Assembly (NCBI GenBank): GCA_024403735.1 | Contig: JAKSRG010000003.1 | Coordinates: 62,001 to 126,000, forward strand | DNA: 64,000 nucleotides | Origin: Clostridia bacterium | GTDB taxonomy: Bacteria > Bacillota > Clostridia > Saccharofermentanales > Saccharofermentanaceae | Reading direction: 5' to 3' | Shown here: positions 1 through 64,000 of the stretch, piece after piece | Numbering within the stretch: the first letter of the stretch is position 1 | Layout: every line of letters starts with the position of its first letter | The notes under the pieces: model-generated | The model's input: the letters and a program-made list of their open reading frames with translations, nothing else | Database searches by the model: none | Told to the model about the DNA's origin: nothing | Translations under genes and position numbers: made by a program

Positions 1-137
1 TCTTCATCTGCTACCTTATCGAATTCTTCTTTTGTAATTTTGCCATCCTGATATGCCTTCTTAGCATCCTTAAGTGCCTGTGGTCTCAAAAAGCTTCCTA
101 CATAGTCATATCTATATGGTGTACGAATTTTAGTCAT
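1..137 (-). CDS. MetE-like (YxjG/YxjH-type) methyltransferase, N-terminal fragment
   Basis: Only the first 45 or so codons lie in the window; the rest runs off the left edge. The start is set by a GGAGG ribosome binding site at about 147-151, a good distance before the ATG at 135-137. The protein opens with Arg-Tyr-Asp-Tyr-Val-Gly-Ser-Phe-Leu-Arg-Pro, which resembles the N-terminus of the short cobalamin-independent methionine synthase family (B. subtilis YxjG/YxjH). Members transfer a methyl group to homocysteine or a related thiol using a zinc site located further downstream, which cannot be seen here. The LysR gene directly upstream on the same strand may control it (inference). The family call rests on a short N-terminus. 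Confidence 0.62.
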   Translation of the reverse strand, partial: MTKIRTPYRYDYVGSFLRPQALKDAKKAYQDGKITKEEFDKVADE

Positions 138-227
138 GTTATTTGTCCTCCGTTTTCTTAACTGAGGACATTCTATCAACATAAGTTCAACTTGAAAAAT
201 ACATTAAAACCGCATTTATCCATAGTT

Positions 228-1133
228 TTAAACTATAGATAAATGTTTCTTCAATACTTCCAAATAGTATTTACCATACTTGCTAAGTAACGTATTTTTC
301 TTAGTAACCACACCTATTCGCATAATTTTATCAACGTCTAATGGACGCGCAATAATATTAGTACCATTAAGCTTTGCATCAATAACACCACTACTTACAG
401 TAAAGCCATCTAGACCAATTAAGAGATTAAACAAAGTCGCTCTATCTCTAACCTGAATATTCTTAGGAAAATCAAGCATGCTCATGAACTCTTCTGAAAA
501 GTAGAATGAATTCTTATCCCCCTGTTCATAGACAAGATAAGGATAGGCCTGTAAATCTTCAACTGTAATTACTTCCTTATCAACAAGCGGATGATCCTTA
601 CAAATGAATACATGTGGACCAGCAACATATAACTCATCGAAAACAAGATTGTTATTCTTTATAAGCTTCGTCAAAACTTCTTCGTTATGTTCTGAAAGAT
701 AGATAACTCCTATCTCACTTTTACCTGAAGCTACATCATCAATGATCTCACCAGTCTGAGTTTCTCTAATAATAAAGCTATACTGATCAGCATCGAACTC
801 CTTAATCAAATCAACAAATGCATTAACAGCAAACGAATAATGCTGACAAGATACAGAGAACTTCGGCGCTCTCCTGTCACCACTACCAAAGTGATCTTTC
901 ATATTATCAGCCTGCTCAAGAAGCATTCTGGCATACGAAAGAAGCTCTTCGCCCTCTCTTGTAGCAACTACACCTTTATTTGATCTAACAAATGCTGTAA
1001 CACCCATCTCCTTCTCGAGATTATGAATTGCAGCACTCAAAGATGGCTGAGAGATAAAAAGTTTCTCAGCAGCCTCAGTGATATTTCCACAATCTGCAAC
1101 TGTAACGAGATAAAGTAGTTGTTGTAATGTCAT
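228..1133 (-). CDS. LysR-family transcriptional regulator
   Basis: A 301-residue protein of normal LysR length. Residues 1-60 form the winged helix-turn-helix (TLQQLLYLVTVADCGNITEA opening, then SQPSLSAAIHNLEKEMG as recognition helix), followed by the linker helix and a periplasmic-binding-protein-like effector domain from about residue 90 to 295. LysR proteins bind DNA as tetramers and respond to a small-molecule co-inducer in the cytoplasm. It lies 90 bp upstream of the MetE-like gene on the same strand, so sulfur or methionine metabolism is a reasonable but unproven guess for its target. The effector cannot be read from sequence. Confidence 0.9.
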   Translation of the reverse strand: MTLQQLLYLVTVADCGNITEAAEKLFISQPSLSAAIHNLEKEMGVTAFVRSNKGVVATREGEELLSYARMLLEQADNMKDHFGSGDRRAPKFSVSCQHYSFAVNAFVDLIKEFDADQYSFIIRETQTGEIIDDVASGKSEIGVIYLSEHNEEVLTKLIKNNNLVFDELYVAGPHVFICKDHPLVDKEVITVEDLQAYPYLVYEQGDKNSFYFSEEFMSMLDFPKNIQVRDRATLFNLLIGLDGFTVSSGVIDAKLNGTNIIARPLDVDKIMRIGVVTKKNTLLSKYGKYYLEVLKKHLSIV

Positions 1134-1194
1134 TGTTTTCTCTTCACTCCAATATAATTATTTCCAACCCTAACCAAGCGTCTTTCACATTATA

Positions 1195-1953
1195 TTAATC
1201 ACGCTTTTGGTATATATCCAATACATACTTTGATGTTATCGTAATCACATTACCATTGCGCTTAACCGCATCTCTTATCCCATTTAGAAATGCTTCTCTA
1301 TGCTCATCTAGAAGAGTAATATGATCTGCATGTGTCTGTATATATTCTGCGTAGGAGTCTGCATCATAACTTCTACCACCTAGAAACACTTCTCTTCCGA
1401 TATAAGTAAAGCCATATGCTTCACCATTAAGATAATCAAACTTACATGTATACGGAATCTTCACGACAAAATGCTCATCATAGACTTTCTGAATATCATC
1501 ATACAAAGCAGGATTAGCTGATTTGTTGTCATCTATCATTCTGAACATAAGAAAATATCCATTATTTTTCAAAATGTCATAGCATTTCGTATAGGCTATC
1601 TCTTCATTAATCCATTGAATTGTTGCAGCTGAATATACAACATCGAAGCTTGATTTATCAAATTCATGAGTTTCAAAATCATCAATGATTATCTTGAAGT
1701 TACTATAGTTTCCATACTTACTACTCATAACAGAAGCTAAATTTGAACCAAGTTCAATAGCTGTATAATCGCAACCTGTTTTAATTGCAAAATCTGATGC
1801 TTGACCAGTTCCAGGTCCAATCTCAAGGCATGACTTTGTCTCATCTAAATTACAAGTATTGATAATATAATCAAATAGTTCGGGAGAATATTTTTCTCTC
1901 CACTGCTCGAATTGATCGCTTATCGTATCAAATACTAATCTTTTATCTTCCAC
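1195..1953 (-). CDS. class I SAM-dependent methyltransferase
   Basis: A 252-residue Rossmann-fold methyltransferase. Motif I is Leu-Glu-Ile-Gly-Pro-Gly-Thr-Gly at residues 43-50, an acidic ribose-binding residue follows after strand 2 (TAIELG), and the post-motif segment VVYSAATIQWI near 104-114 is typical of UbiE/Tam-like small-molecule methyltransferases. The first codon is GTG; the ribosome binding site is weak, and since the gene starts only 9 bp after the stop of the preceding gene, translational coupling is likely. The substrate is unknown. It is the last gene of the run PPK2, GH43-like, hypothetical, methyltransferase. Confidence 0.82.
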   Translation of the reverse strand: MEDKRLVFDTISDQFEQWREKYSPELFDYIINTCNLDETKSCLEIGPGTGQASDFAIKTGCDYTAIELGSNLASVMSSKYGNYSNFKIIIDDFETHEFDKSSFDVVYSAATIQWINEEIAYTKCYDILKNNGYFLMFRMIDDNKSANPALYDDIQKVYDEHFVVKIPYTCKFDYLNGEAYGFTYIGREVFLGGRSYDADSYAEYIQTHADHITLLDEHREAFLNGIRDAVKRNGNVITITSKYVLDIYQKRD

Positions 1954-1962
1954 TTTAATCTT

Positions 1963-2454
1963 TCACTTATTTTCCTTAGCACTCTTAAGAGCTTCGTAAA
2001 GACTAGCAAGGTCAGAAGTAACATCACCCTGGAGTCTTCTTCCAACGCGATTTAATACAAAGGCATTCATACCATTAACACTAACACCATATCCAACATT
2101 AGAATTAATGAATGAACCTCCGAGATTCTTCCATACGATTAAACTAAATAATCCAGTAGCTCCTTTGAGCTGTCCCTCAAAAGCCTGTTGCTTGAACACA
2201 CCCTTCTTAACTCCATCAGATAGAGCAATAAGTAACTGATCCAAAATTGCTATTGAGCCCTCACTCAAATCGAGCTTCACATTAGCAATCTTTCCCATGA
2301 TGTCTACAAAATCAATTGCATATCCAAGCATCATTAACTCGCCGCAGTGATATTCAGGGTTATTGGCATTTGCATCAAAAAATGCTGTAAGTTCTTCTAA
2401 TGATTTACTGTAATCAAGTTTTGCTTCCTCAACTGAAGTAATATTAATCTCCAT
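1963..2454 (-). CDS. conserved-looking hypothetical protein, 163 aa
   Basis: I do not recognise a family. The protein is soluble, without signal peptide or membrane segment, acidic at the N-terminus and mostly helical in appearance, with a glycine/asparagine-rich stretch (GGSFINSNVGYGVSVNGMNA) around residues 113-132. It starts behind a clear AAGGAG site and lies 24 bp after the GH43-like gene and 9 bp before the methyltransferase, so it is co-transcribed with them. No function is assigned. Confidence 0.7.
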   Translation of the reverse strand: MEINITSVEEAKLDYSKSLEELTAFFDANANNPEYHCGELMMLGYAIDFVDIMGKIANVKLDLSEGSIAILDQLLIALSDGVKKGVFKQQAFEGQLKGATGLFSLIVWKNLGGSFINSNVGYGVSVNGMNAFVLNRVGRRLQGDVTSDLASLYEALKSAKENK

Positions 2455-2478
2455 ATATCTTTTCTCCTTAACAAATAA

Positions 2479-3801
2479 TTAGTACGCTTTCTTAAGTCTT
2501 TCAACTTCATCTCTTGTAATTCTAAGAATTGTTCCGTGACGCTTCTTAAGATAGTCAAATGAATACTCACTTGCTTCTAATACTTTCCAACTATTTCTAG
2601 CATTAGTCACATCAGTAATATCTGTTGTTTTAAGTGGCAAATATCCACCGCTAACGTTATATTGATCAGCCATAAGACCATACTCAGGAACGTCAGGATT
2701 AGTCCAATCCTTCTTGTTGTACTGGAATAATTCAGGACCTTCTAAAGAACTATTATCGAGTACATCAATCTTTAGTCCCTCAAGATTAAGACCTAATTCA
2801 TCAAGATCGAGTACCTTTTCCCATCCATCTTTATCCAAGAGGTTCTTATTTCTATGAATACGGATACCACCATTAGCCTCAGCATTATCGCCATCCTTTG
2901 AAGCTGCATAATAATACTCGCCAATCTTAATCACTGTTGTATCAATAATCTCACGAGGCTTACCATCAGGGTCGCACTGGTTATCGATGAAAATTTCTGT
3001 ATTACTGAAGTGAACAAAGTCTCTTGTAGCAACATAATATATCGCATTAGGCTTAGCCTTATACTTAGTCTCAGGGTTCATAATACTTGATGCAAAAAAG
3101 ATAATGTACTCACCGCTTTCGTCATCGTATACCATTTCAGGAGCCCATGCCATACCAGCATTTGCTGGGGCAATTGGAAGAAGACGTGGCTCACCCCAAT
3201 TAACAAGGTCCTCCGAAGTCCATAGCACAAGATTATGACTGCCAGTAGTACTAGCATCATAGTAACCCTGTTCATTCTGGAACCAGCCACCACGATTATA
3301 AATACTTAAATCTGTAGCAATAAGGAAAAATCTGTCGCCTTCCTTAGATCTACAAAGATAAGGATCACGTACACCCTTCTCGCCAACCTCACTTACGAGG
3401 ACTGGCTTACCATTATTCATATCCTTAAAGTTAAGGCCATCATCACTTACAGCAAAATAAATCTGTTCTTCATGGCCTTCGGCTTCACCAATAAAGTGAC
3501 CAAACAAGTAACCTTCATAATCATCTTCAGTTACTTCCTTAGGAGCCTTAACTACTAATAGTTCCTGCTCAAATGTCTTTGTCTCACCATTAAGATTAAT
3601 AGTAGCAGTGAGTGTAACCTTAGTGTCCTCAGCTAATCTATTAACTACGCCAGCAGCCTTACCACACTCCTTGTCACTAATCACACTAGGATTAGAACTA
3701 GTCCAAGTAATAGTAGCATCACCTACTTTTGATGGCATATAAATATTACCCATCACACGGTCGCTACCGCTAATAGTTATCTCATTAATAATCTCATTCA
3801 T
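2479..3801 (-). CDS. GH43-like glycosidase with N-terminal atrophied bacterial Ig domain, cytoplasmic
   Basis: 440 residues. Residues about 8-86 match the pattern of an atrophied bacterial Ig domain (ITWTSSNPSVIS followed by V-T-L-T-A-T-I). The catalytic five-bladed beta-propeller starts near residue 95: VRDPYL with Asp146 and MAWAPEMVYD with Glu222 look like the conserved acidic residues of GH43/GH62-like enzymes. Such enzymes release arabinose or xylose from plant polysaccharide fragments, acting in clan GH-F with inversion. There is no signal peptide, so it probably acts on imported oligosaccharides. It follows the PPK2 gene by 21 bp. Substrate specificity cannot be read; a related beta-propeller hydrolase outside GH43 is possible. 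Confidence 0.75.
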   Translation of the reverse strand: MNEIINEITISGSDRVMGNIYMPSKVGDATITWTSSNPSVISDKECGKAAGVVNRLAEDTKVTLTATINLNGETKTFEQELLVVKAPKEVTEDDYEGYLFGHFIGEAEGHEEQIYFAVSDDGLNFKDMNNGKPVLVSEVGEKGVRDPYLCRSKEGDRFFLIATDLSIYNRGGWFQNEQGYYDASTTGSHNLVLWTSEDLVNWGEPRLLPIAPANAGMAWAPEMVYDDESGEYIIFFASSIMNPETKYKAKPNAIYYVATRDFVHFSNTEIFIDNQCDPDGKPREIIDTTVIKIGEYYYAASKDGDNAEANGGIRIHRNKNLLDKDGWEKVLDLDELGLNLEGLKIDVLDNSSLEGPELFQYNKKDWTNPDVPEYGLMADQYNVSGGYLPLKTTDITDVTNARNSWKVLEASEYSFDYLKKRHGTILRITRDEVERLKKAY

Positions 3802-3822
3802 GTATCTATAAACCTTTCAAAA

Positions 3823-4695
3823 TCACTTTTCTTCCATAAGAATACGCTTACACTCAAGAAGCTCATCCTGCTCTTCCTTAGATAGCTCAGGATACTTAGG
3901 ATCAATATCTTCAAGAGCCTTAAGTAGTATCTCAGAAACAAGATATCTTGTATACCACTTTTGGTCAGCAGGAAGCACATACCAAGGACATTCCTTTGTT
4001 GCTGTAGCATTGATGACATCCTCGAAAACCTTATGGTACTCATCCCACAATGCTCTCTCCTTAAGGTCGCCAGCATCAAACTTCCAGTTCTTTTCCTGGA
4101 GGTCAATTCGCTCCATAAATCTCTCCTTCTGCTCCTCCTTTGAAACATTAAGGAAAATCTTTACGATGCGATAGCTATTATCGTAGAGATACTCTTCATA
4201 GTTACGAATGTGCTTATATCTCTTATCGAAGAAAACATCGTCATCCATCTCAATAACACGCTTAGCCATGTGATAGTTACGATTCATCTTATGAACCTGA
4301 ACTACAAGAACATCCTCATAGTATGAGCGATTAAAAATTCCAATCTTACCTCTTGTAGGTAAATGCTTATTAACTCTCCAAAGGAAATCATGTGCGAGTT
4401 CTTCACTATTAGGAGCCTTAAAACTAATTACATCAACACCCTGAGGATTAACGCCAGACATTACATGCTTAATTGTGCTATCTTTACCAGCTGCATCAAT
4501 AGCCTGTAGCACAATGATTAATCCCTCTCTACCCTCAGCATAGAGTTTTTCCTGAAGCGCAGAAATCTTAAGTTGATTTTCTTCTGTAAGTTTAAGTATC
4601 TCTTCCTTCTTAACGTCATCGTCCTTACCATTAGTGGATAACTTATCGAGATTAAGTTTCTTCTTACCATCGAAACAATACTTCTGAGCTTTCAT
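3823..4695 (-). CDS. polyphosphate kinase 2 (PPK2) family phosphotransferase
   Basis: 290 residues, the usual size for a single-domain PPK2. The Walker A loop is Asp-Ala-Ala-Gly-Lys-Asp-Ser-Thr at residues 67-74, and the Walker B-like segment is IGIFNRSYYEDVL at 118-130. These enzymes move phosphate between polyphosphate and nucleoside mono- or diphosphates (AMP, ADP or GDP), usually in the direction of nucleotide synthesis. The start sits behind a strong AGGAGG site. The class (AMP- versus ADP-phosphorylating) cannot be decided by eye. It appears to head the run of four minus-strand genes down to 1195. Confidence 0.9.
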   Translation of the reverse strand: MKAQKYCFDGKKKLNLDKLSTNGKDDDVKKEEILKLTEENQLKISALQEKLYAEGREGLIIVLQAIDAAGKDSTIKHVMSGVNPQGVDVISFKAPNSEELAHDFLWRVNKHLPTRGKIGIFNRSYYEDVLVVQVHKMNRNYHMAKRVIEMDDDVFFDKRYKHIRNYEEYLYDNSYRIVKIFLNVSKEEQKERFMERIDLQEKNWKFDAGDLKERALWDEYHKVFEDVINATATKECPWYVLPADQKWYTRYLVSEILLKALEDIDPKYPELSKEEQDELLECKRILMEEK

Positions 4696-4772
4696 ACAAA
4701 ATCCTCCTAATAAAGAATAAATCTATTTCAACTATAAGATTTCAAAGAACAATAATCAACTCCAAAAACAAA

Positions 4773-4800
4773 ACCTGTAGCATCTTTCGACACCACAGGT
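4773..4800 (-). terminator. intrinsic terminator of the MATE gene
   Basis: On the minus strand an 8-bp stem (ACCTGTGG with CTACAGGT) around a purine-rich loop is followed by TTTTGTTTTT, 14 bases after the MATE stop codon. Confidence 0.75.
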
Positions 4801-4813
4801 CAACAATCACTAT

Positions 4814-6187
4814 TTATGCTTCAACAACCACATTACGCTTTTGGAATTTCTTCTCCAATCTCTTCACGACGAATATATACGCTGGAACAAGGAAGCAGTC
4901 TGCTAATAGCCAAGCAAACGGCGAAGCTACGCATGCACCCAAGAAGCCAAATGCTGGGATGAATACAATACCTGCAACTGTTCTCGCGATCATCTCGAAA
5001 ACACCCGCCAATATCGCAAACGATGAATAACCAACACCCTGGATAAGAAATCTTAGGTTATTTACAAATACAAGGAGTGTCAAACAACCTGTCGTAACAA
5101 GAACATGGAGTGCAGCCATGTTAATCATATCTGGATTAGGCTCATCAACGAACAGATTAATAAGTGGTCTTCTCACAAAGATAACTACAACAAATGCAAC
5201 AATGCTATAAGTTATACCAACAAATACTGCTGACTTAGTACCCTTCTTAATTCTATCTATCTTACCTGCACCAAGGTTCTGACCGCCATATGTGGCCATA
5301 GAGGCGCCAAGAGCATCAAGTACACATAAGAACAACATATTAACCTTCGAAGCCGCTGTCATGGCTGCTACGGCCACAGGACCAAGCATATTAACACTAC
5401 TCTGGAGGATTACTGAACCAATAGCAGTAATTGAGTACTGAAGTCCCATTGGAAGACCCATAGCAATCAGCTTACGATTACATCTGTTATCGAACTTCCA
5501 TTCATTTCCTGATATGTGAAGCACATCAAATTTCTTGAGGATGACAACGATGCACATAATGCCAGATATAAGCTGTGATAATACAGTTGCAAGTGCTGCA
5601 CCAAATACTCCCATATCAAATCCTGCGATAAATAAGATATCAAGTCCAAGATTAATGAATGTAGAAATAATCAAGAATATAAGTGGTGTCTTTGAGTCAC
5701 CAATAGCTCTAATTACACCAGCCAAGATGTTATAGAGGAATGTAATAGGAATAGCTATAAACAGCGTAAGGATATATGTATATGAATACTCGATAACATC
5801 AGTTGGTGTCCTCATTAGTACGAGTATCTGTCTACAAAATATTGATACAACTGTCGCAATAACTACTGAGAATATCACTGACAAATATAATGAGTTCGCG
5901 AAAAACTTACGAAGATTCTTATAATCTTTCGCACCAAACATCTGCGCTACTGGAATAGCAAAACCTGAGCACATACCCATGCAAAATCCAATGATGAGAA
6001 AGTTAATACATCCTGTAGCACCAACACCAGCAAGAGCGTCAATTCCAAGGAAATGACCTACGATCATTGTATCTACAAAGTTATAAAGTTGCTGGAAAAG
6101 ATTTCCAAGTATCATTGGAATTGAGAAGGCTATAATTAGCTTCAAAGGCGAGCCTTCAGTTAGATTTCTAGTTTTCTTTTCTGACAT
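4814..6187 (-). CDS. MATE-family multidrug/Na+ antiporter
   Basis: 457 residues from the preferred start (MSEKKTRNLTEG), chosen because GGAG lies 7 bases ahead of it; an upstream in-frame ATG overlaps that ribosome binding site. Twelve hydrophobic segments fill the protein, beginning with the DinF/NorM-type N-terminus SIPMILGNLFQQLYNFVDTM. MATE proteins export cationic drugs, dyes or metabolites across the cytoplasmic membrane in exchange for Na+ or H+. It stands alone between two terminators, with an inverted repeat at its promoter (6248-6269). Substrate is unknown. Confidence 0.92.
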   Translation of the reverse strand: MSEKKTRNLTEGSPLKLIIAFSIPMILGNLFQQLYNFVDTMIVGHFLGIDALAGVGATGCINFLIIGFCMGMCSGFAIPVAQMFGAKDYKNLRKFFANSLYLSVIFSVVIATVVSIFCRQILVLMRTPTDVIEYSYTYILTLFIAIPITFLYNILAGVIRAIGDSKTPLIFLIISTFINLGLDILFIAGFDMGVFGAALATVLSQLISGIMCIVVILKKFDVLHISGNEWKFDNRCNRKLIAMGLPMGLQYSITAIGSVILQSSVNMLGPVAVAAMTAASKVNMLFLCVLDALGASMATYGGQNLGAGKIDRIKKGTKSAVFVGITYSIVAFVVVIFVRRPLINLFVDEPNPDMINMAALHVLVTTGCLTLLVFVNNLRFLIQGVGYSSFAILAGVFEMIARTVAGIVFIPAFGFLGACVASPFAWLLADCFLVPAYIFVVKRLEKKFQKRNVVVEA

Positions 6188-6226
6188 ATAATTTCTCCAC
6201 ACTAACGAACATTCATACCATGCCTA

Positions 6227-6269
6227 ATTATAAGCATTTATAGTTTTTCGTGATGTGAAAAAATCACGA
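6227..6269 (-). promoter_or_regulatory. MATE promoter with operator-like inverted repeat
   Basis: A TATAAT -10 box on the minus strand sits at 6227-6232. The -35 position falls inside a perfect 7-bp inverted repeat, TCGTGAT-N8-ATCACGA (6248-6254 and 6263-6269). The overlap with the promoter suggests a repressor site; no regulator gene is adjacent. A hairpin role is less likely because it lies upstream of the expected start of transcription. Confidence 0.45.
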
Positions 6270-6328
6270 TTTTCGACAGATCAATCGCCTTTCTTCTTGT
6301 TATATTGTAAATACAAAAACATGAAAAA

Positions 6329-6348
6329 ACGCCCTCGTTTGAGAGCGT
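6329..6348 (-). terminator. intrinsic terminator behind the AbiH/small-peptide pair
   Basis: Minus-strand stem ACGCTCTC/GAGGGCGT with a 4-base loop, followed by six T residues and CATG. It lies 18 bases after the stop of the 32-residue ORF, so that ORF is inside the AbiH transcript. Confidence 0.85.
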
Positions 6349-6365
6349 CATAGAATAATCTTTAA

Positions 6366-6464
6366 TCACTTTTTCCTTCTGAAATTGAACATTCCTCCGA
6401 ATATTCTAATCGAATTACCAATAACCATAAATATCTCAGCTATACCTCTGAAAAATCTCTTCAT
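6366..6464 (-). CDS. small basic amphipathic peptide, 32 aa, downstream of AbiH
   Basis: A 33-codon ORF starting at ATG 6462-6464 behind GGAGAAAC (GGAG 9 bases upstream) and ending with TGA. The peptide starts MKRFFRGIAEIF and ends MFNFRRKK: a hydrophobic, glycine-containing centre flanked by basic clusters at both ends, like a membrane-active or membrane-anchored micropeptide. It begins 23 bases after the AbiH stop and ends 18 bases before a strong terminator, so it has its own translation signals in the same transcript. It could be a partner or leader of AbiH, or an unrelated small protein; no family is recognised. Confidence 0.6.
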   Translation of the reverse strand: MKRFFRGIAEIFMVIGNSIRIFGGMFNFRRKK

Positions 6465-6487
6465 ACGTTGTTTCTCCTAAATAGATA

Positions 6488-7897
6488 TTAGTCCAATTCC
6501 TTTAATCCGAGGAAGTTACTCTCACCATTCTTGATTGGAACGACAAAAATATGAGGAGCAACTTTTTCTTCAAACTTGTTTTTCTCATCTTCTGTAATCA
6601 AAGAGCAAGCATCTAAGAAACGCTTCTTAGTCTCCTTAGTAAACTTCTCATCAGCCTCACCAGAACAATGCTGATAGATAATAAGTTCCTTAGCATAAGG
6701 ACCATCAACACCATCATTATATGTATCGTTAAGGATGCTCTGATATATGTTACTTAGCCACCATCCATCAGTCTTACCCATAGACATTCCAAAGATGATA
6801 TAAAGCTCAGCATCCTTAATCGTATCAATATACTTCACATTCGCCTGAGCCCAGAAAGACTTAATAAATCTCTTCTCTGATGAATATCCATCGTAATCAC
6901 CACGTTCAGTTCCGATGAGCATTGATCTAGGGATATTCTGAACACCATGTGGATGAATAACATCAGTAAGCAAATAAGATGAATAGATACTATCTGTAGG
7001 TCCATTCGAAGGAATTATAAACTCAAAGTTTCTATCTACAGTCTTAAACTTATGTGGATCAAACTGATATCTATCAGCGTAGATATAATTATCCAATAAA
7101 TATGTGTAGTTAAAGTTAACGAATAGGAACTCATATAGATTGTAGTGATTAACTCTCTTAAGGAATTGACAATTACCCTTAACGTCTCTAGCAATATTAC
7201 CGAGGCTTCTAATAGCGCTTCTGTTATTCATTGCATATTCATTAAGGCTTTCCATAACTGACAAAGATACAACATTCTGCAAGAATTCGGCCAAGCATTT
7301 TTGCATCTCTTCTACGTCATTTTCAAGTTTGGAATACAAAGCACTTCTATAAATATCAGACTTAGAAAGGTAAAGCTTATTATGTGCCTCTTGAGCTTCA
7401 TTAATCCTTCTAATGACACTATTATCTGCTGATATAAGTTCAGTATAATCTTTATCCTTTTTAACCAGACCGCTAAGGAATATATCAATAATTCCCTCGA
7501 AATCAGCCCAATACTTAATACCCTTATCTTTAAGATTACACATAAACTCATAGATAAGATTTTTATCTACAAATAGGCCTTCATTTATTACTCTATCTTC
7601 CTTATGCTTCGCATTAAAAATAGTAAACTCAGCCTCATCAGCATCAGCATATTCAGTTATTGTAAGCTTATTCTTTGCGCCTTTAGCTTTCTTCTTATTC
7701 TTGATATTCTCAATAAGTTTGTTATCTGTTATGTAATCGAAAAAATCTCTGTAACTAGTAGTTTTGCCCTTCCATTCATCATCTTGAAATTTACTAAGGA
7801 CACTAATATCAAATCCATTACCAACAAGAACCATCACATTATGAATGCGACTAACTTCTGAGTATTTACTACTAATCAATTCTTTATCGTAAAACAT
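6488..7897 (-). CDS. AbiH-family abortive infection protein
   Basis: 469 residues. The AbiH family features are visible in order: Val-Gly-Asn-Gly-Phe-Asp at 25-30, NFNYTYLLD at 261-269, His-Pro-His-Gly at 315-318, and IFGMSMGKTDGWW at 368-380. The first AbiH was found on a lactococcal plasmid, where it blocks phage growth by an undefined mechanism; the N-terminal glycine motif suggests nucleotide or NAD binding (inference). A lysine-rich segment (residues 65-75) interrupts the N-terminal domain. It has a ribosome binding site GAGG about 10 bases upstream. No transposase, integrase or restriction gene is nearby, so it stands as a single-gene defence candidate with the small ORF behind it. Confidence 0.82.
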   Translation of the reverse strand: MFYDKELISSKYSEVSRIHNVMVLVGNGFDISVLSKFQDDEWKGKTTSYRDFFDYITDNKLIENIKNKKKAKGAKNKLTITEYADADEAEFTIFNAKHKEDRVINEGLFVDKNLIYEFMCNLKDKGIKYWADFEGIIDIFLSGLVKKDKDYTELISADNSVIRRINEAQEAHNKLYLSKSDIYRSALYSKLENDVEEMQKCLAEFLQNVVSLSVMESLNEYAMNNRSAIRSLGNIARDVKGNCQFLKRVNHYNLYEFLFVNFNYTYLLDNYIYADRYQFDPHKFKTVDRNFEFIIPSNGPTDSIYSSYLLTDVIHPHGVQNIPRSMLIGTERGDYDGYSSEKRFIKSFWAQANVKYIDTIKDAELYIIFGMSMGKTDGWWLSNIYQSILNDTYNDGVDGPYAKELIIYQHCSGEADEKFTKETKKRFLDACSLITEDEKNKFEEKVAPHIFVVPIKNGESNFLGLKELD

Positions 7898-7913
7898 AAC
7901 ATCCAGCCTCTAT

Positions 7914-8318
7914 TTAGATTACGTTATATCCTTTTCCTCTGAGGAAACTCTCTAATTCTTCGCCTTCAGAAGATCTAAGAATTGCAACAGGAGCCTTAGT
8001 ATCTCTATTGAATGAGAAATACAAATAATCAAGGCTAATATATGCATTAGTAATGTCTGTTAGTAGTCCATCAAGACAACCACACTGATCTTCCATCTCT
8101 ACTGCAGCAACAGAATCAAGTCTACATAAGTAGCCGAGTTCACTTAATGCTTTCTTCGCCTTCTCTGGATTATCAACAATCATTCTGACAATTCCATACT
8201 CAGCACTGTCATTAGTAACGAGCGCACTGATATTAATCTCGTTATCCTTCAAAATTCTTGTAAGAGCGTTCATTGCGCCACGCTTATTCTCTGCAAAAAT
8301 AGAAAGCTGCTTATACAT
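7914..8318 (-). CDS. tandem ACT-domain protein
   Basis: 134 residues from the ATG preferred because GAGGTG lies at proper distance; a GTG two codons earlier overlaps that site. Two ACT-like halves are visible: KQLSIFAENKRGAMNALTRI opening the first (about 3-70) and a second from about 72 to the end (SVAAVEMEDQCGCLDGLLTD). The layout matches small stand-alone ACT-ACT proteins of Clostridia, which bind amino acids and act as regulators or subunits. No catalytic domain is attached. It lies 16 bp upstream of AbiH, so the two may share a transcript. Confidence 0.85.
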   Translation of the reverse strand: MYKQLSIFAENKRGAMNALTRILKDNEINISALVTNDSAEYGIVRMIVDNPEKAKKALSELGYLCRLDSVAAVEMEDQCGCLDGLLTDITNAYISLDYLYFSFNRDTKAPVAILRSSEGEELESFLRGKGYNVI

Positions 8319-8406
8319 ATACACACCTCAAATTCAAATATATCTACATCAAAGTATCATTTTTCTAGAAGAGCATCAACACATAATAATTATTTCTAAA
8401 CACATT

Positions 8407-8434
8407 TTACACTTTTAGTATATTAAGTTATAAT
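8407..8434 (+). promoter_or_regulatory. promoter of the three-repeat protein
   Basis: TTACAC at 8407-8412 and TATAAT at 8429-8434 with a 16-bp spacer, directly ahead of the plus-strand gene at 8450. The expected start of transcription leaves almost no leader before the first ATG, favouring the second ATG at 8468, which has GGGAGAG upstream. Confidence 0.5.
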
Positions 8435-8449
8435 TTTGGTGGTTCAGAA

Positions 8450-9340
8450 ATGGGAGAGTATGACATTATGAATATTCTTAATATGCAATTCAAAGACAAT
8501 AATCTTGTCTTTAAGGTTGATTGCGAGACATCTTATGACGATGTCTTCTATCTTCAGTATGCAAAAATGGAACAGAATAAATGGTTCACACTCAAGATTT
8601 CTACTAAGCCAGCTTTCAGCTATGAAGTTCATGCAGGACTTAACATTGGCGATCAGTTCCGCTGTGTAGGAATTCGTAATGCTGAGATTAGATTTACTAC
8701 TGAACCAGTAAGAATTAGCACTATCCCACATTCAGTTGAGATTAATGAATTTATCCCTGATACATTCCAGAGCATCCTTGCTCAGTGTGAGATTGAAAGC
8801 TTCGAGCTCATTATCAAGGCTTACTTCATCAACAACCAAGTTGCCTTCAAGGTTGAACCATCTATACCAGGCAACTACACATACACTTTGCAGTACTATC
8901 CTAAGAACGCTAATAAGTGGTACAACGTGTGCGACTTTACTGAATCACTTTATAGATATCAGCTCCCTTATATCACACAAATCGGTGACTTATATAGATG
9001 CGTTATCAAGGAAGAAGAGAAGATTATCTGCAAGTCTAATGAAGTTCAGATATTCAAAGAGTATGAACCAGAAATTGGCCTTGAGAGTAAGCGTTCAGAG
9101 AATAAGATTATCTTCAATCTTTTAGGATCAGACATAACTGGATGTATACTACAGTTTAGACGTGGCGGTAACAGTTCATGGACAGATGTAGGACCTGTTA
9201 TGTCATCTACATTCTCATATAGCCTCTCACCTGAGACACGAGTTGGTGACGCATATAGATGTGCAATCAAAGATAATAATCGCATCATTAAAATTACTAA
9301 TGAGATTCACATCAACGCACCTTACTACACAAAGGAATAA
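8450..9340 (+). CDS. cytosolic protein of three Ig/FN3-like repeats
   Basis: 296 residues (290 if the better-spaced ATG at 8468 is used). Three diverged repeats of about 80-90 residues span roughly 10-90, 118-202 and 208-288. Each carries a Leu-Gln-Tyr/Phe strand, a tryptophan (Trp45, Trp157, Trp244), an aromatic-Tyr strand and the hallmark Ile/Val-Gly-Asp-x-Tyr/Phe-Arg-Cys (Cys72, Cys184, Cys271). This resembles Ig-like domains in Firmicute cell-surface proteins, where the same strand pattern ends in YRC. Here, however, there is no signal peptide, LPXTG motif, SLH domain or membrane segment. Function unknown; a binding or scaffold role is inference. It is monocistronic between divergent and convergent neighbours. 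Confidence 0.75.
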   Translation: MGEYDIMNILNMQFKDNNLVFKVDCETSYDDVFYLQYAKMEQNKWFTLKISTKPAFSYEVHAGLNIGDQFRCVGIRNAEIRFTTEPVRISTIPHSVEINEFIPDTFQSILAQCEIESFELIIKAYFINNQVAFKVEPSIPGNYTYTLQYYPKNANKWYNVCDFTESLYRYQLPYITQIGDLYRCVIKEEEKIICKSNEVQIFKEYEPEIGLESKRSENKIIFNLLGSDITGCILQFRRGGNSSWTDVGPVMSSTFSYSLSPETRVGDAYRCAIKDNNRIIKITNEIHINAPYYTKE

Positions 9341-9368
9341 TCAAAGATTATAAAAACAAGCATATTAA

Positions 9369-9403
9369 AAGGAGCTTAAGACACTTAGGTCTTATAGCTC
9401 CTT
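9369..9403. terminator. bidirectional terminator between convergent genes
   Basis: A long stem (AAGGAGCT...GAC with GTC...AGCTCCTT) sits between the convergent genes ending at 9340 and 9431. It is followed by a TTTT tail on the minus strand and by a weaker T-rich tail on the plus strand. Confidence 0.65.
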
Positions 9404-9430
9404 AATTGTTATCAACAAATACTACAAAAA

Positions 9431-9910
9431 TTAGTTATCTGTATGAGGCATTGACTTATAAGTCTGTACCGCATTAGAAAGTGCCTCATAAACATTCTGT
9501 GAATCATTGAACTTATACTTTTTCTTACCAATAATCAAAGTCTTACCCTTGAGCTTAAGCTTCTCTGGTTCGATAAAAGAATACTTCAAATCAGTTCTAT
9601 TACCCTGCCAAAGGATCTCAACAGATTCTCTTTTAACTGTGAACTTACTCTTCTTAGCTCCTGCAACAATCATGAAGATAGAACCAATACCCAAAGCTCC
9701 ACCTGGAAGGAAAAGTCTTCCCTGATCAAGTGTTAAAGCAACACAAAGCAATACGCAAACAACTAAAATAACAATACCGCCTACCATTGTGCCAACACTT
9801 CTCATGTACTCTGTCTCGTAAATCACGGAATTACTAACGATTGGAGCACCACACTCTGCGCAGAAAGATGAACCAGCAAGGTTCTCTGCATTACATTTAC
9901 TACATCTCAT
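9431..9910 (-). CDS. zinc-ribbon membrane protein
   Basis: 159 residues. A zinc ribbon at the N-terminus has Cys3, Cys6, Cys17 and Cys20 (two CxxC knuckles). Two hydrophobic segments follow (about 40-60 and 68-85), then a soluble C-terminal domain rich in beta strands (FTVKRESVEILWQG) that resembles a small PH-like or SHOCT-less domain. Probably anchored in the cytoplasmic membrane with both ends inside. Role unknown; such double-zinc-ribbon membrane proteins are frequent in gut Clostridia. Monocistronic in appearance. Confidence 0.7.
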   Translation of the reverse strand: MRCSKCNAENLAGSSFCAECGAPIVSNSVIYETEYMRSVGTMVGGIVILVVCVLLCVALTLDQGRLFLPGGALGIGSIFMIVAGAKKSKFTVKRESVEILWQGNRTDLKYSFIEPEKLKLKGKTLIIGKKKYKFNDSQNVYEALSNAVQTYKSMPHTDN

Positions 9911-10072
9911 TTCTCTTTCCTCCTTAAGTCATCAAACCTAACCTTGAAACCGTGTTTAATTTACATTCGCTAATTCAATATGTCAAGACTTTCTAACATT
10001 ATATTTTGATAATCAAACATTTTCTGTTTCTTTTAACCAATTATCGTCCGACGACCTCGAAAACAACATGAA

Positions 10073-10106
10073 AATGCCCCAGACGAAAAATTTCGTCTGA
10101 GGCATT
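10073..10106 (-). terminator. intrinsic terminator of carAB
   Basis: Minus-strand stem of about 14 bp (GCCTCAGACGAAA with TTTCGTCTGGGGC) followed by TTTTCATG, 22 bases after the carB stop codon. Confidence 0.9.
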
Positions 10107-10128
10107 CTAAAATCAATTCATTATCCTG

Positions 10129-13100
10129 TTAGTCAGCATCGATTGTTGCGATACCAGGAGTGATTTCCTCGAGTACATCAAGGAGAATTGTAACTGTATC
10201 GAGTGATGTAAAGATTGTTACACCATTCTGAATTGCACATCTTCTGATAGCATTACCATCTTCATAGTGAACACCAGAAAGGATAGCACGTGTATTAAGA
10301 ATGTAACTTACATAACCTGCTCTGATTGAGTCTAAGATTTCCTCTGAACCTTCAGAGAGCTTACCTCTAACTCTTGTTCTGATGCCATGCTCCTTAAGGA
10401 ACTTAGCTGTACCAGATGTAGCTTCGATGTTAAAACCAAGCTCGTAGAATCTTCTAACGAGTGGAAGAGCTTCTTCCTTATCTTCATCAGCGAGAGTAAC
10501 GATAACTGTACCGTAGCTCTTCATCTTAATTCCTGCTGCCTGCAAAGCCTTATAAAGTGCTCTGTTAAGTCTAGCATCGTAACCGATTGCCTCACCTGTT
10601 GACTTCATCTCTGGTGAGAGATATGAGTCCATACCATCGAGCTTCTGGAATGAGAAAGCTGGTGCCTTAACATACCATCTTGATTCGTTCTCTGGAGGTG
10701 TAAGTCTTGTGATGCCCTGATCCTTCAAAGACACACCAAGCATTACCTTAGTAGCAATCTGAACGAGGCTCTGGTTAGTTGACTTAGAAAGGAATGGAAC
10801 TGAACGAGATGCACGTGGGTTAACCTCGATTACATATACGTTGTCATCCTTATCTACGATGAACTGGATGTTGAACAAACCTATGATACCAATTCCAAGA
10901 CCAAGCTTAGTTGTATATTCAACAATATCAGCCTTAACCTTCTCTGAGATTGAGTATGGTGGATATACAGATGTACTATCACCTGAGTGAACACCAGTAC
11001 GCTCAACGAGCTCCATGATACCTGGGATGAATACCTCCTTACCATCGCAGATAGCGTCAACCTCAACTTCTTTACCAACAAGGTACTTATCAACAAGTAC
11101 TGGCTTATCTACGTCAACTTCTACGGCTGTCTTCAAATATCTAATGAGCATATCGTCATTAGCAACAATCTCCATTGCACGTCCACCAAGAACGAATGAA
11201 GGTCTAACGAGTACTGGATAACCAATTCTATTAGCAACCTTAAGACCAGACTCAATATCTGTTACTGCTTCACCCTTAGGGTTAGGAATCTCGAGAGACT
11301 TAATAACTGCATCGAACTCATCTCTGTCCTCAGCCTTCTCGATAGCCTTACAGTCAGTACCGATGATCTTAACGCCATGCTTATCAAGTGAATCTGCAAG
11401 GTTAACAGCTGTCTGACCACCAAGAGTTACGATAACGCCTTCTGGCTTCTCGAGGTTGATGATGTTCATAACATCCTCAGTTGTGAGTGGCTCGAAGTAG
11501 AGCTTATCAGCTGTTGTATAGTCTGTAGATACTGTCTCAGGGTTGTTATTGATTACGATAGCTTCGTAACCCATCTCCTGAATTGTACGAACTGCATGTA
11601 CTGTTGAATAGTCGAACTCAACACCCTGACCAATTCTGATAGGACCAGAACCAAGAACGATTACTTTCTTTCTGTCAGAGATAATTGACTCATTTTCGTC
11701 AGCATATGTTGAATAGAAATATGGAACATATGAATCAAACTCAGAAGCACATGTATCAATCATCTTATAAACTGGGTAGATGCACTTCTCCTGACGGAGC
11801 TTATAGATATCAAGCTCTTCCATCTTCCAAAGTTCAGCAATGTAAGAATCTGAGAAGCCCATTCTCTTTGCTTCCTTGAGGTGCTCAATTGAACCAATAT
11901 TCTGCTCGAGCTCCTTCTCGAAATCTACGATTTTCTTAATCTTATCGAGGAAGAACATATCAATCTGAGTGATATCGCAAATTCTAGAATGGTCAACACC
12001 AAGCCACATCAACTGTGCGATAGCATAAATTCTATCGTCTGTGCCATCCTTGATGTAATCGAGAAGCTCATCAACACTCATGTGATCAGAGTCGAACTTT
12101 GTCATATGGATGTGGTTCTTTGAATCTTCGAGTGAACGAATAGCCTTAAGAAGGCTCTCTTCAAATGTTCTACCAACACTCATTACCTCACCAGTAGCCT
12201 TCATCTGTGTTGAGAGCTGATTCATAGCTGCTGGGAACTTATCGAATGGGAATCTTGGCATCTTTGTTACTACATAGTCCAAAGATGGCTCGAATGAAGC
12301 TGGTGTATTAGCGAGCTTAATCTCGTGGAGGTTCATACCTACAGCAATCTTAGCTGATACACGAGCGATAGGATATCCAGAAGCCTTAGAAGCAAGAGCT
12401 GAAGATCTAGATACACGTGGGTTAACCTCAATTACATAATACTTGAATGAATGTGGATCAAGTGCGAACTGACAGTTACATCCACCCTTTACGTCGAGTG
12501 CTCTGATAATCTTAAGGGCACTATCACGGAGCATGTGATACTCCTTGTTTGTGAGTGTCTGTGATGGAGCAACTACGATTGAGTCACCTGTGTGAATACC
12601 AACTGGATCCAAGTTCTCCATGTTACAAACTGTAATAGCTGTATCATTAGCGTCACGGATTACTTCGTACTCAATTTCCTTATAACCCTTAATAGACTTC
12701 TCGATAAGAACCTGGTGCACTGGTGAAAGTGCAAGAGCATTCTTCATCATTACTTTGAGTTCTTCTGGATCGTTAGCAAATCCACCACCTGTACCACCAA
12801 GTGTGAATGCAGGACGAAGAATTACTGGGTAACCAATTCTTTCTGCAGCACCAAGAGCTTCCTCGATGCTATAAGTAATCTCTGATGGAACTACTGGCTC
12901 ACCAATGCGCTCACAAAGTTCCTTAAAGAGCTCACGGTCTTCAGCACACTCGATACTCTTTGCATCTGTACCAAGGAGCTCAATCTCACACTCTTCGAGT
13001 ACGCCCTTCTTAGCGAGCTGCATAGCAAGGTTAAGACCTGTCTGACCACCGATACCAGGAACGATGGCATCTGGACGCTCAAGACGGCAGATACGTGCCA

Positions 13101-13320
13101 AATATTCGAGTGTCAATGGCTCCATATAAACCTTATCTGCAATAGATGTATCTGTCATGATTGTTGCTGGGTTAGAGTTAGCGAGGATAACCTCATAGCC
13201 TTCTTCCTTAAGTGCAAGACAAGCCTGAGTACCAGCATAGTCGAATTCTGCAGCCTGGCCGATTACGATAGGACCAGAACCAATAACCAATACTTTTTTA
13301 ATATCTGTTCTCTTAGGCAT
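10129..13320 (-). CDS. carB: carbamoyl-phosphate synthase large subunit
   Basis: 1063 residues, full length. Two homologous halves each hold an ATP-grasp domain: the first begins [20 protein letters not shown] and the second [20 protein letters not shown]. The halves phosphorylate bicarbonate and carbamate. A C-terminal MGS-like allosteric domain covers about 930-1063 ([20 protein letters not shown]). With CarA it makes carbamoyl phosphate for pyrimidine and arginine synthesis in the cytoplasm. It overlaps the end of carA by 8 bases, so the two are translationally coupled. No other pyr or arg gene is nearby, so the operon may serve both pathways. Confidence 0.98.
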
Positions 13321-14407
13321 TCTTCTTTGCCTCCTTCATGTTAGCTACGAACTGCTCGAAAAGATAAGTACTGTCCTGTGGACCTGGAGCACTTTCTGGA
13401 TGGTACTGTACGCTGAATACCATATCCTTCTTGCACTCTAATCCTTCACATGTGTTATCGAGAAGATTTACATGTGTAGCTTCGAGATCTGTAGTTTTAA
13501 GTGAATCAAGATCAACAGCAAAGCTGTGGTTCTGTGAAGTAATCTCAATCTTACCTGTCTTAAGGTTCATTACTGGGTGGTTACCACCACGGTGTCCGAA
13601 CTTAAGCTTGTATGTTTTCGCGCCATATGCAAGGGAAATCATCTGATGACCAAGGCAGATACCAAAGATAGGATACTTACCTTTAAGAGTTCTAACTGTA
13701 TTAATTACAGTTGTTACATCCTCTGGATCTCCAGGACCATTTGAAAGGAAAATTCCATCAGGCTTCATGAACTCAATCTCTTCTGGTGTGATATCGTAAG
13801 GAACTACTGTTACGTTACAACCGAACTTGTTGAGACATCTGATGATGTTGAGCTTAATACCGCAGTCAATTGCAACTACATTGAACTGTGGATTAGATGT
13901 TCTTGAGTACCATCTCTTCTTGCAAGATACCCTTGATACCTGATCATGTGGAACAGGTGTATTCTTGATAATCTCGAGGGCCTCTTCAGTAGTTGTATCG
14001 ATAGAAGTGATAACTACTCTTCTTGAACCTAAATCTCTGATACTTCTTGTAAGCTTTCTTGTATCAATTCCTGAGATACCTGGAATTTCATACTCTTCCA
14101 AAAGCTCAGACAATGTCTTTGTGTATCTGAAGTTAGATGGCATGTCGTTGTAATCACAAACGATAAGGCCTCCGATTGTAGGGATTTTTGTCTCAAAATC
14201 TTCATCAGCGATACCGTAGTTACCAATCAAAGGATAAGTCATTACAACCATCTGATCTGTGTAAGACGGATCTGATACGATCTCCTGATAACCAACCATG
14301 GAAGTATTGAAAACAATCTCACATACCTTATCTACATTTGCACCAAATGCATAACCAAGATACTCGCTTCCATCTTCCAAAACGATCTTACGATTCTTTG
14401 TTTCCAT
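13313..14407 (-). CDS. carA: carbamoyl-phosphate synthase small subunit
   Basis: 364 residues from the start [13 protein letters not shown]. This start is preferred over an in-frame ATG at 14482 because AGGAG lies directly ahead of it, and because the longer reading would have to translate through the leader terminator hairpin. The N-terminal half is the CPSase small-chain domain; the C-terminal class I glutamine amidotransferase has the nucleophile in FGICLGHQM and the catalytic His/Glu in YHPESAPGP. It hydrolyses glutamine and tunnels ammonia to CarB. Confidence 0.97.
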
Positions 14408-14420
14408 TGCGCACGCTCCT

Positions 14421-14473
14421 AAAAAAAAGACCTCCCTATGAACGCCAACCGGTAGCGCTTCATTCGGAACGTC
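14421..14473 (-). promoter_or_regulatory. carA leader: terminator-like attenuator
   Basis: Between the carA promoter and its ribosome binding site the leader folds into one long hairpin: GACGTTCC (14466-14473) with GGGAGGTC (14429-14436), one mismatch, and an inner ATGAAGCGC/GCGTTCAT arm. Eight T residues follow (14421-14428) and then AGGAG of carA. This has the form of an intrinsic terminator placed before the structural gene. No antiterminator partner or PyrR-binding loop is obvious in the roughly 13 bases between the predicted transcription start and the stem. Confidence 0.65.
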
Positions 14474-14492
14474 TTTGTTCATTTAGTTAATT

Positions 14493-14521
14493 ATAATAAT
14501 AAATGGGCCTATCACTGTCAA
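14493..14521 (-). promoter_or_regulatory. carA promoter
   Basis: Minus-strand TTGACA (14516-14521), 17-bp spacer, TATTAT (14493-14498); an overlapping TATAAT is also present at wider spacing. Transcription would start near 14486, about 80 bases before the carA start codon. Confidence 0.8.
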
Positions 14522-14566
14522 TTGAAGAAACATAAAAAAAAGACCCAATATATTAACTCATTTTAG

Positions 14567-15046
14567 TTAAACTGTAACATCAGCAACTTTAGCATCAAGA
14601 TACTTAATAAGTTCAGCTGCATTCATCCTTATCTGCATGCCACGAACACCGCCGCTAACTGATACATCATCAATAAGTTCAACCATCTCATCGAAGATTG
14701 TTGGGAACTTCTTTTTCATTCCTACAGGTGAACAACCACCTCTGATATAACCAGTAAGATTAAGTAATTCCTTAACAGGGATCATATCAATCTTCTTCTC
14801 TCCGACTACTCTTGCAGCCTTCTTTAAATCGAGCTCATCATCTACTGATAAGCAGAACACATATATAGCCTTACTCTCGCCTCTTGTAACAAGTGTCTTG
14901 AATACTTCCTCATATGGAAGACTTAAGAAATCTGCCACATGATGACCATCTAGATCATTCTCATCGAACTCATACTCAAGTACAGAATAATCTAATCCTG
15001 CAGCTGTAAGTTCACGCATTGCATTAGTTTTCTTAATCCCTGACAT
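14567..15046 (-). CDS. ybaK: YbaK/EbsC-type aminoacyl-tRNA deacylase
   Basis: 159 residues, full-length YbaK family. Recognisable features are TNAMRELTAAGLDYSVLEYE at the N-terminus, the EVFKTLVTRG strand with the conserved lysine, and GYIRGGCSPVGMKKKFPT, which carries the family GxxSPxG signature. YbaK hydrolyses mischarged Cys-tRNA(Pro) in trans, protecting translation fidelity in the cytoplasm. Its start overlaps the end of the histidine kinase gene by 14 bases, so it is probably the third gene of the BceRS-like operon. A T8 tract follows the stop by about 30 bases, but its stem is weak. Confidence 0.93.
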   Translation of the reverse strand: MSGIKKTNAMRELTAAGLDYSVLEYEFDENDLDGHHVADFLSLPYEEVFKTLVTRGESKAIYVFCLSVDDELDLKKAARVVGEKKIDMIPVKELLNLTGYIRGGCSPVGMKKKFPTIFDEMVELIDDVSVSGGVRGMQIRMNAAELIKYLDAKVADVTV

Positions 15047-16019
15047 CTATTTCCTCCGACTTGAACTTAAGTGTAACTTCAGTTCCCTTCTTAAGTTCTG
15101 ACTTAATATTAATCTCTACGCCAAGCATATCACAAACAGACTTAACAAGGTACAAACCAATACCTGTTGAACGCTTATTAAGTCTACCGTTATATCCTGT
15201 ATATCCCTTCTCGAGTATTCGTGGTAAATCTTCTGGCGCGATACCAATTCCCTGATCTGATATAGATAAGGAGTTTCCTACTACTTCGATCTTAATAGTA
15301 CCACCCTGTGAATACTTAAGTGCGTTAGATAGTATCTGTCCAATTACGAACGACAACCACTTCTCATCAGTCTTAAATTTCTTACCACTAGACTGATAAT
15401 CTATACCAATACTCTTTGCGAAGAAGTGATTAGAAAACTTTCTAAGCTGCGCCTTAATAACGCTATCCACATCAACATCTTCAACAACTAAATCATTAGT
15501 ATCTGAACCTAATCTTAAGTAGTTGAGAACCATATCAACGTAATCACTAATATCAGTTACTTCATTTTTGAGATCACTACTAATCTCTTCATCTTCTATA
15601 CTCTGAGCAATAAGACTAATAGCTGATATAGGTGTCTTAACCTGATGCATCCACATTGTGAAATACTCAGTCTGATCGATATATTTAGCTTCAGATTTAT
15701 TAAGAAGTTCCTTCCTAACATTAATCTCATCGCTTAGTCTATTAAATAGCTCTTCCTCAACAAGATTAGATGGCTTGAAATACAATTCATCAATTAGTTC
15801 GCTATCCTGAAGCCTTATTACTTCTAGTCTCTTTTGTGTACGAATATATCCAGCGATAAGGCCTATTATTGCTACGAATAGACATGCAGACAATACTGAG
15901 ATTGGTATAACAATCGGTGCATCGTAAAGCCAACACATGAACAGTGATAATCCTGATATACCTACGAGGATAAAGATCACATCTAGCTTATATTTGAGAT
16001 ACTTCAAAAAATTACTCAA
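15033..16019 (-). CDS. BceS-like intramembrane-sensing histidine kinase
   Basis: 328 residues. Two transmembrane helices (about 13-30 and 35-58) are separated by only a few residues, the hallmark of intramembrane-sensing kinases that detect cell-wall antibiotics through a partner ABC transporter. The H-box is YFTMWMHQVKTPIS with His125; the HATPase domain shows IGQILSNALKYS, DQGIGIAPEDLP and STGIGLYLVK. Its start overlaps the response regulator gene by 8 bases. No BceAB-type transporter gene is in this window, so its sensory partner must be elsewhere or absent. Confidence 0.93.
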   Translation of the reverse strand: MSNFLKYLKYKLDVIFILVGISGLSLFMCWLYDAPIVIPISVLSACLFVAIIGLIAGYIRTQKRLEVIRLQDSELIDELYFKPSNLVEEELFNRLSDEINVRKELLNKSEAKYIDQTEYFTMWMHQVKTPISAISLIAQSIEDEEISSDLKNEVTDISDYVDMVLNYLRLGSDTNDLVVEDVDVDSVIKAQLRKFSNHFFAKSIGIDYQSSGKKFKTDEKWLSFVIGQILSNALKYSQGGTIKIEVVGNSLSISDQGIGIAPEDLPRILEKGYTGYNGRLNKRSTGIGLYLVKSVCDMLGVEINIKSELKKGTEVTLKFKSEEIDVRD

Positions 16020-16692
16020 TGATATATCCCTGTCCCTTCTTAGTCTTAATGAAGGTCTCCATACCTGCCTCTTCGAACTTCTTTCTAAGTCTGTTGATAT
16101 TTACATTAAGTGTATTCTCATCAACAAAGCAGTCATCGTTCCAGAGTTTTTCCATTATCTTTCTTCTAGATACAATTGTTCCCTTGTTCTCAAGAAGAGT
16201 GGACATAATTCTATTCTCATTTTTAGTTAATTCAATTCTCTGCTCATTGAAGACAAATACAGATTCAGCTGGAAGGAAAACACCTCCGCCAATCTCTATC
16301 ATATTGTTGTTGCTGTTAGCTGAGAAGTCGTATGTTCTTCTAATGAAAGCATTAACCTTTGCAGTAAGAATCTCAAAATCAAATGGCTTACAAATAAAAT
16401 CATCGCCACCCATATTCATAGCAAGAACCTGGTTCATAGTATCAGATGCTGATGATATGAAGATTACTGGAACCTTAGATATTTCTCTAATCTTAGAGCA
16501 TCTGAAGAAGCCATTATAAAATGGCAAATTAACATCGAGCAGTACAAGATTAGGATTAACTGTACTAAAGTCACCCAATGGATTAGATAAGTTACTATCG
16601 ATAAAAACTTCGAAGCCCCACTTCTCAATATGGAGTTTCATCTGCTTAGCAATGACATCATCGTCTTCTACAATCAAAATCTTATAATTCAT
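16012..16692 (-). CDS. OmpR-family response regulator, BceR-like
   Basis: 226 residues: receiver domain with the acidic pair at residues 10-12, phospho-acceptor Asp53 (LVLLDVNLPF) and the conserved lysine in DDFICKPFDFE, then an OmpR winged-helix domain (NENRIMSTLLENKGTIVSRR ... VDENTLNVNINRLRKKFEE). It forms an operon with the kinase that follows. BceR-type regulators usually activate antimicrobial-peptide detoxification transporters. Divergent from the VOC gene at 16802. Confidence 0.94.
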   Translation of the reverse strand: MNYKILIVEDDDVIAKQMKLHIEKWGFEVFIDSNLSNPLGDFSTVNPNLVLLDVNLPFYNGFFRCSKIREISKVPVIFISSASDTMNQVLAMNMGGDDFICKPFDFEILTAKVNAFIRRTYDFSANSNNNMIEIGGGVFLPAESVFVFNEQRIELTKNENRIMSTLLENKGTIVSRRKIMEKLWNDDCFVDENTLNVNINRLRKKFEEAGMETFIKTKKGQGYIIE

Positions 16693-16801
16693 ACATACCC
16701 TTACAATCTGTCTTAAATATCTACATAATATTAAACCACATAAGCTCAGAATTTGTATGGTAAAATATGTCGTATCGACAACAAATATAAGAGGTAATTA
16801 T

Positions 16802-17671
16802 ATGCTTAACAAAACTTATCCAAAACACGATATCAATGAAGTCTTCACTTGGATGGACCAGGTTCTTTCTGTAGGAGACTGTGCTAATAACGCAATGGAT
16901 GAACTTAAATTTGTTAATAGACTTTTCGCTGCTCTTCCTGCTGAAGGCGTTGAATACGGAATGCAGTTCCTCAATGGTAACAAGAACTTACCTAAGGCAT
17001 GCGACGAGATCCTTCCTCTTTATATCCGTTTTGTTAATCTCGCTTCATACTGCGAAGATATTGAATTCCTAAGAAACATTCCAGCCAAGCCAACTTCTGA
17101 AGATATCAAGAAGCGCATGGATGTTAACAATGAATTAGATGACCTTGAGAAGCCATTTTGCATGCCACTTCTAGGCTTCAAGTTCAATAGCGAGATTAAG
17201 GATAACACTATCGATACTAATAATATCAACGCTAATCCTGAGGAAGATACTGAGACTAAGGAAGGTACTTCTGATCTCCACCTCATGAACGCTGTAGCTT
17301 CAGTCTTCATTTGCGAGGACCCATATAAAACTGCTCTCTTCTACGAGAACTCTTGTGGCTTTGCTACATACCACTTAGACGATGAGACAATGCCTCATAT
17401 CAGAATTTCAAGAGACAATATTGATATCGTTCTTGTTGCTTCTGCTAATGGCAAGAAGGCCATCCCTAACCGCGAAGCATATGGAATTCCATACGACATG
17501 TATATCTACGCTTCTGAGCCAAAGATGCTTGAGTTAGAGCTCGTTGGCAAAGACGTAAAAATAATAAAGCCACTCCCAGCACCAACTGAGAGCAGCAATG
17601 TTAACCGTGAGTTTGTTTTCGAAGATATCGACGGACGTCATATCTGTGTATCTCAGAGAGAAGCAATGTAA
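16802..17671 (+). CDS. two-domain protein with C-terminal VOC (glyoxalase-like) domain
   Basis: 289 residues from the ATG at 16802, chosen because AAGAGGT precedes it; a longer upstream reading has no ribosome site. The N-terminal half (about 1-130) is an unrecognised helical domain (TWMDQVLSVGDCANNAMDEL). A polar, Asn/Glu/Thr-rich linker covers about 135-160. The C-terminal half has the VOC fold pattern (VASVFICEDPYKTALFYENS ... PHIRISRDNIDIVLV ... EFVFEDIDGRHICVSQ). VOC domains serve in glyoxalases, dioxygenases and antibiotic-binding proteins; the metal ligands are not obvious, so binding rather than catalysis is possible. A TGGTAAAAT extended -10 lies near 16760. Confidence 0.72.
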   Translation: MLNKTYPKHDINEVFTWMDQVLSVGDCANNAMDELKFVNRLFAALPAEGVEYGMQFLNGNKNLPKACDEILPLYIRFVNLASYCEDIEFLRNIPAKPTSEDIKKRMDVNNELDDLEKPFCMPLLGFKFNSEIKDNTIDTNNINANPEEDTETKEGTSDLHLMNAVASVFICEDPYKTALFYENSCGFATYHLDDETMPHIRISRDNIDIVLVASANGKKAIPNREAYGIPYDMYIYASEPKMLELELVGKDVKIIKPLPAPTESSNVNREFVFEDIDGRHICVSQREAM

Positions 17672-17878
17672 TTAGCCTTCTTCTCTTTCCACGAGGACTG
17701 TGGACTTCTCTAGTACAGGACGCTTCATTACAACCTCGTGACCACAACCCATACACTTGAGCTTAACTTCAGCACCAACCCTTGTCGCCTGCCACTTAGC
17801 ACTGCCGCAAGGGTGTGTTTTTTTGAGGGTGATTACGTCACCTTCCTGATACTTATAAAGCAGAAACTTATTTGCCAC
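17672..17878 (-). CDS. DUF951 family protein
   Basis: 68 residues, matching the DUF951 family in length and motif: VITLKKTHPCGSAKWQATRV followed by a Cys-x-x-Cys (LKCMGCGHEVVM). The family is small, conserved in Firmicutes and of unknown biochemical function; the cysteines suggest metal binding. Translation starts at GTG behind GGAGGG and overlaps the end of prmC by 11 bases. Its stop codon directly abuts the stop codon of the convergent VOC gene, with no bases between. Confidence 0.92.
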   Translation of the reverse strand: MANKFLLYKYQEGDVITLKKTHPCGSAKWQATRVGAEVKLKCMGCGHEVVMKRPVLEKSTVLVEREEG

Positions 17879-18761
17879 TTATATTCCCTCCATATGCTAA
17901 TGTAACTCGAGGATTACCTCCGAAGTCTTTAACGCATTCTATATTTACTAATCCGACCTTCTCGAAAACATCGTGAACGCCCTTCTCCTGATCGTAGCCG
18001 TGCTCAACAATTATCGCACCATTACTATTAAGCATTTGCGAAGCCTTGTTAGCAAAGACTTCATAGAACAAAAGCCCATCTTCCTTAAGTCCAAATAACG
18101 CTGTATGAGGCTCATAATCTTTAACTGATAAATCAAGTTCTTCCATATCCTTTGAAGTGATATATGGTGGATTTGAAATGATGAAATCAGCCACTTCTGA
18201 AGGCATCTTATCCAAATCCTTAAGTACATCTAACTTAACAACAGTAATACTATCAGGGCACTTACTCTGATCAAGGTTACTTCTAGTATATTGAAGCGCT
18301 TCGTCGAATAAATCAACAAGATATATCTTAGGTGTAATACCATTATCTACGAGGGCATTACCAAGTGAAATTCCAACACATCCACTACCTGTACATAAAT
18401 CCCAGATAACTGGATTAGTAATCTTACTATTAGTTATAACTTCAATAGCTTTTTCAACTAATATCTCTGTATCTGGTCTAGGGATTAGAACTCCTGGTCC
18501 AACCTTATATTCTTCGTTATAGAAGTATGCTTTACCAGTAATATATGCGACTGGTTCATTTCGACCTAATCTATCACATGCTTCATTAAACTTCTCTTCG
18601 AACTCATCAGACATAAGCTTATTTGAAGACATCTTTATCTGAACAGAAGACATACCAGTAAACTCTGATAAAAGCGCAATAATATCAAAGCGAGCATCAA
18701 TGATGCCCGCTTCGTTAAGTTTTGTCTCATTCTGGGATATTAAATCACCAATTGTCTTCAT
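17868..18761 (-). CDS. prmC: peptide chain release factor N5-glutamine methyltransferase
   Basis: 297 residues from MKTIGDLISQNE, chosen for GGAG 7 bases upstream. An N-terminal helical domain (about 1-90) is followed by the SAM-binding fold: motif I DLCTGSGCVGISLG and the catalytic ISNPPYIT, which binds the glutamine of the GGQ loop of release factors. It methylates RF1 and RF2. It overlaps the DUF1385 gene by 17 bases. In many Clostridia prmC sits with rpmE, DUF1385 and prfA; prfA is missing from this cluster. Confidence 0.95.
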   Translation of the reverse strand: MKTIGDLISQNETKLNEAGIIDARFDIIALLSEFTGMSSVQIKMSSNKLMSDEFEEKFNEACDRLGRNEPVAYITGKAYFYNEEYKVGPGVLIPRPDTEILVEKAIEVITNSKITNPVIWDLCTGSGCVGISLGNALVDNGITPKIYLVDLFDEALQYTRSNLDQSKCPDSITVVKLDVLKDLDKMPSEVADFIISNPPYITSKDMEELDLSVKDYEPHTALFGLKEDGLLFYEVFANKASQMLNSNGAIIVEHGYDQEKGVHDVFEKVGLVNIECVKDFGGNPRVTLAYGGNISGK

Positions 18762-19971
18762 TATCATTCTCCGGAATAACTGCCTGCATTGCTGCGATTG
18801 CAACTTCTACAATAGCTGCATCTGGTTCCTTAGTAGTGAACTTCTGGAGCCAGAGACCAGGCTTACAAAGGATCTTACAGATACCCTTCTCTGAATTACG
18901 TCCTACAGCACGCAAAATCTCATATGAAATACCACAGATGATTGGAATGAAGATAATTCTAATAAGAAGGTTCATCCACATGCTGTTATCACCAAGGAAC
19001 ACACCAGTGATTGTATAAATCAAGATAGAGATCATAAGTACGATGAACATGAAAGCAGTTCCGCATCTTGGATGAAATCTTGTCTGCTTCATGATGTTCT
19101 CAACTGTGAGTGGAAGTCTAGCTTCGTAACATGCAATTGTCTTATGCTCAGCACCGTGATACTGCCATACTCTTGCTATATCAGGGATCTTAGATACTGA
19201 CATTAGGTAAACCAAGAAAATCAAAATTCTTAATACACCTTCGATACAGTTAAGAAGAACTGTCATTCCAATTGAGTCAACTTTATTCTCATCGATAAAG
19301 CCTCTTACAAAATCAACTGCAAATCTTGGAAGAAGGATAAACAATCCTACACTAAGAAGAATACCTACGATAGCAGATAAAGTAAGCATCAAGTTGTAGT
19401 GCTTATTCATATACTCATCTAATCTTGATGGCTTCTTATTCTTCTCTTCCTCAGTCTGAGGCTTACCCTGCTCAGAGATATCAGCAGACTTCATAGTCGC
19501 ATCTGTACCAGTAACGAGCATCTTATAGAACTTAATACAACCTCTTACAAAAGGAACCTTCTCGAAGTATGAAACCTTATCACTCTGCTTCATCTCTTCG
19601 ATATGAATTGTACCGTCACCCTTACGTACTGCCATTGCAGTAACCTTAGGTCCGCACATCATGATACCTTCAATGAGTGCCTGTCCACCAATAGTAGTCT
19701 TCTTTGTACTATCAGCAGTCTTATCTTTATCAGAAGTCTTAATCTCTTTTGTCTTAATTGCAGCTTCACTAATCTCATCTGGATCAACCGCAGAAACTGT
19801 ATCAACAACCTTAGTTTCAGACATATCATTATTAACTTCAGACACAATAGTCTCAACAACAGTTTCTGCTGTCTCACTTGTAGCCTCTGTATCCACCATC
19901 GGTACCACAGGTACAACAGGAACTTCTGGCATAGCATCTAAATCATTATTATTCTTGATATCGTCAGACAT
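18745..19971 (-). CDS. DUF1385 membrane protein with acidic N-terminal extension
   Basis: 408 residues from MSDDIKNNNDLDAMPEV, which has GGAG 7 bases upstream. The DUF1385 core shows IGGQALIEGIMMCGPKVTAM, YHGAEHKTIACYEA and HPRCGTAFMF, with four or five membrane helices (about 190-370). The first 85 residues are a low-complexity extension rich in Val, Thr, Glu and Ser that is not part of the family. The His-containing motifs suggest metal binding, but the biochemical role is unknown. It follows rpmE and precedes prmC, as in other Clostridia. Confidence 0.9.
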   Translation of the reverse strand: MSDDIKNNNDLDAMPEVPVVPVVPMVDTEATSETAETVVETIVSEVNNDMSETKVVDTVSAVDPDEISEAAIKTKEIKTSDKDKTADSTKKTTIGGQALIEGIMMCGPKVTAMAVRKGDGTIHIEEMKQSDKVSYFEKVPFVRGCIKFYKMLVTGTDATMKSADISEQGKPQTEEEKNKKPSRLDEYMNKHYNLMLTLSAIVGILLSVGLFILLPRFAVDFVRGFIDENKVDSIGMTVLLNCIEGVLRILIFLVYLMSVSKIPDIARVWQYHGAEHKTIACYEARLPLTVENIMKQTRFHPRCGTAFMFIVLMISILIYTITGVFLGDNSMWMNLLIRIIFIPIICGISYEILRAVGRNSEKGICKILCKPGLWLQKFTTKEPDAAIVEVAIAAMQAVIPENDNEDNW

Positions 19972-20113
19972 ATATAATCTCCAATATATAAATTTCAACA
20001 ACTTATTATACCATCACATATGTTACTAATAGATTTCAATCAAGGTAAAAATTAGAGAAAGTATTTATTTTTATTAGAAGTAATGAGCTATCAATAATTC
20101 ATGCAATAAAAAA

Positions 20114-20135
20114 GCGGTAAGATTTCTCTTACCGC
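20114..20135 (-). terminator. intrinsic terminator of rpmE
   Basis: Minus-strand 9-bp stem GCGGTAAGA/TCTTACCGC with a 4-base loop, followed by TTTTTTATTG. Confidence 0.9.
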
Positions 20136-20157
20136 CTGAATGTTCATTAACACAAAA

Positions 20158-20361
20158 TTAAGCCTTGTTAGCCATTCTCTTGTTGAACTTATCGATACGT
20201 CCACCTGTATCAACGAGCTTCTGCTTACCTGTGTAGAATGGATGACACTTAGAGCAGATATCAACATGAAGATCAGCCTTTGTTGACATAGCCTCGAAAG
20301 TCTCACCACAAGCACACTTAACCATTACAACATGGTTCTGTGGATGGATTCCTTCTTTCAT
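20158..20361 (-). CDS. rpmE: 50S ribosomal protein L31, zinc-binding type
   Basis: 67 residues starting [19 protein letters not shown]; the ATG is chosen over an in-frame GTG three codons earlier because AAGAGGTG is the ribosome site. The Cys-x-Cys and Cys-x-x-Cys pairs (KCACGE, ICSKCH) are those of the zinc-containing L31 form, as opposed to the zinc-free paralogue induced under zinc starvation. It bridges 50S and 30S subunits. It follows rho by 111 bases, with a leader hairpin between, and has a strong terminator behind it. Confidence 0.97.
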
Positions 20362-20384
20362 CTCTTTCACCTCTTATCATATGC

Positions 20385-20416
20385 ATGGCGCGTAAACCAC
20401 AATTTACGTATGCCAT
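20385..20416 (-). promoter_or_regulatory. leader hairpin ahead of rpmE
   Basis: A two-part hairpin on the minus strand: ATGGC/GCCAT, a small internal loop, then CGTAAA/TTTACG closing a 6-base loop. It has no T tail, so it is not a terminator for rho. Its position just before the rpmE ribosome site fits an autoregulatory ribosomal-protein leader; L31 leader motifs of this kind have been described in Firmicutes. Assignment to that family is inference. Confidence 0.45.
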
Positions 20417-20472
20417 ACCGGACTTTTAGTAACTTTGAAATATTACTTTATTAATACTTCTCTGTCAATAGA

Positions 20473-22737
20473 TTAATCATCAACTGCAAAAGATTTTTTT
20501 ATAGAAAGTACAAAAGATGAGTTATTTGTTGTCTTCTGCATAAAGTTAATAACTGCATCCGTCGCTGTTGTTGTATCAACATCAGCAATTTTTTTTCTAA
20601 GAAGCCATATAGCTTCGAGTTCTTCTGGTGTGAGGAGAAGGTCTTCTCTTCTTGTACCAGACTTATCAACTGCAATAGCTGGGAATACTCTTCTATCAGC
20701 GAGTTTTCTATCGAGTGTAACTTCCATGTTACCTGTTCCCTTGAACTCCTCGAAAATAACCTCGTCCATTCTAGAACCAGTCTCAATAAGAGCTGTTGCA
20801 ATGATAGTCAAGCTACCACCGTTTTCGATATTTCTAGCAGCACCAAAGAATCTCTTAGGTCCATACAAAGATCCTGGATCAAGACCACCAGAAAGTGTAC
20901 GTCCTGTAGGATTAATTGTTAAGTTATAAGCTCTTGCTAATCTTGTCATTGAGTCGAGAAGGATTACAACATCCTCACCAATCTCAACAAGACGCATAGC
21001 TCTCTCGAGTACGAGTTCAGTAACTCTTACATGATTTTCTGGCTTCTTATCGAATGTAGAATATACAACTTCACCATTGATTGAACGCTGCATATCTGTA
21101 ACTTCCTCAGGACGCTCGTCGATAAGGAGAACAATCAAGTGACAACTTGGATTATTAGCCTTAATAGCGTTAGCAACCTTCTTCAAAAGAACAGTCTTAC
21201 CAGCCTTAGGTGGAGATACAATCATACCTCTTTGTCCCTTACCAATTGGTGAGAACAAATCGATAATTCTTGTTGAAATATCATTCTTACCCTTACCAAA
21301 ATCTGTCTCAAGAACAAGCTTCTCATCTGGATAAATAGCTGTCAATGTCTCAAAGCGCTTACGCTTACGGATGACATCCATATCCATATCTTCAGTAAGT
21401 TCAATACCATTTACAGAGAGAATTCTCTTAAGTGGTGCATACTTTTCCTTACCCTTAGGTGGAACAGCAAGACCCTTAATATAGTCACCTCTTCTTAGAC
21501 CCATACGTCTAATTAACTGACCCTGAACAAAGGCATCTTCATCACCTGGCAAATAGTTATTCTTATGAATAAAACCATTGAAGTCACCCTTATCACCTGA
21601 ACCAATTGAGAGGACACCTTCAACTTCAATGTACTGAATTTCTGGTTCAACTACTTCTGGAACTTCAGGAGTTTTTTCTTCAGTTACTTCACCTTCTGGG
21701 ATTTCCTTTGATTCGATCTCAGTTACAACAACTTCACCATTCTCCTGTGTACCAAAAGAGAGTGTTCTCTTTCTTCCACGAACTGGCTTCTTCTGCTTCT
21801 TCTTTGAACCGTCTTCAGCTGGCTTTTCCTCAGCCTTAGGAGCTTCCTCACTTGTCTCAGAAGTTTTATCTTCACTCTCAGTAGCAGCTACTTCAGGCTT
21901 AACTTCTTCTTTGTTATCTGAATTCTTCTTAGACTTAGAATTTCTTCTATTTCTCTTTGAATCCTTCTTGCCTTCAGCCTTATCTGATTTGTCAGTTTCC
22001 TTATTTGGAACTTCAGTTACTTCTGCTACTTCAGTAGTCTCAGGAGTTACTTCAACTGGATTAGTTTCAGAAGTAATAGGAGCCTTAGTTTCTTCAGTAG
22101 CAGGCACATCAGCATTTACTTCAGCTGACTTCTTTGCCTTTGATTTAGACGCTGGCTTCTTAGTCTTCTTATTTGTATTCTTTGGTCCAGAAACCTTATC
22201 TTCTACAGAAGGCGCAACCTCTGCTACTACTTCATTAGCAGGAGTTTCAGTAGTCTCAGGAGTTTTAACAACTTCCTCCTGAACACTAGTCTCAACTACA
22301 TCTGACTTAGCATCCTTTGTTTCCTTCTTAGATCTTGATTTCTTCTTTGGAGTTTCTTTCTTTTCTGCTGTTTCTTCCTTAACTGGTTCAACAGCTTCTT
22401 TAACTTCAGGAATATCTTCTTTTACAGGTTCTTCCTTAGTAGTCTTTGCCTTAGGCTTACGAGTAGAAGTTTTTGCTTTCTTAGGAGTTGGCTCTTCAAT
22501 AACCTTCTCCTCTGTTTCAGTAGCAGAACTTTCTTTTGAAGTCTCTTTAGTCGCAGCCTTTTTTGTAGTTCTCTTTTTCTTAGGTGCTTCTTCCTTAACT
22601 GGATCACCAGCAATCAAAGCAACCAATTCCCCTGATGTCTTCTTGCTAGCATCATCTCTTGTAATCAGATTAAACGCAACAGCAATCTCAACAAGGTCAG
22701 AAAAAGATTTTTGCTCTAGGGCTTCTCTTTCAGTCAT
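20473..22737 (-). CDS. rho: transcription termination factor Rho with long disordered insert
   Basis: 754 residues from MTEREALEQKSF, preferred because GAGG lies upstream of this ATG. Typical Rho is about 420 residues. Residues 1-45 are the N-terminal helix bundle (SDLVEIAVAFNLITRDDASK). About 46-365 is a Lys/Glu/Thr/Pro-rich low-complexity stretch. Then come the OB-fold RNA-binding domain (EGVLSIGSGDKGDFNGFIH) and the RecA-like ATPase, with Walker A SPPKAGKT at about 508-515, Walker B VVILLDSMTRLARAYN and the R-loop region (GGSLTIIATALIETGSRMDE). Rho is a hexameric RNA helicase that ends transcription. rpmE, DUF1385 and prmC follow on the same strand. Confidence 0.97.
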   Translation of the reverse strand: MTEREALEQKSFSDLVEIAVAFNLITRDDASKKTSGELVALIAGDPVKEEAPKKKRTTKKAATKETSKESSATETEEKVIEEPTPKKAKTSTRKPKAKTTKEEPVKEDIPEVKEAVEPVKEETAEKKETPKKKSRSKKETKDAKSDVVETSVQEEVVKTPETTETPANEVVAEVAPSVEDKVSGPKNTNKKTKKPASKSKAKKSAEVNADVPATEETKAPITSETNPVEVTPETTEVAEVTEVPNKETDKSDKAEGKKDSKRNRRNSKSKKNSDNKEEVKPEVAATESEDKTSETSEEAPKAEEKPAEDGSKKKQKKPVRGRKRTLSFGTQENGEVVVTEIESKEIPEGEVTEEKTPEVPEVVEPEIQYIEVEGVLSIGSGDKGDFNGFIHKNNYLPGDEDAFVQGQLIRRMGLRRGDYIKGLAVPPKGKEKYAPLKRILSVNGIELTEDMDMDVIRKRKRFETLTAIYPDEKLVLETDFGKGKNDISTRIIDLFSPIGKGQRGMIVSPPKAGKTVLLKKVANAIKANNPSCHLIVLLIDERPEEVTDMQRSINGEVVYSTFDKKPENHVRVTELVLERAMRLVEIGEDVVILLDSMTRLARAYNLTINPTGRTLSGGLDPGSLYGPKRFFGAARNIENGGSLTIIATALIETGSRMDEVIFEEFKGTGNMEVTLDRKLADRRVFPAIAVDKSGTRREDLLLTPEELEAIWLLRKKIADVDTTTATDAVINFMQKTTNNSSFVLSIKKSFAVDD

Positions 22738-22828
22738 AAAAATCCTCATTTTGTATGAAAATTAAAAATTGTTACGAAACTTAAATTGTTATGGGAATAC
22801 ATTAAAAATCGTAATTTGAAACACCCAA

Positions 22829-22857
22829 ATCTTATCATCCAACGAAAGAATAATCAA
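22829..22857 (-). promoter_or_regulatory. candidate rho promoter
   Basis: Minus-strand TTGATT (22852-22857), 17-bp spacer, TAAGAT (22829-22834), about 90 bases before the rho start. The rest of 22738-23034 holds only the mreB terminator and AT-rich DNA. Confidence 0.5.
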
Positions 22858-22935
22858 TACAGTTTTTCAAATTGATATTCTTAGTCTCCCAGTCGTTACC
22901 AAAGAATATTCACATTCGAAAACAATCCCAAACAA

Positions 22936-22968
22936 AAGATCATCCCACAACAATTGTGAGATGATCTT
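22936..22968 (-). terminator. intrinsic terminator of mreB
   Basis: A near-perfect 15-bp minus-strand stem (AAGATCATCTCACAA with TTGTGGGATGATCTT) and a 3-base loop, followed by TTGTTT, 66 bases after the mreB stop. Confidence 0.88.
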
Positions 22969-23034
22969 AATTAGTTTTCTTAATATTTATTTTAATCGAT
23001 ATATCAGATATAGATATCAATCTATAACAATAAA

Positions 23035-24045
23035 TTACTGATCACCAAGTGCAGCGAACTTATCCATCATATCGAGTGCCTTACCTGTACCGATAGCTAC
23101 ACATGAGATTGCATCCTGAGCGATATAAACATCAATACCAATCTTAGTAGCGAGCATTCTATCGAGACCATAAAGAAGTGCTCCACCACCTGTCATTACG
23201 ATACCTCTCTGTGAGATATCAGCCATAAGCTCTGGAGGTGTCTTCTCAAGTACAACATGTACTGCTTCAAAAATTGCAGATACAGGTTCTTCGAGAGCTT
23301 CGAGCATTTCTGTTGATGAAACAGTAACTGTAGCAGGAAGACCTGTAATGAGATTTCTACCACGAACATCAAGAGTAAGTTCTTCATCTCTTGGGTATGC
23401 ACAACCAATCTGAATCTTGAGCATCTCAGCTGTCTTATCACCGATGAGGATATTATGCTTACGACGAACATGCTTAACGATAGCTTCGTCAAACTTATCA
23501 CCAGCAACCTTAAGTGATGCATCAACTACAGGCTCACAAAGTGAGATAACAGAAATATCTGTTGTACCACCACCGATATCAACAATCATAGAACCGCATG
23601 CTTTTGTAATATCAATACCAGCACCAATTGCAGCAGCAATAGGCTCACGGATAAGGAATACATCTTTAGCACCAGCATGACGACATGCATTCTCTACAGC
23701 CTGCTGCTCAACCGGAGTAATAACTGATGGAACGCATACAACGATAGTAGGCTTAAAGTATGTAGCGCGGAAACCATTACATACACGACCAATAAAAGCC
23801 TTGAGCATAACTTCTGTAGCTCTAAAATCTGAAATAACGCCTTCTCTCAAAGGACGAATAGCCTCTACTACACCCGGTGTACGACCAAGCATTAAGCTAG
23901 CGCTCTCACCTACTGCCAAAACCTTACCTGTCTTTGTATTAACTGCAACTACTGATGGTTCCTTAAGAACAACACCTTTACCACGAACGTATATCAAAAC
24001 ACTACTAGTACCTAAATCGATACCAATTTCCATGCCTAAACCCAT
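23035..24045 (-). CDS. mreB: rod shape-determining actin homologue MreB/Mbl
   Basis: 336 residues, full length. The actin-fold motifs are clear: phosphate-1 MEIGIDLGTSSVLIYV, the connect segment PIAAAIGAGIDI, phosphate-2 SMIVDIGGGTTDISVISL and the adenosine motif GIVMTGGGALLYGLDRML. MreB polymerises on the membrane and guides the elongation peptidoglycan machinery. The start has GAGGTG at good distance. It stands alone, not followed by mreCD, so it may be a second MreB-type protein (Mbl or MreBH) rather than the mreBCD copy. Confidence 0.95.
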   Translation of the reverse strand: MGLGMEIGIDLGTSSVLIYVRGKGVVLKEPSVVAVNTKTGKVLAVGESASLMLGRTPGVVEAIRPLREGVISDFRATEVMLKAFIGRVCNGFRATYFKPTIVVCVPSVITPVEQQAVENACRHAGAKDVFLIREPIAAAIGAGIDITKACGSMIVDIGGGTTDISVISLCEPVVDASLKVAGDKFDEAIVKHVRRKHNILIGDKTAEMLKIQIGCAYPRDEELTLDVRGRNLITGLPATVTVSSTEMLEALEEPVSAIFEAVHVVLEKTPPELMADISQRGIVMTGGGALLYGLDRMLATKIGIDVYIAQDAISCVAIGTGKALDMMDKFAALGDQ

Positions 24046-24214
24046 ATTTACACCTCAATATATATAGAAAAGCTCACAAAGGAGCATAATAATTCATAAT
24101 AGCGTTTTCATTATACATTAGTGTTTAGCAAAATCAAACGTAAATAGTGGCAAAACTACGTTACATTACAGTTACATCTTCTAATTATTTAATATTCTAT
24201 TATATGAAACCAAG

Positions 24215-24223
24215 TGATATAAT
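24215..24223 (+). promoter_or_regulatory. extended -10 promoter of leuS
   Basis: TG-A-TATAAT at 24215-24223 forms an extended -10 element with a poor -35 (TTCTAT, 17 bases upstream). The roughly 50-base leader contains a small ACCC/GGGT hairpin but no T-box. Confidence 0.55.
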
Positions 24224-24278
24224 AGTTCAGTTTAATAACCCTACAATTGGGTAATCTTATACGAGAGGTATAAATTTA

Positions 24279-26753
24279 ATGTCATATTCAATTGAAATAG
24301 ATCGTAAATGGCAGAAAAAATGGGAAGAGACTAAGCTTTATAAGTTCGATCCAGAAAAGAAGGGCGAAAAGCTCTACTGTTTGGAAATGTTCTCATACCC
24401 ATCAGGTGCCAACCTTCACTTAGGTCACTGGTACAACTATTCTCTTACAGACTCATGGTCAAGAATGAAGAGAATGCAGGGCTTCAACGTTTTCCATCCA
24501 ATGGGCTTTGACGCTTTTGGTCTCCCTGCTGAGAACTATGCCATTAAGACAGGTATTCACCCACAGGATTCAACACTTAAGAACATCGCAACAATGGAAA
24601 AGCAGCTCAAGGAAATGGGCGCTACATTTGATTGGGATTATGAGCTTGCTACATGCATGCCTGATTACTACAAGTGGAACCAGTGGCTCTTCTTAAAGCT
24701 TTATGAAAACAATCTCGCTTACAGAAAGAATGCACCAGTTAACTGGTGTCCTAAGTGCCAGACTGTACTTGCTAATGAGCAGGTTATCGATGGTAAGTGT
24801 GAGCGATGTGATTCTGAGATTATCAGAAAGAACATGACACAGTGGTTCTTCGCTATTACTAAGTATGCTCAAGAACTTCTCGACTGTCTCCCACAGCTCG
24901 ACTGGCCAGAAAAGACAAAGAAAATTCAGACAAACTGGATTGGTAGATCTGAAGGTTCAGAAGTATCTTTCTTCTGTGAGAAGGATGGCGAACAGCTCAA
25001 GGATGAGAATGGTGATCCACTTAAGCTTACAGTATTCACAACTCGTGCTGATACATTCATGGGTGTTACATATGTAGTAGTTGCACCAGAGTCTGAGATT
25101 TGCGCTAAGCTCACAACAGATGCTCAGCGCGAAGAAGTTGAAAAGTATCGTGAGTTCACAAGTAAGGCTTCTGATATCGATCGTATGTCTACAACACGCG
25201 AAAAGACTGGTGTATTCACAGGCGCATATGCTATTCACCCACTTAACGGCCGCAAGGTACCTATCTGGGCATCAGACTATGTAATCGCTGGTTACGGTAC
25301 TGGTGTAGTAATGGCTGTACCTGCTCACGACGAGCGTGACTTTGAGTTCGCTACTAAGTTTGGTCTTGATATCATCCGTGTAGTTGAGTCTAAGGAAGGC
25401 GCTGCTGACGAACTCCCATACTGCGAGAAGAAGGGTGTTCTTGTTAACTCTGATGAGTTCAACGGTCTTGAGATGCACAAGGGTCTCGATGCTATCGTTA
25501 GTAAGCTTGCTACAATGGATATGGGTGTTAAGAAGGTTAACTACAGACTTCGTGACTGGCTCATCTCACGTCAGCGTTATTGGGGTACTCCAATCCCAAT
25601 GATCCACTGTCCAGAGTGTGGTGTTGTACCAGTTCCTGAGAAGGACCTCCCTGTACTTCTTCCATACGATGTTGAGTTCACACCAGATGGTGAAAGCCCA
25701 CTTGCTAAGTGCGAAAGCTTCATCAACTGCAAGTGTCCTAAGTGTGGTAAGGATGCTAAGCGTGATCCAGATACAATGGATACATTCGTTGACTCATCTT
25801 GGTACGAGCTCCGTTACCCAGACAACAAGAATTCAGAGAAGATCTTCGATTCTGAGTGGATCAATAAGATTGCTCCTGTTGATAAGTACGTTGGTGGTCC
25901 TGAGCACGCTGCAATGCACCTCCTCTACTCTAGATTTATCGCTAAGGCTATGCGTGACATGGGTCTCGTTAAGTTCGACGAGCCATTCAAGAGCCTTGTT
26001 CACCAGGGTATCATCCTTGGACCTGATGGTAACAGAATGAGTAAGTCAAGAGGAAACACTGTTGCTCCAGACGAGTACGTTAACAAGTATGGTTCAGACG
26101 TATTCAGAACATACCTCGCATTCGGTTTCTCATACACAGAGGGTGGTCCATGGGACGATAAGGGACTTCAGGCTATCGTTAAGTTCGTTAACCGTGTTGA
26201 GCGTCTTGTTGATGACACAATGACTATCACAGATAAGTACGATCCAGCATCACTTACAAAGGCTGATAAGGATCTTAACTACGTACTTAACTACACAATC
26301 AAGTCTGTTACAGCTGACTCAGAGAGATTCTCATTCAATACATCAATTGCTCGTATGATGGAGCTCATCAATGCTCTTACTAAGTACCAGCAGTCTGGTG
26401 AAGTTAATAAGGGTTTCCTCCGTCATGTTGTTGAGACACTCCTTCTCCTCTTCGCACCATTTGCTCCACACTTCACAGAAGAGCAGTGGGAAAAGATGGG
26501 TAACGAGTATTCAATCTTCAACCAGGCTTGGCCTACATTTGATGAGAGTGCACTCGTTAAGGATGAGATTGAAATTGCTGTTCAGATCAACGGTCGTGTT
26601 TCATTCAAGGTAGATATTCCTTCTAACGCTGAGCAGGCTGATGTTGAAGCAATCGTTAAGTCTGATGCTAGATTTGACGAAGCACTCGCTGGCAGAAACA
26701 TCGTTAAGTTCATCTACGTTAAGGGTCGTCTTGCTAACATCGTCGCTAAGTAA
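24279..26753 (+). CDS. leuS: leucyl-tRNA synthetase
   Basis: 824 residues, full-length bacterial LeuRS. The class Ia HIGH signature is in [13 protein letters not shown] (His47-His50) and the KMSKS loop is NRMSKSRGN near residues 584-592. Four-cysteine zinc modules are visible ([10 protein letters not shown] ... CERCDSEI). The CP1 editing domain follows ([20 protein letters not shown], with the Thr-rich site). It charges tRNA-Leu in the cytoplasm. The gene stands alone with its own promoter and terminator; no T-box leader was found, so regulation by tRNA is not indicated. Confidence 0.99.
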
Positions 26754-26777
26754 TATATAGACAATCTCAAATATAAC

Positions 26778-26810
26778 AAGAGCTTCATCTGCATTTCAGG
26801 TGAAGCTCTT
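26778..26810 (+). terminator. intrinsic terminator of leuS
   Basis: 14-bp stem (AAGAGCTTCATCTG with CAGGTGAAGCTCTT) and a 5-base loop, followed by TTTTTCATG. Confidence 0.92.
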
Positions 26811-26825
26811 TTTCATGCAGTAAAA

Positions 26826-26850
26826 AAGAACTGCCATCAAGACAGTTCTT
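26826..26850 (-). terminator. intrinsic terminator of the small membrane protein operon
   Basis: Minus-strand stem AAGAACTG/CAGTTCTT followed by six T residues, 23 bases after the stop of the gene ending at 26874. It faces the leuS terminator. Confidence 0.85.
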
Positions 26851-26873
26851 CTATTCATAGATATTTATCTATG

Positions 26874-27275
26874 TTACTCTTCTCTATCAGACTTTCTCGT
26901 GAACAACTTAGCCAAAAATCTTTTTACTGGCGCTGTCTGAATTATCATGAGGAATACTGGAATTCCAATCCAAGGGATTAGCATAGCATTCTCACTTACA
27001 CCAGCTTTACTTATCAAGAGCGCAATGACTACGAATACTGCAGCAGCTGCAAGTAATATTCCGTTCTGTAATATAAGACCCTTGATATTACCATTTCTAG
27101 AATTCATACCGAACTGAACGATTAGGAATAGCACAAAGGCAATTGCTAATACAATGATACCTCTTGTAGTATTATCGAACTTCTGGAACCACTCTATATT
27201 GTCCTTGGCATAGAACAGAGCCAAAAACAAACCAATCATTACAATACCTGATATACCATTACTCTTTTTAGCCAT
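26874..27275 (-). CDS. small multi-pass membrane protein, unknown function
   Basis: 133 residues from MAKKSNGISG, which has AGGTG upstream. Four hydrophobic segments are seen (about 8-22, 40-58, 68-88 and 98-113), with a basic C-terminus (KRFLAKLFTRKSDREE). No family is recognised. It follows the thioesterase gene by 19 bases, so the two are co-transcribed and end at the terminator at 26826-26850. Confidence 0.65.
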   Translation of the reverse strand: MAKKSNGISGIVMIGLFLALFYAKDNIEWFQKFDNTTRGIIVLAIAFVLFLIVQFGMNSRNGNIKGLILQNGILLAAAAVFVVIALLISKAGVSENAMLIPWIGIPVFLMIIQTAPVKRFLAKLFTRKSDREE

Positions 27276-27294
27276 ATCATTCACCTATTAATAA

Positions 27295-27687
27295 TTAAGC
27301 CTTACGGAAGCCAACAGATGTTGCAGTAGCAATAAGCTTACCATTCTCATCAGTAACGCTTACTGTGTATGTAGCAACACTTCTACCATTCTTTACTACT
27401 GATGACTCAGCATACAAATACTCACCAACAGCTGGAGCGTTATATACAATATTAGATGTAAGTGTACTTGTTGGGTTATTACCCACATTAGAAGCAATAG
27501 CGAATGTGAAATCAACAAGAGTATAGATACATCCACCCATTACAGTGTTATTAGCATTAAGGTGCTTCTTCTCAACCTTGAGCTTAGTCTTACAATAATT
27601 CTCTTCAATATCTACAATCTCAATACCTACTGTCTCTGTAGCGAATAAGTCTTTCGCGAAAAATGAACGAGCGTCTTCAACCTGCAT
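27295..27687 (-). CDS. PaaI-type hotdog-fold thioesterase
   Basis: 130 residues from MQVEDARSFFAKDLFATE, preferred since AAGGAG lies 9 bases upstream; an upstream ATG would give 138 residues. The hotdog-fold signature is LNANNTVMGGCIYTLVDFTFAIASN, where the usual HGG is replaced by MGG and the Asp of the active-site helix is kept, followed by VYNAPAVGEYLYAES. Family members hydrolyse acyl-CoA thioesters in the cytoplasm. Substrate unknown. Confidence 0.88.
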   Translation of the reverse strand: MQVEDARSFFAKDLFATETVGIEIVDIEENYCKTKLKVEKKHLNANNTVMGGCIYTLVDFTFAIASNVGNNPTSTLTSNIVYNAPAVGEYLYAESSVVKNGRSVATYTVSVTDENGKLIATATSVGFRKA

Positions 27688-27749
27688 ATGTTTAATCTCC
27701 TTCTTATACATAACAACTAAATTAATTATATCAAACTAAAATAAAAATA

Positions 27750-27775
27750 GGCCCTGGAAAATACTCTCCAGAGCC
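27750..27775 (-). terminator. intrinsic terminator of the zinc-ribbon/Trp-tail gene
   Basis: Minus-strand stem GGCTCTGGA/TCCAGGGCC followed by TATTTTTATTTT, 14 bases after the stop at 27789. Confidence 0.85.
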
Positions 27776-27788
27776 TAAAGTCTATTAA

Positions 27789-28658
27789 TTACCAATCACT
27801 GTCCCAGTCAGAACCTGAGTCCCATCCACCGGAATCCCAATCAGAACCTGAATCCCAGTCCGAGCCCGAATCCCAATCCGAATCTGAATCCCAGTCGCTA
27901 TCCCAAGATGAACTTGAACTTGAATTCCAATCAGATGAATAATAGTCTGTTGGGAATACGTCTACATCATAATCATCATCGTAACTTGATCCATCAAAGT
28001 ATCTCTCATAGTTATCTGAATCAATTCCAGGATTAGATGACTGATACCACTCATCATCATCTTCGTCATACTCATACCAGTAATTACCATGACGATAGTA
28101 ATTATTTCCTCTATAGGAATAATAACCGTTAGAAACACCACCTATAGCATCTGAGATCAATCCGATAATGATGATGGCAACAATAACAACTACAGTTACA
28201 ATAGCCTTTGTACCGCATCCACTTCTCTTAGGTGGCTTATAAGTAGTAGTTGGTCTTGGTCTTACAGGTGCTGTTCCATGACTAGCATCGTACTCACGCT
28301 TATCAAGGATAAGATCCTTAATCTTCAAATAGAGTTCATTAACAGCGTATTTCTGATCTGTACCTTCATATCTAATAGCTCGTGAACCATCTGCCTTGTT
28401 CTTATATACGACATAATGGCGAGTACCCTCATCAAAATAAATACCAAATGCCTTAGGAGCTTTATAATCTTCACCAATATGGATATGCATCTTATCTAGT
28501 GGAAGATTTTTACTCTGACAGAAAGCCTTAAGTTCTTCTATTGTAGAAGGAGTATCAGAAGCAGTTCTTACAAAGTGAGTATTAACAGCACAACAATTAG
28601 GACACTGCTCATCAGTAGACTCAATAAAGCTACCACAATAATCACAATTAACCTTCAT
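27789..28658 (-). CDS. zinc-ribbon, single-TM protein with Ser/Asp/Trp repeat tail
   Basis: 289 residues in four parts. An N-terminal zinc ribbon has Cys5, Cys8, Cys19 and Cys22. A soluble domain of about 80 residues follows (IHIGEDYKAPKAFGIYFDEG). One transmembrane helix lies at about 151-173, after a basic stretch that predicts the N-terminus inside. The external region is rich in Tyr, Asp and Ser and ends, from about 243, in a 47-residue tail of repeated Trp-Asp-Ser units with Gly. No enzyme motif is present. Function unknown; a surface or envelope sensor is inference. Monocistronic with its own terminator. Confidence 0.75.
   Translation of the reverse strand: MKVNCDYCGSFIESTDEQCPNCCAVNTHFVRTASDTPSTIEELKAFCQSKNLPLDKMHIHIGEDYKAPKAFGIYFDEGTRHYVVYKNKADGSRAIRYEGTDQKYAVNELYLKIKDLILDKREYDASHGTAPVRPRPTTTYKPPKRSGCGTKAIVTVVVIVAIIIIGLISDAIGGVSNGYYSYRGNNYYRHGNYWYEYDEDDDEWYQSSNPGIDSDNYERYFDGSSYDDDYDVDVFPTDYYSSDWNSSSSSSWDSDWDSDSDWDSGSDWDSGSDWDSGGWDSGSDWDSDW
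27792..27911 (-). repeat. tandem repeat encoding Ser-Asp-Trp-Asp-Ser tail
   Basis: The last 40 codons of the zinc-ribbon gene are a degenerate 18-base tandem repeat coding for DWDSGS-type units; the third codon positions vary, which suggests selection at protein level rather than recent slippage. Confidence 0.8.
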
Positions 28659-28764
28659 AAAGTTCCCTCCCTAATTCAAATACATTATATCAAATGCTGT
28701 GAACTTCTAACAATCAACAAAACTATCTAAACTAGGGTTTAATCTTATAAATGAAACATAAAAA

Positions 28765-28792
28765 AAGCCTGTAAACTAGCGTTTACAGGCTT
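28765..28792 (-). terminator. intrinsic terminator of tRNA-Thr
   Basis: Minus-strand 12-bp stem AAGCCTGTAAAC/GTTTACAGGCTT with a 4-base loop and TTTTTTTATG, directly after the tRNA 3' end. Confidence 0.93.
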
Positions 28793-28795
28793 TAA

Positions 28796-28871
28796 TGGAG
28801 CCGATTGCGAGACTCGAACTCGCGACCTGCTGATTACAAATCAGCTGCTCTACCAACTGAGCTAAGTCGGC
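28796..28871 (-). tRNA. tRNA-Thr (anticodon UGU)
   Basis: 76 bases with encoded CCA. D stem GCTC/GAGC, anticodon stem GCTGA/TCAGC with loop TTTGTAA (anticodon TGT), and T stem GCGAG/CTCGC with loop TTCGAGT. The acceptor stem GCCGACT pairs with AATCGGC with a C-A mismatch at the sixth pair. The discriminator base is U. Confidence 0.95.
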
Positions 28872-28893
28872 GTGCTTTCCTTCAGCGATTAAG

Positions 28894-28922
28894 AGTATAT
28901 ATGTAAGCAAGCTTATTGTCAA
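28894..28922 (-). promoter_or_regulatory. tRNA-Thr promoter
   Basis: Minus-strand TTGACA (28917-28922), 17-bp spacer, TATACT (28894-28899), about 20 bases before the tRNA 5' end. Confidence 0.9.
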
Positions 28923-29012
28923 CAACTTTTTTCAAAAAAACGAAAAAATATTTTTAAAGCCCTCTGCTACACCAATCAAATCTCTTTGTTATTAGCATTT
29001 ATATATAATATG

Positions 29013-29027
29013 TTATAATTATTATAA
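29013..29027 (+). promoter_or_regulatory. DtxR/MntR-like promoter with AT-rich palindrome
   Basis: TTATAAT-T-ATTATAA, an odd palindrome with 7-bp arms, covers a TATAAT -10 box 20-35 bases ahead of the regulator gene. Autoregulation by the gene product is plausible; in such AT-rich DNA chance is also possible. Confidence 0.35.
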
Positions 29028-29047
29028 TAAAACATTAGGAGATAGTT

Positions 29048-29410
29048 ATGCATATTCAAGAATCTGGTGAGATGTATCTAGAAACAATTCTCATCTTGTC
29101 ACATACAAAACCTGTAGTTCGTGCAATAGACATTAGCGAAGAGATGAATTTCTCCAAGCCAAGTGTTAGTCGTGCTATGGGAATTCTTAAGAGCAACAAC
29201 TTCATCGAAGTTGCTAAGGACGGCGCTATTACATTAACTGAAGAAGGTGCAAAGATTGCTAATAAAATTTACGAACGCCACAAGGTTATTACTTCTCTCC
29301 TTGTTAAACTAGGCGTAAGTGAAAAAGTTGCAGCCGAGGATGCTTGTAAGATTGAGCACGATATCAGCGATGAGACTTTCGAAGCTATCAAGGCACATTC
29401 TAAACTCTAA
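29048..29410 (+). CDS. DtxR/MntR-family metal-dependent regulator
   Basis: 120 residues. The N-terminal winged helix begins MHIQESGEMYLETILILS, with Glu residues where DtxR/MntR proteins hold metal ligands, and the recognition helix is SKPSVSRAMGILKSNNFI. The dimerisation helix ends with VAAEDACKIEHDISDETFEAI, the conserved Cys, Glu and His metal ligands of the family. There is no SH3-like third domain, as in MntR. It represses metal uptake genes when Fe2+ or Mn2+ is bound. No transporter is adjacent. A good AGGAG site and its own terminator make it a single-gene unit. Confidence 0.93.
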   Translation: MHIQESGEMYLETILILSHTKPVVRAIDISEEMNFSKPSVSRAMGILKSNNFIEVAKDGAITLTEEGAKIANKIYERHKVITSLLVKLGVSEKVAAEDACKIEHDISDETFEAIKAHSKL

Positions 29411-29438
29411 TCACCTACCAAGACTAACTAAGTCTATT

Positions 29439-29457
29439 AGGCCAGCATTCCTGGCCT
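29439..29457 (+). terminator. intrinsic terminator of the DtxR-like gene
   Basis: Stem AGGCCAG/CTGGCCT with a 5-base loop and TTTATTTTT. Confidence 0.85.
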
Positions 29458-29470
29458 TTATTTTTGCAAT

Positions 29471-29504
29471 AAAAAGGCTTCCATATCAAACTGATACAGA
29501 AGCC
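29471..29504 (-). terminator. intrinsic terminator of the hydrogenase gene
   Basis: Minus-strand 12-bp stem including two GU pairs (GGCTTCTGTATC with GATATGGAAGCC), followed by TTTTTATTG, 25 bases after the stop at 29529. Confidence 0.8.
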
Positions 29505-29528
29505 TCCGATTTACCTAAATAATAAATA

Positions 29529-31049
29529 TTACTTCTCTTCCAAGATATCAAGCATAGTCTGATAATCACTATCGTACGCATGCTTAATAGTAGATACCTT
29601 CTTGTGATCACTAATATCCTTTGCTGTACTATCAACAGGAGCTAATGTACCAGCACCAGCAATGCATCCACCAGGACAAGCCATACCTTCCAAGAGATAT
29701 CCATCATACTTACCAGCCTTAGCAAGAGCGAGCATCTTACGACAGTTATCAAGACCATCAGCACGTTCAACCTTAACTTCACCAAAGTCTGGATACATTT
29801 CCTTAATGCAGTTAACAACAGCCTCAGCAACACCACCGCTCACAGCAAAGCCACGACCATCAGCACTAGCACCATGCATTACTTCTGTTTCTTCGAGATC
29901 ATCGAAGTCAACTTCCTTAGCTTCGAACATTCCCATTACTTCTTCGAATGTTAATACGAAGTCAATATCACTTCTAATAGTTCTACGACTAGCCTCTAAT
30001 TTCTTAGCAGCACATGGTCCAATAAATGCTACTTTACATCCAGGATGCATCTTCTTTAATAGTCGTCCTGTAAGTACCATAGGTGTCAATGCCATTGAGA
30101 TATTATCTTTTAGCTCAGGATAAAGTTTCTTAGCCATTGCTGCCCATGCAGGACAACAAGATGTACCCATGAACTTGAGTTTCTCTGGAACTTCATTTAC
30201 GAAGTCTCTAGCCTCTGATATTGTACAAAGGTCTGCGCCAATAGCAACCTCAAGAATATCTTCAAATCCAAGCTTTTTGAAAGCAGTTCTTAACTTACCT
30301 GGTGTCATACCCTTACCGAACTGATTAGATACAGCAGGAGCAATAGCAGCATATACAGGAGTATCACTCTTAATAGCCTGAATGAGCTGGAATATCTGTG
30401 CCTTATCTGCAATAGCTCCAAATGGACAATGAGCTAGGCACATACCACAAGAAACGCAAAGATCATAGTTGATATCAGCTCGTCCATATTCATCAGACTT
30501 AATAGCCTTCATACCACATACTTTTGCACATGGTCTCTCCATCTTCATAATTGCATTGTATGGACAAACCTTAATACACTTGCCACAACCAACGCACTTA
30601 TTCTTATCAATAGTAGATCTACCACCCTCAAAAGTAATCGCGCCTCTAGGACATACTTCTTTACAAGGATGAGCAAGGCAGCCCTGACAGCTATCTGTAA
30701 TTCTAACTTCCTTATCAGGACACTTATGACAAGCGAACTTAATGATATTAATCAATGGTGGCTGATAATACTTCTCAGGCATTACGCACTCTTCAGCACC
30801 CTGCAAAACAGGAGCATGTTCAGAGAATGCACGGAGATTAAGACCCATTGCTAATCTCATCTGTTCTCTAACAATTGCTCGCTCAAGGAAAACACTCTCA
30901 CGATACTTAGATACTTCGCCAGGAATAACTCTGTATGGAATTTCTTCCATCTGCTTAAGATTGCCATCTTCATATTCATAAGAAAGCTTTGCAACTTCTG
31001 CATATACTCTCTTCTTAATATCAGTAACTGATGTATAAATACCTCGCAT
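29529..31049 (-). CDS. monomeric [FeFe] hydrogenase, group-B-like
   Basis: 506 residues. Residues 1-110 form an N-terminal domain with extra cysteines (FACHKCP). Ferredoxin-type clusters follow: CQGCLAHPCKEVCP (121-134), CVGCGKCIKVCP (152-163) with CAKVCG nearby, and CVSCGMCLAHCP (198-209). The H-cluster ligands are in TSCCPAW (296-302), GPCAAKKLEA (344-353) and EGMACPGGCIAG (454-465). Alanine in TSCCPAW and glycine in place of methionine before PC are features of group B [FeFe] hydrogenases rather than the well-studied group A. It should interconvert H+ and H2 with ferredoxin; its physiological direction is unknown. The maturases HydEFG are not in this window. Confidence 0.93.
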   Translation of the reverse strand: MRGIYTSVTDIKKRVYAEVAKLSYEYEDGNLKQMEEIPYRVIPGEVSKYRESVFLERAIVREQMRLAMGLNLRAFSEHAPVLQGAEECVMPEKYYQPPLINIIKFACHKCPDKEVRITDSCQGCLAHPCKEVCPRGAITFEGGRSTIDKNKCVGCGKCIKVCPYNAIMKMERPCAKVCGMKAIKSDEYGRADINYDLCVSCGMCLAHCPFGAIADKAQIFQLIQAIKSDTPVYAAIAPAVSNQFGKGMTPGKLRTAFKKLGFEDILEVAIGADLCTISEARDFVNEVPEKLKFMGTSCCPAWAAMAKKLYPELKDNISMALTPMVLTGRLLKKMHPGCKVAFIGPCAAKKLEASRRTIRSDIDFVLTFEEVMGMFEAKEVDFDDLEETEVMHGASADGRGFAVSGGVAEAVVNCIKEMYPDFGEVKVERADGLDNCRKMLALAKAGKYDGYLLEGMACPGGCIAGAGTLAPVDSTAKDISDHKKVSTIKHAYDSDYQTMLDILEEK

Positions 31050-31143
31050 ATATAAACTCCTACAAACAAATATACTCTGATTCTACACGATATCCTTCAA
31101 CATTAATACTTATGAAAGATAAAAATATCAGAAAAATAGATAA

Positions 31144-31167
31144 GGCGAATGAATTTCTTCACTCGCC
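31144..31167 (-). terminator. probable terminator of the DUF3592-like gene
   Basis: Minus-strand 9-bp stem GGCGAGTGA/TCATTCGCC with a 6-base loop; the T tract is interrupted (TTATCTATTTTT). Confidence 0.6.
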
Positions 31168-31208
31168 TCACAAAATTACCTACATAATATGCCCAAGAAA
31201 ACTTAATG

Positions 31209-31772
31209 TTATCTTCTAATGCTATCGTAAAACGCCTGCTTCTTGATAGCTCTTTCTTTCTGAATAAATGTCCATGTGAACAAAATCACAACTGCACCAT
31301 AAACTGGAAGACCCCACTTTAAGATGCTCCAGAAGCTTGTTCCCTCTGATGAAAATCTATCAGAAATTTCAAAGTTATTAGGATCATCAGATGAAACATA
31401 AATAACAATTGATGAATCCTTCATATACTTTGGTGTAGCCTCAATAGCATCAAGGTTTGGTTCCTTATCATACATCTCAGTCTTATAAACAATATCCTTA
31501 CCATTTGTATAAGAAGCACCATGGTATGTGTACTTAACAGTAACGTACTGCTTGTATGAAACTCTGTAAGTATCAGTTGTTCCTCGTGGAGTATCACTTG
31601 ATACACTTGGAATACCAGCTGAAACAATAACACCTGTACACTCAACTGCTGAATCTGATAAGTCACCACCAGAGAGCATGTACCAGATTGAACCTGTTAC
31701 TACAAACAAGAAAATTGTTAATAGCAAATAAGTAAACACATAAGAAAGAATTCTTTTAATTTTCGCACCCAT
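31209..31772 (-). CDS. DUF3592-like membrane protein
   Basis: 187 residues. A membrane helix near the N-terminus (about 10-31) and another near the C-terminus (about 150-168) flank an extracellular beta-rich domain (ECTGVIVSAGIP ... YVTVKYTYHGASYTNGKDIV ... SIVIYVSSDDPNNFEISD), whose pattern matches DUF3592: a conserved strand pair followed by the YDP-like VSSDDP segment. The C-terminus is basic and cytoplasmic. Role unknown. Monocistronic. Confidence 0.75.
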   Translation of the reverse strand: MGAKIKRILSYVFTYLLLTIFLFVVTGSIWYMLSGGDLSDSAVECTGVIVSAGIPSVSSDTPRGTTDTYRVSYKQYVTVKYTYHGASYTNGKDIVYKTEMYDKEPNLDAIEATPKYMKDSSIVIYVSSDDPNNFEISDRFSSEGTSFWSILKWGLPVYGAVVILFTWTFIQKERAIKKQAFYDSIRR

Positions 31773-31856
31773 AATCTTACCTCATTAATTAAAAACAAAA
31801 ACAACAAAACAACACGCTTATTTTACAATATAAAAACCAAAAATCAAATATCTTTA

Positions 31857-32117
31857 TTACTTCTTTGAAAGCTCATCATAAGCCTTACGAACACCTACAG
31901 CAAGCTGATCACCACATGATGTATCTCTAAAACCACAAGTTACACCAGAAAGACGTTCCTCAATAAACTCAACTGTACTACCCTCAAGTATGCTCGCGAT
32001 AGACTTGTGATTACCATCACAACCTCCGATGAACTCGATATTAGTAATAACGTTACCCTCAATATCAAAATTAATCTGTCTTGCGCATACACCCTGAGCC
32101 TGATATGAATATCTCAT
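31857..32117 (-). CDS. TSCPD domain protein
   Basis: 86 residues, a stand-alone TSCPD domain. The order matches the family: GVCARQINFDIEGNVITNIE, FIGGCDGNHKSIA, and CGFRDTSCGDQLAVGVRKA, where the family name refers to the T-S-C-x-D segment. The domain is also found at the C-terminus of some ribonucleotide reductases; three conserved cysteines suggest metal or iron-sulfur binding. The biochemical role of the free form is not known. It has a good ribosome site and no close operon partner. Confidence 0.9.
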   Translation of the reverse strand: MRYSYQAQGVCARQINFDIEGNVITNIEFIGGCDGNHKSIASILEGSTVEFIEERLSGVTCGFRDTSCGDQLAVGVRKAYDELSKK

Positions 32118-32271
32118 AAATATGCTCCTTTTCTCATATAATAATCTTGCGTACTAGTCAGCACACGATGATTATATCACTAAACACCCACTATATAGCC
32201 ACATTTGCGATGTCAAATATTAAAAAATAATATTATAATAATTGTCATAAATTAGATTGGTGGTGCTAATT

Positions 32272-33447
32272 ATGTCCCTTTTCACAGCGGAATTTTTATC
32301 AGATCTCGGAATGGATGATACTCTAGCTAAAGTACTTGCGATTGTTTTTAACATACTCATAATCGCAGCCATCTGTGTTGCTGTATATTTTATAATCAAG
32401 CTTATCTCCTTCATCATTAAGAAGGTATCGAAATCAGCCAACACAAAATTCATCGTTAAGTGCGCTGCTGAACATCAGTTCACACAGAAAATATCTTGGT
32501 TCTTCATCGCAATCATCATCGGTGGGTTTGCGGGTGTTTTCCCAAAGGTCAGCGGAGTTATCTCTAAGATATCAACATATGTAAGCATAATCCTCTTGAT
32601 GGTTATCACTGACTGCATCGTGAAGATTGTCTGCGATTTTTATGCTACTAAGTCAATCTCAAAGAAGAGACCTATCAAGGGTATTCTTCAGATTACAGAG
32701 ATTTTGATATTCCTTGTTTTCGGAATAATCATGATATCTCTTCTCATTAACCAGAGTCCACTCGTACTTATTGGTGGTATTGGTACATTCACAGCTATTC
32801 TCTCTATCGTATTCAAGGATGCACTCCTTGGCCTCGTTGCTGGCGTTCAGATTACAGCTGATGACTTACTTAGAATTGGTGACTGGGTTGAGATCCCATC
32901 ACAGGGCGTTGAAGGAACTGTTCAGGATATTTCACTTATCACAGTTAAGATCTTGGCATTCGACAACACTCTCTTCACAATCCCTGCATACACATTCTTG
33001 TCAGTACCATTCAGAAACTGGCATACAGCAATTAATGGTAAGGCTAGAAGAATTAATAGAACTGTATCATTTGATGTTAGATCAGTTAGACCAATGACAG
33101 ACAGCGAGATTAATACTATCGTTAAGAAATATAACTATGAGGATTTAAATCCAGTTATCGAACAGGCTAAGACTAATTCTGGTTCTATCACTAACCTAGC
33201 TATGTTTAGAGAGCTCATTACTAGAAGAATTAAGGAAGATAGTAACATCTGTAAGGATAAGCTAGTTGTATGCCAGATTGAGGACAAGAACGGTTCAACT
33301 GGTATTCCAGTAGATTTCATCTGTTTTACTAGTAAGACTGACTGGGTAGACTATAGCAAGGTATCTGCATCCAAGATGGATTTAGCTCTCTACCTCGCGA
33401 ATGAATTAGGACTTAATGTATATCAGTCCAAGTCTGATTTCTCTTAA
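32272..33447 (+). CDS. MscS-family mechanosensitive channel, YbdG-like
   Basis: 391 residues from MSLFTAEFLSDLG, whose ATG has GGTGGT at proper distance. Hydrophobic helices lie at about 20-45, 70-92 and 100-120, with further ones to 185; the pore-lining segment is SIVFKDALLGLVAGVQITADDLLRIGDWV. The cytoplasmic beta domain has GVEGTVQDISLITVKILAFDN and the miniconductance-type IPAYTFLSVPFRNW. It opens under membrane tension to release osmolytes. The 3' end overlaps the convergent gene by 4 bases. Confidence 0.93.
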   Translation: MSLFTAEFLSDLGMDDTLAKVLAIVFNILIIAAICVAVYFIIKLISFIIKKVSKSANTKFIVKCAAEHQFTQKISWFFIAIIIGGFAGVFPKVSGVISKISTYVSIILLMVITDCIVKIVCDFYATKSISKKRPIKGILQITEILIFLVFGIIMISLLINQSPLVLIGGIGTFTAILSIVFKDALLGLVAGVQITADDLLRIGDWVEIPSQGVEGTVQDISLITVKILAFDNTLFTIPAYTFLSVPFRNWHTAINGKARRINRTVSFDVRSVRPMTDSEINTIVKKYNYEDLNPVIEQAKTNSGSITNLAMFRELITRRIKEDSNICKDKLVVCQIEDKNGSTGIPVDFICFTSKTDWVDYSKVSASKMDLALYLANELGLNVYQSKSDFS

Positions 33448-33800
33448 GATTTGGAATTCTTAACAGCGACGATTTTATCTCTTAACTTATAGAACTCCTG
33501 AACACTATTCTCCAAGAAGTAATAATGGAATACATAAGGAACTAGAAGTATAAGGAACATTATTGATAGTACTAATGACACTAATGTGTAGTAAGTACAT
33601 AGCGAAATAATCGCGATAATCTCAAGTATTGCAAAAGCAAGTGTAACAAGAAGATGGATTAACCTTTCATGCTGAAAGTAATCTATCTTCTTTTCTAATT
33701 CAGCCAAAAATACTGTAATCTCAGAAACATCTGCATCGTTAAGTTTTGAGTTTATAAACTCGATGACTGTTGTCTTATATGCAAGCAAATATTTCTTCAT
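33444..33800 (-). CDS. small membrane protein, unknown function
   Basis: 118 residues from MKKYLLAYKTTVIEF (AAGAGGTG upstream). A helical N-terminal part (about 1-45) is followed by two adjacent membrane helices (about 47-90) and a polar C-terminal helix. No family is recognised. It is the last gene of the dinB operon, 12 bases after the radical SAM gene, and its stop overlaps that of mscS on the other strand. Confidence 0.65.
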   Translation of the reverse strand: MKKYLLAYKTTVIEFINSKLNDADVSEITVFLAELEKKIDYFQHERLIHLLVTLAFAILEIIAIISLCTYYTLVSLVLSIMFLILLVPYVFHYYFLENSVQEFYKLRDKIVAVKNSKS

Positions 33801-33812
33801 TAATATCACCTC

Positions 33813-34697
33813 TTAAGACTTGAATCTCTTATTAATGTAATTTATAACACTGCGCTTATTAGCTGTCCATAATGGCGCCATAAGTATCTTCTTAGGTCCA
33901 TCTCCAGTAAGGCGATGAACAACAACATTAGGTGGAAGAAGGCTTAAAGCTTTACTAACAATATCAAAGTACTCCTCCTGCTCAAGGGCATGAATTAATC
34001 CTTCTTCATATTCTTTCTCTAGGTCTGTGCCACGTAAAATGTATAGGCATGTAAATTTGATACCATCTGTTCCAACTGCTACTGCATGTCTAACAGTATC
34101 TAGCATCATATCTTCAGTCTCACCTTTAAGGCCAAATATCACGTGAGTTATTACTTCTATTCCAATGGACTTAAGTTTAGCGACTGCTTCATCATAGATA
34201 GGCGTCTCATATCCTCTTCTGATCCATTTAGCTGTCTCTTCATGAATTGTCTGAAGGCCTAATTCCACCATTATTGGCTTGACCTTATTACAAGAAGCTA
34301 ATACTTCCATAATGCTATCAGGAAGACAATCTGGTCTTGTAGCAATTGATACCATGCATATTTTCGAATGAGCCATAGCCGCTAAGATAGCGTCTTTAAG
34401 ATAACTAGCTTCACAATATGTATTAGTAAAACTTTGGAAATACGCGATATACAAAGTATCCTCAGGAACCTTATTACTAACCTTAGCTATCGCTTCATCT
34501 ATCTGCTCTGCAATACTTAATCTCTTAGAAGAAGTGAACTCACCTGAGCCACCGCTACTACAAAAAATGCACCCACCAGTCCCCTTTGTTCCATCCCTGT
34601 TAGGGCATGTCACATCAAGACTTATGGATGCCTTATAAACTTTAACGCCGAAGCGCTCTCTTAAATACGTATTAACATCTAAGTAGGATAACATCAT
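33813..34697 (-). CDS. radical SAM protein, YhcC/TIGR01212 family
   Basis: 294 residues. The iron-sulfur ligands are the unusual long spacing Cys31-x11-Cys43-x2-Cys46 (CPNRDGTKGTGGCIFC) typical of the YhcC family. Supporting family segments are YIAYFQSFTNTY, SIATRPDC, VELGLQT and THVIFGLKGET. The C-terminus carries HRLTGDGPKKILMAP. The family is widespread and its reaction is unknown, with tRNA or metabolic modification often suggested. It starts within the stop of the preceding gene (4-base overlap). Confidence 0.93.
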   Translation of the reverse strand: MMLSYLDVNTYLRERFGVKVYKASISLDVTCPNRDGTKGTGGCIFCSSGGSGEFTSSKRLSIAEQIDEAIAKVSNKVPEDTLYIAYFQSFTNTYCEASYLKDAILAAMAHSKICMVSIATRPDCLPDSIMEVLASCNKVKPIMVELGLQTIHEETAKWIRRGYETPIYDEAVAKLKSIGIEVITHVIFGLKGETEDMMLDTVRHAVAVGTDGIKFTCLYILRGTDLEKEYEEGLIHALEQEEYFDIVSKALSLLPPNVVVHRLTGDGPKKILMAPLWTANKRSVINYINKRFKS

Positions 34698-35182
34698 AAC
34701 AAACCATCTTTGTCATAGCTTGCTGGATCTACACCATACATCTGATTAGAATTTCTCTTTGAAGCTGCAACAACAAGAATTCGAACATCAACTTCAGCCT
34801 TCTTGTACATTTCTTCTTCGCATGTGATAGTCAAATGATTTTTCTCACCTGGGAGCTTGATAAGAACACGATTGTTATCTCCCCTAGATACAACCTTAGC
34901 GACAACCATATAAATCGCATCCTTAACAACAGCAGACTTCTCACGAACGCTAGAGAAATAGATATAGAAAACAGCGATTAATCCTAAGCCAATGAAACCA
35001 ATAACAAGAGCAATAGCAAGAGGTGGAATACCTTCCTCACCAAAACTTATGCTAACGGACCAAAACATAATGCCACCTACAACTGCAAGCAAGAGCGAAT
35101 ACAATACTGCTTTAACGGTATAAATGCTATCGATATTCTTAAGAATTCTCTCGCGAATACCCTCATCCATCTCTTTCCACAT
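34694..35182 (-). CDS. two-TM membrane protein, unknown function
   Basis: 162 residues. A charged N-terminal helix, two membrane helices (about 25-43 and 55-75), then a cytoplasmic beta-rich domain of about 85 residues (YMVVAKVVSRGDNNRVLIKL). No family recognised. It lies 39 bases after dinB and overlaps the radical SAM gene by 4 bases, so it belongs to the same operon. Confidence 0.65.
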   Translation of the reverse strand: MWKEMDEGIRERILKNIDSIYTVKAVLYSLLLAVVGGIMFWSVSISFGEEGIPPLAIALVIGFIGLGLIAVFYIYFSSVREKSAVVKDAIYMVVAKVVSRGDNNRVLIKLPGEKNHLTITCEEEMYKKAEVDVRILVVAASKRNSNQMYGVDPASYDKDGLL

Positions 35183-35221
35183 ATCTTGTTACCCCATTTC
35201 ATAAAATACTAGTACATTGTA

Positions 35222-36466
35222 TCACATATCATCCAAATCATGCGCATCTCGTAAGAATGTTCCCTTAGGTGACTTATTGATATTCTGGCTCTGAGTTAGC
35301 TCAGCGCAGACCTTAAGACTATCGTCACCAAAGCGCTCCTTAATCTTATCAATGGTTCGCTCGAGTTTATCGCTCTTTTCAGTCTTACCTAACTCATCGA
35401 AAAGGCTTAACTGCTCAGGTGCATCTTTGGACGTAAGATTAGTAACTCGAACACCAATACTTCTTACGCTCGTGTGCCAGTCATATGACTCCTTAAATAG
35501 ATACATAGCAGCCTTATAGATATCATGCGAGTTATCAGTATAACTACCCAGAACTCGCTGCTTCTCATAGATATGCAAATCACTATCTCTTACAGTTATC
35601 TGAACAACATTACCCTTAAGGTTATACTTACGAAGTCTAGATGCAACTGTATTAGATAGTGTGTGATATGTCGCTGATATCTCAAGTTCACTAGTCATAT
35701 CCTTAGCTGTAGTTGTGGAATTACCTACAGACTTAACTTCACGTCTATAATCAGCAGTCTGAACTTCTGAGGTATCAAGACCATTAGCATAACTCCATAG
35801 CAGAAGGCCATTCTTACCAAGATACTGATTAAGGAAATTCTTATCACAATTAGCAAGATCTCCTATTGTACGGATATTAACTTTACGAAGACGCTCAGTT
35901 GTAGATCTACCTACAAACAGCAAATCTGAACAAGGAAGTTCCCACACAATAGTTTTAAAGTTCTCTTCTGAGATAACAGTTGTAGCATCAGGCTTTTTGT
36001 AGTCTGAACCAAGCTTAGCAAAAATCTTGTTATAACTTACTCCTATGGAACAAGTTAACTTGAACTCTTCTCTTACCCTTCTTCTAATCTCATCAGCTAC
36101 TTCAACTGGATCTCTATCTCCAATTGTCTCGGTCAAATCAAGCCAACATTCATCAAGACCAAAAGGTTCAACCTTATCTGTATATTCTAGATAAAGCTCA
36201 CGAAGCTTCTCTGAATAAAAGGTGTATTTCTCATAATGTGGCGGTAACAAAACAAGATCAGGACATTTTCGCTGTGCCTGCCATATAGCTTCTGCAGTCT
36301 TAACGCCAGCCTTGGAAGCCAGCTGATTTTTGGCAAGGATAATACCATGACGTCGCTCCTTATCACCTGCAACTGCCATTGGCACATTGCGACATTCTGG
36401 ATGCGAAATCATCTCAACAGAAGCAAAATAACAATTCTGATCCACGTGAAAAATAACTCTAGACAT
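35222..36466 (-). CDS. dinB: DNA polymerase IV (Y-family)
   Basis: 414 residues from MSRVIFHVDQNCYFAS; the longer in-frame reading upstream lacks a ribosome site. Catalytic acids are Asp9 in FHVDQNCYFASVE and the Asp-Glu pair in GLDECWLDLT. The nucleotide-binding segment YSEKLRELYLEYTDKVEPFG, thumb helix-hairpin-helix (RKVNIRTIGDLANCD) and little-finger domain follow. The clamp-binding motif QLSLF lies near residue 365. It copies past damaged bases with low fidelity. Three downstream genes share its transcript. Confidence 0.96.
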   Translation of the reverse strand: MSRVIFHVDQNCYFASVEMISHPECRNVPMAVAGDKERRHGIILAKNQLASKAGVKTAEAIWQAQRKCPDLVLLPPHYEKYTFYSEKLRELYLEYTDKVEPFGLDECWLDLTETIGDRDPVEVADEIRRRVREEFKLTCSIGVSYNKIFAKLGSDYKKPDATTVISEENFKTIVWELPCSDLLFVGRSTTERLRKVNIRTIGDLANCDKNFLNQYLGKNGLLLWSYANGLDTSEVQTADYRREVKSVGNSTTTAKDMTSELEISATYHTLSNTVASRLRKYNLKGNVVQITVRDSDLHIYEKQRVLGSYTDNSHDIYKAAMYLFKESYDWHTSVRSIGVRVTNLTSKDAPEQLSLFDELGKTEKSDKLERTIDKIKERFGDDSLKVCAELTQSQNINKSPKGTFLRDAHDLDDM

Positions 36467-36583
36467 TACCCTTTTTCCTAAACTTTGTACTACCACATTA
36501 ACGAACATATTTTCTATAATTTCAATTATATACTTTGCAAAACCAAACTTCAAATCATGTTTTTGGGCAATTTATCTATATTT

Positions 36584-36651
36584 TTAACTTCTTAACAAAT
36601 TATGAATTAACTATTAACTAGGTTGTAAACTCTTCCCTTTGATTTTATAAT
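36584..36651 (+). promoter_or_regulatory. response regulator promoter with four TTAAC repeats
   Basis: TTGTAA (36623-36628), 17-bp spacer and TATAAT (36646-36651) precede the response regulator. Directly upstream lie four same-direction TTAAC repeats, starting at 36584, 36592, 36607 and 36614. OmpR/PhoB-type regulators bind direct repeats, and PhoP-type boxes in Firmicutes are TTAACA-like, so autoregulation is likely (inference). Confidence 0.6.
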
Positions 36652-36709
36652 TAAAAACGATAAATATAAAAAAAGAGTTATATGTTTAAACGCAGAGAGG
36701 GAGGCTATT

Positions 36710-37420
36710 ATGGCACAACACAAAATTTTGTTAGTTGATGACGATACAGATATCCTTGAGATTAATAGCGCATTTTTAACAAGTGAGGGCTACGACGTTA
36801 GCACTGCAACAACAATCGCACAGACAATGGAGAAAGTTCAGTTAAGTAGCTTTGACTGCATCGTATTAGATGTAATGCTTCCTGATGGTAGCGCTTTCGA
36901 ATTACCTCCTAGAATTCAGGTATATTCAAAGGCACCTATTATCTTCCTCACAGCTAAGGAAGATCTTGATGATAAGATTACAGGTTTCAAGGCTGGCGCT
37001 GACGACTATATTACTAAGCCATACTCACTTCCTGAGTTGAGCCTTAGAATTAATGCTCACATCAAGAGAAGTCTTAAGAGCGAGGGCTTCCTTATGGAGT
37101 TCAACCCACTTAAGATCAATATTAAGACACGTGAAGTTACTCTCAAAGATGAGTCAGTTCATCTTACAAATAGAGAGTTCGATATCCTTAGACTTCTCGC
37201 TGAGACACCTAACGTTATCGTTCCATTCTCTAGAATTTATTCTCACGTTTGGGGTGATGATAGCCCATGTGATAACCACCTCGTAATGGTTAACATCTCT
37301 TACCTCCGTAAGAAGATGGAAAAGATTGCACCAGAGATTACTTATGTTAAGACTGAATGGGGTATCGGCTACTCATTCGCATATCCACCTGTTAAGAACA
37401 GTCTCCACGGTGAATTTTAA
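36710..37420 (+). CDS. OmpR/PhoB-family response regulator
   Basis: 236 residues. The receiver has acidic residues at 10-12, phospho-acceptor Asp54 (FDCIVLDVMLPDGSAF) and ADDYITKPYSLPE with the conserved lysine. The winged-helix domain has TNREFDILRLLAETPNVIVP and DNHLVMVNISYLRKKMEK. A strong GGGAGG site precedes it. The 7TM sensor kinase follows after 72 bases that contain a terminator, so most transcripts should carry only the regulator. Confidence 0.95.
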   Translation: MAQHKILLVDDDTDILEINSAFLTSEGYDVSTATTIAQTMEKVQLSSFDCIVLDVMLPDGSAFELPPRIQVYSKAPIIFLTAKEDLDDKITGFKAGADDYITKPYSLPELSLRINAHIKRSLKSEGFLMEFNPLKINIKTREVTLKDESVHLTNREFDILRLLAETPNVIVPFSRIYSHVWGDDSPCDNHLVMVNISYLRKKMEKIAPEITYVKTEWGIGYSFAYPPVKNSLHGEF

Positions 37421-37444
37421 TTAGACAAATCAAATAACAACAGA

Positions 37445-37466
37445 AAGCCTCTTATATAAGAGGCTT
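37445..37466 (+). terminator. terminator between response regulator and sensor kinase
   Basis: A perfect palindromic stem AAGCCTCTTAT/ATAAGAGGCTT followed by TTTTTTATG. It lies inside the presumed two-component operon. Confidence 0.85.
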
Positions 37467-37492
37467 TTTTATGAGAGGTTTTACGTACATTT

Positions 37493-39658
37493 ATGGTTAA
37501 TAAGAAGAGCGCAGTTAAAGATATAGGAAGTAATGACTCATACTTACTTCAGCTTCTATATTCTGTACTTATCATCATTTCTTTGATGATTGTTATCTTC
37601 GTATTCAGAAATGTTAATGTTCGTGAGACTACAAACATCAAATACGATTACGTTACTAGTTCTTTTGTCATCAACGACGATGCACTCAAGAGACCAGCAT
37701 ACATGTCAGATAACTGGATATTCGTTCCTAATTTCAGCAGAAATGAGATTAGATATGACACTCGTATCGACAATATCATGAAGACACATCCATATGCTGA
37801 TCATGTAGAAATTACTAATCACGGTTGGAATAATCTGGGCTCGAAAACAAAGTGGAACAGAACAGACGGAAATATTGTTTTCGATGAATTGGAGTTATAT
37901 AACATCCCTACTGTTACAGGCGCTTATATGACCAAAATCAAGTATTCATCAGGGCAGTCAAAGATTTATTTAGACCTTGGTGATATTAATGGTCATGCTT
38001 ATGTATATTGTAATAATAAGTATGTCGGCGAAGCTGGCGACCTATTAGAATATGAGATTATTCCTAACTACAATGGTGGACATAACTCAAGTGCCATCCA
38101 GGTAGATTCAGGTACGCTCGAGATTATCATCGTATGCTATTCGAATTCCAAGATTACTAGCCCAGGACTTGTAACTATTCCTACAATCCTATCACCTACT
38201 TATAATACGGTGTTCTCTACACTTCCAACTGCTTGGATATCAGTTATCTTTACAATAACAGTTATTGCCATTATCGCTGGTTACCATTTGGGTAGTACTT
38301 TTAAGGATAATCGTGTTTACTATTTCTTTGTATTAACTATCTTACATATCTTCTTATATAACATAGTTGATAACTACTTCTTAATACTCGACTCAACTAC
38401 AAAGCAAGCTGCTAGACTACTCTTCTTCATCGGAGCCGCTGCATTCTCATATTGCTTTGTATCAGTGCTATTTAAGAGTAAGAAATATAAGAACATCGGT
38501 AGTGCTGACTGCATCGTAGTATCATGTATTGGTATAGCATTTGTAGCACTCGATTTCTTGGATTCTAGCCTCATCAGCACTCCATTTAATGAGTTCTGTG
38601 CTATCGCTTACGTATCACTTCTTGCTGTAGCAAGCATCATCAAGGTATTATTCTTCCATCTTGATAGTAAGAATGCCCTCTTCGGAAGCTTTGCTTCTAT
38701 CACAGTATTCTTTATCTACTTCGCGATGCTATCACAGGAGAACCTACTTTGTAATATTTCCTTGTACTCCGTGCTATACTTCATAGCTCTTATCGGTATT
38801 TTGATCTCATTTATCAGAAGATATACATTGCAGTATAGAGAGCTCGTTAATAGTTCTACACACCTTAAGTTAGCAATTGAGCAAAAGACAGCGCACATCT
38901 CTGAGATTAATAAAGACCTTATTAATACTAATAAGAAACTTCTTAGTAACGAGGAAGCTCGTAAAAACGTAATGTCAAACGTATCACACGACCTTCGTAC
39001 TCCAATTACTGCCATCAGAGGTTATGCAGAACTTCTTATCAAAGGTTCCTCTACACTATCTGATGAACAGAAAAACAACTATCTCAACAATATTTTGAAG
39101 CGTTCAATCCAGATGGAGCGAATTGTATCTGATATCGTTGAAATCTCTAAGATGGAAGCTACTAACTTTGAGTTCAATTTCATGGATTTGTCAGTTAACG
39201 AACTTCTTGATGAGATTTATATGCTTTACTCATCTGACCTTTCAGCAACTAAGGAACTCACTTTAGACTTGCCTGAAGAAGATTTCCTTATGGTTAAGGC
39301 AGATCCTAAGCGTTTGAGCCGTGTTTTCGAGAACCTCATATCAAACGCTATTAACTACACAAACGAAGAAGCACACATTGCGATTAAAGCTTGGAGAAGT
39401 GACGCAGACAAGCCTCTATCTGAGCAGAGAATTCACATTACTGTCTCAGATGACGGTATCGGTATCCCGCCTGATGAGATTGAGCGAGTATTCGACCGCT
39501 TCTACAGAGCAAAGAATTCAGGTCAGAATATCAAGGGTACTGGTCTTGGATTATCAATCGTTAAGATGATTATCGATAAGCACGATGCCGAGATTACAGT
39601 TACAAGTGAAATCGGCGTTGGAACTACATTTCACATTGTGATGAAGCCAACTTATTAA
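37493..39658 (+). CDS. sensor histidine kinase with extracellular and 7TM sensory domains
   Basis: 721 residues. One membrane helix (about 20-38), an extracellular domain of about 200 residues (39-245, with YDTRIDNIMKTH and YLDLGDINGHAYVYCNNKY) and then seven membrane helices (about 247-455) match the layout of 7TMR-DISM sensors, whose extracellular part is often a carbohydrate-binding-like fold. A coiled coil (460-490), HisKA domain with His at about 499 (MSNVSHDLRTPITAIRGYAE) and HATPase (ENLISNAINYT, DDGIGIPPDEIERVFDRFYR, GTGLGLSIVKMI) complete it. The ribosome site is weak and 14 bases from the ATG, so kinase levels are probably low. Confidence 0.92.
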   Translation: MVNKKSAVKDIGSNDSYLLQLLYSVLIIISLMIVIFVFRNVNVRETTNIKYDYVTSSFVINDDALKRPAYMSDNWIFVPNFSRNEIRYDTRIDNIMKTHPYADHVEITNHGWNNLGSKTKWNRTDGNIVFDELELYNIPTVTGAYMTKIKYSSGQSKIYLDLGDINGHAYVYCNNKYVGEAGDLLEYEIIPNYNGGHNSSAIQVDSGTLEIIIVCYSNSKITSPGLVTIPTILSPTYNTVFSTLPTAWISVIFTITVIAIIAGYHLGSTFKDNRVYYFFVLTILHIFLYNIVDNYFLILDSTTKQAARLLFFIGAAAFSYCFVSVLFKSKKYKNIGSADCIVVSCIGIAFVALDFLDSSLISTPFNEFCAIAYVSLLAVASIIKVLFFHLDSKNALFGSFASITVFFIYFAMLSQENLLCNISLYSVLYFIALIGILISFIRRYTLQYRELVNSSTHLKLAIEQKTAHISEINKDLINTNKKLLSNEEARKNVMSNVSHDLRTPITAIRGYAELLIKGSSTLSDEQKNNYLNNILKRSIQMERIVSDIVEISKMEATNFEFNFMDLSVNELLDEIYMLYSSDLSATKELTLDLPEEDFLMVKADPKRLSRVFENLISNAINYTNEEAHIAIKAWRSDADKPLSEQRIHITVSDDGIGIPPDEIERVFDRFYRAKNSGQNIKGTGLGLSIVKMIIDKHDAEITVTSEIGVGTTFHIVMKPTY

Positions 39659-39667
39659 ACAAAAAAT

Positions 39668-39701
39668 ATGAGCTGTCCTCGACTAATCGAGAACAGCTCA
39701 T
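39668..39701. terminator. bidirectional terminator
   Basis: 14-bp stem ATGAGCTGTCCTCG with CGAGAACAGCTCAT (one mismatch) between convergent genes; a T6 tract follows on the minus strand and TTTAATT on the plus strand. Confidence 0.75.
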
Positions 39702-39733
39702 TTAATTGCAATTAATTATTCTTAATTTTTGAA

Positions 39734-39937
39734 TTAATTCTTTGACTCTAAGTACTTATTAAGGTCAGCGATTACTGTATCACAATCCATACCATGTACT
39801 ACACAAGCCTCTTCAAGTGTCTCACCTGAAGCCATTGCACAACCAAGGCAATGTAAGCCAGAAGCCATGAGAATTGGAGCAATACCTTCGTCGATCATAA
39901 TAATATCGCCAATAATCATATCTTTTGTAACTGTCAT
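39734..39937 (-). CDS. DUF1858 redox-disulfide domain protein
   Basis: 67 residues from MTVTKDMIIGDII, chosen for GGAGGTGA upstream. The domain (family DUF1858, TIGR03980) has the CxxC in SGLHCLGCAMASGETLEEAC. It is often encoded next to or fused with hybrid cluster proteins or other anaerobic redox enzymes and is thought to use the disulfide or bind a cluster. No partner enzyme lies next to it here. Cytoplasmic; monocistronic. Confidence 0.92.
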   Translation of the reverse strand: MTVTKDMIIGDIIMIDEGIAPILMASGLHCLGCAMASGETLEEACVVHGMDCDTVIADLNKYLESKN

Positions 39938-40035
39938 AGAAGTCACCTCCATTTACACATACATAGAATACATAAAAGAGTCCGTGATATCAAGCTATTC
40001 TAGGAGAATTATTACGAATAAATTAGCAAAAATGC

Positions 40036-40064
40036 TTGACTTTAGCGCCTTTTGGTCTCATAAT
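40036..40064 (+). promoter_or_regulatory. HU promoter
   Basis: TTGACT (40036-40041), 17-bp spacer, CATAAT (40059-40064), about 30 bases upstream of the HU start codon. Confidence 0.8.
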
Positions 40065-40099
40065 ACATATTGCAAAATCGCTTAAAGGAGATAATTATT

Positions 40100-40375
40100 A
40101 TGAATAAAACAGATCTTATCGATGCAATTGCTGCAAAGGCTAACATCTCAAAGACAGCAGCTGCTGATGCTCTTAAGGCTACAATCGAGTCAATCGAGAC
40201 AGCTCTTATCAACGACGAGAAGGTAGTACTCGTTGGTTTCGGTACATTCGAGGCTAAGAAGCGTGCAGCTCGTAAGGGCCGTAACCCAAGCACAAAGGAA
40301 GTTATCGATATTCCTGCTTCAAAGGTTCCTACATTCAAGGCTGGTAAGGATCTTAAGACAAAGGTTAACAAGTAA
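40100..40375 (+). CDS. hup: nucleoid protein HU
   Basis: 91 residues from MNKTDLIDAIAAKANISKTA, with AAAGGAG upstream. The family signature covers VVLVGFGTFEAKKRAARKGR followed by NPSTKEVIDIPASKVPTFKA, including the DNA-intercalating proline arm. HU dimers bend and compact DNA without sequence specificity. Strong promoter, strong ribosome site and a tight terminator fit an abundant protein. Confidence 0.97.
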   Translation: MNKTDLIDAIAAKANISKTAAADALKATIESIETALINDEKVVLVGFGTFEAKKRAARKGRNPSTKEVIDIPASKVPTFKAGKDLKTKVNK

Positions 40376-40408
40376 TTTAATTGCTAACGTTAATTAATTG
40401 AATTATTC

Positions 40409-40438
40409 AACTGTCTCAGACTTATGTCTGAGGCAGTT
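40409..40438 (+). terminator. intrinsic terminator of HU
   Basis: 13-bp stem AACTGTCTCAGAC/GTCTGAGGCAGTT with loop TTAT, followed by TTTTTTATTG. The minus-strand Spo0A_C gene ends 9 bases beyond. Confidence 0.93.
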
Positions 40439-40446
40439 TTTTATTG

Positions 40447-41001
40447 TCACAATATTCTGTTAATCTCATCAGCTAGGATCATGAAGGCCCTGGAGTTCTT
40501 CATTCCATCCACCCAAATGTTACTCTTCTGGATTGCATATCTAATATTTCTCTCCACCTGCTGAGGTGTCATATCATATCGCTTCCCTGCTTCTAGGTAT
40601 AACTTCTTAAAATTAGTCGTCTCACCTGTCTTAACTAATCTACGAAGTAATCTAGATATTAGCTTAGTTCCTGCTAGGGTTCTATCGAACTCCCTCTCCG
40701 ATAACACATATGAAATAGCACTATCTAGTTTATCAACGCAGCCTAAACGCTCAGAAAGCTCCTCATACGCCTCGCCATCGCTACCGAATATCAATTCCTC
40801 AACTTTACGCGCAGCGAGCATAGGATTAATCCTAGCGTCTATTACATAATGCTGCCTTCCTGCTGTATCTGCTACAGACACGAGACCTTTCTTCTTCATC
40901 AGCTGATTAACTACACTAAGAAGCGCCTTGTCATTACTAACAAGATAAATACCGATCTCATCTTGAAGGCTAGTTGAATATCCAAATACATTTTTCTCCA
41001 T
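40447..41001 (-). CDS. Spo0A C-terminal-domain transcription factor with reduced receiver
   Basis: 184 residues from MEKNVFGYSTSLQDEIG; the ATG at 41001 is 9 bases after GGAGG, while the ATG two codons earlier is too close. The C-terminal half fits the Spo0A DNA-binding domain: LYLEAGKRYDMTPQQVERNI with RYAIQKS, corresponding to the LYP-IAKKY-TTPSRVERAIRHAIE region, and a final AFMILADEINRIL like the FIAMIADKLR end. The N-terminal 90 residues start like a receiver strand (IGIYLVSNDKALLSVVNQLM) but are too short and lack the phospho-acceptor aspartate. It is therefore probably a phosphorylation-independent relative, not the sporulation master regulator. Confidence 0.75.
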   Translation of the reverse strand: MEKNVFGYSTSLQDEIGIYLVSNDKALLSVVNQLMKKKGLVSVADTAGRQHYVIDARINPMLAARKVEELIFGSDGEAYEELSERLGCVDKLDSAISYVLSEREFDRTLAGTKLISRLLRRLVKTGETTNFKKLYLEAGKRYDMTPQQVERNIRYAIQKSNIWVDGMKNSRAFMILADEINRIL

Positions 41002-41076
41002 ATACATAATCCTCCGAAAAGTAATTCAAAAGCATATGTATATTCTTGCAAGTTAGTAAAATCAATTCAATAAAAA

Positions 41077-41116
41077 ACAGTATCAACATTTCCCATATGA
41101 GAAAAATTGATACTGT
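41077..41116 (-). terminator. intrinsic terminator of the ligA operon
   Basis: Minus-strand stem ACAGTATCAA/TTGATACTGT extended by TTTTTC/GGAAA-like pairs, followed by TTTTTTATTG, just after the stop at 41122. Confidence 0.9.
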
Positions 41117-41121
41117 CTAAT

Positions 41122-41559
41122 TCAATCTACATCTAATGCACTAACGCTATCACTTGTAATCGTATTCTGCGATGCCTCAGATAGCTCCAATACATAATTA
41201 CCATACTCTGTATACTTAATTCGTACGATTGTGCCTTCCTTAGGAATATCAGCTAACGGATTAATGTAGAACTTCTTACCTTCAACTGTAACCGTATTAT
41301 TTAAGTAACCAATGGTCTCAATCTTACCAGTCACCATCTGATATGTATCACTCGTAATATTCTTGATATCAAGAATTCGAGGACCTGCTAGGAACACCAT
41401 ATATAAAACTGCAAGTGTTGCACAAACTACAGGCGCGAGATAAACAAAGCCGTGCTTAGTCTGCTTCTTGTTATTTCGTCTAAGACAAATGAGCATAGCA
41501 ACAACAAGAGCAATAAACACTAATAAATGAGCGGCCAAGTTTACATAAAAATACTTCAT
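41122..41559 (-). CDS. two-TM membrane protein, unknown function
   Basis: 145 residues from MKYFYVNLAAHLLVFIALVV, whose ATG overlaps the stop of the folate gene by one base and has GAGG upstream. Two membrane helices (about 5-27 and 40-62) and a C-terminal extracellular or cytoplasmic beta-rich domain (GKIETIGYLNNTVTVEGKKF). No family recognised. Last gene of the run YdbC, membrane protein, LigA, cyclo-ligase. Confidence 0.65.
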   Translation of the reverse strand: MKYFYVNLAAHLLVFIALVVAMLICLRRNNKKQTKHGFVYLAPVVCATLAVLYMVFLAGPRILDIKNITSDTYQMVTGKIETIGYLNNTVTVEGKKFYINPLADIPKEGTIVRIKYTEYGNYVLELSEASQNTITSDSVSALDVD

Positions 41560-42152
41560 TAAGCTTCCTCGCTTGGAACACAAAGAATGTAGTCTACAGT
41601 ATAGTCATGCTCCTCAACAGGAAGTGCTGAATATACCTGGAAATCGTAACAAATACCTACAGCAATTGGTCTTTTGTCTGCGCCATAGTGATTGAGATAT
41701 CTATCATAGTATCCACCACCCTGGCCTAATCTTGAACCATCCTGTGTATAAGCAACAGCCGGCACCAAAATCAAATCAATATCGTTAGGATAAATCTTAC
41801 GACATTCCATCTTAGGTTCTGGTACGTCATAAGCACCGATAGAGAAATCACTATCAAGATCCTTAACCTCGAAGAAATCCATTGTCTCACCCTTAACACG
41901 TGGATAACAAATTGTCTTACCCTGATCAAGGAGATACTTTGCGATACCATCGCAAGATAATTCACCGCGAACTGCGCGATAAAGAGCAATTGTATTAGCT
42001 GATGCAATGATATTAAGTAATTCAGGATTACCATCAACTGTTGCATGCTTAGTAAGAGTAGCTGCGGCATTCTCAATCTGCTTATTTGAGAGCTGCATTC
42101 TCTGACTTCTAACATTATCTCTAATCTGTGACTTCAAAGCTGCTTTGTTCAT
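41559..42152 (-). CDS. 5-formyltetrahydrofolate cyclo-ligase
   Basis: 197 residues, the usual length. The ATP-binding signature is SRLGQGGGYYDRYL in the C-terminal half, preceded by LILVPAVAYTQDG; the N-terminal basic segment (SQIRDNVRSQRMQLS) binds the triphosphate. The enzyme turns 5-formyl-THF into 5,10-methenyl-THF using ATP, recycling a folate storage form. It follows ligA by 14 bases. Confidence 0.95.
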   Translation of the reverse strand: MNKAALKSQIRDNVRSQRMQLSNKQIENAAATLTKHATVDGNPELLNIIASANTIALYRAVRGELSCDGIAKYLLDQGKTICYPRVKGETMDFFEVKDLDSDFSIGAYDVPEPKMECRKIYPNDIDLILVPAVAYTQDGSRLGQGGGYYDRYLNHYGADKRPIAVGICYDFQVYSALPVEEHDYTVDYILCVPSEEA

Positions 42153-42166
42153 ACGTTTAACCTCTT

Positions 42167-44206
42167 TTACTCGTTTATTGCATTATCAATCATTGCTAAT
42201 AAATCTTCAAGACTAATAATCTTAACACCAAGATCTTTAGCCTTCTTTTCCTTACTACCAGCTGCTTCACCAGCTAATAAGTAAGAAGTTTTCTTCGATA
42301 CACCAGAAGCGACCTTACCGCCATGGCTCTCGATGAGCTTAGATGCTTCATCTCTGCTCATATTAGGAAGTGTACCAGTGATACAGATGGATAGGCCTGC
42401 TAGTTCATCACCAACTACCGTGTTCTCGCGCTCCATCTTAACACCATATTCATTAAGTCTATTAATAATATCCATGTTATCTGGATTATCGAAGAACTCT
42501 CTAATGGCAAGAGCTGATACTTCACCGATATCACCAACCTCTTTGAGTTCATCGACAGTAGCAGCTGCTAATGTGAGGATTGAACCAAAGTGATTGATAA
42601 GTTCCTTAGCTGTAGCCTTACCTACACTAGGAATACCAATACCAGCCAAAACCTTCTGAGCAGGAGTAGCTTCCTTAGCGGCCTCAATCTGAGACAAAAG
42701 CTTATCAGTATTCTTCTCAAGACCAAAAATCTTATCTTCAATAAGTCTATCGCGCTTATCCTTGAGAGTAAAAATATCAGCTACATTCTCGATATAGTCG
42801 AGATCAACTAACTGCTTAACATACTCTTCGCCGAAGCCCTTAATATCCATGCCTTCTCTTGATACGAAGTTAATAATTCTGTACTGGAGAAGTCCACGAC
42901 AATTGATATTAATACACTTATAATCAGCAGAAGCCTCGTCTCTTACAACCTTCTGGCCACAAGATGGACAAGTATCAGGCAAATGATATGGAACCCAATT
43001 AGCTGGTCTCTTATCCTTATTAACACCCTTAACCTTAGGGATAATCTCACCTGACTTATATACAACGATTGTATCGCCAATTCCAAGGCCTAATTCATCG
43101 ATGAAGTCCTGATTATGAAGTGTCGCGCGTCTTACGGATGTTCCACATAATGAGATTGGCTCGAAAACAGCCACTGGAGTAAGACGACCAGTTCTACCAA
43201 GACCAACTTCGACATCCAAAAGGGTAGTCTCCTTCTCCTCTGGTGGATACTTATAAGCGATAGCCCATCTTGGAACCTTGATTGTGTTACCAAGCTTAGA
43301 TCTATCTTCAAGATTATTAATCTTAACTACTGCACCATCGATATCGTACTTAAGCTCACCACGCATATTACCAATAGCCTGGATAGCTTCCCATACCTCA
43401 TCTGCAGTCTTGCATGTGTAATACTGCTCAATAACCTTAACGCCGTTGCTCTTCAAGAATTCATAGCCTTCTGAATGTGTCTTGAATGTAGTTCCACGAA
43501 CTTCCTGAACGTTAAAGATAAACATTGAGAGATTACGTTCTTTAGTAATTCTTGTATCTATCTGACGAAGTGTACCAGCGGCACAGTTACGAGGGTTAGC
43601 GAATGTTTTCTTGCCCTGAGCCTCAGCCTTAGCATTAACGGCATCAAAAGCTTCCCTAGTCATATAAACTTCGCCACGGATCTCGATATACTCAACTGGG
43701 TTAGGCATTGTCTTAACAACATCTGAGATAACAGCAGCGTTCATAGTTACATCTTCGCCACTATTAATACCATCACCACGAGTAACAGCCATTGTCATCT
43801 TGCCGTTCTCGTATCTAATTGCCATTGATAATCCATCAATCTTAGTCTCAACGAGGAACTCAGTATCTTCACCAAGTGCTTCACGCATGCTATTAACGAA
43901 GTTATATACATCTTCCTTAGTGAATACATCCTGAAGACTTAGCATTGGTACATTATGTGGAATAAGTACGCCCTTTGTAGCCTTCCAACCTACTCTTTTT
44001 GATGGAGAATTAGGAACTATCATCTCAGGATGTTCCTTCTCAATCTGAGCTAGGCGCTGGTTAAGTTTATCGTATTCAAAATCTGAAATCTCGGGTTCAT
44101 CATCATTGTAGTAACGCTCACAATGATAATTAAGAGTATCAACAAGTTTAAGGTATTCATCCAAAATAGCATTCTCTGCATCAAACATTGAGATTTGATC
44201 TGCCAT
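42167..44206 (-). CDS. ligA: NAD-dependent DNA ligase
   Basis: 679 residues, complete. The Ia domain binds NAD (YYNDDEPEISDFEYD), the adenylation lysine is in TKIDGLSMAIRYENG, and the OB fold (LEVGLGRTGRLTPVAVFEP-like segment) follows. The four-cysteine zinc finger is CPSCGQKV ... CININC. Helix-hairpin-helix repeats and a C-terminal BRCT domain (LAGLSICITGTLPNMSRDEA) complete it. It seals nicks in replication and repair. Confidence 0.98.
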   Translation of the reverse strand: MADQISMFDAENAILDEYLKLVDTLNYHCERYYNDDEPEISDFEYDKLNQRLAQIEKEHPEMIVPNSPSKRVGWKATKGVLIPHNVPMLSLQDVFTKEDVYNFVNSMREALGEDTEFLVETKIDGLSMAIRYENGKMTMAVTRGDGINSGEDVTMNAAVISDVVKTMPNPVEYIEIRGEVYMTREAFDAVNAKAEAQGKKTFANPRNCAAGTLRQIDTRITKERNLSMFIFNVQEVRGTTFKTHSEGYEFLKSNGVKVIEQYYTCKTADEVWEAIQAIGNMRGELKYDIDGAVVKINNLEDRSKLGNTIKVPRWAIAYKYPPEEKETTLLDVEVGLGRTGRLTPVAVFEPISLCGTSVRRATLHNQDFIDELGLGIGDTIVVYKSGEIIPKVKGVNKDKRPANWVPYHLPDTCPSCGQKVVRDEASADYKCININCRGLLQYRIINFVSREGMDIKGFGEEYVKQLVDLDYIENVADIFTLKDKRDRLIEDKIFGLEKNTDKLLSQIEAAKEATPAQKVLAGIGIPSVGKATAKELINHFGSILTLAAATVDELKEVGDIGEVSALAIREFFDNPDNMDIINRLNEYGVKMERENTVVGDELAGLSICITGTLPNMSRDEASKLIESHGGKVASGVSKKTSYLLAGEAAGSKEKKAKDLGVKIISLEDLLAMIDNAINE

Positions 44207-44209
44207 TAA

Positions 44210-44845
44210 TTACCCCTTTCTTCGTCCAACGACGAAATACAATACTGGAAGCATATAAAGAATTGTAAAGAACAATCCCCAAATAATTCCAGGAAGTGTC
44301 AATAACCCCTTAAAGCTGCTAGCGAAATCAACTTCGCTCCTAAAGCTAATAAACATATACTTAGATGCTTTAGCTGATAGATTAGCAATTGGCTTAAATA
44401 CCCATGCTGAAATCAAGAACATTGGGAATGAAAAGATATAAATATCAGATAGCCAAATCCAAATTCGTTCATTCTTCAATAGCATTATTACGACGATAAG
44501 TGCAACAGAGACAATAAGTACTGTAGCCATCTTAAAATCAATAGACTTAGCTATCAAAGATCTAATCAGGAATACAAATAGCGATATACTCGCAAACACT
44601 GGACCATAATAATTACTAGCCGATGTACTAGATACCTTTAGTAAAAGAATAGTAATTGCAACAATAACCAAAGATACGATAAGTGACGAGATACGTGGAT
44701 GCGTAGCTACTGGTGTCTTACTCAATATCTTAGTTACTCCGTCGCAAATAATTGTCGCAAAATAACGGAAGGGCTCTGTTACCAGAGTCCCCCACAATAA
44801 TAACAATGCTATCGCGATAATTCCTGAGCGCTCTTCACTTCTCAA
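44210..44845 (-). CDS. multi-pass membrane protein, unknown function
   Basis: 211 residues with about six hydrophobic helices and no recognised family. Translation probably starts at a TTG placed immediately after the stop of the YdbC gene, with GAGG 11 bases upstream inside that gene, so it depends on coupling. It precedes ligA by 3 bases. The Arg/Lys distribution gives no clear transporter signature. Confidence 0.65.
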   Translation of the reverse strand: MRSEERSGIIAIALLLLWGTLVTEPFRYFATIICDGVTKILSKTPVATHPRISSLIVSLVIVAITILLLKVSSTSASNYYGPVFASISLFVFLIRSLIAKSIDFKMATVLIVSVALIVVIMLLKNERIWIWLSDIYIFSFPMFLISAWVFKPIANLSAKASKYMFISFRSEVDFASSFKGLLTLPGIIWGLFFTILYMLPVLYFVVGRRKG

Positions 44846-45088
44846 TTACTCTTCAACCTCATATGGATCGTAATCAGCGAGGAGCTCCTTAAGAACTGCT
44901 ACTTCCTCAGCGTTAAGTGACAAACCCTTACCAACCTTCTCATGGTCTGGACCCCAATCACGAATGTCAAGCTTAGCCTTACCTTCATTCCACTTAACGA
45001 TGTTAACTTCTCTGTTCCAACCTGACTTGTTAGTAGCAAGGATACCAATGTTTCTAACAATCTCAGACTTAATCTCTGTCTTAGGCAT
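44846..45088 (-). CDS. ydbC: YdbC family PC4/p15-like ssDNA-binding protein
   Basis: 80 residues matching YdbC/PC4 in length and pattern: EIVRNIGILATNKSGWNREV for the first strands, VNIVKWNEGKAKLDIRDW for the central strands and GKGLSLNAEEVAVLKELLAD for the C-terminal helix. The fold binds single-stranded DNA as a dimer and relates to the eukaryotic coactivator PC4. It heads the ligA operon, which agrees with a role in replication or repair. Confidence 0.9.
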   Translation of the reverse strand: MPKTEIKSEIVRNIGILATNKSGWNREVNIVKWNEGKAKLDIRDWGPDHEKVGKGLSLNAEEVAVLKELLADYDPYEVEE

Positions 45089-45188
45089 ATATTCATCCTC
45101 CGTAAACTTGAAATCAAATTAAATAAATTGACTTACCATTAAAAATATATGATGATTATAACACAATAGGCATAAAGGTAAATAAGTC

Positions 45189-46082
45189 ATGTATTATTTA
45201 ATTATAATTCTTTTATTATTCTTATTAGTAGGAACTATACTCGCGATATATAGTTTCAAGGAAGCTCATGACCTCAAAATCACCTTCGCTAAACTTACTA
45301 AATCGAATACAAATAAGCATGACACTTCATCCTTTATTCAGATTGAGGAAGACTATAAAGACTACTCCCCTATTGTTAAAACTAGTAAAGACTCACTCAA
45401 GGTTTTATTCTTTAGTGATCTTCACATAGAATATTGCTTCATCCCTGTAAGCACCGTTATTTCGGTCATAGACGACGCTATAGCTAACTATAATATCGAT
45501 GCCGTTATCTTTGGTGGGGACCTCTGCAACAAGCCTAAAAACGTATCTAAAGCACACGCTTACATCGATACTATAGCTGAGCACCTTAAACCCAAGGGTA
45601 TTCCATTTCTAGGAACAACTGGAAATCACGATGCTGATGTGGATGCTAAACTTATAGATGTGTGTAGTTTTGTAAATCTTAACAAAACTCCTGTAACAAT
45701 TAAAAATTTTGAGTTACGTGGCATCTACGATTCTGGTAGAGACGACCGTGTATGGGAAGAAAATCCTTTCACCACACACGAACATACAAATATTCTCGTC
45801 TCACATAACCCAGATTGGCTCTTATACGCATCTGAATGTAAATCACTTAATAACATCGACTATATGCTCTCAGGCCATATACACGGCGGTCAGATACGTA
45901 TGCCATGGGGTCTCGAGAACACTTTGTTCCGCAAAGACATACTTCCTAAGAAAAATAAGGTTGTAAAGGGTGTTTTCGATGGGGTCGGCGTAAAATTCTT
46001 CATATCAAGAGGAATTGGCTGCATACTCGTGCCATTTAGATTTTTAGCACCACCTGAGATTACTGTTGTAGAAATTGAATAA
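45189..46082 (+). CDS. membrane-anchored calcineurin-like metallophosphoesterase, YkuE-like
   Basis: 297 residues. An N-terminal signal-anchor helix (about 2-22) is followed by the metallophosphoesterase core with all five motifs: FFSDLH, FGGDLCN, GTTGNHDAD, LVSHNPDW and SGHIHGGQ. The final two metal histidines are present, so it should be active with two Mn2+ or Fe2+ ions. Related proteins (YkuE, YaeI) hydrolyse phosphodiesters or lipid-linked pyrophosphates at the membrane. Substrate unknown. Single gene. Confidence 0.93.
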   Translation: MYYLIIILLLFLLVGTILAIYSFKEAHDLKITFAKLTKSNTNKHDTSSFIQIEEDYKDYSPIVKTSKDSLKVLFFSDLHIEYCFIPVSTVISVIDDAIANYNIDAVIFGGDLCNKPKNVSKAHAYIDTIAEHLKPKGIPFLGTTGNHDADVDAKLIDVCSFVNLNKTPVTIKNFELRGIYDSGRDDRVWEENPFTTHEHTNILVSHNPDWLLYASECKSLNNIDYMLSGHIHGGQIRMPWGLENTLFRKDILPKKNKVVKGVFDGVGVKFFISRGIGCILVPFRFLAPPEITVVEIE

Positions 46083-46093
46083 TTCCAAGCAAT

Positions 46094-46211
46094 AAAAAAG
46101 GACCGCTCATGCAGTCCCATAGCTCATAAATCTTTGGGCAAAAACTTATGAAATGTGACAACTATGGTAAGAAACCCTCTTTCTATGCCTAGATCACACT
46201 TGTATATTATC
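46094..46211 (-). ncRNA. candidate stand-alone structured small RNA, about 108 nt
   Basis: Between the glgP terminator and the phosphoesterase gene, the minus strand has an extended -10 promoter (TG-C-GATAAT, GATAAT at 46206-46211), a predicted start near 46200 and an intrinsic terminator at 46100-46117 (GGACTGC, loop ATGA, GCGGTCC, then TTTTTT). The RNA in between can form an 11-bp hairpin (46125-46150, loop GCCC), an enclosing helix CCATAG/CTATGG (46162-46167 with 46117-46122), and AGTGTGA (46194-46200) pairing with TCACATT (46152-46158) in the asymmetric internal loop, giving a pseudoknot. A 5-bp hairpin lies at 46170-46184. No minus-strand gene follows for 1 kb, so it is not a leader, and it encodes no convincing peptide. 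It matches no family I know. Confidence 0.6.
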
Positions 46212-46295
46212 GCAACATATTATTAATAGAAATTGACAATTCGGACAAATTAGCTTCTGAATTTATAGCGAATATATCTCGAAAATCATAAAAAT

Positions 46296-46325
46296 AGCCT
46301 CTCTTCACATTCGTAAAGAGAGGCT
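46296..46325 (-). terminator. intrinsic terminator of glgP
   Basis: Minus-strand 10-bp stem AGCCTCTCTT/AAGAGAGGCT with a 10-base loop, followed by ATTTTTATG. Confidence 0.9.
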
Positions 46326-46352
46326 TATTATTTGTTCGATTAACTTACTAGA

Positions 46353-48755
46353 TTAGATCTTGCAAGGCTTAATGTTCCAAATCTCTTCAGCGTACTCGCT
46401 AATTGTACGGTCTGATGAGAATCTACCTGAATTACAGATGTTGATCCAAGCCTTCTTAGCCCAAGCCAACTCATTCTTGTAATCTGTGTAGATCTGATCT
46501 CTTGTCTTACGGTAATCGTCGAAGTCACCAAGTACATAGTATGTATCACCTGGGTTCCAGTTGTCACCATAGAGGAGACCATTGTAAAGATCTCTGAACA
46601 TGCCTGTTCCCTCGTCGTTGAATGAACCATCAATAAGTCTATCGAGAGCCTTCTTAAGACCTGGGATGTTCTCATACTGCCACTGTGGGTTGTAGTAAGC
46701 CTTTGTAGCAGCCATATTCTCAGCACGGCAACCGAAGATGTAGATGTTCTCGTTACCTACTGCATCAGCAATCTCTACATTAGCACCATCGAGTGTACCA
46801 AGTGTAAGAGCACCGTTCATCATGAACTTCATGTTACCTGTACCTGAAGCCTCGAGACCAGCTGTAGAAATCTGCTCTGAGATATCAGCTGCTGGGAACA
46901 TACGCTCACCGTTTGATACGTTGTAGTTCTCGATGAAGTAAACCTTAAGTCTACCCTTCATGTCTGGATCGTTGTCGATCATCTTAGCAATCTCGTTGAT
47001 GAACTTAATGATAGCCTTAGCTCTGAAGTAACCAGGAGCAGCCTTAGCACCAAAGAGGATTGTTACAGGTGGGAGATCAAGTGATGGGTTCTCCTTAATT
47101 CTGTCATAGAGGTTCAATGCATAGAGAGCATTGAGGAGCTGTCTCTTGTACTCGTGGAGACGCTTAATCTGGATATCAAATACTGAATCTGGGTTAAGCT
47201 CAACACCAGCTGTCTTCTTAAGGAAGTCAGCATATGAAGCCTTGTTAGCTCTCTTAATAGCGATAACTCTCTTGAGAACTTCCTCATCATCCTTATACTT
47301 CTCGAGCTTCTTCAAATCCTCGAGGTGTGTAACCCACTTATCGTTGCCGAGGAGCTCTGTAAAGAGTGCAGCAAGCTCAGGGTTACAAGCACGGAGCCAT
47401 CTTCTAGGTGTAACACCGTTTGTCTTGTTAGAGAACTTCTCTGGGTAAATCTCATACCACTCCTTGAGTGTCTCTCTCTTAAGGATATCTGTATGGAGTG
47501 CAGCTACACCGTTAACTGAGTGTGAACCGTAGATAGCCATCCAAGCCATCTGAACCTTACCATCAGCGAGCATGCTCATTCTGTCGATAAGCTCTGAATA
47601 TACACCAGCCTCATACATCTGAGCTCTGAACTGGTTGTTGATACCCTCTACAATCTCGAAGATACGTGGGAAGAGATATCTGAAGATTGAGATATCCCAC
47701 TTCTCAAGAGCCTCAGCCATGATTGTGTGGTTAGTATAAGCGAATGTCTCCTTAACGATCTCCCAAGCATCTTCCCAACGAACGCCATTCTCATCAACGA
47801 GAATTCTCATAAGCTCTGGGATACCGATAACTGGGTGTGTATCGTTAAGCTGAATTGCATTGTACTTAGCAAAATCATGGAGATCATCACCATGAACTGC
47901 CTTATATCTTCTAACGATATCCTGAAGTGATGCAGATACGAAGAAGTACTGCTGTCTTACACGGAGAACCTTACCATCATAAGATGAATCATTTGGATAG
48001 AGAACTCTCCAGATATCGTTAACACGGTTACGCTGGATAACAGCATCATCAAATCTCTGTGAATTAAAGAGGTTGAAGTCGAACTCTTCTGCTGGCTCAG
48101 CCTTCCAAAGACGGAGAAGGTTGATGTTCTTTGTGCCGTAACCTGTGATAGGAAGGTCACATGGAACAGCCCAAACGTCCATATCATTGTAATGAACCTT
48201 TACTCTCTCATTGAAACGCTGGAGTGTGAATGGATAACCACGCTCCATCCATGAATCTGGATGCTCCTTCTGGAAACCATTCTCAATTGTCTGACGGAAC
48301 AAACCGTAACGGTACATGATACCGTAACCAGTTACTGGAAGGTTAAGTGTTGTACATGAATCGAGGAAACATGCAGCAAGTCTACCAAGACCACCATTAC
48401 CAAGAGCTGGATCTGTTTCTTCCTCAAGAATGTCTGTAAGATTATAACCATATGAAGCCATTGCTTCTTTAGCTACATCATAAATACCGAGGTTAACGAG
48501 GTTGTTAAGAAGTGAACGACCCTCGAGGAACTCTGCTGAAAAATAATAAGCCTGTCTCTCATTGCTGTAAGCTACACGAGTTTCTTCCCAGTTATCAGAA
48601 ATCAACTCAACAATACTCTTTGACAAAGCTGTCCAATAATCTCTTGCAGATGCCTTATCAGCTGTAAAACCTGTCTCTGCTCTAACGTGAGCATCAATAC
48701 GATCTGTAAGCATCTTTACTGTTACTTTTTTTGCCATAATTTGCAACGACGCCAC
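46353..48755 (-). CDS. glgP: glycogen/starch (maltodextrin) phosphorylase
   Basis: 800 residues of the GT35 family. The N-terminal part holds DPALGNGGLGRLAACFLDS, and the C-terminal part holds the pyridoxal-phosphate site in EASGTGNMKFMMNGALTLGT (lysine of GNMKF). ENYNVSNGERMFPAADIS and QLNDTHPVIGIPELMRI are also typical. It releases glucose-1-phosphate from alpha-1,4-glucans. The start is most likely GTG at 48753-48755, 8 bases behind GGGGGAG; the internal ATG six codons later has no ribosome site. That GTG sits in a hairpin. No other glycogen gene is adjacent. Confidence 0.97.
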   Translation of the reverse strand: MASLQIMAKKVTVKMLTDRIDAHVRAETGFTADKASARDYWTALSKSIVELISDNWEETRVAYSNERQAYYFSAEFLEGRSLLNNLVNLGIYDVAKEAMASYGYNLTDILEEETDPALGNGGLGRLAACFLDSCTTLNLPVTGYGIMYRYGLFRQTIENGFQKEHPDSWMERGYPFTLQRFNERVKVHYNDMDVWAVPCDLPITGYGTKNINLLRLWKAEPAEEFDFNLFNSQRFDDAVIQRNRVNDIWRVLYPNDSSYDGKVLRVRQQYFFVSASLQDIVRRYKAVHGDDLHDFAKYNAIQLNDTHPVIGIPELMRILVDENGVRWEDAWEIVKETFAYTNHTIMAEALEKWDISIFRYLFPRIFEIVEGINNQFRAQMYEAGVYSELIDRMSMLADGKVQMAWMAIYGSHSVNGVAALHTDILKRETLKEWYEIYPEKFSNKTNGVTPRRWLRACNPELAALFTELLGNDKWVTHLEDLKKLEKYKDDEEVLKRVIAIKRANKASYADFLKKTAGVELNPDSVFDIQIKRLHEYKRQLLNALYALNLYDRIKENPSLDLPPVTILFGAKAAPGYFRAKAIIKFINEIAKMIDNDPDMKGRLKVYFIENYNVSNGERMFPAADISEQISTAGLEASGTGNMKFMMNGALTLGTLDGANVEIADAVGNENIYIFGCRAENMAATKAYYNPQWQYENIPGLKKALDRLIDGSFNDEGTGMFRDLYNGLLYGDNWNPGDTYYVLGDFDDYRKTRDQIYTDYKNELAWAKKAWINICNSGRFSSDRTISEYAEEIWNIKPCKI

Positions 48756-48764
48756 CTTGGCGTC
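48748..48764 (-). promoter_or_regulatory. hairpin at the glgP start codon
   Basis: Minus-strand GACGCC (48759-48764) and GGCGTC (48748-48753) form a 6-bp GC-rich stem with a 5-base loop. The GTG start codon (48753-48755) lies across the loop and stem edge, and GGGGGAG abuts the stem, so folding should limit ribosome access. Confidence 0.6.
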
Positions 48765-48791
48765 TCCCCCTCACATATAGAATACATGTTT

Positions 48792-48821
48792 ATTTTATCA
48801 GTTTGACAATAAATCGGTCAA
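48792..48821 (-). promoter_or_regulatory. glgP promoter
   Basis: Minus-strand TTGACC (48816-48821), 18-bp spacer, TAAAAT (48792-48797), about 30 bases ahead of the glgP ribosome site. The remaining 48822-49010 is AT-rich with no further gene seen. Confidence 0.6.
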
Positions 48822-49010
48822 ATACACATGGAATATGATACTACCGAATATTTAACTAAATATGTCGATTTTATATACATTTTGTCAATGTCCGTTTACA
48901 TTTACAATTTGCTAATTAGTACAAGATTTCTTATTATTAATGCTTTTCAATAGTTTTAAACGGTTATTTATATTATAATTATAAAATTATCGACTTAATC
49001 GGAGGCTAAG

Positions 49011-49895
49011 ATGCACCCAGCTATATCTATTGTAATTGCAATAATACTAGGTTTATTGATTGGTATAGGACTTACTTATATCTTCAAGATTATCCCTGAG
49101 AAGTGGCTACAGGACTATGGTTACAATCCTAATTCACCTAAGTTCCGTCCTGCTAAAAGAATGAAGCTAATTCCTCACGGTATCCTAGCTGGAGTATTTT
49201 GTGCAGCATTCTATGTAGCCTCAATTCTATTCTTCCCACAGCTCTATATGAATAATCGCATAATTCATATCGTAGCAGTTGCTATTATTGTTCCAATTCT
49301 GTTCCTCGTACTTATCTCAGATAGACTTAACAGAATTATCCCTGATCAGTTCTGGGTTATGATCTTAGTCTTAGGATTTGTACTCCTTTTATCAGACTAT
49401 CTCGAAGGAACAATCTGGTTCTCATCTAATGCTCCTTGGTATGCACCACTTGTTAATCGCATCGGCGGCGCTGTTATCGGCGGAGGCCTTTTGTGGCTCA
49501 TCGGATTTATCGCTGAGACATTCACAGGCAGAGATGCTATGGGCCAAGGCGATATGAAGCTTTTGCTCGGTTGCGGTATGGCAACTGGTATTTATGGATT
49601 AGTTGTTACTTTCTATGTATCTGTAATTGTAGGCGTACTCTTTGCTATCCCTCTTCTCATTAAGAAGCAGATTAGACTTAAGAAAGAGGAAGAAGAGATT
49701 AAAGCTAGCGATAATCCTAAGGAAAAGCGAAAAGAAATTCAGAGAAGAAAAGCTCAAGTTCATTTCTCTGAAGATCCTGATTATCTTGCATTCGGACCAT
49801 TCCTTGCACTTGGCGCAGGTGTTTTTCTAGCACTTGAACCAGTTTTCTTACGAATGCTCGCTGAAACGCTCATTACATTTGGTTTATACTTTTAA
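49011..49895 (+). CDS. prepilin peptidase (A24 family) without methyltransferase domain
   Basis: 294 residues with about eight membrane helices. The two catalytic aspartates of type IV prepilin peptidases are in LISDRLNRIIPDQFW (about 102-116) and MGQGDMKLLLG (about 178-188, the GxGD motif). The N-terminal zinc/methyltransferase domain of PilD-type enzymes (two CxxC) is absent. A charged cytoplasmic insertion rich in Lys and Glu lies at about 220-255. It would cleave prepilin-like leaders at the membrane, yet no pilin or assembly gene is near. It heads a three-gene operon. Confidence 0.85.
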   Translation: MHPAISIVIAIILGLLIGIGLTYIFKIIPEKWLQDYGYNPNSPKFRPAKRMKLIPHGILAGVFCAAFYVASILFFPQLYMNNRIIHIVAVAIIVPILFLVLISDRLNRIIPDQFWVMILVLGFVLLLSDYLEGTIWFSSNAPWYAPLVNRIGGAVIGGGLLWLIGFIAETFTGRDAMGQGDMKLLLGCGMATGIYGLVVTFYVSVIVGVLFAIPLLIKKQIRLKKEEEEIKASDNPKEKRKEIQRRKAQVHFSEDPDYLAFGPFLALGAGVFLALEPVFLRMLAETLITFGLYF

Positions 49896-49912
49896 TCTGG
49901 AGATGATTATTA

Positions 49913-50929
49913 ATGGACAAAAAGGTTATATCACAAATATATAAAAACAATTTTGGTTTCCCTAATCAGATTAACTGGGGCCATGCTTTGTTTTTAAGTT
50001 CTGTCTCTACATTGACAGTATATTTAATTCAGCAGATGTTTATTACTTCAGGTTATCTATTCACAACGACATCTCTAGCAGGATTTTTCTTAACTAATTC
50101 ATTACTTACTGTATTAGCATTGCTTCTACCTGTAGCTACTCTCTTTATTGAGACAAAGACACATCCTAAGAATAGAATTGTCGATTCAATTGGCGACTAT
50201 ACAGGACTTGGACCTCTACTTCTCGCACTCATCTCTGGATGTGCACTCCCACTTATTAAGATTCCACTTCATAATCTTTGTGCTTGGATTTGGCTTAGAA
50301 TGGGTAACACGGTTATCTTCCCTACATTCTTCTGTGTTAACGATGGCGTAAGTATCCTTGAGAAGACACTTTACTACTTTACTAATACACTTATTCCTGC
50401 ATTTGGAATTTCATTCTTCTTTACTGGCCTTTTGTGGGCATGCCTCCCTAAGGATAAGAAGTCCAAGATACTTAAGTATTTCATCATCGCCTTCTCATTC
50501 GCAGTATTCTCACTTAATCCTACTGATTTCTTAGGACTATTTATCGTAGGCATCTGGTTATGTTTCTTACGCGAGAAGGCTAACAACGCATGGGCACCAC
50601 TTCTTGCACTTCTTTGTTCAGGCGGAATGGAGTTCTTCGTACTTAGACATGTACCTTCAGTAGATATCACAATGGTTCAGGTATATTCAGATATGAACTC
50701 AACATATGTATATTCATCTGCACCAGCACTACTCGCAGGCGTAATCTTGCTTTTGAGTTTTATTAAGCCACTTACAGACTTTAATAGCGCATATTATTCT
50801 GAATATGGCTACGACCAGCAGGAAGATAAGTCTATTAGCTTCAAGTCTGGTATTAATCTAGGATTAATCGTAGCAGTAATCATCTTCATCGTTTTGTGGG
50901 TATTGCTACTTAAAGGAGGTAACGAATGA
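49913..50929 (+). CDS. polytopic membrane protein, unknown function
   Basis: 338 residues with nine or ten hydrophobic helices. No signature of a transporter or protease family is convincing; a segment around 215-230 (WLCFLREKANNAWAPLLALL) faintly recalls CAAX-protease-like proteins, but the Glu-Glu and His motifs are missing. It starts 17 bases after the prepilin peptidase and overlaps the AI-2E-like gene by 4 bases, so the three are co-translated. Confidence 0.7.
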   Translation: MDKKVISQIYKNNFGFPNQINWGHALFLSSVSTLTVYLIQQMFITSGYLFTTTSLAGFFLTNSLLTVLALLLPVATLFIETKTHPKNRIVDSIGDYTGLGPLLLALISGCALPLIKIPLHNLCAWIWLRMGNTVIFPTFFCVNDGVSILEKTLYYFTNTLIPAFGISFFFTGLLWACLPKDKKSKILKYFIIAFSFAVFSLNPTDFLGLFIVGIWLCFLREKANNAWAPLLALLCSGGMEFFVLRHVPSVDITMVQVYSDMNSTYVYSSAPALLAGVILLLSFIKPLTDFNSAYYSEYGYDQQEDKSISFKSGINLGLIVAVIIFIVLWVLLLKGGNE

Positions 50930-52188
50930 CAGATCTGGAACGTTACAACAAAGATAAAGCCCTGGTAATGAGTATTATCAAATACATCTTGCTATTCCTT
51001 ATTGGTGTAGCTGTTATCTATGGCTTAACTAAATTACTTATGATGATGATCCCATTCTTAGTTGGTTTCCTTCTAGCTAAGTCTAGTCATATGATCTCAG
51101 ATCCAATATGCAATCTCTTAGGTATTGATAAGCCTTCTAAGAAGTCTAAGCCTATTAAGGTCAAGCCAGCTAAGAAGAGAAACTGGTTCATGAAGATAAT
51201 TAGTCCTGAACCTAAGCCTAAGAAGTCTGGAAGAACAGTTGCAGCAACTATCACTTATGCAATTCTTTTAGTACTCGTGCTCCTTGTATGTGCTTGGGCA
51301 GCGCTAGCACTTATCTCACAGGCCAACAATGCAGTTTCTAAGATTGCTAATATTGCTAGAAATCTTGATTACGACTCACTTGGCATGAATGAATTGGAAA
51401 GATTCTCAACTGAGAATGGTGGTTGGCTAAGTCCAGAAGTCATCACATTATTACAGGAAAACATATATACACTCGCTAACAATGCGATGAAGTTCATCCC
51501 TACAGTACTTACATCTACTATTACATTCGTACTCGATATCATTAGTAGCTTACCAACAGTGCTCTTCATCGTTATCTGCGTAATCCTTAGTGGTTTCTAC
51601 TTCATTAACGATGGTCCTTCAGTAGCAAAGCTTTACCTCAAGAGTGTTCCTAATAAGGATTTCAGAAAGAAGTCTTTCAACCTTATTAACGACCTCTCAG
51701 ATACAGTCTTCAAAGTATTAGCTGGATATCTCTTCCTCCTAGTAGTTACAGCGGTCGAGGCTGGTATTGTACTTTACTTAGCAGATGTTGATTACATCGT
51801 GATCTTAGCAATAATCACTGGTCTTATCGACTTCTTACCTGTACTTGGTATCTCAGCAACAATGGTTCCTGTTATGGGCTACTGTGCATTCCACGGTAAC
51901 TACAAGGCAGTTGTCATCATCATCATCGGTATGGCAATAATGACTGTTGTAAGACGAATTCTCGAGCCACTCGTACTTGGTAAGTCAATGAAGCTTCACC
52001 CACTCCTCATGCTCATCGCAATGGTTATTGGTATGTACGTATGGGGCGCTATTGGTTTCCTCTTAGGACCTACAGCAATGATCATCATTATCCAGGTAAT
52101 GAAGGTATTCAACCTTGATAAGAAAGCTCAAGTATTCCTCTCCAAGGTTCTCCACAGATTTATGGCTGCTCCTGAGGAAGAAGCTTAA
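50926..52188 (+). CDS. AI-2E family / YtvI-like membrane exporter
   Basis: 420 residues with the usual seven to eight helices of the family. Helix pair at about 15-50, a basic cytoplasmic loop enlarged by Lys/Pro-rich sequence (KPSKKSKPIKVKPAKK, 67-100), helix at about 105-130, and the family-typical C-terminal block LAIITGLIDFLPVLGISATM, RRILEPLVLGKSMKLHPLLM and GAIGFLLGPTAMIII. Members include AI-2 exporter TqsA, Na+/H+ antiporters and the B. subtilis sporulation-associated YtvI. Substrate cannot be assigned. Confidence 0.88.
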   Translation: MTDLERYNKDKALVMSIIKYILLFLIGVAVIYGLTKLLMMMIPFLVGFLLAKSSHMISDPICNLLGIDKPSKKSKPIKVKPAKKRNWFMKIISPEPKPKKSGRTVAATITYAILLVLVLLVCAWAALALISQANNAVSKIANIARNLDYDSLGMNELERFSTENGGWLSPEVITLLQENIYTLANNAMKFIPTVLTSTITFVLDIISSLPTVLFIVICVILSGFYFINDGPSVAKLYLKSVPNKDFRKKSFNLINDLSDTVFKVLAGYLFLLVVTAVEAGIVLYLADVDYIVILAIITGLIDFLPVLGISATMVPVMGYCAFHGNYKAVVIIIIGMAIMTVVRRILEPLVLGKSMKLHPLLMLIAMVIGMYVWGAIGFLLGPTAMIIIIQVMKVFNLDKKAQVFLSKVLHRFMAAPEEEA

Positions 52189-52218
52189 TCGACTATCTCG
52201 AAAACAATATGCAAAAAT

Positions 52219-52253
52219 AAAGGATGTTTTCCGCTACTTGGAAAACATCCTTT
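52219..52253. terminator. bidirectional terminator
   Basis: 14-bp stem AAAGGATGTTTTCC/GGAAAACATCCTTT with a 7-base loop between convergent genes. The plus strand continues TTTTTGTTATG and the minus strand TTTATTTTTGCAT. Confidence 0.9.
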
Positions 52254-52275
52254 TTGTTATGAAACACTAATTAAT

Positions 52276-53718
52276 TTACTCTACTATGCCCAAGTCCTCT
52301 GCCACTGTAATTTTGAAATCCGTGATGGCCTCTTCCCTTGTTTTCTCACCAGCAGTATATTGTCTTACCTGTTCACGCCAAATATTATTAATTGTTTCAT
52401 CATATTCAGAAAGAACAGTACCAGACGCACTTGAGTTAGCTGGAATAAAATACTCATACATATTCTGACCGCCCAAGTAATCACATGAACCATCAGACAT
52501 TTCCAACACCTTACCTGAAACTACTGGAATTCTGAACTCAGGATAACGCATCTCGCCATTAGCCCATAAATACTGAAGACCAGTCTCAGAATAATCTAGT
52601 GTAATCCACTCAATAAATTCAGCAATCGCCGCCTTCTTCTCATCTGAAGCCTGTGCAGCATATTGAGATGTAACAACCCAGTTTCCACCCCAGAAAAAAC
52701 CTTCAGGAGACTCAGTTACTCTCCAATCACCAGCAGTGTCATAGCCGTATCCACCCAACACATAGTTAATAAACCAAGAAGGTCCAAAGAATGCGAATAC
52801 TTCTCTATCACCAGTTCCATTCATATCGGCATACCACATATCATACCAATCCATAGTATCATTATGGTAATCGTTTTCCATAAGTTTCAATGAGATATCC
52901 AGAAACTCTTCACGAGCTGGATCAATGTAAAGATTTCCATCAACAACCCAACCATACGAAGCGCTGTTCTCAACAGGACGCCACATATCTCCATCACTAG
53001 AAACAATTGAATAGCCTTTCGCTTTTAAATCTTCAGCAGCAACCCAGAACTTATCCCAGTTACCTGAACCACCACCAACAATCTCTTTAATCTCTTCAGG
53101 ATCTGATGTGCCCCATGTGTCTTCTGCAATTGAAGCTCGATAAATCATTACACCAGCTGCTGATTCATAGGATAATGCAACAATCTTTCCATCAGATGGA
53201 CGAGTACCTACTTCTACTGAGTATTGAGCAATATCAGCCATAGCAACACCAGAATTAACATCTATTCCAAGATCTTCATATGGACATGCATAGGAAGACA
53301 TGGAACCTTGTGTATACTTACTAGCAAATGAACTCTCAACAAAATATACATCAACATCCCCTTCTACAAGGGCACTATCAAGAGCCATACGATAACCACC
53401 GTTATCCGTAGCTATTTGTGTTACATAGATATCGTAATCAAAATCTGGATGAAGTTCCAGGAACTTATCCACGATAAGCCTTGTATCATCTGCATATCCC
53501 CAAACCGAAATAGCCTCCCTTTCCTGGACATCTGGTATTTCTGTTGGATCCACAGGTGGACTAGTCTCTTCACTAGAATAAACAACCTCTGTCTCTTTAG
53601 GTGGCTTTTCAATCTCAACATCAGCCTTAACAAATGCGCCGCTACCTTTCTTGTTACATGAAGTAACAGGCACGAGCATAATCGTAGTAATTAGTAACGC
53701 TGCTAAAACCTTTTTCAT
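52276..53718 (-). CDS. lipoprotein extracellular solute-binding protein (family 1-like)
   Basis: 480 residues from MKKVLAALLITTIML; GAGGAG precedes this ATG. A lipoprotein signal peptide ends in VPVTSC with Cys21 as the lipidated residue, followed by a linker rich in Pro, Glu and Thr (about 30-65). The mature domain matches sugar-type ABC binding proteins (AISVWGYADDTRLIVDKFLE, ending in a tryptophan-rich pocket: FFGPSWFINYVL, FFWGGNWVVT). It should bind a carbohydrate outside the membrane. No permease or ATPase genes are next to it, so it relies on a distant transporter. Confidence 0.88.
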   Translation of the reverse strand: MKKVLAALLITTIMLVPVTSCNKKGSGAFVKADVEIEKPPKETEVVYSSEETSPPVDPTEIPDVQEREAISVWGYADDTRLIVDKFLELHPDFDYDIYVTQIATDNGGYRMALDSALVEGDVDVYFVESSFASKYTQGSMSSYACPYEDLGIDVNSGVAMADIAQYSVEVGTRPSDGKIVALSYESAAGVMIYRASIAEDTWGTSDPEEIKEIVGGGSGNWDKFWVAAEDLKAKGYSIVSSDGDMWRPVENSASYGWVVDGNLYIDPAREEFLDISLKLMENDYHNDTMDWYDMWYADMNGTGDREVFAFFGPSWFINYVLGGYGYDTAGDWRVTESPEGFFWGGNWVVTSQYAAQASDEKKAAIAEFIEWITLDYSETGLQYLWANGEMRYPEFRIPVVSGKVLEMSDGSCDYLGGQNMYEYFIPANSSASGTVLSEYDETINNIWREQVRQYTAGEKTREEAITDFKITVAEDLGIVE

Positions 53719-53746
53719 AAAACTTCTCCTCATTTCATATTTCTTC

Positions 53747-54661
53747 CTAAATATTAGCTAAATAATCACATGCCGCCGTAGCCGCTACCGCACCATCTGC
53801 TGCCGCGGTCGTTAGCTGCCTTAATATCTTAGTTCGTCCATCACCAGCAACGAAAATACCTGGCACGTTTGTCTCACAGTCCTCACCTGCAATGACATAT
53901 CCATTCTTATCAAGGCATACTACATTCTCGAACATTTTGTTATTTGGAACCTGTCCAATTGCTATGAAAAGACCATTAACATCAAGTTTTCTCATTTCAT
54001 TAGTATTAACGTCTTTTATAGTCACACCTTCAAGTACTGTATCACCAATAAGGTCCTCAATTGTAGAATTCAATACGAGCTCAATATTAGGAGTATTCCT
54101 AATAACATCAACGTATGTCTGTTCCCCTCTAAACTTATCTCTTCTATGAACAAGATATACCTTACTACATAGCCCAGAAAGATAAATAGCATCTTGTAGT
54201 GCAGTACTACCGCCTCCAATAACAGCGACTTCCTTTCCCCTAAAGAAAGCACCATCACAGGTCGCACAGTAAGATACTCCTCTACCAGTTAATTTCTCTT
54301 CCATAGGGATGCCAAGATGTCTATTCTTAGCTCCACACGCGAGAATAACTACCTTAGCTGTAACATCCTCTCCGTATTCTAACTTACATACAAATCTAGA
54401 CTTACTATCTCCTTCAATCGCTACGACCTTATCGAAAACAACCTCAGCACCAAGAGATGTCGCCTGTGAATATAGGTCAGTCGCGAACTGATATCCTGAC
54501 ACATTTTTAATTCCAGGATAATTCTCAATCTCTGGAGTATTAATAATCTGTCCACCATAAGTTTCAGCCTCGAATACCAAAACACTTCTGCCAGCGCGCC
54601 TAGCGTATATCGCAGCAGTAAGTCCTGCTGTTCCAGCTCCTATAATAACAATGTCAGTCAT
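53747..54661 (-). CDS. trxB: thioredoxin reductase
   Basis: 304 residues. FAD-binding GAGTAGL at the N-terminus, NADPH-binding GGGSTALQDA in the middle, the redox Cys132-Ala-Thr-Cys135 in YCATCDGAFF and the second FAD motif GIFVAGDGRTK near the C-terminus, where the usual VRD is altered. It reduces thioredoxin with NADPH. The altered final segment and missing adjacent trxA leave room for a ferredoxin-dependent relative, but the NADPH loop (VHRRDKFRGE) is well kept. It precedes the binding protein by 28 bases. Confidence 0.93.
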   Translation of the reverse strand: MTDIVIIGAGTAGLTAAIYARRAGRSVLVFEAETYGGQIINTPEIENYPGIKNVSGYQFATDLYSQATSLGAEVVFDKVVAIEGDSKSRFVCKLEYGEDVTAKVVILACGAKNRHLGIPMEEKLTGRGVSYCATCDGAFFRGKEVAVIGGGSTALQDAIYLSGLCSKVYLVHRRDKFRGEQTYVDVIRNTPNIELVLNSTIEDLIGDTVLEGVTIKDVNTNEMRKLDVNGLFIAIGQVPNNKMFENVVCLDKNGYVIAGEDCETNVPGIFVAGDGRTKILRQLTTAAADGAVAATAACDYLANI

Positions 54662-54680
54662 AAACTTAACCTCAAAAAGA

Positions 54681-54717
54681 AAGAGTATGGAATAAGTTTA
54701 ACATATCCCATACTCTT
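54681..54717 (-). terminator. intrinsic terminator of the ABC exporter operon
   Basis: Minus-strand 10-bp stem AAGAGTATGG/CCATACTCTT followed by TCTTTTT, 27 bases after the stop at 54744. Confidence 0.8.
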
Positions 54718-54743
54718 AAAATTACTGATAAATTCTACTTGTT

Positions 54744-56660
54744 TTACTGAGCAATAGCATTACCGGTATATAACTGATAGTATTTACCCTTAAGTGCAAT
54801 AAGCTCGTCGTGATTACCCTTCTCGATAATGCGACCCTTCTCCAAAACTACAATACAATCTGAATTCTTAACTGTACTTAGTCTGTGAGCAATAACAAAT
54901 GTTGTTCTACCCTTCATAAGTTCATCCATACCCTTCTGAACAAGTGACTCAGTGTGAGTATCGATAGAACTTGTAGCCTCATCGAGGATGAGTACTGGTG
55001 GGTTAGCGATAGCTGCACGAGCAATAGCAAGGAGCTGTCTTTGACCCTGAGATAGGTTAGCACCATCACTCTCGAGCATTGTGTCGTAACCAAATGGCAA
55101 GTGCTTGATAAATGAATCAGCATTTGCGAGCTTAGCCGCTGCATATACTTCCTCATCAGTAGCATCGAGCTTACCATAACGGATGTTCTCCTTAACTGTC
55201 ATGCTGAAGAGGTGTGTATCCTGAAGTACGATACCAAGAGAATGTCTTAGATCATCCTTCTTAATCTTATTAATGTTAATTCCATCATATCTAACTTTAC
55301 CATCAGCGATGTCATAGAAGCGATTAATAAGATTTGTGATTGTTGTCTTACCTGCACCAGTTGAACCAACGAAGGCGATCTTCTGACCTGGCTTAGCATA
55401 AAGCTCAACATCGAAGAGAACTGGGTGGCCTTCTTCATATGCGAAGTCAACCTCGTGGAATTCAACATTACCCTTAAGTTCAACATATGTTGTTGTGCCT
55501 TCAGCCTTGTGGAAGTGCTTCCAAGCCCACATACCTGTACGCTCTTTGCATTCTACAATCTCGCCATTCTCTCTCTTGGCATTAACAAGAGTTACATAAC
55601 CTTCATCAACTTCTGGCTTAGCATCCTTAAGTTCGAAGATTCTCTGACCACCAGCAAGACCCATCATAATTGCAGAAATCTGCATTGAGATCTGGCTTAC
55701 TGGATGAGCGAACTGCTTATTAAATGTAAGGAATGAACCAAGTGCACCAACTGTAAATCCACCAAATCCATTGATAGCGAAGATACCACCAACGAGTGCG
55801 CAGATAACGTAGCTCAAGTTACCGAGCTGAGCGTTGATAGGCATTACTACGTTAACTACTGAGTTAGCCTTATTAGCACTCTGGAAGAGTTCCTCATTAC
55901 GATTAGTGAACTCAGCGATTGCCTTATCTTCATAGCAGAAAGACTTAACAACCTTCTGACCATTCATCATCTCTTCGATATAGCCGTTAACGCTACCCAA
56001 AGAAGCCTGCTGCTTAGCAAAGTTCTTACCAGCACTCATACTTAGACGAGCACTAATGATAGTCATCAAGATAACCATTGCTACTGAGATAGCTGTAAGA
56101 GCTGGACTCAAGATGATCATACTTACGAATACAGCTACAAGTGTAACTACACTAGTTACAAGCTGTGGAATACTCTGAGAAATCATCTGACGAAGTGTAT
56201 CAATATCATTTGTATAAACTGACATGATATCGCCGTGTGAATGAGTATCGAAGTACTTAACTGGGAGTTTCTCCATGTTGCCGAATACTTCGTTACGTAA
56301 GTTTCTAAGTGTACCCTGAGTGATGTACATAAGAAGTCTTGCCTGAGCAAAGGCTGCGATAATACCAATTGCATAGAAGCCAGCTACTCTTAGTATCGCA
56401 TTAAGTAGCGGAGTATAATCTGCAGTCTGCTGACCGAGCATTGGGATAATGTACTCATCGATAAGAGACTTAGTGAACATTGTTCCCTGAACGTTAGCAA
56501 AAGTAGATGCGAATACGCAGACAATAACGAAGATATACTGTAGCCAGTACCACTTCATTACATATCCCATAATTCTCTTAAGGATTATGAAAGGATGTTC
56601 AATCTGTGGCGTAGGACCTCTACCTCTCTGGCCCATCTTTACTTGTCTAGGAGCTGCCAT
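54744..56660 (-). CDS. ABC exporter half-transporter, subunit 2
   Basis: 638 residues from MAAPRQVKMGQRGRG, whose GGGAGG site ends inside the preceding gene; a longer in-frame reading upstream overlaps that gene heavily and is a shadow. Six membrane helices (about 50-330) precede the ATPase: Walker A VGSTGAGKTT, signature LSQGQRQLL, Walker B PVLILDEATS and the H-loop AHRLST. An insert between the membrane and ATPase parts (about 345-385) contains RTGMWAWKHFHKAEG. With its neighbour it forms a heterodimeric type IV exporter of the BmrCD/LmrCD/EfrCD kind. Confidence 0.93.
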   Translation of the reverse strand: MAAPRQVKMGQRGRGPTPQIEHPFIILKRIMGYVMKWYWLQYIFVIVCVFASTFANVQGTMFTKSLIDEYIIPMLGQQTADYTPLLNAILRVAGFYAIGIIAAFAQARLLMYITQGTLRNLRNEVFGNMEKLPVKYFDTHSHGDIMSVYTNDIDTLRQMISQSIPQLVTSVVTLVAVFVSMIILSPALTAISVAMVILMTIISARLSMSAGKNFAKQQASLGSVNGYIEEMMNGQKVVKSFCYEDKAIAEFTNRNEELFQSANKANSVVNVVMPINAQLGNLSYVICALVGGIFAINGFGGFTVGALGSFLTFNKQFAHPVSQISMQISAIMMGLAGGQRIFELKDAKPEVDEGYVTLVNAKRENGEIVECKERTGMWAWKHFHKAEGTTTYVELKGNVEFHEVDFAYEEGHPVLFDVELYAKPGQKIAFVGSTGAGKTTITNLINRFYDIADGKVRYDGININKIKKDDLRHSLGIVLQDTHLFSMTVKENIRYGKLDATDEEVYAAAKLANADSFIKHLPFGYDTMLESDGANLSQGQRQLLAIARAAIANPPVLILDEATSSIDTHTESLVQKGMDELMKGRTTFVIAHRLSTVKNSDCIVVLEKGRIIEKGNHDELIALKGKYYQLYTGNAIAQ

Positions 56661-56661
56661 A

Positions 56662-58416
56662 TTAAACACCTCCCTTCGCTGCTTCATCGAAGTCACCAGA
56701 ACCACTTGTCTGTGCCTCATATAGAGAAGCATACATCTCATTACTCTTAAGGAGTTCCTCATGAGTTCCGATAGCTGAGAATGTACCATCTTCGATTACG
56801 ATAATCTGATCAGCATCCATTACTGAAGAGATACGCTGTGAGATGATAATCTTTGTCATATCAGGGAGCTCAGTTCTAAATCCTGTACGGATCTTACTAT
56901 CAGTAGCTGTATCAACAGCTGATGTTGAGTCGTCAAGGATAAGGATCTTTGGCTTTTTAAGGAGCGCTCTAGCAATACAAAGTCTCTGCTTCTGTCCACC
57001 AGATACGTTAGTACCACCCTGCTCAATCTTAGTATTGTATCCATCTGGGAATGAAGATACAAAGTCATGCGCCTGAGCAATCTTAGCTGCCTTGATGCAA
57101 TCTTCTTCAGTAGCCTTCTCATCACCCCATCTGAGGTTATCGAGGATTGTTCCTGTAAAGAGTTCATTCTTCTGAAGAACCATAGCTACGTTATCACGGA
57201 GAACATCGAGATCATATTCTCTAACATTCTTACCACCTACGAGAACTTCACCTTCGTTAACATCGTAGAAACGGCTAATGAGTGATACGAATGTTGTCTT
57301 ACCTGTACCAGTACCACCGATAACACCGATTGTCTGACCAGACTTGATATTCACATTGAGGTCAGAAAGAACATAGTTCTCACCATCGTCGTGATACTTG
57401 AAGTTAACATTCTTAAATACGATATCACCGTTACCAACTTCCATTACTGGCTTTTCAGGGTTAACGATTGAACTCTCCTGCTCGAGTACTTCAGAGATAC
57501 GCTTAGCAGATGCAGCACTCATTGTGAGCATTACGAATACCATGCTGAGCATCATAAGGCTGAAGAGGATATTCATACAGTAATTAAGAAGTGCAAGAAG
57601 ATCACCAGTTGTAAGTGTCTCAGCTACGATAAAATGAGCACCGAGCCAAGAGATGATCAAGATACACGCATTAATTGTGAAGATCATTATTGGGTTATTA
57701 AATGAGAGAACTTTCTCAGCAGCAAGGCCAAGTTTATAGATAGCGCCTGAAGCCTCGTTGAACTTCTCTTTCTCATAATCTTCTCTTACATATGCCTTAA
57801 CAACGCGGATTGAAGATACGTTCTCCTGAACTGATTCATTGAGCTTATCGTACTTCTCGAAAAGTCTTCTGAAGTGCTTCATAGCAAGAACCATCAAAAT
57901 ACCTAATCCAGTCGCAAGGAAAATTACAGCTACGAGGTAAACAGAAGCAATTCTTCCATCAATCATGAATGCCATAATCATAGCGATAATAAGGCTCATT
58001 GGAGATCTTACGAACATACGAAGGATCATCTGATAAGCATTCTGAACGTTAGTTACATCTGTTGTAAGTCTTGTTACAAGACCAGCTGTTGAATATTTAT
58101 CAATCTCCTTGAAAGAGAACTTCTGAATATTCTTGAACATTGATTCTCTAAGGTTTTTAGCAAAACCAGTTGAAGCTTTCGCACCAAATACACCACCACC
58201 AATACCAGCAGCAAGTGAAACAACCGCAACTAATACCATGAGACCAGCCATACCGTAGATGTGGTTCATGTCACCCTTTTGGACACCGTCGTCAACGATA
58301 GAAGACATAAGTCTTGGAATAATCATTTCACAAATAACTTCCAGTATCATAAAAAGAGGTGTGATTATTGATGCTACTTTGTACTGCTTAATTTCTTTAG
58401 CAAGTGTTTTTAACAT
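56662..58416 (-). CDS. ABC exporter half-transporter, subunit 1
   Basis: 584 residues, six membrane helices (about 15-315) and a full ATPase: Walker A IGGTGTGKTT, signature NVSGGQKQRL and Walker B PKILILDDSTS. The residue after Walker B is Asp instead of the catalytic Glu, and the switch residue is Gln (SQRISS) instead of His, so this site is the degenerate one of a heterodimer; the partner subunit keeps the active Glu and His. That asymmetry is usual for BmrC/LmrC-type pairs that export drugs or lipids. A strong AGGAGG site starts the operon. Confidence 0.94.
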   Translation of the reverse strand: MLKTLAKEIKQYKVASIITPLFMILEVICEMIIPRLMSSIVDDGVQKGDMNHIYGMAGLMVLVAVVSLAAGIGGGVFGAKASTGFAKNLRESMFKNIQKFSFKEIDKYSTAGLVTRLTTDVTNVQNAYQMILRMFVRSPMSLIIAMIMAFMIDGRIASVYLVAVIFLATGLGILMVLAMKHFRRLFEKYDKLNESVQENVSSIRVVKAYVREDYEKEKFNEASGAIYKLGLAAEKVLSFNNPIMIFTINACILIISWLGAHFIVAETLTTGDLLALLNYCMNILFSLMMLSMVFVMLTMSAASAKRISEVLEQESSIVNPEKPVMEVGNGDIVFKNVNFKYHDDGENYVLSDLNVNIKSGQTIGVIGGTGTGKTTFVSLISRFYDVNEGEVLVGGKNVREYDLDVLRDNVAMVLQKNELFTGTILDNLRWGDEKATEEDCIKAAKIAQAHDFVSSFPDGYNTKIEQGGTNVSGGQKQRLCIARALLKKPKILILDDSTSAVDTATDSKIRTGFRTELPDMTKIIISQRISSVMDADQIIVIEDGTFSAIGTHEELLKSNEMYASLYEAQTSGSGDFDEAAKGGV

Positions 58417-58509
58417 CTATATTTCCTCCTACCATTGCTCATTTTGAGCAACAACATAATACGCCTCAATTAAAATCAAGGCAAATCAGATAATAGATTA
58501 TCAGGGATT

Positions 58510-60972
58510 TTAAGCTCTATCAGCACTAATTACATCTCTAATACTCTTTAATCTTCCAATAAGTCTGTCGTACTGATTCTGAGATCTTACCTCGAAAACA
58601 ACCTCAATAACGGCAGTAAAGTCACGATTAGACTGGCTCTTAATTGATGAGATAAATACGTGCTCATCAGCAAAAGCGCTAGTAATCTCGTTAAGAATGT
58701 ATTTTCTATCGCTTACGACAATCTTAACAGCGGCATCATAAACATCAGCACCAGAATAGTTATCCCACTTAGCTGCGATTAATCTCTGCTCACGCTCCTT
58801 GTCTTTCTGCGAACGATCAGCATACTTATGAATATTAATAATATTCGAACAATCAGTTCTATGGATACCTACTCCACCACTCTGAGTGATATATCCGATA
58901 ATCTCATCACCTGGAACAGGTCTACAACAATTAGATACATGCATTGAGCAGTTCTCAATTCCTTCGACAATAATTCCAAGGTTAGACTTTGTTTTCTTTT
59001 TCTCCTGAACTCTCTTAGCAAGAGGCTTATAAGTATTTCCTGATGGCTGAACAAGGCTCTTTGGAAGTCCAGTAAGTGAATTCTTACCAATATCTTCAAC
59101 GAGCTCAGTAGGTGTATAAAGTACCTGACCAGCAGCATTAATTCTATAACCTAATGCCTGACGCTCATCCTCAGACAAAGTCTTGATATATTCATCTCTT
59201 AGACGACCGAATACCTTACCTGCTGTAAGGACACCATAACCAATTGCGGCATAGATATCGTCAAGATTTGAGTAGCTATACTTACGAAGGATACCTTCGA
59301 TTGACTTAGCAAGAAGGAGCTGACTTGTTGTAAAACCATTACGCTGAATTTCACGCTCGAGTAAATCCTTACCGCTAGTGATATTCTCAGCTCTTGATTC
59401 CTTCTTGAACCAAGCATTAATCTTACTTCTTGCAGATGCAGTCTTAACCATCTTAGCCCAGTCACGTGATGGACCATGGATTTTATCGGAGGATAGTACC
59501 TCAACGATATCACCATTTTTGAGCTCATAAGATAGTGGCACAATACGGCCGTTAACCTTTGCACCATGCATATGGTTACCAATATTACTGTGAATATTGT
59601 ATGCGAAGTCGATAGGACACGAACCAATTGGAAGGTTAATAACATCTCCCTTAGGTGTGAATACATATACAGTATCTGGAGCAAGGTCGCTCTTCAAGAC
59701 ATCCAAGAATTCTGACGGATCCTTTGAATCTTTCTGGCTATCGAGGATCTGTCTAATCCATGTCATCTTGCTATCCATCTGGTCGAACTTAGAAGTCTCA
59801 GACTTACCTGTCTCCTTATAGTGCCAGTGAGCAGCGATACCGTATTCAGCAGTTCTATGCATAGCAAATGTTCTAATCTGGATCTCGAATGGAACACCGC
59901 CCTTACCAAGAACTGTAGTATGAATTGACTGATACATATTTGGCTTAGGCATAGCAATATAGTCTTTGAAACGACCAGGAATATGCTGATACATCTCATG
60001 AACAATACCAAGTACTGTGTAACAGTCTGTAAGTGTCTCAACAATAATACGACAAGCGAAGAGATCATAAATCTGCTCGAGTGTCTTATTCTGCTTCTTC
60101 ATCTTGTTATAGATGCTATAGAAGTGCTTAGGTCTACCTTCAATCTCAGCGTGCTTGATACCAAACTCAGCGATCTTGTCAGTAATCTCCTTAACAACAT
60201 TAGCCATGAACTCTTCACGTTCTGAACGCTTGGAAGAGATCATTCCTACGAGTTCATAATAAGCATCTCTATCGATATATCTTAAGCAGAGATCTTCGAG
60301 CTCCCACTTAATCTTGTTGATACCTAATCTATGAGCAAGTGGAGAATAAATATCGAGTGTCTCTCTTGAGATTGCAATCTGTCTTTCAGGCTTCTGGTGC
60401 TTCATTGTTCGCATGTTGTGAAGTCTATCAGCAAGCTTAATAAGCACTACTCGGATATCCTTTGCCATAGCTACGAACATCTTACGTACGTTCTCTGCCT
60501 GAATTTCTTCCTTAGATACATAAGGGATCTTACCGAGCTTAGTAACACCATCTACGAGGAGTGCTACATTAGCGCCAAATAATTCAGTGATAAGTTCTAA
60601 ATCAGCAACAGTATCTTCTACTGTGTCATGAAGAAATGCAGCCTCAATTGTCTCTGCATCAACTTCGAGTTCAGCAAGGATCTGTGCAACAGCAATTGGA
60701 TGAATAATATATGGTTCACCAGACTTACGCTTCTGATTACGGTGAGCTTTATATGCGAATATAAAAGCTTCTCTGATCTTGTTAATCTCTGTCTCGAGAA
60801 CATTCTCATCCTCATGAGATTTACCTGCGTATACTTCAAAAGCCTTAATTATTTCATCAAAACGCTCCAGTATATCTTCTTCGATAACTGGAACATCATC
60901 TGTATCTTTAAGATAAGTTAGTTCTCTAATGAGTTCTAACTCCTCTTCTGTTAATTCATTCTTTTCAACCAT
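58510..60972 (-). CDS. rel: bifunctional (p)ppGpp synthetase/hydrolase Rel
   Basis: 820 residues, somewhat longer than usual. HD hydrolase domain with His115-Asp116 in AAFLHDTVEDT; synthetase domain with GRPKHFYSIYNKMKKQNKTL and KDYIAMPKPNMYQSIHTTVL; TGS domain (DTVYVFTPKGDVINLPIGSC); zinc-finger-like region with GIENCSMHVSNCCRPVPGDE; C-terminal ACT domain. It makes the alarmone on stalled ribosomes and degrades it otherwise. The first 60 residues are an acidic extension. It overlaps recJ by 8 bases. Confidence 0.97.
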   Translation of the reverse strand: MVEKNELTEEELELIRELTYLKDTDDVPVIEEDILERFDEIIKAFEVYAGKSHEDENVLETEINKIREAFIFAYKAHRNQKRKSGEPYIIHPIAVAQILAELEVDAETIEAAFLHDTVEDTVADLELITELFGANVALLVDGVTKLGKIPYVSKEEIQAENVRKMFVAMAKDIRVVLIKLADRLHNMRTMKHQKPERQIAISRETLDIYSPLAHRLGINKIKWELEDLCLRYIDRDAYYELVGMISSKRSEREEFMANVVKEITDKIAEFGIKHAEIEGRPKHFYSIYNKMKKQNKTLEQIYDLFACRIIVETLTDCYTVLGIVHEMYQHIPGRFKDYIAMPKPNMYQSIHTTVLGKGGVPFEIQIRTFAMHRTAEYGIAAHWHYKETGKSETSKFDQMDSKMTWIRQILDSQKDSKDPSEFLDVLKSDLAPDTVYVFTPKGDVINLPIGSCPIDFAYNIHSNIGNHMHGAKVNGRIVPLSYELKNGDIVEVLSSDKIHGPSRDWAKMVKTASARSKINAWFKKESRAENITSGKDLLEREIQRNGFTTSQLLLAKSIEGILRKYSYSNLDDIYAAIGYGVLTAGKVFGRLRDEYIKTLSEDERQALGYRINAAGQVLYTPTELVEDIGKNSLTGLPKSLVQPSGNTYKPLAKRVQEKKKTKSNLGIIVEGIENCSMHVSNCCRPVPGDEIIGYITQSGGVGIHRTDCSNIINIHKYADRSQKDKEREQRLIAAKWDNYSGADVYDAAVKIVVSDRKYILNEITSAFADEHVFISSIKSQSNRDFTAVIEVVFEVRSQNQYDRLIGRLKSIRDVISADRA

Positions 60973-63103
60973 TATTATTCAACCTCATGTATGTAGGAGT
61001 AGTCTGTAGATTAGACTTCTCCTTAACCTCAACAAGATTAAGGCACACTCTGTTAGTAGTGAGCACACCAAGTGTGATGATGCCTGCCTCAGAGAAAATA
61101 TCCAAACATCTTCTAATCTGGAATGGAGTAATCTCATTACCAGTTCTGATCATAATCATCTTTGCGAGAAGATCACAATCAATAATAGAAACATCAGCTC
61201 CAAGAATACTCTTAAGTGTTAGGTACACTTCTGAGTAGTGTGAAGAAAGTGGGATCAAACTCTCAATCTTGCAGCCCTTCTTGAGCTTAACAATCTGAGA
61301 TAAACCTAAGCCACTCTTATAAAGCTGCTCAATAATCTCTGGCTGTCTCCAGAGAATGTCATCTGGCATAACTGGGCGAATATCTGACAAATGAAGGCTA
61401 ATAGTAGTATTACCTCTATATGTGTAAGTATTAACCGTATAAGCGATATCAACCTTGTCGCCAACCTTAATAAGAGCAGAATAGCTGCCCATACCAAATC
61501 CAACCGCAGAGAGAACATTCTTCATCTCTGGATCGTTATCAACGTCATACAAATCTAATCTAATGTGCGCACCATCACTCATAAGCTGAATGTTGGATAC
61601 GAGCAAGTTCTTAGTAGCGAATACTGGCTTAGCATTACCTAATCCAAATGGAGACAAAGTTCTTAATGCCTCATATACTTCCATAGTAGCGCCACTAGCA
61701 GGAATAATTGCATCGATATTAAGTTCGTCTTTATTGCTCTCTTCGCTATCTGTGTTATTAGCGGCATACTCCTCGAGTGCCTTCATAAACTTGCCCAAAT
61801 TCTTCTTCTGGACAACAAGACCAGCAGCCTTTTTGTGACCACCGAAATTCACGCAGTACTCAGATGCGTATTCAATCGCGTGGTAAATATCAAACTCACC
61901 ATAAGATCTAGATGAACCCTTAACATTTTCAAGGTTAAGTCCATCATCTGTGAAAATAACTGCGCTTCTTCTGAAGTGCTGAGATACCTTACCTGCTACT
62001 ATTCCTAATACACCCTGATGCCAATTTTTACCATAAGCAACAATAGGTCCCTTAGTATTTGTAAGTAGCCATTCCTTTGGACGATTAACATTCTCAATCT
62101 GAGCCTTAGCCTCTTCGAAAACTTTCGCCTCAATCGTCTTACGCTCATCATTCTGAGTGCTGAGCGCCATTGCAGCCTTCTTAACTTCATTTCTGTCATC
62201 ACTTAGGAACAATGTAAGTGCATCAGATGAATCATAAAGTCTACCTGCTGCATTAATTCTAGGAACGAATACGAATGAGATATATGTCTCATCAAGTTTC
62301 TTATCTGTATCAAGGAGCATCTCATTCATCACAGCTACACCAAGGTTAGTTGGATTAGCCATGCTCTGGAATGCCTTCTTAACAAGAGTTCTGTTCTCAC
62401 CTACAACTGGAACCAAGTCAGCAATCGTAGCAATTCCTGATAATTCAATTACCTGCTTCCAAACATAAGAGAAAACCTTATATCTGCCATCTCTACCGAG
62501 AGCTTCAACAAGCTTCATAGCCACACCAGCGCCACAAAGGTCAACGCATGGATAAGTATTGTCATGACGCTTAGCACATACAACAGCATCAGCCTCAGGA
62601 AGCTTCTCCTGCACTGTATGGTGGTCAGTAACGACAACCTTAATACCTGCATCCTTAATCTTTGAGATTGTCTCAAAGTTAGAGATACCGCAGTCAACAG
62701 TAATAAGTATGCCTGGATTTAAGTTAAGCACATCTTCTAAGATATAATCTGTGAGACCATAGCCGTGAGCAGCTCGCTGTGGAACGATATAATGAACGTC
62801 ACAGTTATGACTTCTGAAATAACGAACAAGGATTGAAGTAGCAGTTACGCCGTCAGCATCATAGTCACCATAAATCAAGATTTTCTCCTGATTAGTGATG
62901 GCGTCAACGATAATATCAACTGCCTTATGCATGTCCTGGAATAAAAATGGGTCATACCACTCAGAAGGGTTATCACTAACGAAATCTGCCTTCGCTTCTT
63001 CAGTTTCAATTCCCCTCAATTTAAGTAATTCATCAACTATAAAATCCGCATTGACTTCATCTAGAGTCAATGCGCTGTTCCACATTTTACTTGTCAACAA
63101 CAT
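60965..63103 (-). CDS. recJ: single-stranded-DNA-specific exonuclease RecJ
   Basis: 712 residues. DHH phosphoesterase motifs are present: YGDYDADGVTAT, ILITVDCGISN, VVTDHHTVQ and GAGVAMKLVE. The DHHA1 domain has YGKNWHQGVLGIVAGKVSQH and the GGHKKAAGL nucleic-acid segment. An OB-like and a C-terminal helical region (about 560-700) follow. It degrades single-stranded DNA 5' to 3' in recombination and repair. The stop codon overlaps the rel start, so the two are coupled; the ribosome site is weak (GAGATG). Confidence 0.95.
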   Translation of the reverse strand: MLLTSKMWNSALTLDEVNADFIVDELLKLRGIETEEAKADFVSDNPSEWYDPFLFQDMHKAVDIIVDAITNQEKILIYGDYDADGVTATSILVRYFRSHNCDVHYIVPQRAAHGYGLTDYILEDVLNLNPGILITVDCGISNFETISKIKDAGIKVVVTDHHTVQEKLPEADAVVCAKRHDNTYPCVDLCGAGVAMKLVEALGRDGRYKVFSYVWKQVIELSGIATIADLVPVVGENRTLVKKAFQSMANPTNLGVAVMNEMLLDTDKKLDETYISFVFVPRINAAGRLYDSSDALTLFLSDDRNEVKKAAMALSTQNDERKTIEAKVFEEAKAQIENVNRPKEWLLTNTKGPIVAYGKNWHQGVLGIVAGKVSQHFRRSAVIFTDDGLNLENVKGSSRSYGEFDIYHAIEYASEYCVNFGGHKKAAGLVVQKKNLGKFMKALEEYAANNTDSEESNKDELNIDAIIPASGATMEVYEALRTLSPFGLGNAKPVFATKNLLVSNIQLMSDGAHIRLDLYDVDNDPEMKNVLSAVGFGMGSYSALIKVGDKVDIAYTVNTYTYRGNTTISLHLSDIRPVMPDDILWRQPEIIEQLYKSGLGLSQIVKLKKGCKIESLIPLSSHYSEVYLTLKSILGADVSIIDCDLLAKMIMIRTGNEITPFQIRRCLDIFSEAGIITLGVLTTNRVCLNLVEVKEKSNLQTTPTYMRLNNNG

Positions 63104-63203
63104 ATAAACATCTCACGCTAATTATTTGGATATATTTTACCAAAAAATGAGGGTTTTGAAAATGAATAACTTGTTAACTGATACTGTTTGAAGGCAAAAA
63201 AAT

Positions 63204-63228
63204 ACCGGTATCAACAAGTGATACCGGT
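63204..63228 (-). terminator. intrinsic terminator of rpsU
   Basis: Minus-strand 10-bp stem ACCGGTATCA/TGATACCGGT with a 5-base loop, followed by A and seven T residues. Confidence 0.93.
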
Positions 63229-63246
63229 GAAGATAAAGCAAATCAA

Positions 63247-63420
63247 TTAGCGCTTACGCTTTCTAGCTGCCTCTGACTTCTTCTTACGACGTACAGATGG
63301 CTTCTCATAGTGCTCTCTCTTACGTACCTCAGCGAGAACTCCTGATCTAGCACATGAACGCTTGAATCTGCGCAAAGCACTATCAAGGGACTCATTCTCC
63401 TTAAGTCTGATTTCTGACAT
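63247..63420 (-). CDS. rpsU: 30S ribosomal protein S21
   Basis: 57 residues starting [20 protein letters not shown] and ending SEAARKRKR, an unmistakable S21. It helps the 30S subunit capture mRNA. A longer ORF in another frame (63243-63494) hides it from simple ORF listing, but that frame has no homology pattern. The ATG has GGGGAGGG 7 bases upstream and a consensus promoter behind it. The gene is single, not linked to dnaG/rpoD or to yqeY. Confidence 0.97.
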
Positions 63421-63459
63421 TCTTTATCCCTCCCCTCGCGCGATAAAATCAACTCAAGT

Positions 63460-63488
63460 ATTATACAGAAAACCCTATAGTAAGTCAA
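63460..63488 (-). promoter_or_regulatory. rpsU promoter
   Basis: Minus-strand TTGACT (63483-63488), 17-bp spacer, TATAAT (63460-63465), 40 bases before the rpsU start codon. Confidence 0.9.
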
Positions 63489-63496
63489 CCACATAG

Positions 63497-63568
63497 AATA
63501 AAAGGTTTACCATCCGCGGAAACGCCTTAGTATCAGGCCTTTTTTCGAGTTGCTCCGACATTATAACA
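63497..63568 (-). promoter_or_regulatory. possible short leader or attenuated RNA upstream of rpsU
   Basis: An extended -10 (TG-T-TATAAT, TATAAT at 63560-63565 on the minus strand) is followed by two small hairpins, GCCT/AGGC (63524-63538) and GTTTCC/GGTAAAC (63505-63523), then CTTTTATT. This could be a second rpsU promoter with an early termination point, or chance. Confidence 0.3.
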
Positions 63569-63573
63569 CAAAA

Positions 63574-63605
63574 ACACCTGTCAGAGGTGGTTATCTGACA
63601 GGCGC
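63574..63605 (-). terminator. intrinsic terminator of hpf
   Basis: Minus-strand 12-bp stem GCGCCTGTCAGA/TCTGACAGGTGT (two GU pairs) with an 8-base loop, followed by TTTTTG, 44 bases after the stop at 63649. Confidence 0.85.
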
Positions 63606-63648
63606 CGGAATTAACTATTTAAACTTAGCAGATTTCCTAGTTCAAGGA

Positions 63649-64000
63649 TTAATACTTAGGTTCAATCAAACCATACTGTCCATCCTTACGCTTATAGATG
63701 ACACATACAGAATTTGTATCAGCGTCGAGATAAACAAGGAAGCTATGTCCAAGGAGCTCCATCTGGAGGATTGCATCTTCTGATGACATTGGACGAAGTT
63801 CAAAAGACTTTCTCTTAATGATCTTCTTCTCGTCTGTATCTTCGAAATCATAATCGAGATCAGCTTCTTCTTCGAGGTAAGAAATAATCTGTGGATATTC
63901 TTTCTTCTGCTTAAGGAACTTTGTCTTCTGCTTTCTAATCTGAGACTCGAGCTTATCAATTGTCTTATCTACTGCTGACAAAATCTCGTCATCCTTAGCT
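63649..64000 (-). CDS. hpf: ribosome hibernation-promoting factor, long form, C-terminal fragment
   Basis: About 116 C-terminal codons are present; the frame is open to the right edge (AKDDEILSAVDKTIDKLESQ), so the start is outside the window. The visible part is the end of the N-terminal ribosome-binding domain (the Ala-x-Asp-Lys-x-x-x-Lys-Leu-Glu-x-Gln helix), a charged linker and the C-terminal dimerisation domain (LRPMSSEDAILQMELLGHSF followed by LVYLDAD and YKRKDGQYGLIEP). Long HPF joins two 70S ribosomes into 100S dimers in stationary phase. Separate from rpsU by a terminator. Confidence 0.93.
   Translation of the reverse strand, partial: AKDDEILSAVDKTIDKLESQIRKQKTKFLKQKKEYPQIISYLEEEADLDYDFEDTDEKKIIKRKSFELRPMSSEDAILQMELLGHSFLVYLDADTNSVCVIYKRKDGQYGLIEPKY

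Follow-up and report, generated by a model that had tools for sequence, protein, structure and literature searches.

A candidate small RNA encoded beside glgP in Saccharofermentans, predicted to pair with the translation start of a cellobiose-type ABC permease

We found that the gap next to glgP in the window (the whole stretch of DNA analysed, 64,000 nucleotides from a Clostridia bacterium) holds an element that is very likely a stand-alone, trans-acting small RNA (sRNA) of the antisense type, blocking translation of a cellobiose-type ABC permease; we infer both its transcription and the repression. Pairing between this RNA and the permease start is supported by coevolution of the two sequences. 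The RNA is a new family of a known kind, the trans-acting base-pairing sRNAs. Sequence by itself seldom suffices to prove what an sRNA targets; in this case coordinated change of sRNA and target is seen across 25 genome pairs. The genomes belong to gut and rumen Clostridia that are uncultured or have been little studied, and the RNA is a candidate regulator of their cellobiose uptake, which is central to fibre fermentation. An orphan terminator beside a metabolic gene can thus reveal an unlinked target.

The RNA element and its locus

The original prediction placed a stand-alone small RNA in a 270-base gap between a phosphoesterase gene and glgP, and the gene ends (46082 and 46353) confirm that gap. 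The features are as follows.

45189..46082, plus strand: calcineurin-like phosphoesterase (PF00149), convergent neighbour, stop at 46082
46094..46200, minus strand: predicted sRNA, about 105 nt (start probably near 46202-46198, end near 46094; fold z -3.8; same layout in homologues from 28 genomes of the genus)
46094..46118, minus strand: predicted intrinsic terminator of the sRNA (stem 46118-46099 plus U tract; terminator call)
46124..46151, minus strand: hairpin P2, 12 bp, apical loop GCCC at 46139-46136 (fold, relatives, covariation)
46152..46170, minus strand: start-pairing segment TTACCATAGTTGTCACATT, which complements the permease mRNA over its ribosome-binding site and start codon (BLAST, trans covariation)
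46152..46200, minus strand: hairpin P1, closing helix AGTGTGA (46200-46194)/TCACATT (46158-46152) (fold; relatives share the hairpin)
46206..46214, minus strand: putative extended -10 promoter element TGCGATAAT (sequence; right distance from the sRNA)
46296..46325, minus strand: glgP terminator, separating the sRNA from glgP (intrinsic terminator call)
46353..48755, minus strand: glgP, glycogen phosphorylase, upstream neighbour of the sRNA (PF00343, 992 bits)

The gap contains two minus-strand intrinsic terminators, both as predicted, where shuffles expect 0.2. The one at 46325-46296 is that of glgP, and the one at 46118-46099 indeed has no protein gene ahead of it. No minus-strand gene was found within 1 kb downstream of the RNA, which supports a stand-alone RNA and not a leader. 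We also found no viral contigs carrying the phosphoesterase.

The ends of the sRNA were placed from the promoter and terminator positions. The proposed extended -10 element lies at 46214-46206, suitably spaced, and relatives have a similar element at the same distance from P1 (e.g. TGTTATCAT, TGATATTAT); a consensus promoter scan omits TGCGATAAT and offers a weak TTGTCC/AATAAT at 46248-46219 instead. The 110-nt minus-strand element (46094-46203) is as compact as had been claimed, folding at -34.3 kcal/mol with none of 200 shuffles equal. Its layout is three hairpins: P1, P2 and the terminator. The hairpin with loop GCCC in the original description is P2, where both-sided changes occur in 7/10 pairs. 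The described pairing of AGTGTGA with TCACATT is also present, but it closes the ordinary, conserved hairpin P1 (92% of cells paired across homologues) and does not enter the internal loop of any larger helix.

The Rfam search that had been proposed as a check gave nothing at or above the gathering score of any family. Matches to frnS (RF01796; E 2.4, 17.4 bits vs a threshold of 60) and suhB/mmgR (RF00519; E 1.2, 16 bits vs 41) were rejected as a chance-level, weak overlap with the same stretch of the element, and matches to STnc230 and STnc560 were likewise below thresholds. No paper was found in a literature search for sRNAs in Saccharofermentans.

When 59 relatives were searched at the DNA level, one clear homologue adjoining glgP emerged (G024), along with an antisense-looking match in the element's own genome. 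Inspecting the gap downstream of glgP in 30 genomes of the genus, we found the element in G000 (the genome of the window), G062, G024, G030, G031, G063 and G012, and in diverged form in G022. A covariance model built from seven of these glgP-gap elements, with no use of target knowledge, contributed most of the 28 RNAs found among 85 Saccharofermentans genomes (mostly metagenome assemblies, some well under 90% complete), the genus being identified from its named relatives. At least 22 of the 28 are no more than 400 nt from the glgP stop, mostly 200-280 nt past it. In G082 the RNA adjoins the phosphoesterase while glgP is on a different contig; hence, the linkage to glgP is common and not universal. 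P1, P2 and the terminator recur in nearly all of 20 homologues folded, with inter-hairpin spacing varying by indels and the terminator at the equivalent place with a different sequence. The helices covary, with both-sided changes in 8/14 pairs and none of 500 shuffles as good, in an alignment fitted to the model that leans towards structure. Homology beyond the strain and helix covariation, both named beforehand as tests of the element, are thus in place.

Elsewhere in the order and class, the model search found the RNA absent apart from matches judged chance: that in G308 (E 5.9e-6) falls within a coding sequence, in an AT-rich genome, and that in G156 (E 0.009) does not match in layout. Phage and plasmid collections gave no match.

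Three further observations concern related sequences. Directly 3' of glgP in G073 (L200 2700-2900) and G096 (L201 3300-3550), both genomes without the large permease and extra to the 28, a variant element keeps P2 (CATAAATTTTTGCCCAAGAGTTTATG) and the terminator with a different segment replacing the start-pairing one; it may have another target. In G018, a weak model match (L165 780-900, E 0.05) consists of repeated GTAAAC/GTTTAC inverted elements around TTTTTGCCCAAAA. In G068 (L050), short dispersed repeats (AGACTAACATTCAGACTAGAGGC...GGTTAGTCTGA) lie between glgP and the sRNA.

Predicted pairing with the permease start and its coevolution

After the self match, the best BLAST match of the element in its own genome was 81% antisense (G000:C9:3500-3542, E 1.9e-4) and is the complement of the start of a gene for an 833-aa MalF-like ABC permease. 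This gene is unlinked to the RNA, which lies on contig C23, apparently encoded apart with its own promoter and terminator. The permease mRNA reads GGGCAAAAAAUAAUUAUGGAGAGUGACAACUAUGGCAAG and the sRNA segment UUACCAUAGUUGUCACAUUUCAUAAGUUUUUGCCC is near-complementary to it, some of the differences being G-U pairs. Corroborating this match, the covariance model built from the RNA alone also matched the antisense of the permease start in the same genomes (e.g. G095, E 1.4e-7; G024, 6.7e-7; G082, 2.2e-6).

The predicted duplex of the element with its own target has an energy of -56.5 kcal/mol, against -25.2 ± 3.7 for the shuffled target. The next-best among other translation starts tested reached -35.0, and the sole equally low entry was the same target with an alternative start. 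The target site alone is weakly folded; the pairing part of the RNA folds stably at -21.5, and hence pairing must displace structure. Both loops have partners in the target: UUGCCC of the P2 loop is complementary to GGGCAA upstream of the ribosome-binding site, and UUGCC, in or beside the P1 loop, to GGCAA just past the AUG. The P2 UUGCC core is kept against target GGCAA in nearly all targets listed, with GGUAA and a G-U pair in G068 and G031. We rejected a third contact, in which linker GUUGUUGUU would meet AACAACAAC upstream of the target. Its presence had resembled co-occurrence (13 genomes with both, 6 with neither, 5 discordant), but cognate energies showed no advantage over swapped ones (matched in 987 of 5000 permutations).

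Among the 85 genomes, the large permease occurs in 30. Both partners are present in 26, the permease only in 4, the RNA only in 2-4 and neither in 51-53 (Fisher p about 1e-13, not ancestry-corrected). Several of the 4 genomes with the permease and no detected RNA, and of the 2 with the RNA and no permease, are incomplete assemblies. In G013, which has the permease and no RNA, the GGGCAA site is lost and the ribosome-binding site is changed, as expected if this site is kept for the RNA.

Coevolution was measured in 25 genomes with both partners, on a 19-nt ungapped duplex spanning AGAGTGACnnnnATGGCAA whose segments were anchored by hand on the motif GUYAC. We found 438/475 cells paired vs 420.6 ± 2.3 with partners shuffled (0/5000 reach 438, the shuffles ignoring ancestry), and 396/475 Watson-Crick cells vs 370 after shuffling. 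The 22 distinct pairs are 92.1% paired, and sliding the register gives at most 59%; they hold 17 both-sided cells vs 3.9 ± 2.1 (none of 500 shuffles). Cognate core duplexes average -54.4 kcal/mol vs -47.7 when swapped (0/5000). The signal comes mostly from two positions: the base after target GUGAC (A, G or C, with U, C or G opposite it in the RNA), and target GUGAC vs GUAAC, matched by GUCAC vs GUUAC.

On a permease tree built with the pairing region left out, the GUGAC/GUAAC position (pair position 13) changed 3 times in each partner and 3 times in both as a pair, and the base after GUGAC (pair position 10) changed 5 times in the RNA and 6 in the target. A tree-based sign test found 3-4 of 5 independent pairs in agreement and none in disagreement, which with so few pairs is below significance (p 0.125-0.25). 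Pairing in the start helix is poor in G091, and the cognate duplexes of G075, G092 and G100 rank low among swapped partners. Complementarity to the translation start is kept by compensatory change. The trans action suggested in the original prediction is probably correct.

The RNA could also be a broad regulator of several mRNAs, with the permease merely its best-conserved target. The elements of G073 and G096, which keep P2 beside glgP with a different start-pairing segment, hint at another partner, and the CUCUC and UUGCC segments could meet other ribosome-binding sites. However, BLAST of the genome itself found no other site approaching the permease start, and a pattern search of it found no perfect copy of the 17-nt start motif beyond the target and the complement of the sRNA itself. 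We consider this broader role rather unlikely.

Predicted mechanism, operon function and other readings

Operon order in eight relatives is binding protein, large permease, MalG-like permease and then an approximately 829-aa GH94 protein, which follows directly in most and after a gap or another gene in two. The GH94 copy tested scores about 1300 bits to cellobiose phosphorylase, and the best solved relative of the binding protein is a putative cellobiose-binding protein (8bfy). Hence, cellobiose or cellodextrin import is the likely function of the operon, judging from these neighbours. In G000 a GH94 gene, which shares 83% identity with its counterpart in a relative, lies on another contig.

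At about 810-870 aa, the MalF-like permease (L031 1016-3517 and relatives) is unusually large, with a long stretch ahead of the conserved permease domain and a Pfam match only at 616-814. Separately, the stretch separating the binding-protein gene from the permease gene holds a GC-rich hairpin (GCGGGGCAGGG...CCCTGCCCCGC) that is very conserved (L031 3518-3622 and relatives: L064-L077, L093-L095, L152-L164) and is likely an mRNA stabiliser or partial terminator.

We propose that transcription of the sRNA starts at a promoter and stops at a terminator of its own, and that the sRNA would present, in two hairpins, the segment complementary to the permease translation start. First contact would probably be made by P1 UUGCC with GGCAA past the AUG and by P2 UUGCCC with GGGCAA before the ribosome-binding site, the facing motifs on either side suggesting that the loops meet first. 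The duplex would then spread across the ribosome-binding site and start codon and block ribosome loading, lowering synthesis of the permease and perhaps of the product of the downstream MalG-like gene. The binding protein would be spared, its gene lying upstream of the strong GC-rich hairpin that separates the two genes. The RNA may balance two routes to glucose-1-phosphate, glycogen breakdown and cellobiose import.

The fullest form of this proposal is a genus-specific sRNA with largely one target, whose two UUGCC loops bracket the ribosome-binding site and which links the glgP locus to cellodextrin import, balancing glucose-1-phosphate sources; we offer it tentatively. The original suggestion of a tie to glycogen or envelope metabolism holds insofar as glgP adjoins the RNA in most species, while the target for which there is evidence is instead the cellobiose-type permease.

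Pairing might conversely activate or stabilise the permease mRNA, for instance if it melted an inhibitory fold or protected the mRNA from nucleases. The strong GC hairpin just upstream of the target site makes a structural switch conceivable, but the site itself is weakly folded and a duplex over the ribosome-binding site and start codon is normally repressive, which makes activation improbable.

The compact fold would also suit a metabolite-binding, riboswitch-like RNA or a protein-binding structured RNA, with an incidental resemblance to the permease start. The a-b-a-b pseudoknot that had suggested a riboswitch is, however, not conserved. Its outer helix CCATAG/CTATGG exists in G000 and is not kept elsewhere: among equivalent segments of 26 homologues, a comparable helix (7 bp) occurs only in G000 and in two others with unrelated sequences, most having 3-5 bp, and we rejected the pseudoknot. 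Pairing with the start-codon region of the target (CTATGG) accounts for CCATAG better than pairing with the linker does. Only in G000 does the target read CUAUGG, most others having AGAUGG, and the G000 RNA has the matching CCAUAG. With neither a conserved pseudoknot nor a known Rfam riboswitch found, and with sequence conserved exactly at the trans-pairing stretch, where changes track the target, this reading is very improbable. Just as hard to credit is that the element is no gene but a degenerate copy of the permease start region or an inverted repeat arisen by chance: an inverted duplication could yield antisense similarity, but 28 genomes retain the promoter-like element, the two hairpins and the terminator and show covariation, and both-sided changes recur on separate branches.

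Comparison with known systems

Repression by the sRNA is the default reading for a predicted duplex lying over the ribosome-binding site and start codon, as in SgrS/ptsG and RNAIII/coa. The enterobacterial sRNA SgrS base-pairs with the mRNA of the sugar transporter gene ptsG and represses its translation (PMC6832061), and is a functional analogue of the RNA described here in that each would pair with a sugar-transporter mRNA. SgrS differs in encoding a peptide, SgrT, and in targeting a PTS permease, whereas our RNA has an ABC permease as its predicted target and no conserved reading frame was seen in it; it gave no Rfam match of any kind to the SgrS family, and the two have no sequence relation. 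In Staphylococcus aureus, an imperfect RNAIII/coa duplex masks the ribosome-binding site and is joined by a loop-loop contact (PMC2837412). The RNA beside glgP resembles this arrangement in its masking duplex and in a loop contact that is, here, predicted only. RNAIII is long, multi-target and quorum-controlled, whereas the Saccharofermentans RNA consists of two short hairpins with one dominant target.
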